From Aureococcus anophagefferens (taxonomy: Eukaryota > Sar > Pelagophyceae > Pelagomonadales > Pelagomonadaceae): a stretch of DNA of 64,000 nucleotides. Of this stretch, positions 1 through 64,000 are shown piece by piece. The notes under the pieces are model-generated. The model did no database searches and was not told the DNA's origin. It saw nothing but the letters and a program-made list of their open reading frames with translations. Location: the NCBI RefSeq assembly GCF_000186865.1, contig NW_008705563.1, forward strand, positions 745,445 through 809,444, in the 5' to 3' direction. Made by a program: the position numbers and the translations under genes. Numbering within the stretch: the first letter of the stretch is position 1; each line of letters begins with the position of its first letter.

Positions 1-1441
1 GTCCGCGTGCTCGATCGCACGGCGCTCGTGCTCGAGATCTTCGCGCGGCGGGCGACGACGCGGGGCGGCCGTTTGCAGGTGGCCCTGGCCGTGTGCCTCT
101 ACAAGACCCCCCGGCTGTCGTCCATGCTGCGCCGCGTCGACGGCGACGACGAGGGTCTGGGCGGGTCGTTCGGCTCGAATCCGACGGAGCGGCGGCGGAC
201 GATGGAGGTGGACCAGAAGAATTTACGGGACCGCGCCGCGCGGCTCCGGGCGAAGATCGAGGATTTACGGAGGCACCGCGAGCGCACGCGGCGGCGGCGG
301 CGGCGCAACGGCCTGCCGACGGTCGCGTTGGTGGGCTACACGAACGCGGGCAAGAGTAGTCTCCTGGACGCGCTCAGCGCCGAGGCCATCCGCGGCCGCC
401 GCGGCGGCACGGGCGTCGAGGTGCTCTCGGGCGACGACGAGGAGAATACCTTCTTCATCGACGACAAGCCCTTCGCGACGCTGGACCCGCTCACGCGGCG
501 GGTCGGCCTCCGGGACGCGGAGCCGCGCGAGTGCCTCGTCACGGACACGGTGGGCTTCGTCGCCAAGCTGCCCGCGCAGGTCGTCGCGGCCTTCCGCGCG
601 ACGCTGGAAGAGGTCGCGGACGCCGACGTGCTCGTGCACGTCGTCGACGCGACGGCTTCCGAGGACGCGCGCGCGGCCCGCGGCGCCGTCGTCGACCGCG
701 AGCTCGACGCGCTCGGCGCGGGCGCGACGCCGCGATTATTGTTCTACAACAAGTGCGACGCCCTGGCGCCCGGCGACCGGGAGCGGCTCCGCAAGGCCGC
801 GGCGGCGGCGCCGAACGCCTTCGCGGGCTCGGCGCGCGACGCGTCGGGCCTCGACGACCTCCGCGACGCCGTCGCCGACGTGCTGGACGACGCGCTCTGC
901 GTCGTGCGCGTGGCGCTGCCCTACGCGGACCCGAAGTTCGGGGCGCTGCTCACGGAGGTGAAGACGCGCGGCCGCGTCGACGACGTCGTCCACGGCGACG
1001 TCGCGACGCTCGTCGACGCGTGCGTGGAATTCAAATCTTCAACCCGACTTCAATGTGCGCATATGCGACAGTTTCGACGCAAGCGCTTCGGCTGTGCTTC
1101 GAGAACTCGACGAGAGCAATCGATTCATCCAAAAATCAGCCGAATCGACTTCGATTTGATCGAGCTAGAGAATTCTGAAGTTTGGTCAGGACCACCCAAA
1201 CCAGTGATTGAATTCCACACAGGTCGACGCGTGCGTGCCCTACGACCTCGCGGGCCGGCTCCGGCCCTACAAGGCGTCCGCGGACGACGCCGAACTGCTG
1301 ACGAGCGAGGCCGCCGCGCTCCTCGCGGCCGCCGAGGCGGACGGCGCGCTGTCGACGCTCGGCGAGGGGGACGACGACGGCGCGGCCGCCGGCGACGTTT
1401 TGGCCGCCGGCGACGGCGCGGCCGCGGGCGCGGGGTCGTAA
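1..1441 (+). CDS. HflX/GTPBP6-type ribosome-associated GTPase, 5' partial
   Basis: The frame is open from the first base, so the start lies upstream of the window. The visible N-terminus (VLDRTALVLEIFARRA, then KTPRLSSML) matches the end of the HflX N-terminal domain. An Arg-rich helical linker follows. The G domain has a P-loop GYTNAGKSSL at 334-363, switch II DTVGF at 544-558 and NKCD at 748-759. HflX proteins bind 50S-type ribosomes and split or rescue them, so a plastid or mitochondrial role is likely, but no targeting sequence is visible. One introner interrupts the gene: coding sequence is 1-1011 joined to 1223-1441. Splicing joins CTC to GTC GAC GCG and restores frame. The acidic Ala/Asp tail ends at TAA 1439-1441, 18 bp from the convergent FKBP gene. 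The family is well supported; organelle targeting is inferred. Confidence 0.85.
1020..1222 (+). mobile_element. Introner element, family B, in the HflX gene
   Basis: The 203 bp element lies between two GTCGACGC copies (1012-1019 and 1223-1230). The right end is a clean family B terminus (GAATTCCACACAG). The left end reads GTGCGTGGAATTC instead of CTGTGTGG, so the direct repeat actually runs to 15 bp. The intron is 1012-1222 (211 bp), with GT from the target repeat and AG from the element. The internal core is in the same orientation as the gene. Confidence 0.9.
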
Positions 1442-1459
1442 TTCGGTTTATCGGGCCGC

Positions 1460-2071
1460 CTAGACCGTGCCCGCGAGGTACTCGCGGAGCTCGTGGCCCG
1501 TGAGGGCGATGGAGAGCCCGTTGGCGGCGATGGCGGCGCCGGCGAGGCCGAAGGCCTTGGCCGTGCCGCCGATGATGTCCGCGTTCGACGCGATGCCGAC
1601 GAGCTCGATGGTGAACTCGACGTCCGTGCCGGGCTTGATGACGCCGTCGGGCGACCCCGCGTCGCCGTAGGCCAGATCCGCGGGCAGCTTGACGGTCCGC
1701 GTGCCGCCGGGCCGCATGGTCTGCACCATCTCGTCCCAGCCCGCGATGACGAGGCCCTTCCCGACCTGGAACTCGGCCCAGGGCTTGCCGCGGTTCTTGA
1801 AGGACGTCACGAGCTCGCCGTCGGCCGTGTACTGGAGGTCGGCCTTGTCGATCTTCGGATCGATGCAGCGGCCGCCGACGCGCGTCTCGTAGACGACGGA
1901 CACGAAGTCGCCGGTGTTGGGCGTCCGGCCCTCACCGACGGTCACGTCCTCGTACTCGATGCCGGACGCCGTCGTGGCGCGCAGCTGCGGCAGTCGCGCG
2001 ACGCGCCGCGGCGTCGGCGCGAAACCCGTTGCCGATGCGAGCAGCGTTGCGACAAGGTTGATGAGCTTCAT
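1460..2071 (-). CDS. Plastid-targeted FKBP-type peptidyl-prolyl isomerase
   Basis: This is a 203-residue protein. It opens with a hydrophobic signal peptide (MKLINLVATLLASA) followed by TGFAPTPRR, the GFAP-type motif that directs stramenopile proteins through the outer plastid membranes. The FKBP domain follows (about residues 40-160): SGIEYEDVTVGEG, GDFVSVVYETRV, a core LVIAGWDEMVQTMRPGGTR and LAYGDAGSPDGVIKPGTDVEF. The last 40 residues form an Ala-rich hydrophobic stretch that may be a membrane anchor. The probable role is prolyl isomerisation in the plastid, perhaps in the thylakoid lumen. The start was chosen because ATG 2069-2071 directly begins the signal peptide; the frame is open further upstream but without a plausible protein. 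It is divergent from the protease gene, 69 bp away. Confidence 0.88.
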   Translation of the reverse strand: MKLINLVATLLASATGFAPTPRRVARLPQLRATTASGIEYEDVTVGEGRTPNTGDFVSVVYETRVGGRCIDPKIDKADLQYTADGELVTSFKNRGKPWAEFQVGKGLVIAGWDEMVQTMRPGGTRTVKLPADLAYGDAGSPDGVIKPGTDVEFTIELVGIASNADIIGGTAKAFGLAGAAIAANGLSIALTGHELREYLAGTV

Positions 2072-2140
2072 AGCTTCGATCTCTGCCGGCTCGTGCGGAG
2101 CCAGTGTTTCCCTGAACTTGCACTTCTCGTGGCAGAGAGC
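2072..2140. promoter_or_regulatory. Shared 69 bp upstream region of two divergent genes
   Basis: Only 69 bp separate the start codons of the FKBP gene (minus) and the protease gene (plus). Both promoters must fit here or overlap the coding ends. I see no TATA box or recognisable factor site, so the regulatory role is inferred from geometry alone. Confidence 0.3.
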
Positions 2141-3160
2141 ATGGAGCTCGCTTTTATCGTGGGCTGCCTCGCTGTGGCGGCGGCCCAGCCAAACGACCGC
2201 GCGCGCTTCGATGCGTGGATGCGCGACTACGCGGTCAAAGTCGACGCGGGCGACTACGAGCGCCGCCTCGATATTTTCGCCGAGAAGCTGCGCTCCATCG
2301 AGGCGCACGACTCCAGCGACTTCAGGCTGGGGCTGAATCGCTTCTCGCACCTCACGGAGGACGAGTTCGCGTCGATGTACAGGCGCCCCATGAGCCGCGT
2401 GCCAGCGCCGCCGGTCGACGCGGTGGCACCCGAGACATCGGCCTCGGTCGACTGGGTCGCCGAGGGCGTCGTGACGCGCGTCTACGAGCAGGGCGCCTGC
2501 GCGGCGTGCTGGACGTTCGCGGCGAGCGGCGCCCTCGAGGGCGCCTTCGCGCTCGCGACGGGCCGCAAAGGCGCGAACCTGACGGCGTTCTCGCAGCAGC
2601 AGATCGTCGAGTGCGACAACATCACGTGGCACGGCAAGCGCGTCGACAACGGCTGCCACGGCACGTGGTACGGCATGGACTCGGCCTACGCGTACATCGA
2701 AACCAACGGCGGCCTCTGCACGGAGGCGGCGTACCCCTACGTCGGCGCGAATTCGACGGACTGGACGACCTGCCACGCCTCCGAAAACGGCTGCGCGATC
2801 GTGTCCGGGTCGGCGCCCGCGAACCACACGGACGTCGCGCCGGCGAGCGAAGCCGCGCTCGCCGCCGCCGTCGCGAAGCAGCCCGTCTCCGTCGTCGTCG
2901 ACGCGAGCTGCCAAGGTTTCATGTCCTACGCGGGCGGCGTCTGGACGAAGGACTGCGGCACAAAGCTCGACCACGCGGTCCTCGTCGTCGGCTACGGCTT
3001 CGACGCGCCGTCCAACACGTCCTACTGGAAGGTCAAGAACTCCTGGGGCGCGGCCTGGGGCGAGGCCGGCTACGTGCGCCTCGCGCGGGGCCTCGCGGGC
3101 ACGGGCGGCCACGGCATCATGGACATCGCGAGCACGGCGTCCTACCCGACCTTCGCGTAA
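2141..3160 (+). CDS. Papain-family (C1A) cysteine protease with I29 propeptide
   Basis: The 339-residue protein has a short signal peptide (MELAFIVGCLAVAAAQ). An inhibitor I29 propeptide follows, with an ERFNIN-like pattern around residues 25-75 and LGLNRFSHLTEDEF. The mature C1A domain comes next. Catalytic residues are Cys123 in CAACWTF, His278 in LDHAVLVVGYG and Asn300 in KNSWG, so the triad is intact. The oxyanion Gln is in YEQGA. An NxT/S-rich mature part fits passage through the secretory system. The likely role is a lysosomal/vacuolar or secreted endopeptidase of the cathepsin L type. The final coding bases are repeated downstream as a 42 bp minisatellite. Confidence 0.93.
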   Translation: MELAFIVGCLAVAAAQPNDRARFDAWMRDYAVKVDAGDYERRLDIFAEKLRSIEAHDSSDFRLGLNRFSHLTEDEFASMYRRPMSRVPAPPVDAVAPETSASVDWVAEGVVTRVYEQGACAACWTFAASGALEGAFALATGRKGANLTAFSQQQIVECDNITWHGKRVDNGCHGTWYGMDSAYAYIETNGGLCTEAAYPYVGANSTDWTTCHASENGCAIVSGSAPANHTDVAPASEAALAAAVAKQPVSVVVDASCQGFMSYAGGVWTKDCGTKLDHAVLVVGYGFDAPSNTSYWKVKNSWGAAWGEAGYVRLARGLAGTGGHGIMDIASTASYPTFA

Positions 3161-3328
3161 CCTGAGTGTGCTCGCGCGGCGTCCTACCCGACCTTCGCGT
3201 AAACGTAGCGTGCTCGCGCGGCGTCCTACCCGACCTTCGCGTAACCTTAGTGTGCTCGCACGTCGTCCTACCCGACCTTCGCGTAACCTCAGTGCGCTCG
3301 CACGGCGTCCTACCCGACCTTCGCGTAC
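3137..3328 (+). repeat. Five tandem 42 bp repeats of the protease gene's 3' end
   Basis: The unit starting at GCGTCCTACCCGACC recurs at 3137, 3179, 3221, 3263 and 3305, an exact 42 bp spacing. The first unit contains the protease stop codon, so later copies each carry another in-phase TAA. Units differ by a few bases (for example CCTGAG, ACGTAG, CCTTAG, CCTCAG after the stop), so the array is not brand new. Confidence 0.92.
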
Positions 3329-3330
3329 AT

Positions 3331-3885
3331 TTATTTCCCGCCGGGCCACACCTCGAGGGTCCCGCCCCGTTTCCCGAGCGAGTCGCCCCAGAGGCCCGCG
3401 TGGAGTTTCGTGAGGACGACCTTCGCGACGCCGTCGTCGAGGTACCAGACGACCTCGTCGGCGCCGCCGACGATGTCGCCGGCGAGGGGATCGACGACGA
3501 GCAGGGGCTCGCGCGTCCCCGCCGTCGTCCGCGCGATGTGCAGCGTCGGCCGCGGCCGCGACGTCGTCGCGACGTCGAGCTCGCGCGCGGTCGTGCCCGG
3601 CGGCAGCCGCAGCGCGACCTCGACCTCGCCGGCGTCGTCGCTCCAGGACGTGAAGGCGCCGGCCCGCACCGCCGCGTTCTTCAGCAGCTTCTCCGCCAGC
3701 GGCGACGCGTCGCCCGTGTGCGACAGCAGCTCGTCGGTGGACGCGCCGAGGATGCTGGCGTTGCAGCGCTTGCAGAGGCCCTCGTGGGCGAAGTTGCGCC
3801 CGTCGTCGCGCACGCCGCAGCCCTCGCAGAGGTCCGCGAAGAACGCGCCGTCGGGGTGGTCCACCAGGGCGCAGGGGACCGCCAT
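3331..3885 (-). CDS. CS-domain (p23/NudC-like) protein with N-terminal zinc-binding motif
   Basis: The protein has 184 residues. The N-terminus carries a Cys cluster, CEGCG and, after HEGLCKRCN, a second pair, consistent with one zinc site. Residues about 80-170 resemble a CS/HSP20-like beta sandwich: VALRLPPGTTARELDV, TLHIARTTAGTREPLLVVDPL and VVWYLDDGVAKVVLTK. CS domains in p23, SGT1 and NudC proteins act with HSP90 or dynein complexes, so a co-chaperone role is likely. The partner cannot be told. The start is ATG 3883-3885. The 3' end abuts the minisatellite after the protease. Confidence 0.7.
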   Translation of the reverse strand: MAVPCALVDHPDGAFFADLCEGCGVRDDGRNFAHEGLCKRCNASILGASTDELLSHTGDASPLAEKLLKNAAVRAGAFTSWSDDAGEVEVALRLPPGTTARELDVATTSRPRPTLHIARTTAGTREPLLVVDPLAGDIVGGADEVVWYLDDGVAKVVLTKLHAGLWGDSLGKRGGTLEVWPGGK

Positions 3886-3946
3886 CGTTCACCTGGGCTG
3901 CCTCTTTGGCGGCATCTTCGGCGATGTTGACGCTGACGATCAGAGC

Positions 3947-4905
3947 ATGAAGTCCGTCGCCGTCGCGTCGCCGCCGGCGCCAGACGCGGCTGCAATCATC
4001 GTTTGCAACCAATCGCCCGTAGGTCGCTGCTGCTTTTGCTGTCCTCCGCCGGCGCCTTCGTGGCGCCCGCGACGCATGCGTCGCCGCGCTCGATCCGCCG
4101 CAGCGCCGCGGCGGACGTGCTCGCGCCGGCGCCCGCCGGCTCCGTGACCGTCGAGGCCGACGCCGACGCGGTCGGCAAGGCCGTCTGGGCGCGCGTCGAG
4201 GCGGCGGCGAAGCGCGCCATCGACGAGCGCGGCCGCTTCGCGCTCGCGATCCCCGGCGGCAGCGTGCTCAAGATGCTCGAGGGCACGGCGCCGGCCTGGG
4301 CCGCGCAGACGCTCGTCGCCTACGTGAACCACAAGGCCGTGCCCATGGACGACGCGAACCTCGCGACGCACGCCAAGGCCATGGCCGGCTTCCTCGGCGA
4401 GTGGAAAGGCGCGGAGGTCGTCGCGCTCGAGGGCACGTCGGACTGCGTCGCCGAGGCCTGCCGCTACGCGGAGATCTTGGAGCTGGCGGACGTCGCCATG
4501 CTGCCCAAGAACATGGACGAGGACGGCGCCTGCGACGGCGACGAGCCGTGCCTGCCCGTCTTCGACATGATGCTCGTCGGCGTCGGCGACGACGGCCACA
4601 TCGGCAGCCTCTACCCGGACCGGGACGAGGTGCTCGACGACTACGCGTGGGTCCTGCCCGTGGAGATGAAGGACCCGGGCAGCATCACGCTGTCCTTCCC
4701 CGTCATCGCGAACGCCAGGGAGGTCGTCATCGCGGCCTGCGGCGTCTCGGAGAAGTACCCCCAGGGCAAGAGCGCCGCCATGGTCCGCGCCGTCGAGGCG
4801 CCGGAGACGCTCCGCTCCTTCCCCGCCGCGGGCCTCCGCGACGTCGCGACCTACGTCTTCGACGAGGCCGCGGCGTCGAAGCTCGACGCCAAGTACCGCT
4901 CCTAA
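3947..4905 (+). CDS. Plastid 6-phosphogluconolactonase (glucosamine-6-P isomerase fold)
   Basis: The main exon (4023-4905) encodes a SugarP_isomerase/6PGL domain: LAIPGGSVLKML near the start and MMLVGVGDDGHIGSLYP, the 6PGL signature with its GxGxDGH loop. It hydrolyses 6-phosphogluconolactone in the oxidative pentose phosphate pathway. That exon has no usable ATG. An ATG at 3947 followed by GT at 3952 and TAG at 4020-4022 gives a 71 bp intron, and joining 3947-3951 to 4023 yields MKSLLLLLSSAGAFVAP. This is a perfect signal peptide plus the AFVAP plastid motif, so I favour this model, which is an inference. It converges on the methyltransferase gene with a 12 bp gap. Confidence 0.82.
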
Positions 4906-4917
4906 TATCACGGGCGT

Positions 4918-6183
4918 TTAGTGGACGTGCAGCAGCACGGCCGTGAGGTAGGCGCCCTCGGCGAAGGCCGGGTGGATCGGGTGGTCCGCGGCGGCGCCGG
5001 AGGTCCGGAGCACCGTGACCTGGCGGCCCGCGTCGAGCGCGGCGTCGTGCACGACCCCCAGGAAGTTGCCGCTCGTCGTCATCGCCGACGAGCACGTGCA
5101 CGTGAGGAGGAGGCCGCCGCGCTTCACGGCGCCGAGGGCGAGGGCGTTGATCTTCTGGTACTTGCGCGTCGCGCGCGGCAGCGTCTTCGCGGAAGGCGCC
5201 AATTTCGGCGGGTCGCAGACGACGACGTCGTACCGCGCGTCGCTGGCCTTGAGCCACGCGGACACGTCCGCCTCCTCGAAGGCGCACGCGTCCAGCCCGT
5301 TGGCCGCCGCGTTGCGCCGCGCGAGGTCCACGGCCGTCGCCGACGAGTCGACGCCGCGCGCCTCGGTCGCGCCGTGCTTGGCCGCGTTCAAGGCGAAGCC
5401 GCCGCTGTAGCAGTAGAGGTCGAGCACGCTTTTGCCCGCGCACAGGGGGCCGAGGAAGGCGCGGTTGTCGCGCTGGTCGCAGTAGAAGCCCGTCTTCTGG
5501 CCGAAGACGTCGACCTCGTACGCGAGGCCGCCCTCCTTCGCCGCGAAGCGGTCGCCCGACGCCATCTCGTCCGCCTCGCCGTCCCAGCCGTCCTGGCGGA
5601 GCCGCGCCTCGGCGCGCCGCCAGAGCACGCGGGCGTCCGAGATGCCCGTCAGGCCCTCGTAGGCCTCCCGAAGCGCCGCCTCGACGACGGCTCGCCGGCT
5701 CTCGAGCCAGACCGCGGAGATCTGGCACACGAGCACGTCCCCGAAGGCGTCGACCGTCAGGCCGCTGAGCCCGTCGCCCTCCGAGTTCACAAACCGAAAA
5801 ACGTCCGTGTCGGCGCGGGGCAGGTCGAGCGCGCGCCGGCGCGACGCCGCGGCGCCGAGCAGCGCCTTCACGGCCGCGCCGACGCGCGCCTCGTTCGTCT
5901 CCGCCGCGCCGCCGCGGCCCAGGAGCCGCACGCGGTACATGCTGTCCGGGTTGTAGGTGCCCCAGCCGACGTTCTGGTTCGCGCCGTCGACCACGTCCAC
6001 GACGTCGCCGCGCTGCGGGTCGCCGGCCGTGGAGGAGACGGCGCCGGCGAAGATCAAGGGGTTGCCCTTGCGGAAGAGCTTCGACTTGCCCCGTCCCAGC
6101 GTCACAACTTTCTTCGGTGCGGTCGCGCTGAGGGACAGGGCGCGGCGCGCCAGGAAGGCCATCGCGAGCGCCGCGCGCAGCAT
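4918..6183 (-). CDS. RlmI-type SAM-dependent rRNA cytosine methyltransferase (PUA + Rossmann)
   Basis: The 421-residue protein starts with an Arg/Ala/Ser-rich leader (MLRAALAMAFLARRALSLS), which suits an organelle transit peptide. The PUA-like domain follows (VVTLGRGKSKLFRKGNPLIF). The RlmI middle domain has VDAFGDVLVCQIS, and the linking strand has FYCDQRDNR. The methyltransferase fold has motif I VLDLYCYSGGFALNAAKHGA, an acidic ribose-binding end ARGVDSS and motif IV VVCDPPKLA. LLTCTCSSAM matches the RlmI catalytic-loop region. The bacterial enzyme methylates 23S rRNA C1962, so a plastid or mitochondrial ribosome is the likely target. A second in-frame ATG at 6243 would add 20 residues; I chose 6183 for the cleaner leader. 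Confidence 0.85.
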   Translation of the reverse strand: MLRAALAMAFLARRALSLSATAPKKVVTLGRGKSKLFRKGNPLIFAGAVSSTAGDPQRGDVVDVVDGANQNVGWGTYNPDSMYRVRLLGRGGAAETNEARVGAAVKALLGAAASRRRALDLPRADTDVFRFVNSEGDGLSGLTVDAFGDVLVCQISAVWLESRRAVVEAALREAYEGLTGISDARVLWRRAEARLRQDGWDGEADEMASGDRFAAKEGGLAYEVDVFGQKTGFYCDQRDNRAFLGPLCAGKSVLDLYCYSGGFALNAAKHGATEARGVDSSATAVDLARRNAAANGLDACAFEEADVSAWLKASDARYDVVVCDPPKLAPSAKTLPRATRKYQKINALALGAVKRGGLLLTCTCSSAMTTSGNFLGVVHDAALDAGRQVTVLRTSGAAADHPIHPAFAEGAYLTAVLLHVH

Positions 6184-6263
6184 CGGGGATTCAGCCTTCG
6201 CCTGTTTGTCAGCGGCTTCATCGACATCAACCGAGTTCAACATGCACTCCCTGCTCCAAAATT

Positions 6264-6977
6264 TTAAAAGATGCACGTGGGCTGGGGCACGACGCCGTCC
6301 CAGTTGCCGTCCTTGTCGATGTTCCAGGGGTAGGCCGGGGACCGGGGCTGGGGCTTGCCCGGCTTCCGCGGGTGGACGAGCTCCGCGAGGACCTTCGCGG
6401 AGCCCCAGCCCTCGCAGGGCCAGCGGTCCGCGTCGAAGACGACGGTCTCCGGCGCGTCCTCGGGGATGGCGGCGTCGGCGCCGCAGCGGACGCGCCGCGT
6501 GCCGTCGGGGAGCTCCGCGACCTCGTGCGCCATGACGACGGCCTCGAAGGGCAGCTGCGCGAGCTTGCCCGAGTCGAGCGCCGGCGCCGCGCGCAGCAGC
6601 AGGCCCTTGCCGATGACCTTCATGCGCCGCGGGAACGTGAGCGGCTTCGGCGGCTCGGGCTTCTCCGTGAGGCCCGGCGTGTACAACACCTTCGTCTCCG
6701 CCTCGGACGGCTGGCGCTCGCTGAACGAGTAGGCCTCGCCGTCGCGCAGCGCCGCGGCCACGGGCGACGCGAGGTCCAGGAAGCTCCGGTCGCTGTCGCA
6801 GCTCAGGCGCAGCTTCGCGAGGTCCACGGGCTTGTCGGCGTGGGCCGCGTTGAACGACTTCGCGTAGTACTTGGCGACCTTCGCGCAGGGCTTGTCGGCC
6901 CACGACGGCGGCACGACCATCTTGATCGTGTGCTTCCGGTCCTTCTCACCGTCGAAGTGGAGCGTGACGCTCGTCAT
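6264..6977 (-). CDS. Unknown protein with possible SH3-like segment
   Basis: I do not recognise this 237-residue protein. The N-terminus (MTSVTLHFDGEKDRKHTIK) resembles a ubiquitin-like beta strand pair. The middle segment (KVIGKGLLLRAAPALDSGKL, then a strand with VVMAHEVAELPDGTRRV) looks like a small beta barrel of SH3 type. It ends with WPCEGWGSAKVLAELVHPRK and a Pro-rich tail. There is no signal peptide or membrane segment. The ATG at 6975-6977 is the first in this frame. Clear codon bias and conserved-looking motifs support that it is a gene; the function is unknown. Confidence 0.65.
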   Translation of the reverse strand: MTSVTLHFDGEKDRKHTIKMVVPPSWADKPCAKVAKYYAKSFNAAHADKPVDLAKLRLSCDSDRSFLDLASPVAAALRDGEAYSFSERQPSEAETKVLYTPGLTEKPEPPKPLTFPRRMKVIGKGLLLRAAPALDSGKLAQLPFEAVVMAHEVAELPDGTRRVRCGADAAIPEDAPETVVFDADRWPCEGWGSAKVLAELVHPRKPGKPQPRSPAYPWNIDKDGNWDGVVPQPTCIF

Positions 6978-7328
6978 GTTGGCGGCGCGCGCAGCGCGGA
7001 AGGCGACCGCGCACGAGACGGATGTCCCGAGCCACAGGGCTGTCCAAGTTGCAGGACAACTTGAACGCAAGTTATCGACATTTCCACAGCGCCCCGCCAC
7101 GTTCTACGGATGAGTCTTAGACTAGTGCAACGGAGCTCGAAAGCTCAGAGCGCGGCTGCAGGCCCCGGGGCTGGGCAACCCCGCGGCGCGCCGCGCGCTC
7201 TTCGATGACACGCGAATGACTTGATAAGATGGCTGATCCGGAGGCCCGGTCGGGCCGCCAGACGGAAAATATGAGAAATTTTGTCGCCGCAGATTCAAAG
7301 AAAGAAGTGTGGCGAGGAAGTCGTGAAA
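6978..7328. other. Intergenic stretch between two minus-strand genes
   Basis: These 351 bp lie upstream of the unknown protein gene and downstream of the J-domain gene. The part from 7080 to 7328 is less GC-rich than the genes (for example GAAAATATGAGAAATTTTG near 7265). I see no tRNA, repeat or further coding sequence. Confidence 0.6.
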
Positions 7329-8573
7329 TCAATAGTACTGCTCCAGCGGAGCGTGGTTCGCGAGGCACGCCTTGGAGGAACCGAAATAACAGACGCATCG
7401 GTGCGAGTGGCCGCGGCACGCATTGATGCGGGTGCCACCACGCAAACGACGCTCCATCACAAAATCCATGCATGAACACATGCAATTCGCGCTCTTGCAC
7501 AGGGCCGCGTGCCCCAGGCCACAGATGCACCGGTGCGAACGGCCGCCGAGCGAGCGACACGGGTTCTTGCCGGGAGCGCGGCCCGTGACGCGTCCCAGGC
7601 GAACGCTCAAAGCGAAATCCATGCACGAACACATGCACTGGTCGCTCTTGCAAACGGTCGCGTCCGTGGTACAGACGCATCTGTGGTCTCGCGCGCGGCA
7701 CGGGTTCTTGCCGGGAGCGCGGCCCCAGCGAGCTTCTCCCGCGGCGTGAAACGCAAAGCTCATGCAGCAGCACGCGCAGTCATCGCTCTTGCACTGATCA
7801 TCAGAGGCGCCACCGCGAAGGTCACAAATACAGTCGTGATGCGGACCGCCCTCGCACGGGTTCTCCGCGGGCTTCGAGCCGAGCCACAGCGCCCAGCCCC
7901 GGCAGTCGCACGGGCCCGTGCCGGTCTTGGTGCCGCCCCGCGGGGCGTCGGCGCGCGGCTGCTTCGGCGTGCCGGACATCTTGCGGCGCTTGGGCGCCGG
8001 CGCCGGCGCGCGGCTCTCCCGGAGGCTGCGGTCGTACGCGGCGCGCGCGTCCTCGTCGCAGAGGGTCGACTTCGCCTCGTTCAGGATCTTGAAGGCGGAC
8101 GCGCTCCCGCCCTTGTCGGGGTGGACGGTCAGGGCCAGCTCGCGGTAGCGCTTCTTGATCGTCGCCGCGTCCGCGGCCTCGTCGACGCCGAGCGCGCCGT
8201 ATAGCGTCGCGGCCTCCTCGATGCCCTTGATTGCGAAGGCCAGGAGCGCGGAGCCCCCGCGGCCCTTGGGCTCGGCGCGGGGCTCCTGCCGGGGCGGCGA
8301 CTCGTCGCGGCCCCGCTTCTTCGACGGCGCCGGTCCGGGCGAGACGCCGAGGACCTCCAGCTCGAGGAGTTCCAGCGTCGCGCTCACCGACTCGTACCGG
8401 ACCCCGGCGGCGGCGGCGCAGCGCTCGAGCGCTTCGCGCAGCCCGAGCCCGGCGTCCGTCACGGGCTGGAGCGAGAGCGTCTGGCACAGGGCGTCCACGC
8501 GGTCACGAAGCGTCGGGGACACGCTCATCGCAGCCCGACCCTCGAGGAATGCATCAATGCTCTGATTTGCCAT
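7329..8573 (-). CDS. J-domain protein with four C-terminal Cys-rich modules
   Basis: The protein has 414 residues. The N-terminal 100 are helical without a known domain, followed by a Lys/Arg-rich stretch. The J domain spans about residues 120-185 (YGALGVDEAADAATIKKRY, an intact HPD in LTVHPDKGG, then AFKILNEAKSTL), so it should stimulate an HSP70. The C-terminal half has four tandem modules of about 45 residues with the pattern NPC....HxCxC....CKSxxCxCxCMxF, for example CKSDQCMCSCMDF and CKSANCMCSCMDF. These are probably metal-binding. The last module is degenerate (CFLxNH-like end). No signal peptide is seen, so it is cytosolic or nuclear; a KKRGRDE-type basic patch may be an NLS. The specific role is unknown. 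Confidence 0.82.
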   Translation of the reverse strand: MANQSIDAFLEGRAAMSVSPTLRDRVDALCQTLSLQPVTDAGLGLREALERCAAAAGVRYESVSATLELLELEVLGVSPGPAPSKKRGRDESPPRQEPRAEPKGRGGSALLAFAIKGIEEAATLYGALGVDEAADAATIKKRYRELALTVHPDKGGSASAFKILNEAKSTLCDEDARAAYDRSLRESRAPAPAPKRRKMSGTPKQPRADAPRGGTKTGTGPCDCRGWALWLGSKPAENPCEGGPHHDCICDLRGGASDDQCKSDDCACCCMSFAFHAAGEARWGRAPGKNPCRARDHRCVCTTDATVCKSDQCMCSCMDFALSVRLGRVTGRAPGKNPCRSLGGRSHRCICGLGHAALCKSANCMCSCMDFVMERRLRGGTRINACRGHSHRCVCYFGSSKACLANHAPLEQYY

Positions 8574-8673
8574 GGCCGGGGATGATCAGCTTGAGCGGCG
8601 CGCGTCCCCACTTGCGCCCCCGAGGCCTGCCCGCCAGCGTGCGTCACGGCCCACTGGCACACACGAATCGCCC

Positions 8674-11508
8674 TTACTTCGGCTTGAAGAACGCGCGGAG
8701 GTCCTTCGTGCCCTTGGCGTGCTCGGCGTTCTTCGCGTTCGCGAGGCGCTGGCGGAGCGCGGCCGTCTCCTTCGCGTGGCAGGGCGTGCAGAGCGTCCGC
8801 AGGTTCGTGAGCGAGCAGCAGCCGCCGCCCTCGACGACGGGCAGGACGTGGTCGGCCTGCCAGTAGTCGCCCTCGACGCAGTCCTCGAGGCGCCGGTCCT
8901 TTGCGCGGCCGCCCTTGGGCGCGAAGCCCGGCGTGTTGAGCAACACCTGGAACCGCTCCGGCGGCGCGAGGGCCTTGATGCGGCGGTAGAGCGCGTGCGC
9001 GTCGAGGCCGCAGGCCTGGCAGACGCCGTGCTCGAGGGCGAAGAGCTGGGACCGCGCCGCCGACGAGTTGTTCGGCCGCCGGAGCTTGTACTCCGCCGAG
9101 CAGGCCCAGGCGCAGAACGCGGGCGCGCCCGCCTCGCCCGCGACGCCGTCGGGCAGTTGTTTCTCGCACCAGGCGCACGCGCCGTCGTCCGCGGCGCCGC
9201 CGTCGCCGCCGCCGTCGTCCTCCCGAGGCCGCTTCCGCGGCCGCGCCGCGCCGCGGTCGAAGCACGGCGCGGCCGGCGCCGCGCGCCGCGCGGCGAGCTC
9301 CGCGGCGAGGGGCCGCTCGAGGAGCGCGTCGCCGCAGAGGTCCGCGCGGTCCACGGCGCGGAGCGCGAGCCACGACGCCACGAAGCGCTTGATCGCGGCC
9401 GCCGCCGCCGCGGTGTCGACGCCGAGGTCCGCCGGCGACAGGTCCATGACGCGGCCCGCGCCGTCGCAGAGCGCGCGCGGGTCGAAGGCGACGCTCAGGG
9501 ACGCGAAGGCGCCGCCCGGCGGCGCGCGCCACGCCGTCGCGCGGCCCGTGTTCGACGAAACGGTAAACGCGAAGCGCTCCTTGGGAGCCGCCTCCGGCGC
9601 GGGCGCGGGCGGCGCGGGCGCGGCCGCCGCGGCCGCCGTCCGCCGCGCGGGCCGCTCGCCGCCGCAGGCCTCGCAGGCGCCGCGGTCCGCGTCGTTGACG
9701 AGCGTGCAGGCGCCGCAGGCCCAGCCCTCCTCGTCGGACGCGCAGAGGTCGACGGCGTCGTCGGCCGACCGGCCCGACGCCGCGGACGACTTGCGCCGCT
9801 TCGCCTCGGGCGGCGGCGGGACCTTGGCGGCGGTGGGTCCGGCGGCCGCCTGGACCGCCGGCGCCTTCGCGGCGGCCGGCGTCGCCGCGCCCGCGCCGGC
9901 CGGCGTCGCCGCGGCCGGCTTCGCCGCGGCGGCCGGCTTCGCGCCGCCGGCGGCCTTGGCCTTGCCGAAGAACGACCGGATGTCGCCTTTCACGACCCGC
10001 GTCGCCTTGGTCGCCTCGTCGGCGAAGAAGGCCGTCAGCTCGTCGGAGCCCGACGCGGACGCCGTCGCCGTCGCCGCCGTCGCGCCGAGCGTCGCCTTCT
10101 TCGCGCCGTCGAGCGCCGCGCCGACGACGGAAACCTTGCGCGCGATGGACCGCCACAACGCCATGTCCACGGAGTCCTTCTCGTCCTTGAGCACGAGGTA
10201 GTGGACGTTGACGCTCGACCGCTGGCCGATGCGGTGCGCGCGGTCCTCCGCTTGCACCAAGACGCCGGGCGTCCAGTGGAGCTCTGCAAACAATACGGCG
10301 CTCGCGGCCGTCAACGTCAGGCCGACGCCCGCGGCCGTCACGGACAGCAGGGCGCAGCGCACCTTGGGGTCGTTCTGGAAGCTCTCCACGAGGCGCTGGC
10401 GCTCCGCGGGCGGCGTCGATCCGTCGATGCGAAAGTGCGCGGAGCTCCCCTTCAGCCCGCGGACGAGGTCCGCCTCGAGCGCGTCCAGGACCGCCACGTG
10501 GTGCGCGAACAACAGAATCTTCGCGCCCTCGTTGGCCAGCAGCTCGAGCGCGTAGGCCGCGACGGCCGGCGCCTTCGCGAGGCCGCTCTTCTGCCACGCG
10601 TCGCCGAGCGCGACGTTCTTCTCGCCCCGCGCGGCCCACGCGTCGTCGTTCGACGCCGCGGAGATGGCCGCCGACGCGTCGCCGAGGGCGCGCACGGCGT
10701 CGCGGCTCTCCTTTAAGGCCGCGCCGGCCGCGTCCACCGCGACCAGTTGCCGCCGCTTCTCGGGCAGCTGGCTCAGGACGTCGCGCTTCAACCGCCGCAC
10801 CATGACGCGCGCCAATTTCCCGTGGAGCTCCTCGACGTTCGACGCGCCGGACACGTCCCAGCCGAAGCGTCCTTTAAACGGGGCGCAGTAGCGCTTCGTG
10901 AACTTGTTGTAGGTCCCGAACGCGTCGCCGTCGATCGCGTGGACCTGGGAGAAGAGCTCGACGGGCCGCGCGAGCGCCGGCGTGCCGCTGAGGAGGACGA
11001 GGCGCGGCGCGGCCTTCATGATCGGCAGCAGGAGCTTCGTCCGCTGGCTGTCGCGCGTCCGCAGGCCGTGCGACTCGTCGACGACGACGACCTGGAACTT
11101 CCGGTCCTCGACGGCCTTCGCGACGCCGGACGACTCCGTGAAGAGCGACTGCGTGACGATGCAGAACTTGATGCCCTTGCGGCAGACGGCCTCCTTGTCG
11201 CTGCGGCCCTTGGCGACGCTGATCTCGCTCGGCGCGAGCGTCGGCAGCCATTTTTCCAGCTCGTGCGCCCACGTGTAGCGTAAACTCGCGGGGCAGACGA
11301 TGAGCGCGGGCCACTCGGCGAAATAGTGCAGGCAGAGCCGGATGGCCTGCGCGCTCTTGCCGCAGCCCATCTCGTCGGCGATGAGCACGCGGCCCTTGGC
11401 GCGCAGGCCGAAGGCGACGCCCTCGCGCTGGAACTTGAGCAGCTTCGCGTTCATGGCCGCGCCGGCTGCTGCCGGGTCGAAGGCCGGGCGCAGCGATGGA
11501 CTGGCCAT
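8674..11508 (-). CDS. ZRANB3: ZRANB3-like SNF2 translocase with NZF zinc finger and HNH nuclease
   Basis: This is a 944-residue protein. The SNF2 motor begins with LLKFQREGVAFGLRAKGRVL, Walker A DEMGCGKSAQA and a DESH box, then SGTPALARP. The helicase C lobe ends with QAEDRAHRIGQRS. A PIP-like box (DIRSFFGK) follows an Ala/Pro linker. An NZF finger (WACGACTLVN....CEACGG) then suits ubiquitin binding. The C-terminus has an HNH fold: CQACGLDAHALYRR, DHVLPVVEGGGCCSLTNL and CTPCH. A second PCNA-binding-like tail, KDLRAFFKPK, ends the protein. The same domain order defines animal ZRANB3, which remodels stalled forks on polyubiquitinated PCNA. All signature motifs appear intact and the gene is intronless. 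The ATG at 11506-11508 is the first in frame. Confidence 0.9.
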   Translation of the reverse strand: MASPSLRPAFDPAAAGAAMNAKLLKFQREGVAFGLRAKGRVLIADEMGCGKSAQAIRLCLHYFAEWPALIVCPASLRYTWAHELEKWLPTLAPSEISVAKGRSDKEAVCRKGIKFCIVTQSLFTESSGVAKAVEDRKFQVVVVDESHGLRTRDSQRTKLLLPIMKAAPRLVLLSGTPALARPVELFSQVHAIDGDAFGTYNKFTKRYCAPFKGRFGWDVSGASNVEELHGKLARVMVRRLKRDVLSQLPEKRRQLVAVDAAGAALKESRDAVRALGDASAAISAASNDDAWAARGEKNVALGDAWQKSGLAKAPAVAAYALELLANEGAKILLFAHHVAVLDALEADLVRGLKGSSAHFRIDGSTPPAERQRLVESFQNDPKVRCALLSVTAAGVGLTLTAASAVLFAELHWTPGVLVQAEDRAHRIGQRSSVNVHYLVLKDEKDSVDMALWRSIARKVSVVGAALDGAKKATLGATAATATASASGSDELTAFFADEATKATRVVKGDIRSFFGKAKAAGGAKPAAAAKPAAATPAGAGAATPAAAKAPAVQAAAGPTAAKVPPPPEAKRRKSSAASGRSADDAVDLCASDEEGWACGACTLVNDADRGACEACGGERPARRTAAAAAAPAPPAPAPEAAPKERFAFTVSSNTGRATAWRAPPGGAFASLSVAFDPRALCDGAGRVMDLSPADLGVDTAAAAAAIKRFVASWLALRAVDRADLCGDALLERPLAAELAARRAAPAAPCFDRGAARPRKRPREDDGGGDGGAADDGACAWCEKQLPDGVAGEAGAPAFCAWACSAEYKLRRPNNSSAARSQLFALEHGVCQACGLDAHALYRRIKALAPPERFQVLLNTPGFAPKGGRAKDRRLEDCVEGDYWQADHVLPVVEGGGCCSLTNLRTLCTPCHAKETAALRQRLANAKNAEHAKGTKDLRAFFKPK

Positions 11509-11665
11509 CGTTTTTGGTGTTTGAGCTGGCGTCGCAGCGCCCGGCCGCCCGGCGCCGACGCTTTGAATCGGCACCCACACCTCGATCGATTCGAGCAGCT
11601 CGATACATGCTCGATGCTGGCATCATGCGATGGTGAAGTGCGAGATGGGCCGCCGCCTTGAGAGC

Positions 11666-12199
11666 ATGCGTGCCAGTACCTTTGCGCTCTGGCTCATCGC
11701 AACATGCGGCAGTGCGTCGGCGCTTATATTGCTGGACGCACGCGGCGTCGACGCGGCGAAATTCATAGCCCAGCGAGCGCCAATCGACGGCGTGCTGAGC
11801 AATGAGCTGCAGGCGGCGGACGACTGGTACTGCCTGCGAGGCGGCGACATTCGGCGCGGCGGCGGCGTCGTCGGCCGCGCCGTCTCGGTCGCCGGCGACG
11901 CGCGCGGCGCGCGCAACGACATCCTCGCCGTCGTGCGCGGCGGCGCCTACAACGTTCTCCTGCTCGACGGCGGCTGCGACGTGACGCTGCTCGACTTCGC
12001 GCTCGCTCGCGCGGCGCACTGCCGCGGCATTTCAGGCGTGGACGTGGCCGTCGTCCAGAGCGTGCGGGACGCCGCGGACGTCGACGCCGTCGCCGCGGTC
12101 CGCGCGCGGCTCGCGGCCGACGCGCCGCCGCCGGACGTCTGCGTCGCCGCAGAGGTCGACGAGGCCTGGGCGAGAGCGCGGAGCCTGCTAGGATCGTAA
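11666..12199 (+). CDS. Small secreted or organellar protein of unknown function
   Basis: The 177-residue protein begins with a convincing signal peptide (MRASTFALWLIATCGSASA). An alpha/beta-like body follows with two Cys near the middle. Repeated Val/Ala strands (DILAVVRGGAYNVLLLDGG) suggest a small globular fold. I recognise no family. An upstream in-frame ATG at 11630 would bury the signal peptide, so 11666 was preferred. It is divergent from the ZRANB3-like gene. Confidence 0.6.
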   Translation: MRASTFALWLIATCGSASALILLDARGVDAAKFIAQRAPIDGVLSNELQAADDWYCLRGGDIRRGGGVVGRAVSVAGDARGARNDILAVVRGGAYNVLLLDGGCDVTLLDFALARAAHCRGISGVDVAVVQSVRDAADVDAVAAVRARLAADAPPPDVCVAAEVDEAWARARSLLGS

Positions 12200-12308
12200 A
12201 ATCGCGGCGGTAGTCGGCGACCTTGTGGTGAAGTCCGACGAGCTCCGACGAGTAAATTTTGCCACTTCAGATCGGCGACGATTGCTCAAACCAAAGCTCT
12301 CCTCGAGG

Positions 12309-13712
12309 ATGCGACTCGTCCTCGTCGCCCTCGCGGCCCTCGAGGCCAGGTCAGACGACGACCCCGTCGTCGCGCAGGCGCGCCGCCAGCAATGCCCCGA
12401 CACGACCATCCCCATGCCCTGCCCGGACCGGACGACGCCAATTTTCGCGCTCCACATCCCGAAAACCGGCGGGAGGAGCCTCTGGACGCTCGCGGAGCGG
12501 GCGAGCGGCCAGGCGCTCTGCGAGTGGGCCCCGATGCGCTTCGCGCACTACAAGCAGTCGCTCGCGTACGCTAAAAACAAACGGCGGAAACGAAACGTGC
12601 CGCCGGACTTCGGCGACCCGGACCTCTTCGAAGGCCTCGTCGCGCGCCGCGCCGCGGGGCTCCGGGCCGCGCCGTGCCTCACGACCTACGAGGCCGGCTG
12701 GCGCGCGACGCGGGCCTTCGGCGCCGCCGTGCCCGCCGTCGCGACGATGGTCCGCGAGCCGACGAGCTGGCGCCTCAGCGTCGTCGACCACGGCCGCGAG
12801 CGGGGCCGCCACGGCGGCGCGGACGCGCTCCTCGCCGCCGGCTGCCTCGCCAAGCGCGGCGACGCCTGCGGGCCCGCCGCGGCCGCGCCGCTGCTCCTGT
12901 CGCTGACGGCGCCGACGCAGCCGCTGCTCCTGACGAGCGACGGCCGCGCGCCCGCTCCCGACGCGCCGATCGCCTGGACCGCGTCGAGCCTCGCCGAGGC
13001 CAAGGCGCACCTGGCGGCGTCGGTCTTCGGCGTCGTCGACTACTTCCCCGAGTCCGCGTGCCTCTTCGCGTACCAGTTCGGGACCTTTGGCAGCGGCGCG
13101 TACGACGCGAAGACCTGCGCCTGCCCGCGTGGCTCGCGGAACCGCTGGGCGTCCAAGGCCCGCGCGGAGAACGTGTCCGCGGCGGCGCTCCGCGCCCTCG
13201 GGTCGCTCCAGCGCGGCGCCGACGCGGACTTCTACGCCTACGCGCTGTCCCTCTTCTTCGACCGCGCGCGCGCGTTCGAGCGCGCGACGGGGACGCGGCT
13301 GCTCTGCGACGACGACGACGCGCATGCTAGGGGCCCTTTAATCTCGCGGATCTCGAAGACGACCTCGGCCGCGGGCGCGCCGCGGAAGGACGGCCGCGCG
13401 GCGAGCTCGACGACGCCCGCGGCCGCGAGGGCCTCGGGCGCGAGGTTCGCGGAGCAGAGCGGCGCGCCGCCCGCGGCGAAGACGTTGACGCGGAGCGGCG
13501 CCGCGCCGCCGGCCGAGAGGCGCACGATGGGCGACCGCACGGGGCCGTCGCTCTCGCCGCCGAGCACGGGCACGGCGCACTCGACCGTGGCGCCGCCGCA
13601 GCGCACGACGGCCGCGAGGGTCCTCGCGGCGCCCGCGGGCAGCTCGTCGTCGGGGAAGCGGACGCCGAAGCGCACCTCGCGGAGGGCGCCGCCGTCGGAG
13701 AGGTCGACGTAG
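12309..13712 (+). CDS. Sulfotransferase-family protein with aberrant C-terminal extension
   Basis: A signal peptide (MRLVLVALAALEARS) precedes FALHIPKTGGRSLW, the 5'-phosphosulfate loop of PAPS-dependent Golgi-type sulfotransferases. VREPTSWRLSVVDHG suits the 3'-phosphate loop. The domain ends near residue 340 with FERATGTRLLCDDDD. A related tail kept after the assembly gap (17392-17422) reads DDAHWGDS then TAG. Here about 12 bp are missing by comparison (around 13326-13338), the stop is lost, and the frame runs on antisense through the next gene to 13712. The natural protein probably ended near 13330. The extension is either a real mutation or an assembly fault. Confidence 0.7.
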   Translation: MRLVLVALAALEARSDDDPVVAQARRQQCPDTTIPMPCPDRTTPIFALHIPKTGGRSLWTLAERASGQALCEWAPMRFAHYKQSLAYAKNKRRKRNVPPDFGDPDLFEGLVARRAAGLRAAPCLTTYEAGWRATRAFGAAVPAVATMVREPTSWRLSVVDHGRERGRHGGADALLAAGCLAKRGDACGPAAAAPLLLSLTAPTQPLLLTSDGRAPAPDAPIAWTASSLAEAKAHLAASVFGVVDYFPESACLFAYQFGTFGSGAYDAKTCACPRGSRNRWASKARAENVSAAALRALGSLQRGADADFYAYALSLFFDRARAFERATGTRLLCDDDDAHARGPLISRISKTTSAAGAPRKDGRAASSTTPAAARASGARFAEQSGAPPAAKTLTRSGAAPPAERRTMGDRTGPSLSPPSTGTAHSTVAPPQRTTAARVLAAPAGSSSSGKRTPKRTSRRAPPSERST

Positions 13713-15092
13713 GCCGACCGGCGCCGGCCGCCCTCGGCCACGCGGCCGTCGCCCGCGAAGCGCGGAGGGCCGGGCCTCGGGCCGCCCGGGACGACGTCCG
13801 CCGGCGCGGCCGCCTCCTGCGGCGCGGCCGCGACCTCCCGCGGCGCCTGCTCCTCGGCGGCCGCGCGCCGCGCCGCCTCGTCGGCGGACGAGCGCCGGAG
13901 CTGGTCCCGGAAGACGAGCGGCGCCCGCGAGCCGAGGTCGACGGCGTCCGCCGCGTCGTCGAATTTCGGAGTCCGCTGGAGCTCGCGGGCCGCGGCGACG
14001 AGTTTGGACGTCGCGGACCGGCTCTCAGCGCGCGCCGCCGGCAGGTGCGCGTTCGTCAGCAGGAGGCGCTCGAGGTCCCGGAGCGCGAGCTCCGGCGCCG
14101 CGTCCAGACCTGTGTGGAAATCAAATCTTCAACCCGTGAGCGTATTCGAATGTTTTGACACAAGCACTTCCGCTGTGCTTCGAGAACTCGACGAGAGCAA
14201 TCGATTCGTCCAAAAATCAGCCGAATCGACGTCGATTTGACCGAGCTCGAGAATTTCAAAGTTTGGTCGGGACGTCCCAAACCAGTGGTTGATTTCCACA
14301 CAGGTCCAGACCCGCCGCCAGATGCGAATCGGGCGGGTTCGCGCCGCGGAGCGCGGCCCAGGACCGCCGGACGACCGCCGACGACGCGTAGCCGTTGCCG
14401 TAGGGGTCCGCGTCGTAGAAGGCCCTGCGCAGGTCGCAGTGGCTCGGCAGCTGGCGCGGCGCGGCCGCGACGGTGGGGACGACGCGCGCGGCCTTGGTCT
14501 GCGCCAGTTCCGCGGCGGTGATGATGTCGAAGCCCCGGCAGAGGTCGCCGGCGTCGTCGAAGGTCACGAGGGGGCGCACCTCGCGCGGGAGCTGCGCGGC
14601 GACCGCGGATTTGGAGACGAACCCGTCGGCCCCGCGGTCCTCGTCGAGCGCGTAGACGCGGCGCCGCAGGGACCGCAGCGCCTCGCGCCCGCCCGCGGCG
14701 CGCATGGCCGCCGCCGCGGCCTCCGCCGCCTCCTTGCGGTCCTGGTCCGCGGCCATGCGGCTCAGCTCGCGCGCGGCCCGGAGGTCCCGGCCGCGGTCCG
14801 CGACGCGCCGCTCCTTCAGGCGCTCGACGAACTCGTCGCGGTCCGCCTCGTCCATCATGTGCGCGAAGAGGTCGACCCAGGTCGACTTGATCACGGGGTG
14901 CGGCTCCACGGGCTGCGCCGCGCCGGCGGGCAGCGCCGGGCGCATCTTGTCCTTCTTCGCCGCCGCGAGTGCCCGCGCCGCGGGCCCGTAGGGGTCGACC
15001 TCGGCGTACGGCAGGTGCGGGCCGACCATGGGCCGCTGGCCACCGGGCTTGACCACGAGCGGCCGGTCTCGGGCCGCCATGAAGTCGGCCAT
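13238..15092 (-). CDS. Unknown EF-hand-like protein, duplicated gene copy 1 (with introner)
   Basis: This is copy 1 of a gene repeated at 17419-18987. Coding sequence is 14312-15092 joined to 13238-14109; the family B introner between them is absent from copy 2. The protein begins MADFMAARDRPLVVKPGGQR. It has an Ala/Arg helical middle and two EF-hand-like loops (LDEDRGADGFVS and DADPYGNGYAS), then a C-terminal beta-rich domain. No family is recognised, though EF-hand-like loops with long helices are common in axonemal proteins. Copy 1 has lost the stop used in copy 2, adding about 33 residues and overlapping the sulfotransferase frame. The start ATG is identical in both copies. Confidence 0.75.
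14110..14303 (+). mobile_element. Introner element, family B, in copy 1 of the EF-hand-like gene
   Basis: The 194 bp element has perfect 13 bp terminal inverted repeats (CTGTGTGGAAATC). It is flanked by GTCCAGAC at 14102-14109 and 14304-14311. The paralogue at about 18200 reads straight through a single GTCCAGAC, proving the insertion. In gene sense the intron is 14311 down to 14110 (202 bp), with GT from GTCTGGAC and AG from the element. The element core is antisense to the gene. Confidence 0.96.
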
Positions 15093-15329
15093 GGATGCAG
15101 GCTGATTACCACTGAGCTCTTGAAACGCGACAAGCCCGAACGACCTCGCGGCAGCCCATCGTGGGTTTCAACGCAAAAAGCCAACGATCTTGAAGCGACG
15201 TTGAGGCTCTGATATTGGGCTGCCCTCGGCTTATGCCCTGCAGGCTCCGTCGAGCCTCGTGAGTTCAGCACTTCCCCCCGTTCCCCCGCGCGTGCGTCGG
15301 GGCCCGTCGCTTGAGGTGCGCACCGCGTG

Positions 15330-16319
15330 ATGCCACCGCGAAAAATCGATGGAGATCTGTGCCGCGCTGCCGAGCGCGGCGACATGGATCACCTGCGAAG
15401 CGCTCTGACTGCCGGGGCCAGACCGAACGTGTTGGTTGGAAAGCACCGCGCGTTGCACTACGCAGTGAACGGCGGACAACTCGAAGCCATCCACGCTCTC
15501 CTCGAAGCAGGCGCGGATTTAGAACTGCGGGACCGCGCAGACCACACGCCGCTGACGCTAGCGCTTGACAAGACAATGCCAAGGGAGTTGTATGAAAAAG
15601 TCGATCTCCCTTTCCTCGGGCTGGACGAGGCGCGTGACGCGGTGGAGCGTCGGCTACTTCCAGTCGTCGTCGCTCTCATCAAATCGGGCGCCGACGTCGA
15701 CGCGTCATTTAAAATCGGGAAGCAATCGAGGGATGTCAAGGGTGAATTTAGTGCGCTGTATTGGCCTGTCTTCAGGGGGCGGCGGCGCACCGTCCTCACG
15801 CTCCTACGAGCCGGGGCCTTGATCAAAACCACGGATCGCTTCGAGCTCACCTTCACGGGTGACGAGGACCCTCAGCCGTTTTCGTGCTTTGGGACGCTGC
15901 TCAGTTTAGATCTATACAGCCCTCTTTTCGATGACTACAATTTGAAGTTCAAAGGCAATGTCCGGGTCGTGAGCATCGACGGCGAGTACAAAAACCCCTT
16001 CGATTTCACCAGTGATGATCTTGACGCCTTTCTCGCCGATCGCCGATCGGCCGCGCAGGCGGGGGCCCCTCAGCCGTATCGCGTCGGCTTCTTCCATCAA
16101 GAGCTGCACTTCCCGTATTTTGTGGATTCGAACGGAATGAATGATTCCACTCGCTTTCTCATGGATGCCATCAAGAAGGCCGGCAGCTTCGACGAGTACG
16201 CGCGCTTCCAGCAGCGCTACATCCACGTCGCCATTCTCACCAAGTGCGTCCAGGAGAAGCTTCCGCTCGACATCAAGACCGTCCTCACGACCTACCTCTG
16301 GAAGTGGGGCGGCGCCTGA
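15330..16319 (+). CDS. Ankyrin-repeat protein, duplicated gene copy 1
   Basis: The 329-residue protein has three to four ankyrin repeats in its first 170 residues (ALHYAVNGGQLEAIHALLEA, LPVVVALIKSGADVDA and TVLTLLRAGA). A C-terminal domain of unknown type follows, rich in aromatic residues (QPYRVGFFHQELHFPYF, FDEYARFQQRYIHV), ending LTTYLWKWGGA. The C-terminal domain resembles the tail shared by a large family of such algal ankyrin proteins, but this is memory-based. Both copies have exactly 330 codons. No signal peptide is seen. Its base composition is less GC-biased than the neighbours. Confidence 0.8.
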   Translation: MPPRKIDGDLCRAAERGDMDHLRSALTAGARPNVLVGKHRALHYAVNGGQLEAIHALLEAGADLELRDRADHTPLTLALDKTMPRELYEKVDLPFLGLDEARDAVERRLLPVVVALIKSGADVDASFKIGKQSRDVKGEFSALYWPVFRGRRRTVLTLLRAGALIKTTDRFELTFTGDEDPQPFSCFGTLLSLDLYSPLFDDYNLKFKGNVRVVSIDGEYKNPFDFTSDDLDAFLADRRSAAQAGAPQPYRVGFFHQELHFPYFVDSNGMNDSTRFLMDAIKKAGSFDEYARFQQRYIHVAILTKCVQEKLPLDIKTVLTTYLWKWGGA

Positions 16320-16377
16320 AGATCCCCACCCCGTCCCCTGGAGTCCCTAAGTTACGCCTCTCAGCTGCGCCGGCGGC

Positions 16378-16885
16378 CTAGGAGCGCGCGAGCTGGCTGC
16401 GGTCGACGGTCTTGACCGTGAGGGTCTCCTCGTTCTTCGCGTCGGCGCTGCGGTGGACCGTGAGGACGACGGAGGAGCCGATCTCCGTCTCCTCGACGAG
16501 CGTGAGGAGGTCCTCGACGGTCTTGACGGGCGTGCCGTTGACGCGCGTGATGAGGTCGCCCAAATAGAGCTGGCCGTTCTTGCGCATGCAGCCGACGAGG
16601 CCCGCGTCGGCGCCCGGCGAGTTCGGCGGCGCCTCCATGACCAAGACGCCGTCGAGGGGCGCGCCGAGGCGCATCGCGAGGCCGCGCGTCATCTGGTCGT
16701 CCGCGACGGAGATGCCCATGGACGGCCGGAGCATGCGGCCGTAGCGGATGAGCTGGTTGACGATGCGGCGCACGGAGTCGACGGGGATGGCGAAGCCGAT
16801 GCCCGCGGACGCGCCCGACGGCGAGTAGATGGCCGTGTTGACGCCGATCAGGCGGCCCTTCGCGTCCAGGAGCGGCCCGCCGGAG

Positions 16886-16916
<31 letters not shown>

Positions 16917-17341
16917 CGCAGCCCTTGATGGGCCGCCCCGCGACGCCCTGGACCTCGCGGCCCACCGCGGAGACGATGCCCTTGGTCAGCGTGTGGTCCA
17001 GGCCGAAGGGGTTGCCGATCGCGAGGACCGACTGGCCCACGAGCAGCTCGCTCGAACTGCCGACCTCGATGGGCTCGAGGACGGACGCCGGCGCGCGCAC
17101 CTTGAGCACGGCGATGTCCTTCTCCGGCTCCGCGCCGACCAGCGTCGCGTCGTAGGCGGCCATCGACGCCGCGTCGCCCGTCCCCAGACCCGTCACCGTC
17201 GCCTTCTGGGCCTGCTGGATGACGTGGTAGTTCGTGACGACGTGGCCCTCCGTGTCCCAGACGAAGCCCGACCCGGAGCCGCTCGGCGTGACCTCGCCGC
17301 GCATCGACAGCGGCGACGTCGACTTGACGACGGACGTCTGG
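16378..17341 (-). CDS. Deg/HtrA serine protease, copy 1, truncated by the assembly gap
   Basis: Trypsin-like domain with the full triad: His in VVTNYHVI, Asp in EKDIAVLKV and Ser in NPGNSGGPLL. A PDZ domain follows (GVLVMEAPPNSPGADAGL, DLITRVNGTPVKTVEDLL). Over the 308 shared residues I see one difference from copy 2 (Ser versus Ala in IPVDxVRR). The N-terminal transit region is missing because the gene runs into 50 N. At the point where copy 2 carries an introner this copy reads through GACTTGAC once (17319-17326 area), so it is the empty site. Confidence 0.9.
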
Positions 17342-17391
17342 NNNNNNNNNNNNNNNNNNNNNNNNNNNNNNNNNNNNNNNNNNNNNNNNNN
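17342..17391. other. Assembly gap (50 N)
   Basis: Fifty N sit exactly between the two halves of the tandem duplication. The missing sequence should hold the 5' end of Deg copy 1 and most of a second sulfotransferase gene, whose last codons and TAG reappear at 17392-17422. The true gap is therefore probably larger than 50 bp. A lone N also occurs at 19052. Confidence 0.98.
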
Positions 17392-17418
17392 CGACGACGA
17401 CGCGCATTGGGGCGATAG

Positions 17419-18987
17419 CTAGGGATCACCTTTAATCTCGCGGATCTCGAAGACGACCTCGGCCGCGGGCGCGCCGCGGAAGGACGGCCGCGCGGCGAGC
17501 TCGACGACGCCCGCGGCCGCGAGGGCCTCGGGCGCGAGGTTCGCGGAGCAGAGCGGCGCGCCGCCCGCGGCGAAGACGTTGACGCGGAGCGGCGCCGCGC
17601 CGCCGGCCGAGAGGCGCACGATGGGCGACCGCACGGGGCCGTCGCTCTCGCCGCCGAGCACGGGCACGGCGCACTCGACCGTGGCGCCGCCGCAGCGCAC
17701 GACGGCCGCGAGGGTCCTCGCGGCGCCCGCGGGCAGCTCGTCGTCGGGGAAGCGGACGCCGAAGCGCACCTCGCGGAGGGCGCCGCCGTCGGAGAGGTCG
17801 ACGTAGGCCGACCGGCGCCGGCCGCCCTCGGCCACGCGGCCGTCGCCCGCGAACCGCGGAGGCCCCGGCCTCGGGCCGCCCGGGACGACGTCCGCCGGCG
17901 CGGCCGCCTCCTGCGGCGCGGCCGCGACCTCCCGCGGCGCCTGCTCCTCGGCGGCCGCGCGCCGCGCCGCCTCGTCGGCCGACGAGCGCCGGAGCTGGTC
18001 CCGGAAGACGAGCGGTGCCCGCGAGCCGAGGTCGACGGCGTCCGCCGCGTCGTCGAACTTCGGCGTCCGCTGGAGCTCGCGGGCCGCGGCGACGAGTTTG
18101 GACGTCGCGGACCGGCTCTCGGCGCGCGCCGCCGGCAGGTGCGCGTTCGTCAGCAGCAAGCGCTCGAGGTCCCGGAGCGCGAGCTCCGGCGCCGCGTCCA
18201 GACCCGCCGCCAGATGCGAATCGGGCGGGTTCGCGCCGCGCAGCGCAGCCCAGGACCGCCGGACGACCGCCGACGACGCGTAGCCGTTGCCGTAGGGGTC
18301 CGCGTCGTAGAAGGCCCTGCGCAGGTCGCAGTGGCTCGGCAGCTGGCGCGGCGCGGCCGCGACGGTGGGGACGACGCGCGGGGCCTTGGTCTGCGCCGAG
18401 AGCTCCGCAGCGGTGATGATGTCGAAGCCCCGGCAGAGGTCGCCGGCGTCGTCGAAGGCCACGAGCGGGCGCACGTCGCGCGGGAGCTGCGCGGCGGCCG
18501 CGGACGCGGAGACGAACCCGTCGGCCCCGCGGTCCTCGTCGAGCGCGTAGACGCGGCGCCGCAGGGACCGCAGCGCCTCGCGCCCGCCCGCGGCGCGCAT
18601 GGCCGCCGCCGCGGCCTCCGCCGCCTCCTTGCGGTCCTGGTCCGCGGCCATGCGGCTCAGCTCGCGCGCGGCCCGGAGGTCCCGGCCGCGGTCCGCGACG
18701 CGCCGCTCCTTCAAGCGCTCGACGAACTCGTCGCGGTCCGCCTCGTCCATCATGTGCGCGAAGAGGTCGACCCAGGTCGATTTGATCACCGGGTGCGGCT
18801 CCACGGGCTGCGCCGCGCCGGCGGGCAGCGCCGGGCGCATCTTGTCCTTCTTCGCCGCCGCGAGTGCCCGCGCCGCGGGCCCGTAGGGGTCGACCTCGGC
18901 GTACGGCAGGTGCGGGCCGACCATGGGCCGCTGACCCCCAGGCTTGACCACGAGCGGCCGGTCGCGGGCCTCCATGAAGTCGGCCAT
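17419..18987 (-). CDS. Unknown EF-hand-like protein, duplicated gene copy 2 (intronless)
   Basis: This uninterrupted 522-residue frame is the reference form of the gene at 13238-15092. Differences from copy 1 are few (for example MEARD for MAARD and VSASAAAAQLPRD for VSKSAVAAQLPRE). Two EF-hand-like loops lie near residues 150 and 225. A Glu/Ala/Arg-rich helical region follows. The last 150 residues form an apparent beta domain (SAYVDLSDGGALREVRFGV). The protein ends IREIKGDP, with its stop overlapping that of the convergent sulfotransferase. The function is unknown. Confidence 0.8.
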   Translation of the reverse strand: MADFMEARDRPLVVKPGGQRPMVGPHLPYAEVDPYGPAARALAAAKKDKMRPALPAGAAQPVEPHPVIKSTWVDLFAHMMDEADRDEFVERLKERRVADRGRDLRAARELSRMAADQDRKEAAEAAAAAMRAAGGREALRSLRRRVYALDEDRGADGFVSASAAAAQLPRDVRPLVAFDDAGDLCRGFDIITAAELSAQTKAPRVVPTVAAAPRQLPSHCDLRRAFYDADPYGNGYASSAVVRRSWAALRGANPPDSHLAAGLDAAPELALRDLERLLLTNAHLPAARAESRSATSKLVAAARELQRTPKFDDAADAVDLGSRAPLVFRDQLRRSSADEAARRAAAEEQAPREVAAAPQEAAAPADVVPGGPRPGPPRFAGDGRVAEGGRRRSAYVDLSDGGALREVRFGVRFPDDELPAGAARTLAAVVRCGGATVECAVPVLGGESDGPVRSPIVRLSAGGAAPLRVNVFAAGGAPLCSANLAPEALAAAGVVELAARPSFRGAPAAEVVFEIREIKGDP

Positions 18988-19201
18988 CCTGGGACAGCAA
19001 AGAACGACCCGGGTGGGCTACGATCCCACGACCATCGTGGGTTTCAACGCANAAAGCCAACGATCTTGAAGCGACGTTGAGGCTCTGATATTGGGCTGCC
19101 CTCGGCTTATGCCCTGCAGGCTCCGTCGAGCCTCGTGAGTTCAGCACTTCCCCCCGTTCCCCCGCGCGTGCGTCGGGGCCCGTCGCTTGAAGCACCGCGT
19201 G

Positions 19202-20191
19202 ATGTCTGAGCCCATCGACAGCCCGGCGGGAGTTTTGGGCGCGGCTGCTTGTAATGGCGACATGGACCTGCTGACACGCTGCTTGGCTGACGGGACCGAT
19301 CCGAACGCCGCGGTTGGTCCTATGGGCGTGCGCGCGTTGCACGCCGCGGTGCGGGGCGGAAGCATCGAAGTCATCCACACTCTCCTCGAAGCAGGCGCGG
19401 ATTTAGAGCTGGCCAACCGCGAGGGGTATACGCCGCTGATGGCGGCGGTTTTCATGACGGCACCTCGTGCGCTGTATGGAGAACTCGAAGACACCTTCCT
19501 CGGGCTGGACGAAGCGCGTGACGCGGTGGAGCGCCGGCTACTTCCAGCGGTCGTCGCTCTCATCGAATCAGGCGCCGACTTCGAAGCGGAATATTCTACC
19601 AACGATTTAAAGATACTGTGGTGGGCCGTCAAGTCCGGGCGGCGTCGCACCGTCCTCACGCTCCTGCGAGCCGGGGCCAAGTCTGAAAGCAAGGATCGCT
19701 TGGAGCTCACCTACACGGGTGACGAACCCTTTCCTCCCTTTTCGTGCTATCGCAAGGACCGTGGCGAAGCGAAACCACTTCGCGTCCGTGACATAGAGAG
19801 CAAGTTCTTCAAGAATCCTAAGTTCGGCGGTTATCTGGAGATCGTGAGCATCGACGGCAAGCCCATCACCGCCGATTTCAGCAGTGATGATCTTGACGCC
19901 TTTCTCGCTGCTCGCCAATCGGCCGCGCAGGCGGGGGCCCATCAGCCGTATCGCGTCGGCTTCTTCCATCAAGAGTTTCACTTCTCGCCCGCGCGCGAAC
20001 CGTTTGGAAGCAACGACTCCACGCTCGCTCTCATGGATGCCATCAAGAAGGCCGGCAGCTTCGACGAGTACGCGCGCTTCCAGCAGCGCTACATCCACGT
20101 CGGCATCATCACCAAGTGCTCCCAGGACACGCTCCCGCTGGAGACCAAGACCATCATCACGACCTACCTCTGGAAGTGGGGCGGCGCCTGA
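19202..20191 (+). CDS. Ankyrin-repeat protein, duplicated gene copy 2
   Basis: 329 residues, same length and architecture as copy 1: ankyrin repeats (GVRALHAAVRGGSIEVIHTL, GYTPLMAAVF, TVLTLLRAGAKSE), then the aromatic C-terminal domain ending TTYLWKWGGA. By eye only about 60% of residues match copy 1, although the genes on either side are nearly identical. Blocks such as LGLDEARDAVERRLLP, QPYRVGFFHQE and MDAIKKAGSFDEYARFQQRY are kept. The start ATG at 19202 differs in context from copy 1. Confidence 0.8.
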   Translation: MSEPIDSPAGVLGAAACNGDMDLLTRCLADGTDPNAAVGPMGVRALHAAVRGGSIEVIHTLLEAGADLELANREGYTPLMAAVFMTAPRALYGELEDTFLGLDEARDAVERRLLPAVVALIESGADFEAEYSTNDLKILWWAVKSGRRRTVLTLLRAGAKSESKDRLELTYTGDEPFPPFSCYRKDRGEAKPLRVRDIESKFFKNPKFGGYLEIVSIDGKPITADFSSDDLDAFLAARQSAAQAGAHQPYRVGFFHQEFHFSPAREPFGSNDSTLALMDAIKKAGSFDEYARFQQRYIHVGIITKCSQDTLPLETKTIITTYLWKWGGA

Positions 20192-20264
20192 AGATCCCCA
20201 CCCCCTGTGTCCACCCCGTCCCCTGAAGCCCCTAAGTTACGCCTCCTGCGAGCAAGCGCCGCGC

Positions 20265-20772
20265 CTAGGAGCGCGCGAGCTGGCTGCGGTCGACGGTCTT
20301 GACCGTGAGGGTCTCCTCGTTCTTCGCGTCGGCGCTGCGGTGGACCGTGAGGACGACGGAGGAGCCGATCTCCGTCTCCTCGACGAGCGTGAGGAGGTCC
20401 TCGACGGTCTTGACGGGCGTGCCGTTGACGCGCGTGATGAGGTCGCCCAAATAGAGCTGGCCGTTCTTGCGCATGCAGCCGACGAGGCCCGCGTCGGCGC
20501 CCGGCGAGTTCGGCGGCGCCTCCATGACCAAGACGCCGTCGAGGGGCGCGCCGAGGCGCATCGCGAGGCCCCGCGTCATCTGGTCGTCCGCGACGGAGAT
20601 GCCCATGGACGGCCGGAGCATGCGGCCGTAGCGGATGAGCTGGTTGACGATGCGGCGCACGGCGTCGACGGGGATGGCGAAGCCGATGCCCGCGGACGCG
20701 CCCGACGGCGAGTAGATGGCCGTGTTCACGCCGATCAAGCGGCCCTTCGCGTCCAGGAGCGGCCCGCCGGAG

Positions 20773-20803
<31 letters not shown>

Positions 20804-21824
20804 CGCAGCCCTTGATGGGCCGCCCCGCGACGCCCTGGACCTCGCGGCCCACCGCGGAGACGATGCCCTTGGTCAGCGTGTGGTCCAGGCCGAAGGGGTT
20901 GCCGATCGCGAGGACCGACTGGCCCACGAGCAGCTCGCTCGAACTGCCGACCTCGATGGGCTCGAGCACGGACGCCGGCGCGCGCACCTTGAGCACGGCG
21001 ATGTCCTTCTCCGGCTCCGCGCCGACCAGCGTCGCGTCGTAGGCGGCCATCGACGCCGCGTCGCCCGTCCCCAAACCCGTCACCGTCGCCTTCTGGGCCT
21101 GCTGGATGACGTGGTAGTTCGTGACGACGTGGCCCTCCGTGTCCCAGACGAAGCCCGACCCGGAGCCGCTCGGCGTGACCTCGCCGCGCATCGACAGCGG
21201 CGACGTCGACTTGACCTGGGCAGGAAAAGGGTGCGAAATTCCCCAACTTTGGAGGCTCCTATCTCGGTCATTTTCCACTCGTTTCGGCTGATTTTGGGAC
21301 GAGTGATCATCCCTCGGAGCGCTCTCGACGCGTGGATGCTTTTTCCGGAACGCGCGCGCGCGGAACACTCACGTTGAAGCGAAATTGAATCACCCTTTTG
21401 CTGCCCTGGACTTGACGACGGACGTCTGGATGAACGCCACGGACGGCGCGACGCGCTGGAAGAGCTCGACGACGGACCGTTCGCCCGCGTCGAGCTGGCC
21501 CATGGCGCTCGCGGCGCCGCCGCTCAGGCCGTCGCCGCCCCGGAGCGCGTCCTGGAGCCGCTCGACGAGCTCGCGCTTCTCCAAACAGTCGCGGAAGTCG
21601 ATGCCGCGCTCGCCCAGCAGCCGCTTCAGCTCCGACGTCGTGAAGTCGGACGCGGACCGCGCGCCGTGGAGGGCGCCGCCGCGCCGGCTGAGGCCCAGGG
21701 TCGGCGCCGCCGCGCCGCCGCGGAAGCCGCGCCGCGCCGCGCCGACGAGCGGCGCGTTGAGGAAGCCGAAGGCCCGCGCGTTGAGCACGAGCATGGACCG
21801 GAGCAGCGGTGAGCTGCGCATCAT
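20265..21824 (-). CDS. Plastid Deg/HtrA serine protease with SAP-like N-terminal domain, copy 2
   Basis: Coding sequence is 21417-21824 joined to 20265-21215, giving 452 residues. The N-terminus (MMRSSPLLRSMLVLNARAFG, then FLNAPLVGAARRGFRGG) suits organelle targeting, probably plastid, as for Deg1. A SAP-like helical motif follows (SELKRLLGERGIDFRDCLEK). The protease domain has TNYHVI, EKDIAVL and NPGNSGGPL, with a full triad. One PDZ domain is at the C-terminus. Deg proteases degrade damaged photosystem proteins. The family A introner is excised at VVK/STSPLS, exactly restoring the sequence seen uninterrupted in copy 1. The start could be either of two adjacent ATGs (21821 or 21824). Confidence 0.9.
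21216..21408 (+). mobile_element. Introner element, family A, in Deg copy 2
   Basis: The 193 bp element is flanked by GACTTGAC at 21208-21215 and 21409-21416. Deg copy 1 has the empty site with one GACTTGAC. In gene sense the intron is 21416 down to 21216 (201 bp), starting GTCAAGTC and ending CCTGCCCAG. The element core runs opposite to the gene. Confidence 0.97.
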
Positions 21825-22972
21825 GAGGTTGTTTTCGATTGGTGCGTGTGCTCGGTGGCGGCTCGCGCGCTGCTGTGCGGCGCCGGCGGGATTTGAGAAG
21901 GTGCTCTTCTTGTTGCTTTTTTGTGGAGCTCGATCGATCGAGATGCGGGTTTGGGCTCTCCAGGCAACATGCTGCCACAACTCCTGCTCACGCACGCTTC
22001 CGACGCCGAACAATGCGCTCGGCAGCCGCATGCGGGGGCGCGGAACCCGCGCGCGAGGTTCGATAAACCCCTCCCGCGACCGCGTTCCAGCGCTCGACCT
22101 TCCGGACCTTCGCGCGGGGCTCCTCGGGCAGCATCTGGGGCAGCACTCTTCGACGCTGGATTGGATGCCACCGCGCGCTGGCGCCGCGCTGCGAGGGGCC
22201 CGTCCCGTGCGCCGGGGCAGCGATGTGCGCCTCCGAAAAATGCGCGCGGGGCGCTGCCGCCCAGCGACACGAGGCCCTCGCGGACCGCGGCGCCCGTCGG
22301 GGCGTCCGCGCGCGCCGCCCGTCCCGCGACGGACGACGCGCGGCCGGAACCGCTTCGACCGCGGGAGACGCCGTGCTCTAGGGCGGCGTGATTTTTACGA
22401 GCCTCGGGGTCGTCGGAGCTCCCGGAGCGGCGGCGCTCGCGGACGCGCGCGTTCGCCGCGGCGGACGCGCCGTCCTTCGGGCGGCGGCGCGGCGACGGCG
22501 CGAACGAGCGATCGTGCGCGCGCCAGCCGTGCCGCGGATGGCGGCCATTTTTTTCGGCAGCGACGCGGCGACGCGGGTCGTCTGGTCGTCCTTCGATGTC
22601 GACGACGCGCCGCGCGCTCCGGCTGCGGCGCGGACTGCGCGGCGTCCGCGGCTCCGCGAGGCGATCCGAGACGCAGCGGAGGCGTCGGTGCACCGTCGCG
22701 GCGCGGAAAAAATCGGCGGCGCCAGCGCGACGACGGGCGATCTCCGTCGAGGGTGCGACGCGCGCGATCCGGCCGCGCGCTCGCGAACGATTCGAGAGGC
22801 GCGGAGGACCGCGGACGCGCATTGTGCGCGCGGACGATTCGAGAGGATCGCGGCGGCGGCGGCGGAACGACCAACGACGATGCGACGTGCATGGATGGAT
22901 GATTGGATTGGATTGAGATTGGATGATTGGATGATTGAGAGAGGAAAATGGGGGTCGACGTTGCGCGGCGGT
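21825..22972. other. Intergenic region between Deg copy 2 and U2 snRNA
   Basis: About 1.15 kb with no gene I can support. It contains Arg-rich open frames on both strands without domains. A short simple-sequence tract of GATTG/GATG units lies at about 22889-22945, just beyond the U2 3' end. The stretch must include the Deg promoter and the snRNA 3'-end signal, neither of which I can identify. Confidence 0.55.
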
Positions 22973-23140
22973 GGTGCAAGACCGCGAACATCTATGGGGG
23001 TCGGTTGCAAGCAACGCGAACCAGCCCGGAGCGTAAAAATACATGTGAAAATTTACCAAGGCATTGCCTTGGTTACCAGTTTTCACACTGATAAGAACAG
23101 ATACTACACTTGATCTTAGCCAAAAGGCCGAGAAAGGTAA
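22973..23140 (-). ncRNA. U2: U2 spliceosomal snRNA
   Basis: Read on the minus strand, the sequence from 23140 gives the highly conserved U2 5' end: CTTTCTCGGCCTTTTGGC, TAAGATCAAGTGTAGTATC and TGTTCTTATCAGT. GTAGTA (23107-23102) is the element that pairs with the intron branch point. Downstream are the stem IIb-like hairpin, an Sm-site-like ATTTTTACG (23040-23032) and two 3' hairpins ending CTTGCACC. The length of about 168 nt fits U2. The first 45 nt are nearly invariant in eukaryotes, so identity is secure; exact ends are approximate. The RNA serves splicing of the introner introns that fill this window. Confidence 0.95.
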
Positions 23141-23671
23141 GAGCAAGAAGAGCGCGCGCGGCGGCGCCATGTTGGCCCGTCGCGGCCGGCCATCGTCGCC
23201 TTCAGCGGCAATTCACGTAAGTATCATCATACCGCGCTAACTAATTCATGGCCACTAAAAAAGTCGCCGCGCCGCTCGCCGCACTCCACTATCCGCAGCG
23301 AGCTCCTCCTGCTCGCTGCGTTGGCACCGTCCTCGGCGTCCTCGAGCTCCAAACAATCCTTTTGGAAGCCCTAAAGACCGTGGGCAACGCCCCGAGCCGC
23401 CGGAAGCCCGAGCCGCGGCGCACACGAGGCGCGTTGCGCATTGGCTTCGGCCGGTGAATGCGCGCGCTACCGCGGGCCCTCCGATTTCGGCCTCCTCGTC
23501 CTCGGCGAGCCCTCCTACAACCTCCCAGGACCGCGAGCACCGCCGCGGACCGGGTCCGGCGCGGGCTCGGCTCGCAGAGCCAAGCAGGAGCTGCCCACCT
23601 CGCGCTCGACCTCGGCCGATTCCTCGGGCCGAGGCCGAGCGCCGCGCCGCGGCCTCCTCAAGCCGAGCCCC
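23141..23671. other. Upstream region of U2 snRNA and of a small plus-strand gene
   Basis: No convincing coding sequence. The first 120 bp should contain the snRNA promoter; an AT-richer patch (TAAGTATCATCATACC at about 23218-23233) sits 80-95 bp upstream of the U2 start, but I cannot match it to a known snRNA promoter element. Confidence 0.4.
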
Positions 23672-23968
23672 ATGGAGATCCTGTGGCTGGGCGCGTGCGT
23701 CGTGCCGAGCGCCGCCGCGGGCCTCGGCCTCGGCGCCGCGGGCCGCGTCGGCGCGCGCGGCCTGGCCAAGTCCGCCGCCGCCGCCGCCGCCGCCTTCGCG
23801 GCCGCGGCCCTGGGTCAGACGCGCGGCGACACCGGGTCCGAGGGCGCCCAGCTGGCCGCGTTCGCGGGCGCCAGCGGCGGCCTCGGCGCCGCGGGCTTCG
23901 CGGCCGGCGGCGCGGCCGGCGCGGGCGGCCGCGCCGCCTGGCTCGCGCTCCGCTGCGCGCGGCGATGA
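23672..23968 (+). CDS. Small Ala/Gly-rich membrane protein (hypothetical)
   Basis: The predicted 98-residue protein starts MEILWLGACVVPSAAAGLGL. It has two or three hydrophobic Ala/Gly segments separated by short polar turns (QTRGDTGSEG), consistent with a small membrane protein. It ends just 2 bp before the stop of the convergent TBC-like gene, the same tight spacing seen for other real pairs here. Low sequence complexity makes this uncertain. Confidence 0.4.
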   Translation: MEILWLGACVVPSAAAGLGLGAAGRVGARGLAKSAAAAAAAFAAAALGQTRGDTGSEGAQLAAFAGASGGLGAAGFAAGGAAGAGGRAAWLALRCARR

Positions 23969-23970
23969 CG

Positions 23971-26900
23971 CTAAGACCCCTTAACCTCCAACCCCCCGAG
24001 CACGACAACAAGCGCCGCCTCGTCGGGGACGACGTAGGGCGCGGAAAGGGCCGCGTCGTGCTTCCACTTCTTCCGGAGCGCCTTCTCGAACTTGGGGAAC
24101 TTCTTCCGGTAGGCCTTCTCGGCCTTGGCGTCCAGGGCCGCGAGATCCGCGGGCGCGTAGGTGTGGCGGTAGACGGACTGCTGCACCGCGGCGACGGCGT
24201 CGCGGATGACGCGGTCGCGGTCCGCCTCCGCGGCGTCGTACTTGGCCCGCGCCGCGGCCGCGGCGTCGCGCGCGGCCTTGGCCTCGGCGACGCAGGCGAG
24301 GAAGGCGGCCCCGAGCGCCTCGGCGGCCGTCGCCGCGGCGGCCTCGCGCTTCGCCGCGCGCGCCTCGCCCTCGGCGCGCTCCGCCTCGGCCTCGGTCGCG
24401 GACCGCGCGTCGCGCGCGCGCTGCGCCTCGGCCTCGGCCTCCAAGCGCCGCTGCTCCTCGGCGGCGGCGCGCCGCGCCTCGGCGCGCTTCGCCGCGGCGA
24501 TGGCCTCCTCGGCCGCGACGATGTCGCGGTGCTGCGCGGCCGCGACGACGGCGAGGTCGTGCTTCACGCGGAGCGCGTTGTACGCGGAGTAGACGAGGTG
24601 GGGCAGCGTCGCCTTCTCCGCCTGGGCAGGAAAAGAGTGCGAAATTCCCAACTTCAAAGGCTCCTAGCTCGGTCGTTTTCCACTCGTTCCGGCTAATTTT
24701 TGGACGAGCGATCATCTCTCGGAGTGTTCTCGACGCGTGGGTGCTTTTTCCGAAACGGTCGCGCGCGGAACACTCATATTGAAGCGAACTTGAATCACTC
24801 TTTTCCCGCCCCGTTCTCCGCGGGCCAGCGCGCGCCGGGCAGGGCGCGGATCGCGAGGATGGCCGCGGACTGGAACGCGGCGGACCCCGGCGACAGCGAC
24901 GGGTCCGACGGCTCCGCGCCCGCCGGCAGCAGGAGCTCCACCGTCGCCGCGGCCTCGCCGAGGACGTCGGCCGTCGCGCCACCGTCGTGCGGCGGCCGCG
25001 GCGGCTTCGGCGCGGGCACGTCGTCGTGGTCCTCGGCGTCGACGAGGGGCAGCGGCAGCCGCACGCAGCCGCCGAGCACGGCGCCGAGCGGGCCGGCCAC
25101 CTTGCTCGGCAGCGTCCCGTAGAGCGCGGCGAGGCCCGGGAGCGCGGCGGCGACGGCGGCGGCGACGGCGCGCTTGATCGCGCCGTCCGCGCCCGCGCCG
25201 ATGAGCTCCGCGGCGTCGCGGAGGCCCTTGGCGTTGCTCGGCGCCGCGAGGACGCGGTCGACGACGGCGGGCAGCGTGTCGCCGTCGGGGAAGACGTCGA
25301 CCCAGTCGAGCGCGAGCGCCGCGCCGTCGACGTCCGCGGCGACGTGCGGCGGGCTCGACGGCACGAAGGCCGCACCGTCCGCGAGCGAGTGGGGCGCGTC
25401 GTCGGGGACCGGCGCGGCGTCGAGCGCGCCGGGCAGCGCCGCGTCGAGGAGCACGCTCGGCAGGCTCGGCGCGAGGGGCGCGAGCGCGCCTGGGTGGAAT
25501 CAAAGCATCGACGCAAGCTCTTTGGCCGTGCTTCGAGAACTCGCCGAGAGAAAACGACCCGTCCAAAAATCAGCCGAAACGACGTCGATGTGACCGAGAT
25601 CGAGAGGTTTGAAGTTTTGCTGGACCCGGTCGCGCGCCCTGGAGGTCGCGCGGGTGGAAGCCGAGGACGTGGCGGAGGCCGTGCGCGGCGAACTGGGCCT
25701 CGAGGTCGCCGGCGGACGCGTCCCTGGCGACGGCCTCGAGCGCGCCCCGCGCGGCGTCGCCCGCGTCCTCGCCGGCCTCGAGGCGCGCGACGCGGAAGAG
25801 GACCGCGTCGCGGACGCAGAGGAGGAGCGCGGCCGCGGCCGCGGGCAGGACGCCGTCGAAGGAGCTCAGCACGCACTGGTCCCAGACGTAGAGCGCGGCG
25901 GCCTCGGAGCAGACGTCGACGAGGCCGCGCTTCATCGTCGCCCCGACGGCCCGGCCGAGGACGTCGCCGCCGCCGCCGAGCGCGTCGAGGAGCTCGTCGT
26001 CGCCCGCGCCGCGGAGCACGGCCGCCGCGCGGTCGAGCCAGTCCTTGGGCACCCACCAGGCGGGCGTCGCGGCCGCGCGGGGCAGGCCGATGCCCAGGCG
26101 GAGCGCGAGGGCCGCGGCGCCCGCGCCGCCCTCGAGGAGCTTCGCGTTCGGCGACGCCGCCGCCGCGTCGCCGGCCGCGGCGAAGGGCGTCCCGTCGGGC
26201 CGCGGGCTCGCCTCGACCGTCGCGGGCTCGAGGCCCCGCGCGAGCGCGGCGCTCACGGCGGCGACGACGGCCTCGGCGTCCGCGGCCTCGCCGAAGACGC
26301 GGAGCGGCGGCACCGCGAGCCAGTACGCGGCCTCGGGCAGCGCGGCGGTGCGGCGGGAGCGGTGCCGCGCGTCGAGGTAGGACAGGGCCGTCTTCATGGC
26401 CGCGAGGCCGTCGGCGCCGAAGTCGCGGGGCCCCAGGATCTCCGCGCAGCGCGCGGTGATGTCCGCGTCGAAGGGCGAGATCGTCGCGACGACGCCGCGG
26501 CGCCGCAGGTCGCGGAAGGTCGTCGCCGCGGCCTCGTCGCGGAGCCGCGCGCGCCAGAGGGGCCCCCGGAGCGCCCCGGGCAGGGGCCGGCCCAGGAGCA
26601 GCTGGAGCGCGCCCAGGCCGTTCTCCCGGGGCAGCCCCTCGAGGAGCGCGAGGATGCCCGCGGACGCCTCGGCCTCGATGAGCTCGACGACGCTCGCGGA
26701 GCCGCCGCCGCGCTCCTCGCCCTCGAGCCGCGCGGCCGTGACCGCGCGCGAGAGGCTCAGGTCGAGCTGCGCCGACAGCAGCGCCTCGAACTGGCCCGCG
26801 GACCCGCCGTCGACGACCATCTGCCCGTAGACGTCCTCGAGCAGCGCGTCGCGCGCCGCCGGCGACAGCGCGCCGAAGCCCGCGCCGCCGTCCCCGCGGT

Positions 26901-27003
26901 GCTCGACGCGCCAGACGAGCTCGCGGCAGAGCTGGCGGAACGCGTCCGACGACGCCGTCTCGTCCTGCGCCGCGCGCAGCCACGCCGGGCAGGCCGCCGC
27001 CAT
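23971..27003 (-). CDS. TBC (Rab-GAP)-like domain protein with coiled-coil C-terminus
   Basis: Three exons (25626-27003, 24822-25489, 23971-24621) give 898 residues in one frame; both introns are introner-derived. Residues about 130-250 resemble a TBC domain (GRPLPGALRGPLWRARL, AAMKTALSYLDARH), and LYVWDQCVLSSFDGVLP matches the late TBC helices. Catalytic Arg and Gln fingers are not obvious, so GAP activity is doubtful. The last 230 residues are an Ala/Glu/Arg coiled coil (EEAIAAAKRAEARRAAAEEQ). A role in membrane traffic or cilia is plausible but inferred. Start ATG is 27001-27003. Confidence 0.65.
24622..24813 (+). mobile_element. Introner element, family A, in the TBC-like gene
   Basis: 192 bp, flanked by TTCTCCGC at 24614-24621 and 24814-24821. 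In gene sense the intron (200 bp) starts GCGGAGAA and ends CCTGCCCAG, so it is GC-AG. No GT donor nearby keeps the frame. Core antisense to the gene. Confidence 0.94.
25490..25625 (+). mobile_element. Diverged short introner related to family B, in the TBC-like gene
   Basis: The 136 bp intron shares the family core (CCAAAAATCAGCCGAAACGA, TGACCGAGAT) and the TTCGAGAACTCG segment, but lacks the usual right arm. Its acceptor end in gene sense is GATTCCACCCAG, intermediate between families A and B. GT at 25625 and AG at 25490 join CGACCGG to GCGCGCTC in frame. A short GCGCGC repeat flanks it. It is probably an old, partly deleted copy. Confidence 0.8.
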
Positions 27004-27274
27004 GGCGCGGCGCCGCGCTCGGCGAAGCGAGCGGGCGTTACCGGCGCGACGCCAGCGTCGGCGGCCGGTCGTCGGCGACGCGCGCTGGGAAGGCTGACGA
27101 GCCACTAGGCGGCTGCGCCGGATAGCAACGAGAGATGGCTCATCATTGGGCTGCCCACCCGGTGCTCCACGATTGTTCCCTTCAGCTTTGACATCGATCC
27201 TTCATCAGTGCGGGAATACAAACTTGGACCCGGGCAGCTTTCCACGATGGTTTTAGCTATAGGCTGACACCCAG

Positions 27275-27763
27275 ATGGAGCTTTGGCTCCTCGCCTTGCT
27301 GCCGGCGCTGGCGCGCGCCGCTTGCTCGCCGCGCGTCATCACGGCGTCGGCGGACGCGGTCTGGTCCGTCTTCGCCATCGACGTCGACGGCGACGGCGAC
27401 GTCGACGCGCTGTCGGCCTCCGGCGACGACGACACGGTCGCGTGGTACGAGAACGATGGGTCGCAGTCCTTCACGGAGCGCATCATCATGACGCTCCACA
27501 ACAATCCCATCTCCGTCTTCGCCATCGATGGTCCGCAGTGCATTCGTCCGTTCGCCGATATAAAGAACCGTCATATAGGCCACCCTACTCGGGGACGACG
27601 CCGACGAGCGACCCGGCGAAGGAGAGGATGCCGTCCTTGTTCTCCCGCCGCTGCAGCCGGAAGCGGACGAGCGTGCCCACGGCGAGGTCCGCGTCGCCGT
27701 TGGTCCACTTGGCGCCGTCGAAGGCCCAGCCGCCGAGCTCGGCCTTGTCGACGGACGCGTTGA
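27275..27763 (+). pseudogene. Truncated FG-GAP/VCBS-repeat protein fragment
   Basis: A signal peptide (MELWLLALLPALARAACSPR) leads into one FG-GAP/VCBS-type repeat: VFAIDVDGDGDVDALSASGD, then VAWYENDG, with a Ca-binding DxDGDGD loop. A second repeat begins (SVFAID) but breaks off after about 85 residues into unrelated sequence that runs antisense into the RPA43 gene. Intact members have many repeats. This looks like a decayed or recently copied 5' fragment. Confidence 0.6.
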
Positions 27764-28217
27764 AGTAGCCGTGCACGAGGAGGCCGACGAAGCCTGGCGC
27801 GACGGCGTTGACGCGCGCGGGCAGCACCTGCGGCGGCTTCGGGCAGAAGACGGTGCTGTTGAAGCGGACGTCGACGTGGACGTGCGCGTCGCCGCCGTAG
27901 ACGCGGCCGTGCTTCGAGCCCGGCGCGAGCGCGACGTCCGTCGCCGTGAGCGGCACCCCGCCGAGCGCCGACGAGAAGCGCATGAGCTGGTCCTGGAGCA
28001 GCTGGCGGATGTGCACGCGCACGTCGTCGAGGCAGTGCGGCAGTAGCGCGAAGTGCGCCGCGACGGCCATGGACTTGAAGGCGCCCTCCGTGCCGTCGCG
28101 CGACGGCGGCGCGGCAGGAGTGAGGGTGACGGCGTTCGCGGGCGTCGCGGAGGCCTTGGCCTTCTTCTTTTTGGTGGACGCGTCGCCGCTCGACGTCTCC
28201 TTGCTCCGCTTGCCCAT
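27585..28217 (-). CDS. POLR1F: RNA polymerase I subunit RPA43 (RPB7-like)
   Basis: The protein has 210 residues. A Lys-rich start (MGKRSKETSSGD) is followed by an RPB7-type N-terminal domain. The diagnostic stretch is HVHVDVRFNSTVFCPKPPQV, then NAVAPGFVGLLVHGYFNASV, the start of the OB-fold domain. It ends with a short OB remainder (GTLVRFRLQRR, LSFAGSLVGVVP). In the RPB7/RPC25/RPA43 group, the basic head and the short C-terminus favour RPA43, the stalk subunit of RNA polymerase I that recruits RRN3. Assignment among the paralogues is inferred. Confidence 0.75.
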   Translation of the reverse strand: MGKRSKETSSGDASTKKKKAKASATPANAVTLTPAAPPSRDGTEGAFKSMAVAAHFALLPHCLDDVRVHIRQLLQDQLMRFSSALGGVPLTATDVALAPGSKHGRVYGGDAHVHVDVRFNSTVFCPKPPQVLPARVNAVAPGFVGLLVHGYFNASVDKAELGGWAFDGAKWTNGDADLAVGTLVRFRLQRRENKDGILSFAGSLVGVVPE

Positions 28218-28377
28218 GATGCGCGTTGCGTCGAGGCGCGCGCTCAGTCAGCCGCAAAACTTTTCAGCAAATGGCCGCCATCGCTCGGCGTGCTCGGCGC
28301 CGGAGGTGCCGCGACGGTGCAGTGCTCTCTCTAGAATCGCCATCGGCGCCGACTCCCGGCCCTCCCGCCACTCCCAG

Positions 28378-29196
28378 ATGGCGTCCTACGACGAGGCCCT
28401 GACGAAGATGTACGAGGAGCGGCTGACGGCGTTCTACGGCAAGTACGAGCCCTCCAAGGTCGCGGGCGTGGGCGCGCTCCTGGCCAAGTACAAGGGCAAG
28501 GAGGAGCAGCTCCTGAGCGCCATGGTGAAAAAATACGGCCCCGAGCCGACGCCCGAGGAGGCCGGCGGCGACGACGACGACGACGACGACGAGGCGACGG
28601 ACGACGAGGACCCGACGGTCGCGCCCGGGAAGGACGGCCGCGCGGACGACGACGAGGACCTCGAGGAGGAGGAGGACGACGACGAGCCCGAGTCCGACGG
28701 CGAGGACAAGGCGCCGATCTACTGCCCCGTCAACGGCCTGCCGCCGGAGTACGCCGAGTTCGGCCCGGACTACGAGAAGTCCATGGAGTGGATCAAGGCC
28801 AACTGCCCGCACCTGCTGCCCGCGGGCGACGACGACGCGCCGGGCGGCGCGAAGAAGAGCGGCAAGCGCGGCGGCGGCATCCTGCGCAAGAAGGCCGTCG
28901 CCGAGGAGAAGCAGCGCGTGACCATCGCCGTCGAGGTGCGGTCGAAGAAGAAGTCCGTGACCGTCGTCGAGGGCCTCGAGACGCTCGGCGTCAAGCTGAA
29001 GGACGCGGCCAAGTGCTTCGGCAAGAAGTTCGCCGCGTCGAGCTCCGTCAAGGAGAAGGACAGCGGCGGCATGGAGATCGTCATCCAGGGCGACGTCTCC
29101 TACGACCTGCCCGCGCTCCTCCAGAAGGAGTACAAGATCAAGAAGTCGAAGATGTTCGAGAAGGAGAAGGGCGGCAAGCTCACGCCCGTGCGCTAG
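28378..29196 (+). CDS. DENR: DENR (density-regulated protein), SUI1-domain translation factor
   Basis: 272 residues. The zinc-ribbon region reads YCPVNGLPPEYAEFGPDYEK, matching DENR's YCxxCxLPxEYCE except that some Cys are replaced. Acidic stretches separate the N-terminal helix from the C-terminal SUI1 domain (RVTIAVEVRSKKKSVTVVEG, then LETLGVKLKDAAKCFGKKFA and MEIVIQGDVSYDLPALLQKE). DENR with MCT-1 recycles 40S subunits and supports reinitiation. Loss of part of the Cys set suggests the zinc site is weakened. An AT-free short leader and ATG 28378-28380 were chosen as the only start before the conserved region. Confidence 0.9.
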   Translation: MASYDEALTKMYEERLTAFYGKYEPSKVAGVGALLAKYKGKEEQLLSAMVKKYGPEPTPEEAGGDDDDDDDEATDDEDPTVAPGKDGRADDDEDLEEEEDDDEPESDGEDKAPIYCPVNGLPPEYAEFGPDYEKSMEWIKANCPHLLPAGDDDAPGGAKKSGKRGGGILRKKAVAEEKQRVTIAVEVRSKKKSVTVVEGLETLGVKLKDAAKCFGKKFAASSSVKEKDSGGMEIVIQGDVSYDLPALLQKEYKIKKSKMFEKEKGGKLTPVR

Positions 29197-29339
29197 GACG
29201 CGCGGCGGCCGCTCGCGTCTTAATCGGTCTTGCGGGGCTCTGTGTGCCCAAGTTAGGGAAGGGGGCGCGCGCCCGACGGGCGGCGTCCGAACGTTGCACC
29301 GCACTTGCACACCGCGAGAAGCGCAGCCCCAAGCATGCG

Positions 29340-30017
29340 ATGGGCTCCCCGAGCGGCTCCACCCCCGGCACGTTCAAGTACGAGGTCGAGTTCGTCAGCG
29401 ACGACGAGGACGACGCGCGCGACGACGACGACGTCGTGCGCGCGGAGATCCACTTCCACGACGTCCTCACGGAGGAGTACGCCTCCTACGGCGTCAAGCT
29501 GCCCGTGCCCTGGCTCCGCAAGGCGACGGCGAAGGACCTCGTCGACGCCTTCGCCGACGAGTACGCGCGGACGCGGCCCGAGCGCGGCGCCATGGGCCGG
29601 CTGCGGCTCGTGACGACGCACGGCGCCGCGCTCGAGCCGGCCGCGGCGCTCGACGGCGCCGTCCGCGGCGGCGCGACGCTCCTCGTCGCGCCCGCGGCGG
29701 CGTCGTTCCGGCCTCTGCCAGATGCGCCGGGCCACGAGCGCGCCGGCGAGGACGGCGCCGCGGCCGCCGAGGCCCTGGGCGTCTGGCGGTGCGCGCGCTG
29801 CGGGTCCGCGGCGCTCGACTGGGAGACGCGGTGCTGGGAGTGCGGCGAGAGCCGCGGCGGCGGCGACCCGGGCGCGGCGGACTCGGGCTGGCGGGGCGAC
29901 GGCCGGCAGGTCGAGGCGCACCTCGGCCCGGGCTGGACCTGCGCCTGCGGCGCGACGTGCCTCAGCTTCGAGGGCGCGTGCCACTCGTGCTTCCGGAAGA
30001 AGAACTACGCCGCGTAA
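29340..30017 (+). CDS. Zinc-finger protein with ubiquitin-like N-terminus (unknown)
   Basis: 225 residues. After an acidic start, a region with VRAEIHFHDVLTEEYASYGV and later RLRLVTTHGAALEPAAALDG may be a ubiquitin-like fold. Two zinc modules close the protein: WRCARCGSAALDWETRCWECG and WTCACGATCLSFEGACHSC, each CxC/CxxC...CxxC, similar to RanBP2/NZF-type ribbons. RNA or ubiquitin binding is possible. The 3' end lies 48 bp from the convergent CFAP61 gene. Confidence 0.65.
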   Translation: MGSPSGSTPGTFKYEVEFVSDDEDDARDDDDVVRAEIHFHDVLTEEYASYGVKLPVPWLRKATAKDLVDAFADEYARTRPERGAMGRLRLVTTHGAALEPAAALDGAVRGGATLLVAPAAASFRPLPDAPGHERAGEDGAAAAEALGVWRCARCGSAALDWETRCWECGESRGGGDPGAADSGWRGDGRQVEAHLGPGWTCACGATCLSFEGACHSCFRKKNYAA

Positions 30018-30065
30018 CGTCGTTTTTATCGGGGGGGAGGGGAGGCGGGTCGGGTGCGTGCTCGC

Positions 30066-33000
30066 TCACGGGGGCGCCACGACGGAGGCCTTGCCGTGGG
30101 GCTTCTCCGGGAGGAGGAAGCGCGGCAACAGCGTCCGGTTCTTGCGGAGGTAGCCAAGAACCGCGGTCTCGAGGAGCTGGCGCGTCTCCTTGGGCAGGTT
30201 CGAGCCGCCGACGCCGACGGCCTTGGCGCGGAGCTGGCGCAGGGTCTCGTCGTCCTTGCCCGCGTCGAGCCCCGCGAGGAGCATGGACACGACGTCGCGC
30301 GCGCCCTCGTCGCGGTCGATCATGTCCGCCAACGTCCGCTGCAGGTCCGCGAAGCGGTCGTGCTTGAGCGCGGAGCACCAGTCGGAGCGGAAGAAGGCGA
30401 TCCAGTCGTCGACGATGCCCCGCTCGTAGGAGAGCCACGCGGAGTTGAGGTACGCCTCCTGGTTGCCGACGAGCGCGGCCAAATTCCGCGGCTCCACGGG
30501 CTCGCGGCCGAGGTACACAATCTCCGCCAACACGCCGTTTTTGTCGATCTTGAGCACGCTGTACTTGTCGCGCGCCGCCGCGAGGTCCCGCAACGACCGC
30601 ACGCCCACGGCGCCGTCGAGCGCCGCCTCCGGGTCGTCCGCGGCCGCGGCCTCGTCCAGCAGCGCGTTGGCCCGGTCGTTGCCGAGCATGCCCGTCGGCA
30701 GGCACTTGCAGTCCGGCGGGACCACGGGGAGCGACGACCGGCAGTAGAAGAGCCCCCCCGGGAGCTTCGCGGACCGCGTCCGCGGCTTCCCGAAATCGGG
30801 CAGCGCGTCCGGCGGCGCCTCGACGGGGTCGACGCGCGGGTCGAGCCGGTCGAGCACGCAGCGCGCCAGGTGGGCGCCGAGCTCCAGCGAGTTGTAGCGC
30901 TCGTGGTAGAGCGCCGTGGGCCCGCCGCCGCGCGCGGCGATCGCGCGGCGGTGCACGTTCGAAAACTTCGTGTGGCGGCCGCCCGCGTAGATGGACTTGT
31001 CCGTCGTGCGGAACTGGGCGTCCACCACCAGGCGCCCGTCGTAGACGAGCCCCGCCTCGTTGACGGCGAGGAATAAATCGGAAGTGATGTCGTCCGCGTC
31101 CGCGCCGAGCAAAATGCCGCACTCGACGTCGACGGTCATGTCCTGCTGCGCGCGGCGCTGCGCGTCGTGCCAGGGCGGCGCCGGCGGCGCGCCGGCGGCG
31201 GGCCGGGGGCGGCGGCGGCGCGAAGACGGCCCGCTCGAGCTCGCCCGTCTCCGCGTCGTGGACGAGGCGCCGGAGCTCGAGGTCGTAGAGCACGCGGACG
31301 CCAACCTCCGTGAGCTGCGCGGCCGCCACCCGGTCCACGACGGCGTCGCCGAGGCTCTCGAGGGCGTCCGCGGGCACGACCAATTGGATCTGCTCGCCGT
31401 CGACGCCCGCGTCCAGCAGGCCCCGGACGGCCGCGAGCGCGCCGACGCCGACGCCGAAGACGGCGACGCCCCTGAGGTGTCGGCCCCGCGCGAGCTCGAC
31501 CTTGAGCGCCCCGAGCATGTCGTCCTGGCTCAGGCTCACGAAGCCCTCGAGGGACGGCGGCGGCCGGCCGCCGCCGCGGCCGCCCTCGACGCCGCCGAGC
31601 GCGCCCGCCGTCGACGTCGGCGCGTCGGCGCGCGGCGCGGCCGCGGGCCCCGGCCCGGCCTCGCCCAAGTCCACGCGCATGACCTCGCCGTCGCCGAACT
31701 CGTCGCCGTGGACGCCGTCGTCGCCGAGGAGCGCCAGGCCCCCCGCGAAGTCCGGCCCCGCGCTCCGCGCCAAGCGCTTCGCCGACGACTCCTGGAGCCC
31801 GTTCGTGAGCACGAGGACGTCGTAGAGCACGATGGCGCCGTCGGGCAGCACCACGGCCTTGTTCGCCCGATCTAAATCGACGACGCGCGCGTGGACGACG
31901 CGCAGCCGCTGGCCCAGGCCCAGCGCCTCGAACTGGAACCGCGCGGGGAAGTCCTCGTCGAAGGCTTCGTAGCGGCTCGCGCCGCTGTGCTCCGGGTCCG
32001 GCACGCCATTCGGGCTCACCAACGTCACGTGGCTCAGGTGGAGGCCCGGCTCAAAGAGCAGCTCCTGGAGCAGCCCCACGGCGCAGCAGCTCAGGCCCAC
32101 GACGACGACGCGCGCGTGGACCTCGGCCTTGCGGTCCGACGCCAAGCGCCGCGTGAAGTAGTGGAGCAGCTCGCCGCGCGCGCGCGGCGGCGGGCCGTCC
32201 CGGGCCGCGGACGCGCTGCCCACCGTCGCCGTGTCGTCGTCGCCGGCCGCGGCCGCCGCCGGCGGCGGCTCGTCGTCGCCCTTGGGCCGGTGCTCGAGCA
32301 GTAAGGCGCCGCCCGGCTCGGGCGTCGGCCGCCACCGCGCGCGCACGGGCACGAGCTCCTTGAGCACGAGGGGCGGCATGCGGTCGCCGAGCGCCGACTC
32401 GTGGTAGAGCACCGTCTTGTCGTAGAGCCGCATGACCTCCTTCAATACGAAGCGCGCGTGCGCCGCGAAGATGGGGTTCACGACGAGCAGCCCCAGGGAC
32501 GCCTGGGCCCGCGCGCGGTGGCGCTCGAAGGGCACGAAGTCCTCGATGTGGTAGTTCGCCTTGAGCCAGTTGAGCACGTTCGTCGACGCGGCTTTCCGGG
32601 ACACGGAGACGACGGCGACGACGGCGCCGCCGACGACGGCGACGAACGCGGCCGCGTTCGGCCCCTCCTCCAGGGGCACGGAAAAGTCGGCGCCCAAACC
32701 CGCGACGATCTGGTCCGGCGTCGGCGCCGGTTCGCCGTCCGCGGTCACCGCGTCGTCGCCGCGCGACGCCAACAACGCCGCCGCGGGCGCGGCGTGGACC
32801 GCGGGGTCGAAGCGCCGCACGCGGAGCTGCTCCGCGGCGACGAGCGACGCGCGGTGGAGCAGGAAGAGCGTGTGGGAGAACGTGGACCCGAGGCGGCTCG
32901 GCACGGCGACAAAGTCCTTGAGGAAGGGCGCGGACGCCTTCATCGTCGGCGGCGCGGTGACCTGGGCAGGACAAGAGAGATTCAACGTCGCTTCAACGTG

Positions 33001-34265
33001 AGTGTTCCGCGCGCGCGCGTTCCGGAAAAAGCATCCACGTGTCGAGGCCGTTCCGAAAGATGATCGCTCGTCCAAAAATCAGCCGAAACGAGTGGAAAAC
33101 GGCCGAGATCGGAGCCTTTCAAGCTGGGAATTTCGCTCTCTTGTGCTGCCCTGGCGGTGACGACGCAGTAGTCGCGGCCCGGGAAGAGCGCGAAGACCGA
33201 GGGGAAGAAGTCGCGCGCGCGGCACTCGTGGGCCTCGTCGAGGCAGAACAACGTGATGGCGAGCACGTTGGACGCGCCGGGCGCCGCGGCCGCGCCGACC
33301 GCGGGCGCCTCGGCGAGCGCCGACGCCGCGGGCGCCGCCGGCGCGGGCGCGGCCGCGGGCGCGGCCGCGGCGTCGGCGACGCCACCGTCATCGTCCGGCG
33401 GCGGCGCCTCGGCCGCCGGCGCCTCGGGCCCCGCAGTCGCCACGAGGTTCCCGTAGGGCTCGAGCTGGAAGCACTTCTGGAGCATCGCGACGTCGATGTC
33501 CGTCGACGCGGCGAGCAGCCCGACGGCGCGGCCGTCCACGGTCGCGACGACGGCGCGGTTCATGTCGTCCTGGGCCTCGATCATCTCCGCGAGAAAAAAG
33601 TCCCCAAAGTTCGCCGACAGCACCTCCGACTGCTGCTCGAAGATGGGCAGCAGGTCGTCGCTGTCCTCGACGCACGCCGCGCGAATCAACAGCGTCGGCA
33701 CGAGGGCCTCGCGGCCGCAGTAGGCCAGCGTCGACTTGTAGAGGCTCTCCAGCGCCGGGTCCGGCTCGCCGTCGCCCCGGGGCACGGGCTCCAGGCGCCC
33801 GAAGAGGCCCGCGCACTCCGCGGGCACGTCCTCCTTGCCCCCGAGCGCGAGGACGACGTGGTCGACGGCCGGGAGCGCGTGGAGCGCCGCCGTCGTCGCC
33901 GCCTCGACGACGGCCCGCCCCGCGGACCCGGACTCGGCGACGCAGAACTCGAGCCAGACCGCGTCGCCGATCGTCGGGCCCTTGCCGGGCGCGAAGCGCG
34001 CCGCGGACAGCGCGGCGAGCCAGGGCTCGGCGGCGTGGGGCGCGCCGCGCGGGCCGTCGCTGAAGACGAGGAACCCGAGCATCTGGTGGCCCTCGGACGA
34101 CGCGAGGTCGCGGTCGCCGACGACCAAGGCCAGGTAGCCGCTCTCGAGCAGGTTCGCCACGTTGAAGGTCCCGAAGCGCTTGCGGTACTTGGGCGTGCCG
34201 CCGCAGTTCGTGATCAGCGCCGAGATCGCCGGCCCATCGTCGGGCGTCGCGCGCCGCGTGTGCAT
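30066..34265 (-). CDS. CFAP61: CFAP61, cilia- and flagella-associated protein
   Basis: Exons 33162-34265, 31228-32961 and 30066-31157 give about 1309 residues, close to animal CFAP61. The N-terminus has GNAT-like repeats (FGTFNVANLLESGYLALVVG). The conserved FFPSVFALFPGRDYCVVTAP spans the introner junction. The C-terminal half is an FAD/NAD-binding Rossmann module (VVVVGLSCCAVGLLQELLF, VLYDVLVLTNGLQ) ending with a DxxxxxxIYAGGR-type motif (TDKSIYAGGRHTKF). CFAP61 belongs to the calmodulin- and radial-spoke-associated complex of motile cilia. The second intron (31158-31227, 70 bp GT-AG) is my inference; a one-base frameshift in the C-rich tract there is the alternative. Confidence 0.87.
32962..33153 (-). 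mobile_element. Introner element, family A, in CFAP61
   Basis: 192 bp, flanked by GCGGTGAC at 32954-32961 and 33154-33161. The intron in gene sense is 200 bp, GTCACCGC to CCTGCCCAG. Core in the same orientation as the gene. Excision restores CVVTAPPTM, matching the family alignment expected for CFAP61. Confidence 0.96.
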
Positions 34266-34521
34266 GGTGCCGCGGCCGGCGCGCGGGCCGATCGATTGCG
34301 TTACTTGCAAAGCGCGCAAAGGTGCACGGTTGCCGATACGCTGCACCCGTTATGGAGGCGTATCTTCAAGAAAAACGCTCGTGCTCTCGCAAAGCGCGCT
34401 GCTCTGCGCAAGCTCCGCCGCCGTCCGGCGTCGACCCGCGGCGGTTCCCGGCTTCCGGCGCGCGGGCTCCGCCGTCTTTTCGCGCCGCGCGGCCTGCCGC
34501 GGCCGCGCCGGGACGCGCGCC

Positions 34522-37251
34522 ATGGGCGCCGCCGGCTCCGTTGAGAAGACGCTCCAGAACGTGCCCAACCTGCTGACGAAGGAGCAGTGCGGCGAGCTCG
34601 CGAGCTCCCACGGCGTGACGGTCAACGAGCGCATGTTCGCCATCCTCAGCAACAAGGAGGGCCTCATCCCCAAGCCCGCCGTCGTCCGCTACTGCCAGCT
34701 CAACGCCATCGCCGCGAACCCCGAGGCCGCGACGGCCGCCGCCGCGCCGGCGAAGCCCGCGGCGCCGCCGGGCGCCAAGAAGGACGGCCGCGAGGTCATG
34801 CGGCGCGTGTCCATGGCCAAGGGCGCGCGGCCCGCGCCCGGCGGCGCGTCCCGGCCGTCCATGGGCGGCGGCGAGCGCGCGGCGGCCGCCGCGCCGCCGG
34901 CGCCGGGCGCGCCGCCGGGCGACGCGCCGCCGCCGCGGCGCGAGCGCAAGGCGTCCTGCGTCTTCGACTCCATGCCCAAGCGCAAGCGCCAGCCCACGGT
35001 CGTCGAGCAGCGGCTCCGGAGCCTCGTCGACAACAACCAGGTCTTCCAGGCGAAATACCGCGCGGGCGATCCCGACGCGACGACGCTCGAGCGCGGTCGC
35101 GTCGCGGCGGCCGATGTTCGGACGGGTCGCGTTCGCTCGTCGAGGGCGATGCCGACGCGACGACGCTCGAGCGCGGTCGACGGGGCCGATGTTCGGACGG
35201 GTCGCTTTCGCTCGTCGAGCGCTCCGCGGAGCTCCGAAGGCGTCGCGTCGCGCGCGCGAAAGCCGCGTCGACGCTGGGACGTCCCCAGGCGACGGGCGCC
35301 GCGAACAAGTTCGACGCGAACTTCGTCGACGCGGACGAGGAGCGCGCGCGGCGCCAGAAGCACGCCGAGGCGCTGCGCATGCAGGCCGAGGAGGCCATGG
35401 CGCGCTTCAACGAGCTGCCCCTGAACGAGCAGAAGCTCGCGAAGAACGACGGGAGCCTCGAGATGCGCGCGGCCGCGCGGAAGCGCGCGCGCCGCCCGAG
35501 CGCGCGCCCTCCCGAGCTCGGCCGCGCCGGCGCGCGTCCGGACGCGTCGCGCGCGCCCGTCGACGCGTCTCCACGCCACGCCCGCGCGACGACGCTCCCG
35601 TGGATGCGCGTGCCGACAGGTACACGCCGGAGAACCTCGAGAAGCGCATGAACATCCGGTCCGCGCCGGGGCAGCAAAAGAGAGCGACATGCCCAACTTC
35701 AAAGGCTCCGATCTCGGCCATTTTCCACTCGTTTCGGCTGATTTTGGGACGAGCGATCATCTCTCGGAGCGGTCTCGAAGCGCGGATGCTTTTTCCCGGA
35801 ACGCGCGCGCGCGGCACGCTCACGTTGAAGCGACGTTGAATCGCTCTTGTGCCGCCCAGGTCCGCGCCGCCCGTCGAGAGCGCGCTCCAGAAGTGGTGGA
35901 AGGCGTCGGCGCGCTACGACGACAAGGACCGCGACGGCGCGCTGAACAAGCCCGAGCGCGGCGCCGGCGCCCTTCGGGGGGGTTGTTCGCGCGCGGCGTC
36001 CCGCGAGCGGCGCGCCGCAGGTACGCGGCGTTCCACAAGCGGCTCCTGGGCCTCTTCGAGGTCATGGGCCTGGACCACCCCATCAGCGAGGAGGAGGGGC
36101 GGGACCTCATGGAGCAGGACTTCGAGCTCGACTCCGGCGGCGACGGCCTCGTCAACGAGGAGAAGTTCCTCTACAGCATCTTCCAGCTCGCGGACCAGTG
36201 GACGGACAGCATCGACGCGGAGCACTACTGCTCCTTCCTCCACAAGGCCTACGACATCGTCTACAAGGAGATGATCGAGAGCGACGCCATCCGCCCGCCC
36301 GCGGAGTGGACGGCGGCGATGAAGGCCGTGCCGCGGTCGAACGCCGCGTGGTCCAACTCCAAGGTCGTCGACTGTGTGGAAATCAAATCTTCAACCCGAC
36401 TTCAATGTGAGCGTGATTGAACGGATTGCGCCGGACTCTTTGGCTGTGCTTCGAGAACTCGATGAGAGCAATCGATTCGTCCAAAAATCAGCCGAATCGA
36501 CTTCGATTTGACCGAGATAGAGAGTTCTGAAGTTTGGTGGGGATCCCCAAACCAGTGGTTGATTTCCACACAGGTCGTCGAGTTCATGGCGGAGATGTAC
36601 CGCCTCAAGATCGCCCCGCCGGCCGAGGGCGACGCCAAGCCGTCCAAGAAGGCGGCCCAGAAGGCGCGCGACGCGACGCTCTGCCGGTTCGTGCTCGGCG
36701 AGATGGCGAAGCGCTTCGGCGCGGCCGACAAGCGCGACGGCTCCGGCAAGCAGCTCCAGGAGCTCACGAACACGATCCTCGCCGTCATCGAGAAGCCGCC
36801 GACCATGGGCGGCGACAAGGGCGGCCTCCAGGTCTTCTCCTGGATGCTCCTCTTCGCGCAGCTCGTCGGCTTCCACACGCTCTCGAGCCGCCTCGTCGCG
36901 CTGCCCGAGCGCGCGGCCGTCTACGTGCTCGACGTCATCGACAAGTGCCGGCCCCTCCTCGACGGCAAGCTCCCGACGAACGAGCTCCGCGACTGCATGG
37001 CGGCCAAGGAGAACGAGGCCATGGTCGGCTACATCAAGGTCGACAAGGCGCGCGTGCTCATGGCCACGCTCCTCAAGAACGCGCCCTTCGACACCGAGTC
37101 CGCGGCCTTCGGCCAGGCCATGGAGAGCGCCTTCCGCTCCATCGTCCTCCACATCGCCAACACGCCCTGCGTCGAGATGGCCGAGTTCCTCACGCTCGTC
37201 GCCGCGGGCTTCGTCGCCACGCAGTGCCCCACGCTCGTCAACGAGGGCTAG
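34522..37251 (+). CDS. EF-hand-type calcium-binding protein, multi-exon
   Basis: The gene starts MGAAGSVEKTLQN, a possible N-myristoylation site. A Pro/Ala-rich basic linker follows, then FDANFVDADEERARRQKH. A probable 74 bp intron (35546-35619) leads to YTPENLEKRMN. A family A introner and a family B introner follow. EF-hand loops are YDDKDRDGALN and LDSGGDGLVNEEKF. The 220-residue C-terminal helical domain (VVEFMAEMYRLKIAPP to TLVNEG) is of unknown type. Frame changes at about 35095-35225 (within an 80 bp duplication) and in a seven-G run at 35976-35982 are unresolved. The latter looks like a one-base indel, since the next frame reads GLFARGVPRAARRRYAAF. Possibly a flagellar or signalling Ca sensor. 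Confidence 0.68.
35067..35226 (+). repeat. Tandem 80 bp duplication inside the EF-hand gene
   Basis: Two copies of an 80 bp unit (starting GCGATCCCGACGCG at 35067 and GCGATGCCGACGCG at 35147) differ at a few positions. Because 80 is not a multiple of three, the same peptide (GDxDATTLERGR) appears in different frames in the two copies, and the frame used downstream is the one of the second copy. Confidence 0.85.
35667..35859 (+). mobile_element. Introner element, family A, in the EF-hand gene
   Basis: 193 bp, flanked by GTCCGCGC at 35659-35666 and 35860-35867. Intron 35659-35859 (201 bp) is GT-AG; splicing restores NIRSAPPVESAL. Core in gene orientation. Confidence 0.96.
36372..36573 (+). mobile_element. 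Introner element, family B, in the EF-hand gene
   Basis: 202 bp with perfect terminal inverted repeats (CTGTGTGGAAATC), flanked by GTCGTCGA at 36364-36371 and 36574-36581. Intron 36364-36573 (210 bp) is GT-AG; splicing restores SKVVEFMAE. Core in gene orientation. Confidence 0.96.
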
Positions 37252-37781
37252 CGCGGGCGCCCGGCGGGGGGGGCGGCCGGCCGCGCGCGCCCGGGACGCG
37301 GCCGCGGCCCGGGCTCGTAGGTCGCTTACGAGTCTCGAGGAGCCCCTCCGTTTCCCCCGCCGGGGGACTCGTAGGTCGCTTAGTCGCCTCACGCGTTGAG
37401 GTGGTACGTGGCGCCCCAGGCGTCGGTGCCGTGCGGAGTGCAGCCGTCGTAGAGGCCGCAGCCCTCCGTCTCGTGGTGGTAGATGGCGGCGTGCGCGCGC
37501 GCGGTGCGGGAGCAGCCGCGAGGTCGTCGTCGTCGTGTTCTCGTCGTTCTCATCTCGTCGTCCTCATCTCGTCGTCGTGGTCTCTCGTCGTCGTGGTCTC
37601 TCGTCGTCGTGTTCTCTCGACGTCGTGTTCTCATCGTCCTCTTCTCGTTCTCATCGTCCTCTTCTCGTTCTCATCTCGTCGTTCTCATCTCGTCGTCCTC
37701 ATCTCGTCGTCCTCGTCTCGTCGTCATGTTCTCGTCGTCTCGCTGGCTCTCTCTTGCGCGAAACGTAGTGGGGAAATCGCC
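37252..37781. repeat. Low-complexity region with (TCGTC/TCATC)n tract and an orphan coding end
   Basis: From about 37500 to 37745 the plus strand is a pyrimidine-rich mosaic of TCTCGTCGTCCTCATCTCG units. On the minus strand, 37389-37500 encodes a short plausible C-terminus (HHETEGCGLYDGCTPHGTD, then WGATYHLNA, stop) whose upstream exon I cannot find. A small direct repeat, CTCGTAGGTCGCTTA, occurs at about 37314 and 37369. Confidence 0.6.
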
Positions 37782-40118
37782 TTACGCAGTGCTTCCCCCG
37801 CCGCAGGCGCAACACATCTCATAGGAATCGAAGTCGTCGTCATCATAATAGCCGCACCAATTTTGCCCGACATAAAGCTCGCACCCGTACAAATCCGCAT
37901 CGGTCGCGCCGTAGTTGGTATCCTCGCAGATGGGAACCCGGGCTGCGAACGGCGCTTCGGCACCCCTCAGGGACGAGACACTCACAAGATGCAGGGCCCC
38001 TCCGCGCACGACTCAGAGGTCATCCCCCCCGGACACGACTCAGAGGCCCAGTCCGGGCACGACTGAAGACCCGAGTCGAAGAACATATCGCTCACGTCCG
38101 TCACCGACGACGTTTCCCAGGCGCTGATGTCCTGGTCGAAGCTGTCGGCGAAGGCGAACATATCGCGCATCGTCGTCACCCCCGACGTGTCCCAGGCGCC
38201 GATGGGTTGGTTGAACGCTTTCACGCCGCTTTCGGAGTTACCCCAGAACATGGCGAACATCGTCGTCACCCGCGCCGTGTCCCAGCTTCCGATGTCCTGG
38301 TCGAAAGCATCAGCGTGGCCGAACATCGCGTACATGTCGGTCACCCGAGACGTGTCCCACGCGCCGATGTCCTCGTCGAAGCTCTTGCCCGCCGCCCGCA
38401 ACTCTTCCGCCATCTTTTCGCCGTTGAAGCGCAGGCAGCGTTCGCCGGCGCCGGTAGCGCAGAACAACGCCTTCATGGATGTGACTTTCGACGTGTCCCA
38501 CCTGCCGATGGGGCCGTACTTGACCTCAGCCGCGTTTGCTGCAGCGAGCCATTCGTCGACGGCGTCCGCGAGCTCGACAGGGTTACCGTCGAAGGGGTAG
38601 CACGCCGTCGGGCTGGTCGTGGGAGCCGAGGACGGCGAGAGCGTGGGCGCCTCGGTCGGCGCCGCCGTGGGGGCGGCCGTCGGGCTGGTCGTGGGAGCCG
38701 AGGACGGCGCGCCCGTGGGGGCGGCCGTCGGGCTGGTCGTGGGAGCCGAGGTTCCCGCCTCGGTGGGCGCGCCCGTGGGGGCGGCCGTCGGGCTGGTCGT
38801 GGGAGCCGAGGTTCCCGCCTCGGTGGGCGCGCCCGTGGGGGCGGCCGTCGGGCTGGTCGTGGGAGCCGAGGTTCCCGCCTCGGTGGGCGCGCCCGTGGGG
38901 GCGGCCGTCGGGCTGGTCGTGGGAGCCGAGGTTCCCGCCTCGGTGGGCGCGCCCGTGGGGGCGGCCGTCGGGCTGGTCGTGGGAGCCGAGGTTCCCGCCG
39001 CGGTGGGCGCGCCCGTGGGGGCGGCCGTCGGGCTGGTCGTGGGAGCCGAGGTCCGCGCCCGTGGGCGCGCCCGTGGGGGCGGCCGTCGGGCTGGTCGTGG
39101 GAGCCGAGGTTCCCGCCGCGGTGGGCGCGCCCGTGGGGGCGGCCGTCGGGCTGGTCGTGGGAGCCGAGGTTCCCGCCGCGGTGGGGGCGGCCGTCGGGCT
39201 GGTCGTGGGAGCCGAGGTTCCCGCCGCGGTGGGCGCGCCCGTGGGGGCGGCCGTCGGGCTGGTCGTGGGAGCCGAGGTACTGTTGGTACTGTTTCCCGCC
39301 GCGGTGGGCGCGCCCGTGGGGGCGGCCGTCGGGCTGGTCGTGGGAGCCGAGGTACTGTTGGTACTGTTCCCCGTGGAATTGGCCGTGGGCAGGCCCGTGG
39401 GCAGGTCCGTGGGCTTGGCCGTGGGCAGGTCCGTGGGATTGGCCGTGGAATTGGCCGTGGGCAGGCCCGTGGGCAGGTCCGTGGGCTTGGCCGTGGGCTC
39501 GGCCGAGGGGTTGGGCGTGGGCTCGGCCGAGGGCTCGGGCGTGGGCTTGGCCGTCACGACCTCCACCGTAACGGTCGCTTCGGCGAGCGCGTCGAGCGTC
39601 TTCTCCTTGTCCACGCCGGCGCCTTCGAGCGCGTCCGCTGCCTCGGGAGACCGCTCGGCGGCCTGCGCCTTAAGCTCTGGGAGGAACTTGCCGCTCTCCA
39701 CGGCCTCTTGGAGCGCGTTCGTCGCCTCGGCCGCCGCGTCCTCCGCGGCCGACTCGTCGTCCGCGAAGATGGTGGCGTTGAACGAGACTTTGGCGCCGTC
39801 CTCGTCCTGGAGCCGCCGCCGGGTCGACGTGCTCTCGGCCACGATGTTCGACACATCGTCGTAGCCGCCCAACGAGATGATCGTCGCCTTGAGCGCCGCC
39901 CGCACGTCCGCGTCCTCGTTCACGTCCGAGGCCGAGACCCCCGTCATGAAGAGCGACGTCGACACCTTCGCCTGCGCTCCGGCGGGCGCCGCCGTAGTGG
40001 TCGTCTCCACGGGGGGCGCCGCCGTAGTGGTCGTCTCCGGCGGGATGATATACCCAAAGGCGTCCGCCGACGCCAGGAAGGTCGCGGCGAGGAGAAGTCG
40101 GGGAAACGTCGTCATCAT
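37782..40118 (-). CDS. Secreted surface protein: PT-rich repeats plus BspA-like (DUF285) repeats, frameshifted
   Basis: A signal peptide ([20 protein letters not shown]) leads to Thr-rich spacers and an N-terminal domain with [20 protein letters not shown] long Pro/Thr/Ser/Ala region ([15 protein letters not shown]) then precedes BspA-like repeats ([37 protein letters not shown]). Further downstream in another frame is a Cys-rich tail ([16 protein letters not shown] to MCCACGGG), reached through a likely short intron beginning GTGAGT near 37986. A 2 bp shortfall in one repeat unit at about 39050 breaks the frame, so the gene is either a recent pseudogene or misassembled. The probable product is an O-glycosylated cell-surface protein. 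Confidence 0.65.
38608..39352 (-). repeat. 60 bp tandem repeats encoding the PT-rich region
   Basis: Thirteen occurrences of GTCGGGCTGGTCGTGGGAGC start between about 38609 and 39328. Six consecutive units are exactly 60 bp apart (38729 to 39029), coding for [20 protein letters not shown]. Units at 39050 (2 bp short), 39185 (12 bp short) and two with extra NST-coding codons are variants. Confidence 0.93.
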
Positions 40119-40299
40119 GATGTCACGGGGGGTGTCCGAGAGGCCGCAGGAAAGTACGTGCGTGGTGGAGATTGCGGGTGCCTGCGGGGGAATCGACGCG
40201 GTTCCGCGGCGACGATCGACGGACGAGGCGCGCGAATCAGGGGTTGAAGACCTTTCAGGCACGTCCGCCGACGGCCGGGAGGCCGGCCGCCGGCCGCGC

Positions 40300-40960
40300 C
40301 GCGCCACCGAGGACTCGAAGACGTAGCGGAGCGGGTCCCGGCGCGCCGGCCGCCGGCCGCGCAAGAGCGAGTCGCTCTTCGCCGTCGTCGAGGTGTCCGC
40401 CGCGGACCACGCCGCCGGCGGGCCACGAGGTGGGAGGCCGGCTTGCATGCGCTTGGCGTGCACCGAGGACTCGAAGACGTAGCGGAGCGGGTCCCGGCGC
40501 GCCGGCCGCCGGCCGCGCAAGAGCGAGTCGCTCTTCCGCCGTCGTCGAGGTGTCCGCCGGTAGCGGAGCGGGTCCCGGCGCGCCGGCCGCCGGCCGCGCA
40601 AGAGCGAGTCGCTCTTCGCCGTCGTCGAGGTGCCCGACGCGGACCACGCCGCCGGCGGGCCACGAGGTGGGAGGCCGGCTTGCATGCGCTTGGCGTGCAC
40701 CGAGGACTCGAAGACGTAGCGGAGCGGGTCCCGGCGCGCCGGCCGCCGGCCGCGGAAGAGCGAGTCGCTCTTCCGCGTCGTCGAGGTGCCCGCCGCGGAC
40801 CACGCCGCCGGCGGGCCGCGACGTCGGCGGCCGAGCTCGGATGCGCTTGGCGTGCACCGAGGACTCGAAGACGTAGCGGAGCGGGTCCCGGTCGCGCCTC
40901 GGCGCTTGGATACCCGAGGTCAACGACTCGACGTCATCAACGTCGCGCTCAGGGACCACG
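40300..40960. repeat. Degenerate tandem repeat array upstream of the surface-protein gene
   Basis: The block ACCGAGGACTCGAAGACGTA followed by GCGGAGCGGGTCCCGG recurs at about 40307, 40461, 40699 and 40856, with a partial unit at 40559. Each unit also carries the palindrome AAGAGCGAGTCGCTCTT and a CACGCCGCCGGCGGGCC block. Unit length varies from about 90 to 160 bp. The minus frame stays open across the array, but I see no domain. Confidence 0.85.
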
Positions 40961-41647
40961 CCGCCGCCGGGCCACGAGGTGGGAGGCCGTGTGTTGGTGG
41001 GGGAGCGGGGGAGGGGGGCGGGTGAGGGGGGGGGGGGTCGACACGGGGCGGGCGTGAGCCAATCGGGGGATATTTGGACGCGGGAGGAGACGATTGCGTG
41101 CGTCGAGCTGCTTTGAAATTTTCGAGCTCCTCGTCGAGACGGCCTCCTCCTCGTCGGCCGAGGTCGTCGTCGTCGTCGCCGCGGGCTGGTGGTCGGCGCA
41201 CGCCTCCGGGCAGGCCTCGTGGGCCGCGCGCCCGTCCTCGCCGACGATGCCGCAGCGGCGCGGGGTTGCGCTCGACGTTGTGGCAGGTCTTGATCTTGCC
41301 CTTCGTGTTGAAGGTCCAGACGGCGGGCGCCTCCTTGCACCCTTCTCGAGGTTGCCCTCGAAGCGAAGCTTGCGGCCCGCGAGCCGAGCGCAGTCGTTCG
41401 AGGGGTTCGTGCCCCAGTGCCACTTCGGGTCGTCGCCGCAGCAGACGCCGCACGCCGCGGGGCACGCGTCGCGCGCGATCACGCCGTCGGCGCCCGCCTT
41501 GCCGCAGCGGCCCGGCCGCGTGCGCACCCAGAGGCAGTCCTTCTTCTTGTGGCCCTTGTAGCGCCAGGACGTGGAGTCGGTGCCGGGGCACGTGGGGAGC
41601 GAGTTGGCGGCGGAGGCGACGAGCACGAACTTGAGGAGATGATGCAT
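40949..41647 (-). CDS. Secreted Cys-rich protein with two ShK-like modules
   Basis: A signal peptide (MHHLLKFVLVASAANS) is followed by two related modules. The first is WRYKGHKKKDCLWVRTRPGR then CGKAGADGVIARDACPAACG. The second is WTFNTKGKIKTCHNVERNPA then RCGIVGEDGRAAHEACPEAC. They resemble the short Cys modules common in secreted stramenopile proteins. The second module needs a frame change at about 41340 and a compensating one at about 41256, so either two one-base errors or mutations are present. A Thr-run (TTTTT) and a Pro-rich tail follow. The role is unknown; cell wall or secreted. Confidence 0.6.
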   Translation of the reverse strand: MHHLLKFVLVASAANSLPTCPGTDSTSWRYKGHKKKDCLWVRTRPGRCGKAGADGVIARDACPAACGVCCGDDPKWHWGTNPSNDCARLAGRKLRFEGNLEKGARRRPPSGPSTRRARSRPATTSSATPRRCGIVGEDGRAAHEACPEACADHQPAATTTTTSADEEEAVSTRSSKISKQLDARNRLLPRPNIPRLAHARPVSTPPPLTRPPPPLPHQHTASHLVARRRRGP

Positions 41648-42261
41648 GACCTACGAGCGGGTTCGTGGACGCCCGGCCGGAGGTCGTCGTGCGCGCGCGC
41701 GCGGACGTCGTGGGGCGCGCGGACGACGCGGGCTCGCTCGGCTCCGTCGCGAAGGACGTCGGTCGATCGAAGATCGAAGTCGGTTCGGCGAACGAGCGGA
41801 GCCGCGGGGCCCCCGGGGGGGGGGGATGTAGCGAAGTGGCCCTCGCCGCCCCCCGGGGCGACGACGACCGCGCCCCGGGGGGTGACGGCCCCCCGGGGGG
41901 GGGAACGGGCGAAATGGTGGTCGTCGGGAACGTTTTTTTTTGGTACGGTGCGGGCGTCGCGAAAGCGGCTAAGAGCGTAAAAGCGGGGCGTTTCTTTCGG
42001 GGGGCGAATTGGGACGCCGGGAGGCCACGAGAGAGGTACGAGGTCTGAGTGCGAGGCATGGCGAGCGTGCGGTGAGCGTGGAAGGTCGAACGGATCAGGG
42101 CGCTGGTTTGGCTGACGACCGGTCGATGGGCCGCGTCCTCACTGACCCAGCCTGGTCCCAGGCCGTTCAAGCACTCACACCTCCTAGTCTCCTCCTATCA
42201 CGCCTCTATCTCCTCTTCGTCGCGCCGCGCCCCCCGCGCCGCCGTTATGCTGCGCGGTGCC
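41648..42261. other. Intergenic region with poly-G/poly-C tracts
   Basis: About 610 bp without a supportable gene. Runs such as ten or more G at 41813-41825 and about 41896-41905 alternate with C runs between 41808 and 41910, which could fold as G-quadruplex or hairpin DNA. The rest, down to the RCC1 stop, includes a pyrimidine-rich stretch (CTCCTATCACGCCTC) at about 42190. Confidence 0.5.
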
Positions 42262-43473
42262 CTACCAGGTCCCGAGGACGGCGCAGTGGCGGTAGCCGCA
42301 GGAGAGCTTCGCGAGGCGGAAGCCGTCGAGCGCGGCGACCTTCTTCGGGTGCGGGTGGCGCTGCTTGTCGCCGTGGCCGAGGCACTTGGAGGAGCCGGCG
42401 CCGAAGGAGTAGAGGTCGCCGTCGGCCGTCTCCGCGAGCGTGTAGGCGCCGCCGCAGTGGACGGCGACGGGCTCGGGCGCGCCGCCGGCGCCGTCGCACT
42501 CGAAGACGTGCGCCGCGGGCTCGAGCGCGTTCTTCGCGCCCCACTGGAGGAGGGCGCCGGATGGCGTGACGACGGCGGCGTGGCTGTGGCCCGCGGCGAC
42601 GTGGACCGCCGTGAGGGGCGACCCGTCCGGTAGGTCGATGGGCCGCGGCAGGTCCTCGAGCGCGTAGACGTCCATCGCTAAACCGCCGCCGAGCCCGAGC
42701 TGGCCCTGGTCGTTGCGGCCCCAGACGCGGACGACGCCGGTGGAGTCGCGGCAGATCGTGAAGGCCGACCCGGCCTCGAGCTGGACGACGTCGACGTCGT
42801 CGAGCGCCGCGACGGGTTCGGGCGCGAGCACGTCGCCGGAGCCGCCGTTGCCGTTGCGGCCGTGCTCGCCCGCGCCGCAGGTCCAGACCTCGCCGTCGTC
42901 CGTGAGGAAGACGCTGTGGCCCTCGCCGGCGCCCAGGGACGCGACACAGGCGCCCTCGAGCGCGCCGGCGACCGGCGCGGGCGCGTAGCGGTGGCCGCGG
43001 TCGCCCGAGCCGAGCTGGCCGCCGCCGCTGAGCCAGGAGCCGCCCCAGCCCCAGGAGTAGACGCGGCCGTCGCTGTCGAGCGCGAGGCTGTGGCTCTCGC
43101 CGCAGGCGACGGCGACGACGTCGACGCCCGCGAGCGCGGCGACGCGCGCGGGCGCCTTGCAGTCGGCGTCGTCGCCGTGGCCGCACTTGCCGAAGTCGCT
43201 CTTGCCCCAGGACCAGACGGCCCCGTCGCCGTCGACGGCGAGCGTGTGGTTCGTCCCGCAGGCGACGTCGCGCAGCACGAAGCCCTCGAGCTGGCGCGGC
43301 GCCAGCTCCGCGTACTGCTGGAGCACGCCCGACAGGGCGAAGGGCGTGTGGCCCAGCTGGCCCTCCGTGCCCTCGCCCCAGGTGAGGCACACGGGCGACG
43401 TCGCACTCGCCAGGCACCGCCGGGCCACGGCCGACGGCGCCGGCAAGCGGAGAGCGCGGGCGGAGAGTGCCAT
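42262..43473 (-). CDS. RCC1-repeat (seven-bladed propeller) protein, probably organellar
   Basis: 403 residues. The leader MALSARALRLPAPSAVARRC is Arg/Ala-rich without acidic residues, typical of mitochondrial targeting. Seven RCC1-type blades follow, for example VACGTNHTLAVDGDGAVWSW, ACGESHSLALDSDGRVYSWG, LGAGEGHSVFLTDDGEVWTC and VAAGHSHAAVVTPSGALLQW. The set includes the usual G-x-x-H-x-x-x-L pattern. Mitochondrial RCC1L-type proteins act in fusion or ribosome assembly, so this is the nearest guess; nuclear RanGEF function is unlikely. The first ATG in frame is 43471-43473. Confidence 0.85.
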   Translation of the reverse strand: MALSARALRLPAPSAVARRCLASATSPVCLTWGEGTEGQLGHTPFALSGVLQQYAELAPRQLEGFVLRDVACGTNHTLAVDGDGAVWSWGKSDFGKCGHGDDADCKAPARVAALAGVDVVAVACGESHSLALDSDGRVYSWGWGGSWLSGGGQLGSGDRGHRYAPAPVAGALEGACVASLGAGEGHSVFLTDDGEVWTCGAGEHGRNGNGGSGDVLAPEPVAALDDVDVVQLEAGSAFTICRDSTGVVRVWGRNDQGQLGLGGGLAMDVYALEDLPRPIDLPDGSPLTAVHVAAGHSHAAVVTPSGALLQWGAKNALEPAAHVFECDGAGGAPEPVAVHCGGAYTLAETADGDLYSFGAGSSKCLGHGDKQRHPHPKKVAALDGFRLAKLSCGYRHCAVLGTW

Positions 43474-43585
43474 GCTTCGCCGAGGATGCGCGATGGTGAA
43501 GTCTTCGTTGAACACGATAACACGACGCTGCCCCGCTCGAGGCGACGCGATGCGAGTAGGCCACGCGAACTAAAAACTGCGTGGG

Positions 43586-45959
43586 ATGCGGCCGCGCGCG
43601 TCGCGGTCGCGGCCGTGCGCGCTGGCGGCCGTGGGCCTGCTCGCCGCCGCGGCGGTGCTGGGCATGCACGGGAGCCGCGTGCTCTTTGAGCGCGACGTCG
43701 CGGCGCGCGACGCCCAGGCGGCCGTCGTCGCGGCGCTCGAGGCGCGGCTCGCGGCGGCCGAGGCGCGGGCGGCCGAGGCCGCGCGCCGCGAGGCGGCCGC
43801 GGCCGCGGCGGCCGCGGCGGCCGTCGAGGCGGCCGCGGCGCGCCGCGCGCCGCCGCCGGAGGCCGCGCCGCCGCCGCCGGAGGCCGCGCGCGCGGCCGCG
43901 GCCGCGGCGCTCGCCGCGCCGCGCCGCGACTTCGGCGCGGCGCTCGCCGCCGCCGTCGCGGTGCTGCCGCCGGCCGCGGGGGACCCGCGCGGCGACCTCG
44001 GCGCGCGGCTCGCGTGGACGATGATGGACGAGAAGTACGCGGCCGACATGCTCTTCGACGTCGCGCACATGGCGCGGCACGCCGCGGGCTTCGCCCGCCT
44101 GCTCGTCGTCGCCCTCGACGACCCCACGTTCCGCGCGTGCGCGGCCGGCGGCCTCCCGGCCGCGCGCGCGGGCGGCGCCGCGGGCCTCCGCGACGCCATC
44201 CAGTCGTCCAAGTTCTTCGTGAGCCGCTGGCTCGCGGAGCGCGGCGTCGACTTCGTCTTCTTCGAGGCCGACGTCTGGTTCCTGCGGCCCGCGCGCGACC
44301 TCTTCGCCTTCGCGGACCGGGCCAAGGTCGCGGCCGTCGGCGCGGGGCCGACGGCGCTCGAGGACCTCGACGTCTTCGTCGCCGCGCACCAGAACAACCC
44401 GACGTCGACGAACATCGGCGTCTACGCCGTCCGCGGCACGCGCGCCGCCGCGGCCTTCTTCGCCGACTGCGTCGCCGAGGCCGACGCGAAGCCCAAGGCC
44501 CACGACCAGCTCCTCTTCCACAACCTCCTCGGCTACCACCGCATGGCGCTCCACGGGTCGCCCGTGCCCAAGCAGGCCAACTGGAAGGACCGGCCGGGCA
44601 CGCCGAAGCCCGACGAGCCCATCACGTCCGGCTTCATCGCGCCGCACGTCGGCGTGTCGTCCATCCTGCGCGCGCGCGGCGCCGGGACACGCGCGCGCCG
44701 GGGACCGCCGCGCGCCGACTCCCCCCCCCCCAGGCCGATCCTCACGCCGGACGCGGTCTTCGTCCACACGCTCGGCACGCAGCCCCTCGAGAGCCAGGAG
44801 GGCAAGAAGCGCCACGCGGGGCAGCAAAAGGGTGCGAAATTCCCAACTTCAAAGGCTCCTATCTCGGCCGTTTTCCACTCGTTTCGGCTGATTTTTGGAC
44901 GAGCGATCATCTCTCGGAACGGTCTCGAAGCGTGGGTGCTGTTTCCGGAACGCGCGCGCGCGGAACACTCACGTTGAAGCGACGTTGAATCACCCTTTTG
45001 CTGCCCAGGCGCCACGCGAAGGAGCTCGGCGTCTGGCACGGCCTCGGCGCGCCGCCGGGCGCGCCGCCGTACTACGGCGCGGCCGCGCACGACGGCCGGA
45101 CGCGGTACCTCGCGCTCGACGGCGCGCCCATGGGCGCCGTGTCCCTCTGCGAGAAGGAGGGCTACCACAACGGCCGCTTCGTCAAGGCGAAGCTCGCGGT
45201 CCTGCTCTGCCTCGCGCGCGCGACGGGCCGCGCGCTGCTCCTGCCCCGGGCCATCGTCGACTACCACACCTACTTCCTCTGGCCCTTCTTCGACCTCGCC
45301 TCCGCGGGCGACCTCGTGGAGATCCGCGAGACGAACTTCGCGTCGAACCCGCGCGCGTGGGCGACGGGGCGGCAAATGGGTGATTCAACGTCGCTTCAAC
45401 GTGAGTGTTCCGCGCGCGCGCGTTTCGGAAACAGCGCCCACGCTTCGAGAGCGCTCCGAGAGATGATCGCTCGTCCAAAAATCAGCCGAAACGAGTGGAA
45501 AACGGCCGAGATCGGAGCCTTTGAAGTTGGGAATGTCGCACCCTTATGCTGCCCAGGTGGGCGAACGCGACGCACCCGTTCGCGTCGACGCACCGCGCCA
45601 AGCTCGGCCGGCGCGCCGTCGGCGTCGTCGACGGCGACGGGCCGCCGTCCTGGTACGCGGCGGGCGCCGGCGGCCTCGTCGACGCCTGGGCCGACGCGCT
45701 CCAGTTCGGCGCGGCCGCGGAGCTGCTCCTCGTGGACCTCGCCTTCGTCACGGGCGACTTCGTCGCCGCGCTCACGAACTGCGACGACCGGGCCAAGTGC
45801 GCGCGGACCCACGGCATCCCGGCGGCCGTCGTCGACTACTTCTTCCGGCTGCGGTGGTGCGGCGAGACCGTCGACCTCAAGCGGCCCGCGGCGTCGACGT
45901 TCCAGGGCTGGGACTGCTACGGCCGCGGCAAGCCCCACAGCAACGCGAAGAAGCGCTAA
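43586..45959 (+). CDS. Golgi type II nucleotide-sugar glycosyltransferase
   Basis: Three exons (43586-44808, 45009-45356, 45557-45959) give 657 residues. A signal anchor (CALAAVGLLAAAAVLGMHGS) precedes an Ala/Glu-rich stem. The catalytic domain resembles the Nucleotid_trans (RRA/GT77-like) family: SKFFVSRWLAERGVDFVFFE followed by ADVWFLRP (DxD-type), then NNPTSTNIGVYAVRGT and HDQLLFHNLLGYHRM. A second conserved block, TRYLALDGAPMGAVSLCEKE, is typical of the arabinosyltransferase-like family tail. It probably adds sugars to cell-wall or secreted glycoproteins in the Golgi. Both introns are family A introners; splicing restores KKRHAKELG and RAWANATHP. Confidence 0.85.
44817..45008 (+). mobile_element. 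Introner element, family A, first in the Golgi glycosyltransferase gene
   Basis: 192 bp, flanked by GCGCCACG at 44809-44816 and 45009-45016. Intron 44809-45008 (200 bp) begins GC and ends AG; only this GC donor keeps the frame. Core in gene orientation. Confidence 0.95.
45365..45556 (-). mobile_element. Introner element, family A, second in the Golgi glycosyltransferase gene
   Basis: 192 bp, flanked by GTGGGCGA at 45357-45364 and 45557-45564. Intron 45357-45556 (200 bp) is GT-AG. Core antisense to the gene, opposite to the copy 356 bp upstream. Confidence 0.96.
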
Positions 45960-45972
45960 AAAAAACGGGCCC

Positions 45973-46941
45973 TTAGTCCATGGGCGCCGGGATGCCCAAC
46001 AGGCGGAGCAGGTCCGCCTTCTCGTAGCAGCCCGACGTGTCGAGCGACCTGCGGGCGCACTCGTACTTGAGCGCCATGACGGACGACGCCGCGGTCAGCT
46101 CCTCGTCGACGGACGCGATGCCGTCGTCCGACGCGTCGTCGCGGAGCGGCGCGATGCCCAGGAGGCGGAGGAGGTCGCCCTTCTCGTAGCAGCCCGAGAT
46201 GTCGAGCGACCGCCGCGCGCACTCGTACTTGAGCTCGCGGATGCTCGAGTCGGCCGTGAGGTCGTCCTGCTCGGACTCGACGCCGCCGTCGTCGTCGTCG
46301 TCGTCGGCGTCGTCGGCGCTCGAGCCCGCGCTGTGGCGCGCGCGCTCCGCGTCCGCCGCGGCCGCGTTCGCCGAGAGGTAGAAGAAGGCGGCCATGACGC
46401 CGAAGACGACGCACTGGACCAGCACGCCCGCGTCGACGGACCAGCCGTCGTCGTAGCCCCGGCCGTCGAAGCCGTGGAACTGGTCGAAGCCGGCGAACTC
46501 GTCGACCGGGACGTGGTACACGCGGCCGTTTCGGACGACGCGCACGAACTGCGGCTGGCGCCCGCGGCCCCGCGGCGCCTGGCGGAAGTTGGCGCCGAAG
46601 CCGTGCATGTTCTGCATGTTCCGGAACGGGTCGCCGCCGCCGCCGCCGCCGCGGGGGAAGCCGCCGCCGCCGCCGCCGCCGCCGTACGCGCGCTCGTGGT
46701 CGTAGTCCCGCCGCTGCGCCGCGTCGGAGAGCACCTCGTAGGCCGACGCGATCTCACTGAACTTCTCCGCGGCCTGCGCGTTGCCCGGGTTCTTGTCCGG
46801 GTGCCACTGCTTCGCGAGGGAGCGGTAGGCCTTCTTGATCTCCGCCTCCTTGGCCCTCGGCTTCACGCCCAGCGTGCGGTAGTGGTCGCCGGCGGCGCGC
46901 CAGGCCAGCGCCGCGGCGACGAGCGCACCGAGCGCGCGCAT
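45973..46941 (-). CDS. ER-type DnaJ protein with membrane segment and twin SAP-like repeats
   Basis: 322 residues. A signal peptide ([18 protein letters not shown]) directly precedes the J domain ([20 protein letters not shown], intact HPD in QWHPDKN). A Gly-rich linker and a transmembrane segment ([20 protein letters not shown]) follow. After an acidic stretch come two near-identical 40-residue motifs ([20 protein letters not shown] and [20 protein letters not shown], each followed by KxDLLRLLG), like SAP/ARMET-type helices. It probably recruits ER HSP70 (BiP). An upstream ATG at 46989 would add 16 residues and spoil the signal peptide. Confidence 0.85.
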
Positions 46942-47101
46942 GCTGCGAGGCCTGGCGCGCGCGACGGGCAGCGGCTGCGGCGGGATCATCACCTGGCGCG
47001 CAGACTGGTGCGCAAAGTTGAGAAGTTCACGGAGGCTTCAAGGAGCCATGTTGACCTCGGATCCTCGTTGTATCTACACCCGGACCCGCCCCCCCCCGCC
47101 C

Positions 47102-48585
47102 CTAGGTGACCGTCGGCTTGCGCGGCCGCGACCGCCGCCGCGCCTCGCCGGCCGCGATCTTCGCGCAGCCGAGCGCGACGACGACGACGGTGACGGCGAC
47201 GGCGCCGGCGACGGCGAAGGCGTAGGCGCGGAGCGCGAGGAGGAGGGGGCCCGACGCGCCCGAGGAGCCGGCCCGGTCCGGCGGGGACGCGTACTGGAGC
47301 CCCGCGATCGCCGTCGAGCACGACGGGAACGTGAGCGCGACGAAGCTGAGGTCGAAGCCGCCTGGGCAGGAAAAGAGAGATTCAACGTCGCTTCAACGTG
47401 AGTGTGCCGCGCGCGCGCGTTCCGGAAAAAGCACCCAGGCTTCGAGACCGTTCCGAGAGATGATCGCTCGTCCAAAAATCAGCCAAAACGAGTGGAAAAC
47501 GGCCGAGATCGGAGCCTTTGAAGTTGGGAATGTCGCTCTCTTTTGCTGCCCCGGAAGCCGCGGTCGAGGATCGGGCCGCGGCGCGCCCAGAGGCAGTAGA
47601 GCGTGAGCCAGAAGACGAGGGTCGCGACGGCGAAGAGCGCGTGGCACAGCGCCTGCTCCGCGCGCGCGTCGCCGAGGAGCACGTCGCCGAGGCCCTGGAG
47701 CGCCGCGCCGCGGCGGACGACCGCGAAGGTCAGCGCGTTGAGGGAGCAGGGCGCCTGCATCATGGACACGGCGCAGTTCGGCGCGATGTCCGGGTCGCGC
47801 ACCGTGCGCCAGACCTGCCAGGGCACGAGGAGCACCTGGAGGCCCATCGCGTACCACAGCGACGCGCGCACGAGCCAGTGGCCCGCGCCGAGCGTCGCGA
47901 CGCCGGCGATGGTCGTCACGGCGCAGTTGACCGTCGGCGGGTTCCAGAGCGGCTCGGGCTTGAGGCCCGCGGCCCAGCACGACGCGAGGAACGCGGCGAT
48001 GACGGCGACCTGGGCGGCCGCGCCGACGTGGATGCCCGGGCCGACGCACGCGGGGCACGGCAGCGCGACGACGCGGACGAGCACGAAGAGGTACGTCATC
48101 TGGTAGGCGCCGTAGGCGAAGCAGAGCTGCGGCGTCGTCGCCTCGAGGCGCAACCGCGCGCGCGGCGACGCGCAGACGCGCGCGGTGAACGCCAGCCACA
48201 GGAGCGTCGCGAAGCACATGGCGATCCAGTAGGGGACGACCGTGAGGTTCAGGCCCCGGTCGACGAGCTCCTTGCAGACGCCCGCGAGGCCGCAGAGCCC
48301 CAGCGCGAGGCCGTTCGTGCCCACGGGCAGCGACTGGAGCAGCGACTCCTCGCGCTCCGAGGGGTCGCTCAAATGCGACGCGGTCAGCGACCGCGCGAAC
48401 ACGGGCGTGAGGCGCGACGGCGTCGGCAGCGTGGCGCCGCGCGTCGCCGCCGGCGCGCCGAGCTCCTCGTCCAGCGCGAAGGTGATGGACTTGGACTTCT
48501 TAGACTCCTTCCTCGGGGGCGGGGCGTTGTCGACCTCCAGGCTCTCCCTCAGCGGCGGGTCCGACATCTTGTGCACGGGGTTCAT
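47102..48585 (-). CDS. TDT/SLAC1-type anion channel or transporter
   Basis: Exons 47562-48585 and 47102-47361 give 427 residues. A Ser/Lys-rich cytosolic head is followed by about ten hydrophobic helices. GLALGLCGLAGVCKEL matches the first TDT helix. PPTVNCAVTTIAGVA and SMMQAPCSLNALTFAVVR match the middle helices of the tellurite-resistance/dicarboxylate transporter (TehA/SLAC1) family. FVALTFPSCSTAIAGLQYAS is the typical late helix. It likely moves small anions such as malate, nitrate or chloride across the plasma or vacuolar membrane. A family A introner falls in the loop at LDRGF/DLSFVAL. A second possible start is ATG 48567. Confidence 0.78.
47362..47553 (-). mobile_element. Introner element, family A, in the TDT transporter gene
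   Basis: 192 bp, flanked by GAAGCCGC at 47354-47361 and 47554-47561. The intron in gene sense starts GCGGCTTC and ends CCTGCCCAG (200 bp), a GC-AG intron. Core in gene orientation. Confidence 0.95.
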
Positions 48586-48766
48586 GTGTTTGGACACGGG
48601 TCGCGTTTTCGGTCGAGAGCTGCCCGGGGGGCGTCCACCCAAGTAGAAGGCAGGTCAATAACGAACCTGCTCCTTGACGCCAAGCTGCCCTGGCTGAAAC
48701 GTGCCGATTATGGTAGCATCGTCCCAGCCACGACCGCGCGGATGATGACCTAGCCGCTTTTGACCC

Positions 48767-51700
48767 ATGGTCCGCAAGGTCGGCGCGTCGTCGCGGAAGC
48801 CGGCCAAGGCCGCGGCCGTCGTCACGCTCGACTCGCGCACCGTGGACCTGCCGCGGTCGTCGAACCGCGTGCCCGCGGGCCTCGAGCCGAAGCGGCGGCG
48901 CGCGAAGCCCCAGCCGCCGCCCGGCCGCGCGCCCGGCCGCCGCGGCGGCGCACCGCGGCACGCGTCGTCCGAGTCCGCGGCGCCGGCCGAGCCGGCGCCG
49001 CTCGCGCTGGCGCTCGCGGGCACGGCGCCGCCCGAGGGCCCGGCGCCCGGCGCGTCGGAGCCCTGGGAGCGCTGGCTCGGCGGCCAGCCACCGCGGACCC
49101 CGGGCCAGCCGACGCACGCGAGCTCCGGCGAGGGCGACTCGCTGAGCAGCAAGCTCACGCGCGAGCTGAGCCTGAGCCTGCCCGCGGCCGCGGGCGGCGC
49201 GGGCGCGGGCGGGCTCGGCGGCGGGCTGAGCCACGGGAGCAGCGAGAGCTCCTTCGGGCCGGGGTCGCTGCACCAGGGGTCGTCCCTGGCCCTGTCGCGG
49301 CGCACGCCCTTCGAGTCGCCGCTCGGCCACCGGCCCTGGGCGCCCGTCAGGGCAGCAAAAGGGTGCGAACTTCCCAACTTCAAAGGCTCCAATCTCGGCC
49401 ATTTTCCACTCGTTTCGGCTGATTTTTGGACGAGCGATCATCTCTCGGAGCGCTCTCGAAGCGTGGATGCTTTTTCGGGAACGCGCGCGCGTGGAACACT
49501 CACGTTGAAGCGACGTTGAATCACTCTTGTGCTGCCCAGGCGCCCGTGCCGCCGGAGAAGGACCTCGACGATCTCCGCGGCGCGGGCCCCCCGGCCGCGC
49601 CGGCGTCCTACGACGTGCGCTCCGGCGAGTGGCACGTCTGCTTCGACGAGCCGCCCGTCGAGGGGCCCGCGCCCGCGCCGGCGACGACGCCGCGGCCGCC
49701 CGAGGCGCGGCCGCCGAGCTCGGCGCGCGCGCCGTCGACGCGCGGCTCGCTCCGGTCCGCGACGTCCGACGGCGCCGACGAGCTCCGCGTCGCCGAGGCC
49801 GCCGTGCCCGCGGCGCTGCTCGACGACGTCGCGCAGCGGAAGCGGCTCCGGGGCGCGACGGACACGTCGCTGTCGCGCGCGGCGCCGCGGCTCCGCTTCG
49901 GCCGCGAGCTCCGGCGGTACCTGCCCAAGGGCGACCTGCTGCGCGCGTGCAAGCGCGGCGCGTCGCGGCTGGCGCCGAGCCGGCGGCCGCCGAGCGCGGG
50001 GCCCAACACGCTCTTCGGCGACCTCAAGCGGCGCGACGCGGCGTCGCCGCGGCCGCGCGCGGACGGCGGCGTCGCGCCCTTGGACGGCACGCTCCAAGAC
50101 GTCGCGGCCAAGTTCGCGGCCCTGAAGCCGTTCCTCGACCGCCACGCGCACCTCGCGGCGCGGGCCGCGGACGCCGTCGCGGCGAGCCCGCGGCGGCCCG
50201 GCGCGGCCAAGCCCGTCCGGCTCCGGCGGCGCTCCGACGACGAAAACGCGAGCTTCGGCGGCCAATCGGACGAGCTCGTCGCGGGCCGGCCCGCGCGCCG
50301 CGCGTCGAACGTGTCCGCGCGCGAGGCCGCGCTCCTCGACGGCGTCGCCGTGCTCCCGAAGCTCGGCGACGCCCTCGGGGCCGCCTGCGTCGACCCGCTG
50401 CGGGGCTGGCTCGAGCTCCGGTGCCGCGAGCGCGCGGCCGTGCTCGGCGGCGCGCGCGGCGGCGCGGACGCGTGGTTCGCGGCGGCCGCGGCGCTGGCGC
50501 TGCGGGTCCGCGCGCGCGCCGAGGCCGCGGCGCGCGAGGAGGAGGCCCTCGTCGCCGAGGTGCGGGACCTGCGGGCGAAGCACGGCGCGGTCCGCGCGAC
50601 GCTCGCGCAGGCGCGGCGGCTCCTCCGCGACGAGGACGCGCACCTCGACGGCGTCACGCGCGCCGTCGCGCGCCTCAAGGAGGCGGAGGCGCAGGCGGGC
50701 AAGAACAAGGCCGCGGCGAAGATCCAGCACCTGTTTTTTCGGTGGCGCGAGGGCCGGCTGAACCACGCGGCCGCGCCGTCGGACGACAGCAGCGACGCCG
50801 CGACGCATTCGCGCCGCGGCTCCGAGGCGTCGCTCTCCGACGGGTCCCACGCGTCCCTCTTCTTCTCCAGCGACTCGGGCAGCGGGCACGGCGACGGCCA
50901 GGCCGACGTGACGGACTCGTCGTCGGGCTCCGCGAACGACTCCGACGACTACTTCGACGAGGCCGACGCGCGGAACGCGGACCCCCAGGACCCGGCGACC
51001 AAGGCGGCCATGGTCGCCGCGGAGCAGGCGCGCCTCGAAAGACGCGAGGGCGGTGCGCCGGCGCCGGCGCCCGGCGACGACGACCGGAGCTTCGGGAGCG
51101 CGTCGACGGCGTCCGCGCGGCGCGACGCGAAGCAGCCCCTCGTCGCGCCGGGCTTCCGCAAGTCCCTCGACGGCCGCGCGAAGGAGCCGGCGCCGGCGCC
51201 CGCGCCCCGCGACGCGACCGAGGCCGCCGAGGCGGACTTTGGCCAGATCGCCGCGGGGGGGCTGCCGCCGAGCCCGCAGCGGAAGAACTCCTTCGCGCTC
51301 AACGTCTTCCACACGCCGCGCGACCTCGGCGTCGCCGCGGAGCTCGACGTCGACGACGACGGCGCCTACGACGACGACGTCGGCTACGCGTCCCACGCGT
51401 CCACGGGCACGCTGGCGACGACGGACGACGACGACGACCTGAGCGCCGTCGGCGGCGGCATGTTCCACCACGCCTCCACGAAGGACCTGCGCGACGACGA
51501 CGACGACACGACGGCGTCGCCGGCGAAGAGCCGGCGCAGCCGCCGCGGCCGCAAGTCGCGCGCGACGCGCCGCAAGTCCGCGACGGCGACGTACGTGCTC
51601 CACGTCGCGGAGCGCGCGGCGACGGTCATCCAGGCGCGCTGGCGGGGCGTCGTCGGCCGCCGCGCCGCGCGCGCGGCGGGCCTGCGGCGAAGGCGCGCGG

Positions 51701-54700
51701 CGGCGTCGGCCGTCGCGCGGCTCGCGCGCGCGGCCGCGGCGACGTCGACGGCCGCGGCCGCGCACCTCGAGCTCATCCTGGGGCTCCGGCGGCCCGAGGC
51801 GTCGGCGCCGGGTACGCCCGCGTCGTCGCTCTTCCAGAGCCCGCCGGGCACGGCGGGGAGCCACCCCCGGCCCGAGAGTCGCGGCGTCGACGAGCTGGGC
51901 CGCCCGTGCACGCTCGAGGAGGAGAAGGAGTGGCGCTACGAGAAGAAGTTCGGCCGGGGCTACGCGCGGCGCGACCGCGTCCTCGCGCGCGCCGCCGCGG
52001 CGAACGCGGCCCTGCTGCTCGGGGTGAGGGACGCGGCCGCGCGGCTCTTCCGCGTCGCGGAGAGCTGCCGGGCGCACGGCCGGCGGTCCGTCGCGGCGCG
52101 GGCGCTGCGCCAGGGCATGAACCGCTGGCGCGAGCGGCGGCCCGTGACGCGGGGCCCCATCGACCTCGCGCGCATGTACGCCGCGGAGATGGAGAAGCGG
52201 AGCTACGGCGACCGACGAGAGCGACGGGGACGCGTCGCTCGCGACCGCGTCGCTGGACCTCAAGCTGCCGCCGACGCGGCCGGGGTCCGCGGGCTGGCAG
52301 ACGGACGGCGACGGCGACCTCGAGGACCTGGCGCCCTGGGACGAGGACCGGGACCGCGCCGCGCGGACGCCGGGCGCGCAGCTCGCCGTCGCGGCGGCCG
52401 CCGCGTCGGGCGCGGCCGCGCCCGACGCGGCGGCCTTCGAGGCGGCGCCCGCGTCCGTCGTCGAGGGCGACGCGCCGCGGCGGTCGAACCGGGAGCCGTC
52501 CCTCGCCGCGGCGTCGCCGGGCGCCGCGGCGGAGCCCGCGCCCGCGCCGGCGGACGAGTCGCGGCCGCCGCCGGCGAACCCCATCGACCTCCTCGCCATG
52601 TTCGCCGCGCACAAGGAGGAGGCGGCGGCCCAGGCGGACGTCGAGAGCCGCGGTCGGTCCAGCGGCGTCGCCGCGCCGCCGTTCCGGCCGCCCGCGCCGC
52701 CCGCGGACGAGGCCGCGGCGCCCGTCGCGGGCGCGACGCGGCGAAGCTCCGTGCAGCCCGCGGTGAACCGGCTCCTCACGCGGCGCCAGAGTTTAGCGTT
52801 GGACGCCGCCGTCGCCGCGGAGCGCCAGGCCGTCGCCGCGGCCGCGCCGCCGGGCCAGGGCCGGCGGTCGTCCGTCGCGGCGATCGCGCGGCGCGGCTCG
52901 TTCGCGGGCGCCGCGCGCCGAGGGTCGCTCGCCGGCGGCCGCGCGTCGGTCCTCGACGCGACGCGGAGCCTCGGCTGGCTGCGGAAGCGGTCCAACGAGC
53001 TCATCGAGGGCGTCGGCGCGCGGCTGCGGGCGGGCCGGTGCCTGCCGCCGCCGCCGGACGGCCTCGCGCCCTTTCCCGCGGGCTTCGTCCCTCCTTTAGG
53101 GTTCGCGCCGGACCCGGCCCGGCCCCTCGGCGTCGAGTTCCGGCGGGCCATGCGCGCGGGCTGGTGCCTGGGCACGCCCGAGGGCCGCGACAAGGAGGAG
53201 ATCGCCCGGGTCGCCGGCGCGGCGTGGACCGCGCGCGTCGACGAGAAGGCGCGGCTCGCCGCGCTGGGGATGCTGGTGGACGGGGACGCGGCCGGCGTCG
53301 CCTTGGACGAGAACCGGGTCTGCGTCGAGTACGGCTACTCCGGCGCGCGGTGCTGCGACGCCGCGTCCGTGCTCCGGGCGACGGTCGCGACGCAGCGCGG
53401 CGGCGGCAAGGCGTCGCTGGAGCAGGCCATGCTCGAGCTCGTGACGTCGATGTTGAGTTTAGCCGACGCCGCGGACGCGCGCGGCGCGAAGATGGACGAG
53501 TTGGTCGAGCTGCTCAACGGCGTGTTGGCGCCGCTCACGGCGTCGCCGGGGCTGGGGTGCCTCGTGCTCGTCACGGAGCTCGTCAACGACACGCGGCTGG
53601 GGCGCGTGTTGGTGGGGCCCGCGGCGGACGGGTCCGCGGGAACCGCGCCCTGGCTCGACGGCGTCGGCGAGGCCGACGAGCCCGGGTCGCTCTTCACCGC
53701 CGGCGGCCGGCGGAAGATGCCGGGCTACATGCGCGCGACGGCGTCGACGTCGGACCACAAGGTGCGCCTCGGGCGCCGGGGCGCGACGAACCCGGCGCAG
53801 CTCAACAACGACGACGACGCGAGTTTGGTGTCCGCGGCGATGCTCGACAAGGACGTCGGCGCGGGCGACCTGCGGTCCGTGGCGTCGTCCGCGGTCTCGA
53901 AGACGGGGCCCGTGGCCAACAAGGCCGCGGCCGACGCCTTCGGGGAGCGGCCGCGGCTCCTCGCGCTCGGCCACGCTTTACGGCTCGTGCCCTGGCTCTT
54001 CGGCGTCGACGCGGCGGAGGTGAAGCGCGCGCTCCGCGCCGTCGCCGACGACGAGGACCGGTCCGCCGTCGCCGCGCTCGACGAGGACTCGTCGGAGTCG
54101 GAGCCGGAGATCGAAGCCCAGGACGAGGACGCGCGCGAGCGCGCCGCGATGTCGTTCCTCGCGCCGCCCGCGGCTTCCCGGAAATACGGCGCGGCGCGCG
54201 CGGCCCGGCGGCCCGTCCCCGAGGACGCGTCGACGTCCTTCTCGCGCGTGTCGACGGCGTCGGACTCGTCGGAGGACCCGGAGTTCCTCAAGAGCGAGGA
54301 CGCGAGCGGCGACGCGGACGAGTCGACGCCGGGCGTCGCCGCGGGCCTCGCGCTCCGGCGGGTGCAAACGACGCCCTTCGGCCACCTGCGGCGTTCCTCC
54401 GCGACCTGCTGGACCTGCCCCAGGTCGCGCCCGACGCGGACCTGCTCATGCCGCGGCCCCACATGGTCGCGATCGCCGTCGACGGCTTCCGGAATCTCTG
54501 CGTCCGGCACCACCTCGAGCAGTGCCACCGGCTGCGCTGCGCCCACGTGACGTCGCTGCTGTTCTCGTCCGTGGACGTGCGCGGCGACGGCGCCCTGAAA
54601 TACGCGGAGTTGTTGAGCGCGTTCACCGTCGTCGCGCCGGACATGCGCGAGCCGCAGTTCCGGGCAGGGCAGGACAAGGGTGATTCAACGTCGCTTCAAC

Positions 54701-55301
54701 GTGAGTGTTACGCGCGCGTGCGTTCTAGGAAAAGCATCCACGCTTCGAGACCGTTCCGAGAGATGATCGCTCGTCCAAAAATCAGCCGAAACGAGTGGAA
54801 AATGGCCGAGAGAGGAGCCTTTGAAGTTGGGAATTTCGCACTCTTGTCCTGCCCAGGTTCCGCGAACTCTACGAGCAGGCCGTCTACGAGACGCAGTCGC
54901 CGGAGGTCGACTACGACTGCTTCCGGAAGCTCGTGGCGTCGTCCGTCGACGAGCTCGTGCGCAAGGGCGACAACGACACGCTGACCGTCTTCCTCGACAA
55001 GGTCGCGGCGGACGACGTCTCCGACCTCTGGGTCCAGGAGATCGTGCCCGCGCGCCGCGCGCTGAAGCGGGATTTGTTGGGCGACCACGCCCCGGCGAAG
55101 ACGCCGCCGGCGACGACGAACGGCACGGACACCTACTTCCGCGACGCGTCGGGCGCCTACGCGACGCCCAAGGTCGCCGCGTCCGACGACGACGACGCGT
55201 CCTTCGCGCGGTCCGCGAACTCCTACGGCGACGAGGCGCCGAGCCCGCCGAAGCCCTGGGGCGGCTCGCCGACGCGCAAGGGGGGCACCTATCGGCCGTA
55301 A
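48767..55301 (+). CDS. Giant IQ-motif, disordered phosphoprotein-like protein (frameshifted)
   Basis: The gene would encode about 2,000 residues. A Ser/Pro/Ala-rich disordered head leads to coiled coil (about 50500-50700). An IQ motif (AAKIQHLFFRWREGR) follows, then acidic Ser-rich linkers, and a second IQ motif (ATVIQARWRGVVGRRAARA), both calmodulin-type. Repeated RRSSV/RRGS sites suggest kinase targets. The C-terminal third is helical (ELVTSMLSLADAADARGAK) with a possible EF-like HVTSLLFSSVDVRGDGALKY. Two family A introners are spliced at 49340 and 54657. One-base frame changes at about 52206 and 54390 have no GT/AG explanation and look like indels. A cytoskeletal or flagellar scaffold is a guess only. 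Confidence 0.7.
49348..49539 (+). mobile_element. Introner element, family A, first in the IQ-motif gene
   Basis: 192 bp, flanked by GCGCCCGT at 49340-49347 and 49540-49547. A GC-AG intron 49340-49539 restores WAPVPPEK. Alternatively GT inside the repeat (49346) also keeps frame and adds two residues (WAPAPVPPEK). Core in gene orientation. Confidence 0.94.
54665..54856 (-). mobile_element. Introner element, family A, second in the IQ-motif gene
   Basis: 192 bp between GTTCCGGG (54657-54664) and GTTCCGCG (54857-54864), a duplication with one mismatch. Intron 54657-54856 is GT-AG and restores EPQFRELYE. Core antisense to the gene. Confidence 0.95.
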
Positions 55302-55513
55302 CCGCGTCGACGAGTTTCGCGCGCGCCGCGGCTGGGGACGGAAGTGGGACGGTGCCGCCCGTTGGCGGGGGATCTATGTGCACCTTCGGCTCCGGCCATT
55401 GATACGACTCGGCCGGTTTCAGAGCTCGATAGCGCTATCAAGGCGGCCGCCACTCGCAGCCGTCGCGGCGCGTTGATCGGGAAGGGGCGGGCCGCTGGGT
55501 CGTATCGGCCGCC

Positions 55514-57579
55514 ATGGATCTCGGAGATATCATGGACAGCGCGGGCCGGCGTCGACGACGAAGCGCCGTGTTTCGTCGACGCCGCCGCGCGCGCGCGCGC
55601 GCCGCCGCGGGCTGCCCTCGCGCGGCGGCCGCGGCGGCGCGGGGCGCGGCGGCCGCGCCGCGCGAGAGCATCGCGCGCGCGCGCGCCGCCCCCGCGCGCG
55701 CGACGGCGGCGCCGCCGCGGCGGACCGGACCGGACCTGACGCGCGCGCGGCCGCGACACCGCGGCGCCCCGCAGGCGTGAAGCTCGGCAACGCGATGCAG
55801 TCGAGCGACAACCCGGACCCGCGCGAGGAGTACGCGACGTTCCCCGAGGACGAGCTCATGGCCTTCTTCGGCCGCGCCGAGGATAGCGGGTTCCTGACCA
55901 TGGAGAACATCCTCAAGGGCCCGCTCGGCTTCTGGATGTTCACGCTGTGGATGTCGCGGCACGCGGAGAAGACGTTCCACAACGTGGGCCAGTTCATCGT
56001 CGAGGTCGCGACGCTCAAGCTCGCGCGCGGGAAGCACATCCAGGAGCAGAAGGACAAGATCATGTCGAGCTTCCTGCCGGAGATGAACAGCGCCGTGAAC
56101 GAGATGAAGCCCGAGTACGTGGACAGCGACATGTGCCGCAAGGTGCGCCCGCCCGTGGGCGACAAGACGCTCTACCAGAAGCACATCAAGGAGGGCAACG
56201 TCGGCAACATGCAGCGCGAGTCCGCGTCGAAGATGAGCCGCCGCGCGTCCGTCGCGTCGACGTCGAAGAGCTTCTGGCCCGTGCTCATGGGCGGGTCGCT
56301 CGTCGACTCCAGCGCGCCGCCCCAGTCCCAGTTCGACGTCATCGAGGCGCTCCTCGTGGACTACTGCGAGAAGGTCGCGCTGCCGCTCTGGCTCAACAAG
56401 GACACGAACCCGAAGCTCCTCGAGTACCTGCGCTACCTCAAGATCCAGCACGAGGTGCCCCCGACGGAGAAGACCTTCAACGTCTTCCGGACCATGGGCA
56501 AGGGCGGCTTCGGCCTCGTCAAGGGCTGCCGGACGTTCACGACGGGCCGCATGTACGCGATGAAGGAGATGGACATGAAGCACGTGAAGCAGAAGAAGTG
56601 CAAGACGCTCTGCGACCAGGAGCACTGGGCCCTGTCGGACCCCCTGGTCTGCGACAGCCCCTTCTGCGTGAACATGAAGTACGCGTTCAAGACGGAGGCC
56701 GCGCTCTGCCTCGTCATCGACCTCATGATGGGCGGCGACCTGTCGTTCCACCTCGACAAGGCCGAGGGCCGCAAGATGCCCGAGAACTTCGTGCGCTACT
56801 ACAGCGCGCGCGTCATCCTGGGGCTCGAGGTCATGCACGAGGCGAAGATCGTCTACCGCGACCTCAAGCCGGAGAACGTGCTCGTCGACGGCGACGGCCG
56901 GACGCGGCTCTCGGATTTGGGCCTCGCCGTGCCGTTGGCGCCGGGCTTGAAGGGCACGGCGGGCACGCCGGGCTACCTGGCGCCGGAGATGCTCCAGCAC
57001 AAACCCTACGACCAGTCCGTGGACTGGTGGTCCTTTGGGTGCATGATCTACGAGATGGTCAACGGCGTGGGCCCGTTCCGCACGGAGGAGGCGAACAAGT
57101 TCGGCGGCGAGACGAACCTCCAAAAGGCCGTGAACAAGGCGACCTGCGAGATGGAGATCGAGTGGCCGAGCCACTTCTCGCCCGAGTTCACGGATTTGTG
57201 CAAAAAGATCCTGTGCCGCGACCCGGAGAAGCGGTTCAAGATCAAGGACATCATGAACCACGAGTGGTACAAGCCCCTGGACTGGGAGCTCATGCGCGCG
57301 GACCCGGACCCGGAGGAGATCGGCGAGGGCAAGCCCGAGTACCCGCCCATCGTGCCGGGCAAGAAGCTCAACATCGAGGACGCGGGCGACATCGGCGAGT
57401 TCGAGGACCTCGGCGACGCCGTCACCCTCGTGCCCGAGGACTTCCCCGAGAAGGAGTGGCTCTACGTGTCCGAGAAATACTTCCAGTCCGAGGTCGTCTG
57501 GCTCCTCCAGTTCCGCGAGAAGGACGGCGGCGCGCCGCCGCCCGCGGCCGCGAGCAGCGGCGCGTGCCAAATCCTCTAG
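55514..57579 (+). CDS. GRK-type protein kinase (RGS homology + AGC kinase) with CaaX tail
   Basis: The main exon (55775-57579) holds an RGS-homology region split around the kinase, as in G-protein-coupled receptor kinases: FLTMENILKGPLGFWMFTLW in front. The AGC kinase domain has a GKGGFGLV loop, YAMKEMDMKHVKQKK, YRDLKPENVL, SDLGLA (DLG for DFG) and GTPGYLAPEM. Its AGC tail follows. The last four residues, CQIL, form a CaaX box expected to be geranylgeranylated, as in GRK1/7. A first exon 55514-55550 encoding MDLGDIMDSAGR joins in frame over a 224 bp GT-AG intron and resembles GRK N-termini; this exon is inferred. Otherwise translation would start at 55795. Confidence 0.85.
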
Positions 57580-57779
57580 AGTCCGCCATCCCTCCCGCAT
57601 CCCCCCTCGCCCCCCCGCCCCCTTCCGAAGCTCCGCCCCGCGCGCCGTGTGGCGCCGGGTCCGACCCCCACGACGAAGCCGCCCGCCGGGTCCCAGCGGC
57701 GCGAATTCCGGCGCCGACCGGAGACGCGGGCGCGCCGCGCCTTCGGCGGCCGCCCCGTAACGGCGACGAATCTGGGACC

Positions 57780-59419
57780 TTAGGGCAGCCCCGCGGTCTC
57801 CGGGTGCTCCCAGAGGTGGGCGCAGCGCCTCATGCTGCTGTAGTTGGCGAAGTCGTCGCCGCGGCCCGCGGCGGCCGCGTCGAGGTCCGCGAGGCAGGAC
57901 GCCGCGCAGCCCGCCGGCGCGAGGCGCCGCCGCGCCGCGGCGTACTGCCACCACCAGTCTGCGCGGGGGAGGGGGGCGTGAGCGTCCGGAGGGAGGGGGC
58001 GCCGCGCGCGCGCGCGCGGCCCGGCGGCGGCGCTTCCCGCCGCGCCGTGTCGGACGCCGCCGCTCCACCGCGCGCGCAGTGGTGGCCGCCGTAGCGCCGC
58101 GTCGCGAGCGGGCTGTCGAGGCCCGCGGCGACGCGGCCGCCGTCGCAGCCGTCCGCGCCGGGGCACATCCAGGGCTTCGGCGGCACGTTGAAGTGGAGGA
58201 AGTGGAGCCGCGTCGGGCAGGACCTGGGCAGCAAAAGGGTGCGAAATTCCCAACTTCAAAGGCTCCTATCTCGGTCGTTTCCCGCTCGTTTCGGCTGATT
58301 TTTGGACGAGCGATCATCTCTCGGAACGGTCTCGAAGCGTAGATGCTTTTTTCGGAACGCGCGCGCGCGGAACACTCACGTTGAAGCGACGTTGAATCAC
58401 TCTTGTCCTGCCCTGGGCAGGACCACTTGGACACGAGCGCCGCGGTCCGCCGCCGCAGCCCGAAGAAGTACTCGACGAAGCCCTGGTCCGAGAAGCCCGC
58501 GCCCATCGACGCCCAGGACGGGTCCCCGTCCGAGTTCTTGCGCAGGGCCCAGGCGTGGGGCTGCTTGAAGGCGCCGCGGCCCCAGCCGTCGGCGTGGACG
58601 CGCTTCCGGTCGCAGACGCGCCGGCCGCCGCAATCGGCTTCGAGCGCGGCGCCGACGGCGTCCCACGTCGTCGCGTTCGGCGCGGCCAGGAGGTAGGCCG
58701 TGAGCACGGGCGTGCCGCTCGTCTGCTGGGCGACGAGCTCCGCCCGGGCGCCCGGCGCGCAGGTCGCGAGCGCGTCGGCGACGGGGCCGCAGGGCCGGCC
58801 CGCGGCGTCGTCCGCCGCGATCGCCGCGCCGCACGCGAGGTCGTACTCGAAGAGGAACGCCAGCGACCCCGTGACGACGCCGTCGATGTCGAGGAGCAGC
58901 GCGCGCGCGTAGCGCACGAGCTTGAAGACGTAGAGCTTGCGGAGCAGGAGGTAGTCGTCGAAGACCGCGTGCCTCCCGAAAGTCCATGCGCTCCGCGACG
59001 ATCCCGTTCGCCTCCAGCGCCGCGACGAGCGGCCGCGACGCGCCGGCGTCGACGAGCGCTACGAAGTCGTAGGCGTCGCCGAGGCCGCCGTGGCGCTCGA
59101 CGGAGTCGCGGAGCACGAGCGCCGCGCACAGCGACCGCGACCGCGGGCACGCGTCGCCCTTCTCGGCCCGGCCGACGCTCCGCGGCGTCCAGCCGTCGCG
59201 CTTGCCCGACGGCGCCGTCGTGAGCATCGCGACGACGGCGTAGGGTTTCTGGAGCGTCGCCGTCGGCGCGGGCGTCGGCGCGAGACTCACAGCCGCCGGC
59301 GCGGCGTGGATGACCGTCGCGGGCGCCGCCCGGATGCGCCAAAAAACAACACCGGCGCAGGCGGCGGCGAAGGCAAGCGCCGGCCACCGGGGCGTCCGCG
59401 CGCGCCGCCGCGGACCCAT
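57780..59419 (-). CDS. GT8-like (glycogenin-type) Golgi glycosyltransferase, one frameshift
   Basis: A signal anchor (WPALAFAAACAGVVFW) precedes AVVAMLTTAPSGKRDGW. Then come YDFVALVDAGASRPLVAALE and FDDYLLLRKLYVFKLVRYAR, followed by ALLLDIDGVV with a DxD motif, as in GT8 enzymes. Exons are 58424-59419, 58069-58223 and 57780-57958. The first intron is a family A introner. The second (57959-58068, 110 bp) has a good pyrimidine tract before CAG and restores HHCARDWWWQY. Total length is one base over a whole number of codons: an extra T in GACTTTCGG at about 58983 shifts the frame, so either pseudogene or sequence error. Substrate unknown. Confidence 0.75.
58224..58415 (+). mobile_element. Introner element, family A, in the GT8-like gene
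   Basis: 192 bp, flanked by GGCAGGAC at 58216-58223 and 58416-58423. In gene sense GTCCTGCC to GCTGCCCAG, 200 bp, GT-AG. Core antisense to the gene. The target duplication itself resembles the element end (GGCAGGAC). Confidence 0.95.
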
Positions 59420-59640
59420 GCTGCTATCTCAAACCCATGTCACCGCCCTTTTTATGTTCGGCAAGTATCATTTTACTTGAAGATAAAATCTATTCGCAAC
59501 GCATCAAGGCGGCTACCAGCTTTGGGCTGCTTGCTCGTTAATCAATCGCAGCGGGCAGCGCGGGCTCGGGGAAAAAAGCGGGCGGTCGCCGGGGTGTCGC
59601 GGAGACCGGAACGGGGGCCCCAGCCGGTCGCCGCGCAACC

Positions 59641-60153
59641 ATGGACCGCGCGCGGCGTGCCATGCCCATCGGGAACAAGCAGTGCCACGCGCGCTTCGTG
59701 AAGAAGTGCCAGGAGACGCACAAGAAGAAGCTCCACGAGATGAAGTGCTCCATCGACAACCACGAGCCCAAGCGCCACCCCCACCTGCGCAAGAACCTGA
59801 AGAAGGAGCAGCTCATGGAGGAGCGCTACGCGGAGATCGAGCGCGACAACCGGCTCCTGCTGGAGAAGATGTCCTACATCATGCGACACTCGTCGCTGGA
59901 CAACGACAACCAGATGCAGTACGCCCACTCGTTGAACCGCGAGCAGCGCAAGCGCGAGCTCCAGCGCATCACGCGCGAGAACCAGAACATCCTCGGCCGC
60001 ATTCAGGCGGCGGAGCCGACGTACGACCACCTCGCCTGGGCGGAGCACGAGAAGCAGCACGAGGACTACATGAAGAACATCTGCGAGCTGCCCCTGGTCA
60101 TCAACGGCACGCAGACCTACGAGGGGTCCGAGGACGAGGGCGTCCCCATGTGA
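59641..60153 (+). CDS. CFAP97-domain (KIAA1430-like) protein
   Basis: The 170-residue, mostly helical protein is highly charged. The family signature is LMEERYAEIERDNRLLLEKM followed by SYIM, the KIAA1430/CFAP97D motif found in axonemal and sperm-tail proteins. It is followed by NREQRKRELQRITRENQNIL, and the tail ends TYEGSEDEGVPM. A second start at 59662 (MPIGNKQCHARF) may be the real one, since conserved members begin near that point. No introns. With CFAP61 it suggests a flagellar gene set. Confidence 0.8.
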   Translation: MDRARRAMPIGNKQCHARFVKKCQETHKKKLHEMKCSIDNHEPKRHPHLRKNLKKEQLMEERYAEIERDNRLLLEKMSYIMRHSSLDNDNQMQYAHSLNREQRKRELQRITRENQNILGRIQAAEPTYDHLAWAEHEKQHEDYMKNICELPLVINGTQTYEGSEDEGVPM

Positions 60154-60210
60154 CCGCGCGTCCGCCGGACTCTCCCCCGCCCGCGCTCGCTCGGCTCACG
60201 TAAAACGGTG

Positions 60211-63200
60211 TCACCCAGGCGCGTCGTACATGCGCGGGTCGTCGTCGTTTCCCTTCCCCTTCCACGCGCTCGACCAGTCCGACGTGCCGTACATGAAGGT
60301 CAGGTTGATGCGGTAGGCGCCGTAGTCGCGCCGGAAGTAGAACGGCCGCGTCTCGTGGACGAGCTTCGACCGGAAGACGACGCAGCGGTTCGATTTGTGG
60401 TCCACGTCGACGAAGGCCGCGCCCGCGACGTGCCGCCGCACGGCCCGGAAGTCGCGGTTCGCCTCGGGGAACGGCACGTGGTCCGGCACGGACGCGCCGT
60501 AGACGCGGAGCCCGCCGGACCCGTCGACGAGGTTGTGCTCGTCGGCCGTGACCCAGCAGTTCACCGTAAAGGCGCCCTCGTCCGCGTGGGGCCGGATGCC
60601 CATGTCGCTCCTGTGGCCGTGGTACTTGTAGCCCCAGGCCTGGACGAGCCGCGCCTTGCCGATGACGGGCTCCAGCAGCGCCTGGAGCTCGTCGACGACC
60701 TGGAGCAGGAGGCCCGACGCGAGGCCGTCCTCGAGGTAGGCGCCCAGGTGGCCCCGCTTGACGTCGTACCACACCGTCGACTCGACGAGCTGCCGCCGCA
60801 ACAGCGCGAGCGCGTCGTCCGCGAAGACGTCGTCCAGGACGAGCACGGACGCGCCGTCGTCCAGGGCGTCGCCGGCGCTCAGGGTCCGGCGGCGCACCGC
60901 GGGCGCCGCCAGCGCCGCCGGCGAGAAGACGTGCGCCGCGGCGTCGAGCGTCGCGAGCACCGCCAAAAACCGCGCGTCGTCGTCCGCGTCCGGCTCGTAG
61001 AAGTCCGGCTCCAGCAGCGACAGGAGCGACACGGTGTCCGTGTCGCCGTCGCCGCAGAGGGGCGCGAGGCGGTCCGCGACGCGCGCGTACGCGCCCGCGA
61101 GCTTCCGCGCCGCGTCGCCGTCGCTCCCGCCGGCGAGGCCGACGGCGCGCAACAGGTCGCGCACGTCGTCGTCGAAGCGAAAATCCGCGAGCGCCGCGAG
61201 GTGCGCGTACTGCGCCGCGTTGTGCCGGAGCTTCGCGGGCGTGGCGCCGAAGGCGCGCCGCGCGCCCGGCGGCCGGTCGTAGAGGGGCAGCCCGCCCATG
61301 GCCATGCGCACGCTCCGCCCCTCGTCGCCCAGCGCCACCTCGACGAAGTTGGCGCGCGCGGGCACGATCGACGACACGAGGGACTCGAGGAGCGCGGCCC
61401 GCGAGAAGTCCGCGGCGACGGCGGGCACGCGGCGCCGCCGCCGCAGCAGCTCGCCGAAGGCCGCCGCCGCGAGATCCGGCGTGCCCGCCCGCGCGACGCG
61501 CGCGACGCCCGCGAGGTTCAGGAGCGCGTCGCTCCGGTTGGCGGCGCCGAGGCCGTCGCAGCCGGCGGCCGCGGCCTCCGCGAGCTCCGCGGCCGCGAGC
61601 AGCGCGTCGCCCTCGCGGCTCCCCGGCGCCGGCGCGACGTTGGACACGAAGACGCCCGTCGCCTGGAGGAGCACCATGACCAGGAGGTGGGACCGCTCGA
61701 GGCCCGGGGCCGTCCAGGCGCGCTCGGCGTCGCCCGAGACGTAGCGGCTCAAAGCGCACGCGGCCGCCCAGGCGTCCCCGCGGTCCAGCAGCTCCGCGGG
61801 GCTGTCGTACCAGGACCGCTCGCGGGCGTCGTCGTCGCCGCAGGCCGCCGCGGCGGCGGCGGCGGCCGGCGACGGCCGCGGCGCCGCGCACGCGAGCGAT
61901 CCGTAGAGGTCCGCGTACTGCGAAGCCATGCGGTCGAAACCCAAATCCCGGCCGCCGTCGAGGCCGCGCACGCGGCGCGCCGCGCGGGCGCCGCGGCCCG
62001 CCGCCGCCGCCGGGTCCTCGACGGCGTCGACGAGCGCCGCGACGAGCGCGGCGACGGACGGCGTCCTCACGATCGTGCCGTGGTCCGCGCGGGCGCCGAG
62101 GTACTCCGACACGCCCCCGACGCCGAAGCTCACGACGGGCACGGCCTCGGCCATGGCCTCGACGTTGCACATGCAGAAGGTCTCCTCGAGGACGTTGCTG
62201 TGGACGACGACGTCCATCGTCGTCGCGATCGCCGCGCGGACGTGCTCGGGCGCGAGCCAGCCCGCGAAGTGCATCGTCGCCGCGCCGGGTGCACTGTCGC
62301 CGTCGTGGAAGGCGGCCCCCGTCACGCGCAGGCCGAGGCGCGCCGCGAGGCCCTCGAGGGCCGCGCGCAGGGGCCCGTCGCCCAGGACGACGAACGACGC
62401 GGACGCGGGCCGGTCCGCGTAGAGCGCCGCGACCGCGGCCGCGGCCCGCACGAAGAGGCCCGGCGACTTCTGGGGCGCCAGGCGGGACACGAAGCCGATC
62501 CGCAGCGGGCGCGAACCGTTCCGCCGCGGCGGGGGCGCCGCGGCCGCGCCGTCGAGCGTAATTCCCGGCGGGACGACGTAGAGCGGCGCCGCGGCGCCGC
62601 GCGAGGCCCAGAACCTGGCCGCGAAGCCGCTCGGGAGCACGAGGCCCGCGACCGGCGTGGCGTCCGCGGCGCCGGCGCCCGTCGGGAGCGAGCCCCACCA
62701 CAGGTTCGCGGGCTCGTTGAGCGCGCTCGGCACGCCGGCGAGGCGCGCGCACTCGACGATCGCGCGGTCCGTCGCCCGGAAGTTCTCGTGGTTCGTGAAG
62801 GACACGACGTCGGCGCCGGCGAAGATGTCCAGGAGGTCGCCGACGGCGTGAACCAGCTCGTCGGGCAGGTCCGCGCGCGACTCGTAGGCCGCTAGAGCGA
62901 GCGCGAGCGACGCGCCGACGTCGTCGCGGCCGTGGGCGTCGAGCACGGCGAGGGGCACCTCCATGGCGTAGCGCTCGACGCGAATGTCTAGATCCTCGAG
63001 CAACGCCTCCAGCGGCAGCTGCTTCGCCGCGTCGCCGCCCGCCGCGGACGCGAAGACGAGGTCGAAGGCCTTGGAGCCGTCCGGTAAGAGGACGCGCGGC
63101 AGCCGCCGCGCCTGCTCCAGCGCGAGCATGGACTGGCCGCCGAGCTGCAGGCTCCCGACGAGCACGACGCGGATGGGCCGCCCGCGCGCCGCGACGCACG

Positions 63201-63679
63201 CGCCGTGCGCGAACGGCGCCTCCGACGGCCGCCGCGGCGCGGCGGCGGCGGACGCCGCGGCCGAAGGGCTCGTCGACGTCCCGCAGGATGCGCTCGCCGG
63301 GCCGCGGCGCGAGGTCGAAGACGACGGACGCGACGCGGCCCTCGTCGACGCGCGCGCCCTCGAAGACGGCGACCTCGACGACGTGCGTGCCCAGCCGCAG
63401 GCTCACCTCGAGCGCGCTCGACGGCAGCGGCGGGCCCATGACCGTCGCCTCGCCGCGGTCGAAGCGGATCCAGAGGCCGAGGGCCGACGGGTCCGACGGG
63501 AGGTCGTAGTAATGCAGGACGATGCGCACGGTGCGCAGGTTCCGCGCGTCCGGCGCCGGCGCCTCCGCGGCGCCGTAGACGACGGCGTCGGTCGCCGGCT
63601 CGGCGATGACGACGAAGGGCCGCAGGTCGAGGCCGCCGGCGCAGCCGGCGAGCGCCAGCAGATGCAGGAGGCGCCGCAT
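60211..63679 (-). CDS. Fusion of GT4 glycosyltransferase and 2OG-Fe(II) oxygenase, secreted/Golgi
   Basis: A signal peptide (MRRLLHLLALAGCAGG) and a beta-rich N-terminal domain precede a GT4 (GT-B) module: VVLVGSLQLGGQSMLALEQA, then LRIGFVSRLAPQKSPGLFVR and the nucleotide-binding VLEETFCMCNVEAMAEAVPV (E-x7-E). A helical linker leads to a 2-oxoglutarate/Fe(II) dioxygenase: IRPHADEGAFTVNCWVT (His-x-Asp) and VFRSKLVHETRPFYF (distal His), then RINLTFMYG for 2OG binding. It probably modifies a glycoprotein by hydroxylation and glycosylation. A one-base frame change in a GC-rich run at about 63210-63255 separates the first 150 residues from the rest, an indel or error. Confidence 0.82.
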
Positions 63680-63904
63680 CGCTAACGGATTTTAGAAGGC
63701 TGCGACCATCGCGCTGGGCTGCCCCGCGGCTGCACCTTCTGGTTCAATGCCAACGAGTGCACGAGCTGAAGCAGGCCGAAGCTGGGGCAGGCCGAGCGTC
63801 TGGTCCGACGCTGGTGGCCGACGCCGGGATCTCCCGGGGCGGCACCTCCCTGTGTCGGGGGGGTTCCCTCCGACACAAGACCCTCCCCCGGCGCCAGCGC
63901 CGCC

Positions 63905-64000
63905 ATGGAGGACTCGGAGGCTCTGCGCAACAGCATCGGGCGCTGGGTCAAGGGCCGCATCCTGGGACGAGGCGCCCAGGGCACGGTGTTCCTGTCCCAG
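63905..64000 (+). CDS. Protein kinase N-terminus, 3' partial
   Basis: The 32 visible residues (MEDSEALRNSIGRWVKGRIL, then GRGAQGTVFLSQ) run off the window. GRILGRGAQGTVF is the Gly-rich loop at the start of a MAP3K/Ste11-like kinase. The class is tentative because only the first lobe motif is present. Confidence 0.7.
   Translation, partial: MEDSEALRNSIGRWVKGRILGRGAQGTVFLSQ

Follow-up and report, generated by a model that had tools for sequence, protein, structure and literature searches.

Reciprocal introner insertions at an Aureococcus anophagefferens locus probably present as two haplotypes in one assembly

In 2016, Huff, Zilberman and Roy reportedly described in Nature the introners of Aureococcus anophagefferens, with their 8-bp direct repeats, and a study of introner presence and absence in Micromonas is said to be by Verhelst et al. 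According to PMC7789003, the introners of A. anophagefferens always occur with direct repeats, terminal inverted repeats, and canonical splicing motifs. Gozashti et al. 2022 (PMC9860276) describe an introner family of Aureococcus sp., family 4, in which both splice sites lie within the element and the message becomes 12 bp longer. For Micromonas, introners that only some individuals carry are described in PMC3879977, with 511 novel insertions obtained from 913 metagenomic sequences. Here, we analyzed a locus in a 64,000-nucleotide stretch of an A. anophagefferens assembly (the window). How this alga gains introners is already known; the contribution of this locus is the reciprocal occurrence of empty and filled sites within one assembly (Table 1).

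Table 1. Positions of the two copies, their genes, and the filled and empty introner sites, counted from the first letter of the window.
Feature	Coordinates	Strand	Remark
Copy 1 (left contig end)	13310..17341		family B filled, family A site empty
Uncharacterised gene, copy 1, interrupted by family B	13238..15092	-	
Target duplication GTCCAGAC, 8 bp, left	14102..14109		
Family B introner, 194 bp, in copy 1 uncharacterised gene	14110..14303	-	9-bp deletion vs its family
Target duplication GTCCAGAC, 8 bp, right	14304..14311		
Ankyrin-repeat gene, copy 1	15330..16319	+	
Deg-type trypsin/PDZ protease gene, copy 1, truncated by gap	16378..17341	-	
Family A empty site in copy 1, single GACTTGAC	17321..17328		
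50-N assembly gap separating copies 1 and 2	17342..17391		
Copy 2 (right contig start)	17392..21429		family B site empty, family A filled
Copy 2 of the uncharacterised gene, one unbroken frame of 522 aa	17419..18987	-	
Family B empty site in copy 2, single GTCCAGAC	18196..18203		
Ankyrin-repeat gene, copy 2	19202..20191	+	protein identity to copy 1 = 63%
Copy 2 of the Deg-type trypsin/PDZ protease gene, with family A inserted	20265..21823	-	predicted start, from frame
Target duplication GACTTGAC, 8 bp, left	21208..21215		
Family A introner, 193 bp, in copy 2 Deg gene	21216..21408	-	
Target duplication GACTTGAC, 8 bp, right	21409..21416		

When the two copies were aligned over their full extents, as a preliminary description of this DNA had proposed, both pairs of filled and empty sites were seen. 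The alignment contained a 202-bp gap at 14102 and a 201-bp gap at 21216, each corresponding to an element plus one 8-bp repeat, and all remaining gaps were 24 bp or shorter. In copy 1, the family B element lies between two copies of GTCCAGAC, where copy 2 has one; reciprocally, the family A element lies between two copies of GACTTGAC in copy 2, where copy 1 has one. The target duplications and empty sites are thus directly visible, and with both insertions compared with their own empty sites, the 8-bp duplication claimed earlier is supported. The further claim that two different families are involved is likewise supported. Private changes were few, namely, one substitution and one inserted base in the family A element and one substitution and the 9-bp deletion in the family B element, which supports the claim that the insertions are young, later than the separation of the copies. 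The pattern of sites therefore stands as first described, but the word "prove" was too strong for it without long reads and RNA. Chance repeats were set aside, since among 200,000 blocks of 192 bp drawn at random from the 264-kb stretch, a fraction of 0.00029 had perfect 8-bp flanks.

Both window elements are the known DNA-transposon-like introners of Aureococcus. Their terminal inverted repeats match at 8/10 terminal bases in family A and 10/10 in family B. Among the family A copies that reach 150 bp in the 264-kb stretch, which includes 19.6 kb of N, an 8-bp flanking repeat was found in 21/21 (19 perfect, two with one mismatch) by a script that could move the ends by up to 25 bp. For family B (n = 8 copies of 150 bp or more in the same stretch), the script detected an 8-bp repeat in 5/8 and none in the other 3/8, nor in three other family B rows. 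Each family gave at least 40 scored matches, of which the best 40 were listed, and first-look candidates numbered 2000 for family A and 1789 for family B.

On the coding strand, both window elements start with GT, taken from the repeat, and end with CAG, taken from the element. Excising the element plus one repeat restores the reading frame in both genes, while a retained element leads to a stop codon; the splice dinucleotides and the restored frame are read directly from the window, and from these signals we infer that both elements are spliced. Each is a short unit with inverted ends whose insertion duplicates 8 bp of the target; its own end would provide CAG as the 3' splice site, and GT, the 5' splice site, would come from the duplicated target. 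Because the splice sites would be supplied in this way, the gene would tolerate the element and splicing would restore the old message exactly. In the 264-kb stretch, the family A repeats start with GT in 12/21 copies and with GC in 9/21 on the strand ending in CAG, compared to a background of 0.20. For 17/21 family A copies, the predicted sense strand held the longer joined open frame, and for 4/21 the opposite strand did, although this is a weak test in such a GC-rich genome.

We favor the view, with a probability of roughly 0.72, that the two halves are two haplotypes of one locus, left unmerged around a hypervariable ankyrin gene and each with its own introner gain. Two haplotypes, from a diploid cell or a mixed culture, would have been assembled as two contigs, whose merging would have been blocked by the very different ankyrin gene between conserved flanks, and the overlapping contig ends would have been placed side by side with a standard 50-N gap. 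After the haplotypes had separated, family B would have been gained by one and family A by the other. The ploidy of A. anophagefferens was not found in a literature search. An alternative, which we regard as unlikely, is a genuine tandem duplication with its junction inside the gap, after which family B entered copy 1 and family A entered copy 2; the ankyrin copies would then have diverged or been replaced, while the flanks stayed alike or were homogenized by gene conversion.

The 50 N at the junction of the halves were absent from the preliminary description. Homology between the halves extends to both contig tips at this gap, which is consistent with unmerged haplotypes, although the same would be seen if a tandem duplication had its junction inside the gap. 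No such overlap was found at the four other 50-N gaps in the 264 kb; close to the tips of one of them lies a 97-bp match of 76%. A general assembly fault was set aside on this count (0/4). Unmerged ends are therefore not general in this assembly (4/5 of the 50-N gaps lack overlap), which speaks against the haplotype reading, and the missing overlap in 4/4 other nearby gaps marks the locus as special, as a tandem duplication would. The halves also adjoin in one scaffold, and the same stretch contains diverged local duplications with no internal gap (174.6–180.7 kb, 83–91% identity), both of which fit a duplication; however, the two copies and their junction are not read on one molecule, given the 50-N gap there.

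The unequal divergence of the three genes fits haplotypes better than a duplication. Between copies 1 and 2, dS was 0.35 for the ankyrin gene and 0.058 and 0.021 for the two flanking genes, i.e., 6- to 17-fold higher for the ankyrin gene (P < 1e-13 against each flank; P = 0.03 for the flanks against each other). One recent duplication event predicts one age for its genes, and these values do not agree with one another. Gene conversion could blur such age comparisons. The halves had been called almost identical, which does not hold for the ankyrin gene between the flanking genes, where they differ by 11–33% per 200-column window. One flanking gene had been labeled EF-hand-like, but it has no Pfam match up to an E value of 0.1 and is better left uncharacterised. 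The ankyrin gene is patchwork-variable among protein collections, yet just two close copies were found in the 86 scaffolds searched, a combination that favors two haplotypes and leaves a tandem duplication with no close paralog there to replace an ankyrin copy. Replacement from a close paralog was set aside, the next DNA match being shorter than 100 bp and the next protein scoring 43 versus 368 bits in the 86 scaffolds, from a genome that may be incomplete. Viral contigs, scanned for the ankyrin gene and for the uncharacterised gene, gave pattern matches and no relatives.

Another A. anophagefferens assembly offers a comparison at the Deg site. There, the protein model JL721_3470 has family A inserted at the site that it occupies in copy 2, and its element has two marks of the copy 2 element that were present in 0/30 other family A copies examined. 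An independent second insertion was set aside because of these common marks. The shared insertion and marks are as expected if copy 2 is a haplotype. Under a tandem duplication, in contrast, JL721 should also hold the empty copy, but a single close Deg protein of JL721 was among the best 120 of 7998 matches, in an annotation that may miss copies. Against the haplotype reading, the JL721 element is not identical to that of copy 2 (EPPKLGIS versus EPPKLGNF, with one extra base in copy 2), and JL721 could be the same strain sequenced again. P0123 (76 members) reads through the Deg site with no intron, as do P0121 and JL722_6917 at the family B site; these proteins could derive from spliced messages, from gene models, or from alleles with the site empty. 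At six sites of the uncharacterised protein that differ between the copies, P0121 and JL722_6917 both match copy 1 at two, both match copy 2 at three, and are split at one, which is indecisive alone.

Sequence resembling a second haplotype also occurs elsewhere in the assembly. Scaffold C78 duplicates C10:514620-520552 at 98.7%, stopping precisely at the border of a C10 gap, and also C10:265568-271800 in three pieces at 96.6–99.0%. Since C78 duplicates these parts without a family A element that C10 carries, second-haplotype sequence seems to be present in the assembly, in line with two haplotypes at our locus. However, C78 unites two C10 places about 250 kb apart, more than a plain copy of one haplotype would do, and may be a segmental duplication. 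The C10 element, at about C10:269401-269590, has no intact 8-bp repeat on its left, so C10/C78 is not a clean case of target duplication, and bases 8181-8763 of C78 have no counterpart in the C10 regions. A second copy was not seen in the small scaffold C82, which counts against haplotypes. The sample of C74 matched nothing, not even itself, and is uninformative. Together, the gap, the unequal dS, the JL721 insertion, and the C78 sequence leave the tandem duplication first proposed without good support, and falsely joined haplotypes, which the preliminary description had named as the scenario that would refute it, fit all four better.

Two further explanations were weighed. As a sub-case of the haplotype reading, two strains may have been mixed in the sequenced culture, the halves being the same locus of each; the evidence for haplotypes applies equally, and PMC11371579 describes cultures of A. 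anophagefferens as non-axenic isolates, which is silent on clonality, but direct evidence turned up in neither direction, and we think this unlikely. That both introns are old and each was precisely lost from one copy, via a reverse-transcribed message or gene conversion, is highly improbable: an exact loss would leave the single repeat seen, and the Deg site is filled in JL721, but the elements have very few private changes and so are young, and a pair of exact losses, one from each copy, is a less simple history than two gains, from which we infer gain as opposed to loss.

The locus is a warning that its apparent duplication is probably two haplotypes. If so, new introns can be caught while polymorphic, and their early fate could be measured by allele-specific RNA and population sampling. 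The chances are about even that introners are still moving and heterozygous in A. anophagefferens, with filled and empty alleles in one genome and long-lived haplotypes around the hypervariable ankyrin locus; the effects of intron gain on splicing, expression, and fitness could then be measured within one cell by comparing the two alleles, with the empty allele as control.

Compared to Micromonas (PMC3879977), the alga and the families are different, and insertions there were found against metagenomes and another strain, whereas here a single assembly supplies both versions of the locus. Family 4 of Aureococcus sp. (PMC9860276) is similar in its 8-bp target duplication and in its empty site, which came from an isolate without the insertion; in contrast to that family, the predicted splicing of the window elements would leave the message unchanged. 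The closest likeness is to the introners of A. anophagefferens itself, with inverted ends, 8-bp repeats, one splice site carried and one from the duplicated target, and thousands of copies: the elements are alike, and the difference here is that one assembly shows the empty and filled sites reciprocally, on two versions of a single locus.

Alignment of the two near-matching halves of the locus, copy 1 and copy 2, contained two long one-sided gaps: 202 bp of copy 1 have no counterpart in copy 2, and 201 bp of copy 2 have none in copy 1. Each consists of one introner element plus one 8-bp repeat. The preliminary description was right about reciprocal filled and empty sites and about 8-bp target duplication. 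On the coding strand, the family B insertion reads GTCTGGAC-CTGTGTGG...CCACACAG-GTCTGGAC and the family A insertion GTCAAGTC-CAGGGCAG...CTGCCCAG-GTCAAGTC. Excision from the first GT through the final CAG leaves the same uninterrupted sequence as in the other copy; after excision from the uncharacterised gene, the proteins of copy 1 and copy 2 agree across the insertion site. When translated, both elements carry a stop in the coding frame, and the family B intron (202 bp), if retained, would shift the frame.

Coordinates of features in the two copies (positions in the window)
Feature	Copy 1	Copy 2
Whole copy	13310-17341	17392-21429
Tail-to-tail gene boundary	13310-13345	17392-17435
Family B element	14110-14303	
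Family B empty site		18196-18203
Ankyrin cassette	15093-16385	18988-20270
Family A element		21216-21408
Family A empty site	17321-17328	

The window (C3:745445-809444, 72% GC) belongs to a genome of 49 Mb in 86 contigs, and in protein comparison its proteins matched the A. anophagefferens records JL722_6917 and JL721_3470, the latter a model from another assembly. These matches suggest that the sequence comes from this species or a very close relative. Each copy carries an uncharacterised gene (minus strand), an ankyrin-repeat gene (plus) and a Deg-type trypsin/PDZ protease gene (minus), and exactly 50 N separate the copies. A Pfam search gave no match for the uncharacterised gene, leaving its earlier "EF-hand-like" label unsupported. 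At the point where two genes converge tail to tail, 10 bp are missing from copy 1, and both of its reading frames consequently continue into the opposite gene; in copy 2, each frame ends at a stop. JL722_6917 likewise runs on past this boundary. A run of 19,625 N (C3:809445-829069), which may be a gap or a withheld stretch, starts at the first base after the window.

Searches of the alga's own genome returned 2000 (family A) and 1789 (family B) first-look candidates, of which 40 per family were scored and listed. Within 264 kb (the window plus the next 200 kb, 19.6 kb of it N), family A had 21 copies 150 bp or longer, all with an 8-bp flanking repeat, perfect in 19. Read on the strand that gives the element a terminal CAG, 12 of the repeats started with GT and nine with GC, against a background frequency of 0.20 for GT or GC; in 17/21, this strand also had the longer joined frame. 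For family B, our script found a flanking repeat for five of eight copies and none for three. Family A comprises two forms, with the 3' splice site at one element end in 8/21 copies and at the other in 13/21; the copy 2 element belongs to the former.

We consider it probable (roughly 0.72) that the halves are two unmerged haplotypes, mixed culture included as a sub-case, rather than a tandem duplication. Homology extends to the base adjoining the gap on both the left and the right contig, and among five 50-N gaps in the 264 kb, extended edge overlap occurred only at the gap between the copies (one other had a 97-bp, 76% match). Tip-to-tip homology alone is not decisive, since a true tandem duplication with its junction inside the gap would look the same. 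Divergence between the copies is unequal: a single duplication event should yield one age, yet dS was 0.058 for the uncharacterised gene (519 codons), 0.021 for Deg (308 codons) and 0.35 for the ankyrin gene (318 codons), with dN of 0.007, 0.0015 and 0.305, respectively. The ankyrin excess is far above chance, and the two flanking genes differ at P 0.03.

The ankyrin proteins are 63% identical and are each other's sole close match within the 86 scaffolds. Among 14 aligned relatives from protein collections (P0001-P0014), one resembles copy 1 at 95%, four resemble copy 2 at 79-92% and the other nine resemble either version at 43-66%, with similarity forming a patchwork along the alignment, as would be expected of a hypervariable locus or family. 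The cassette diverges by 25-30% in places between flanks differing by 1-5%, and it includes stretches of identity in ~140 bp of upstream sequence and in the C-terminal portion of the gene. The locus may be hypervariable and under balancing selection. Flanked by conserved sequence, a gene of this kind would explain an assembler's failure to merge two haplotypes.

At the Deg site that is filled in copy 2, JL721_3470 also has a family A element, included there in translated form. Its peptides SISLQRE and DDHSSQNQ can both be read from the copy 2 element and from 0/30 other family A copies (20 in the 264 kb, 10 closest genome-wide); the copy 2 element's extra base is missing from JL721_3470, which reads EPPKLGIS. 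We take the insertion to be common to JL721 and copy 2 by descent, and hence not a peculiarity of one half of a duplication within this genome. The compared portions of Deg differ at one amino acid, where JL721 agrees with copy 2 in having A instead of S. One close JL721 Deg protein was found among 120 listed of 7998 matches, and two proteins, one from JL722, for the uncharacterised gene, counts in which annotation may miss copies. In the public model JL721_3470, part of the protein is translated introner. This suggests that the annotation of that assembly has taken some introners for exons.

The assembly also seems to contain second-haplotype sequence elsewhere, judging from matches between two other scaffolds. 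C78 matches C10:520552-514620 at 98.7%, a match that reaches precisely to a 50-N gap in C10; it also matches C10:265568-271800 as three separate pieces (96.6, 96.8 and 99.0%). C78 thereby joins two C10 places that lie ~250 kb apart, oriented as at an inversion junction and next to the gap. The arrangement would fit an inversion between haplotypes or a misoriented piece of C10; segmental duplication is also possible. A family A element at C10 ~269401-269590, its left repeat not intact, is absent from C78. Two other small scaffolds were also sampled: in C82, nothing but an introner inside it recurred elsewhere, and C74 had no match at all, not even to itself. The tandem duplication proposed in the preliminary description is possible but less likely than haplotypes; the filled and empty sites and the target duplication that it describes stand.

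Compared with its 10 closest family members, the copy 2 family A element has one private substitution and one inserted base; the same comparison for the family B element of copy 1 gave one private substitution and a 9-bp deletion. As a rough estimate from few changes, both elements seem about as old as the split of the flanking genes, or younger.

A literature search, thin in its coverage of subscription journals, turned up no title dealing with heterozygous introners in Aureococcus. The mechanism at both sites is one already described for A. anophagefferens, reportedly by Huff and colleagues in 2016. Introner presence/absence polymorphism is described for Micromonas in PMC3879977, and direct repeats and inverted ends are always present in A. 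anophagefferens introners according to PMC7789003. The 8-bp duplication agrees with that given for Aureococcus sp. by Gozashti et al. 2022 (PMC9860276), where the comparison is between isolates.
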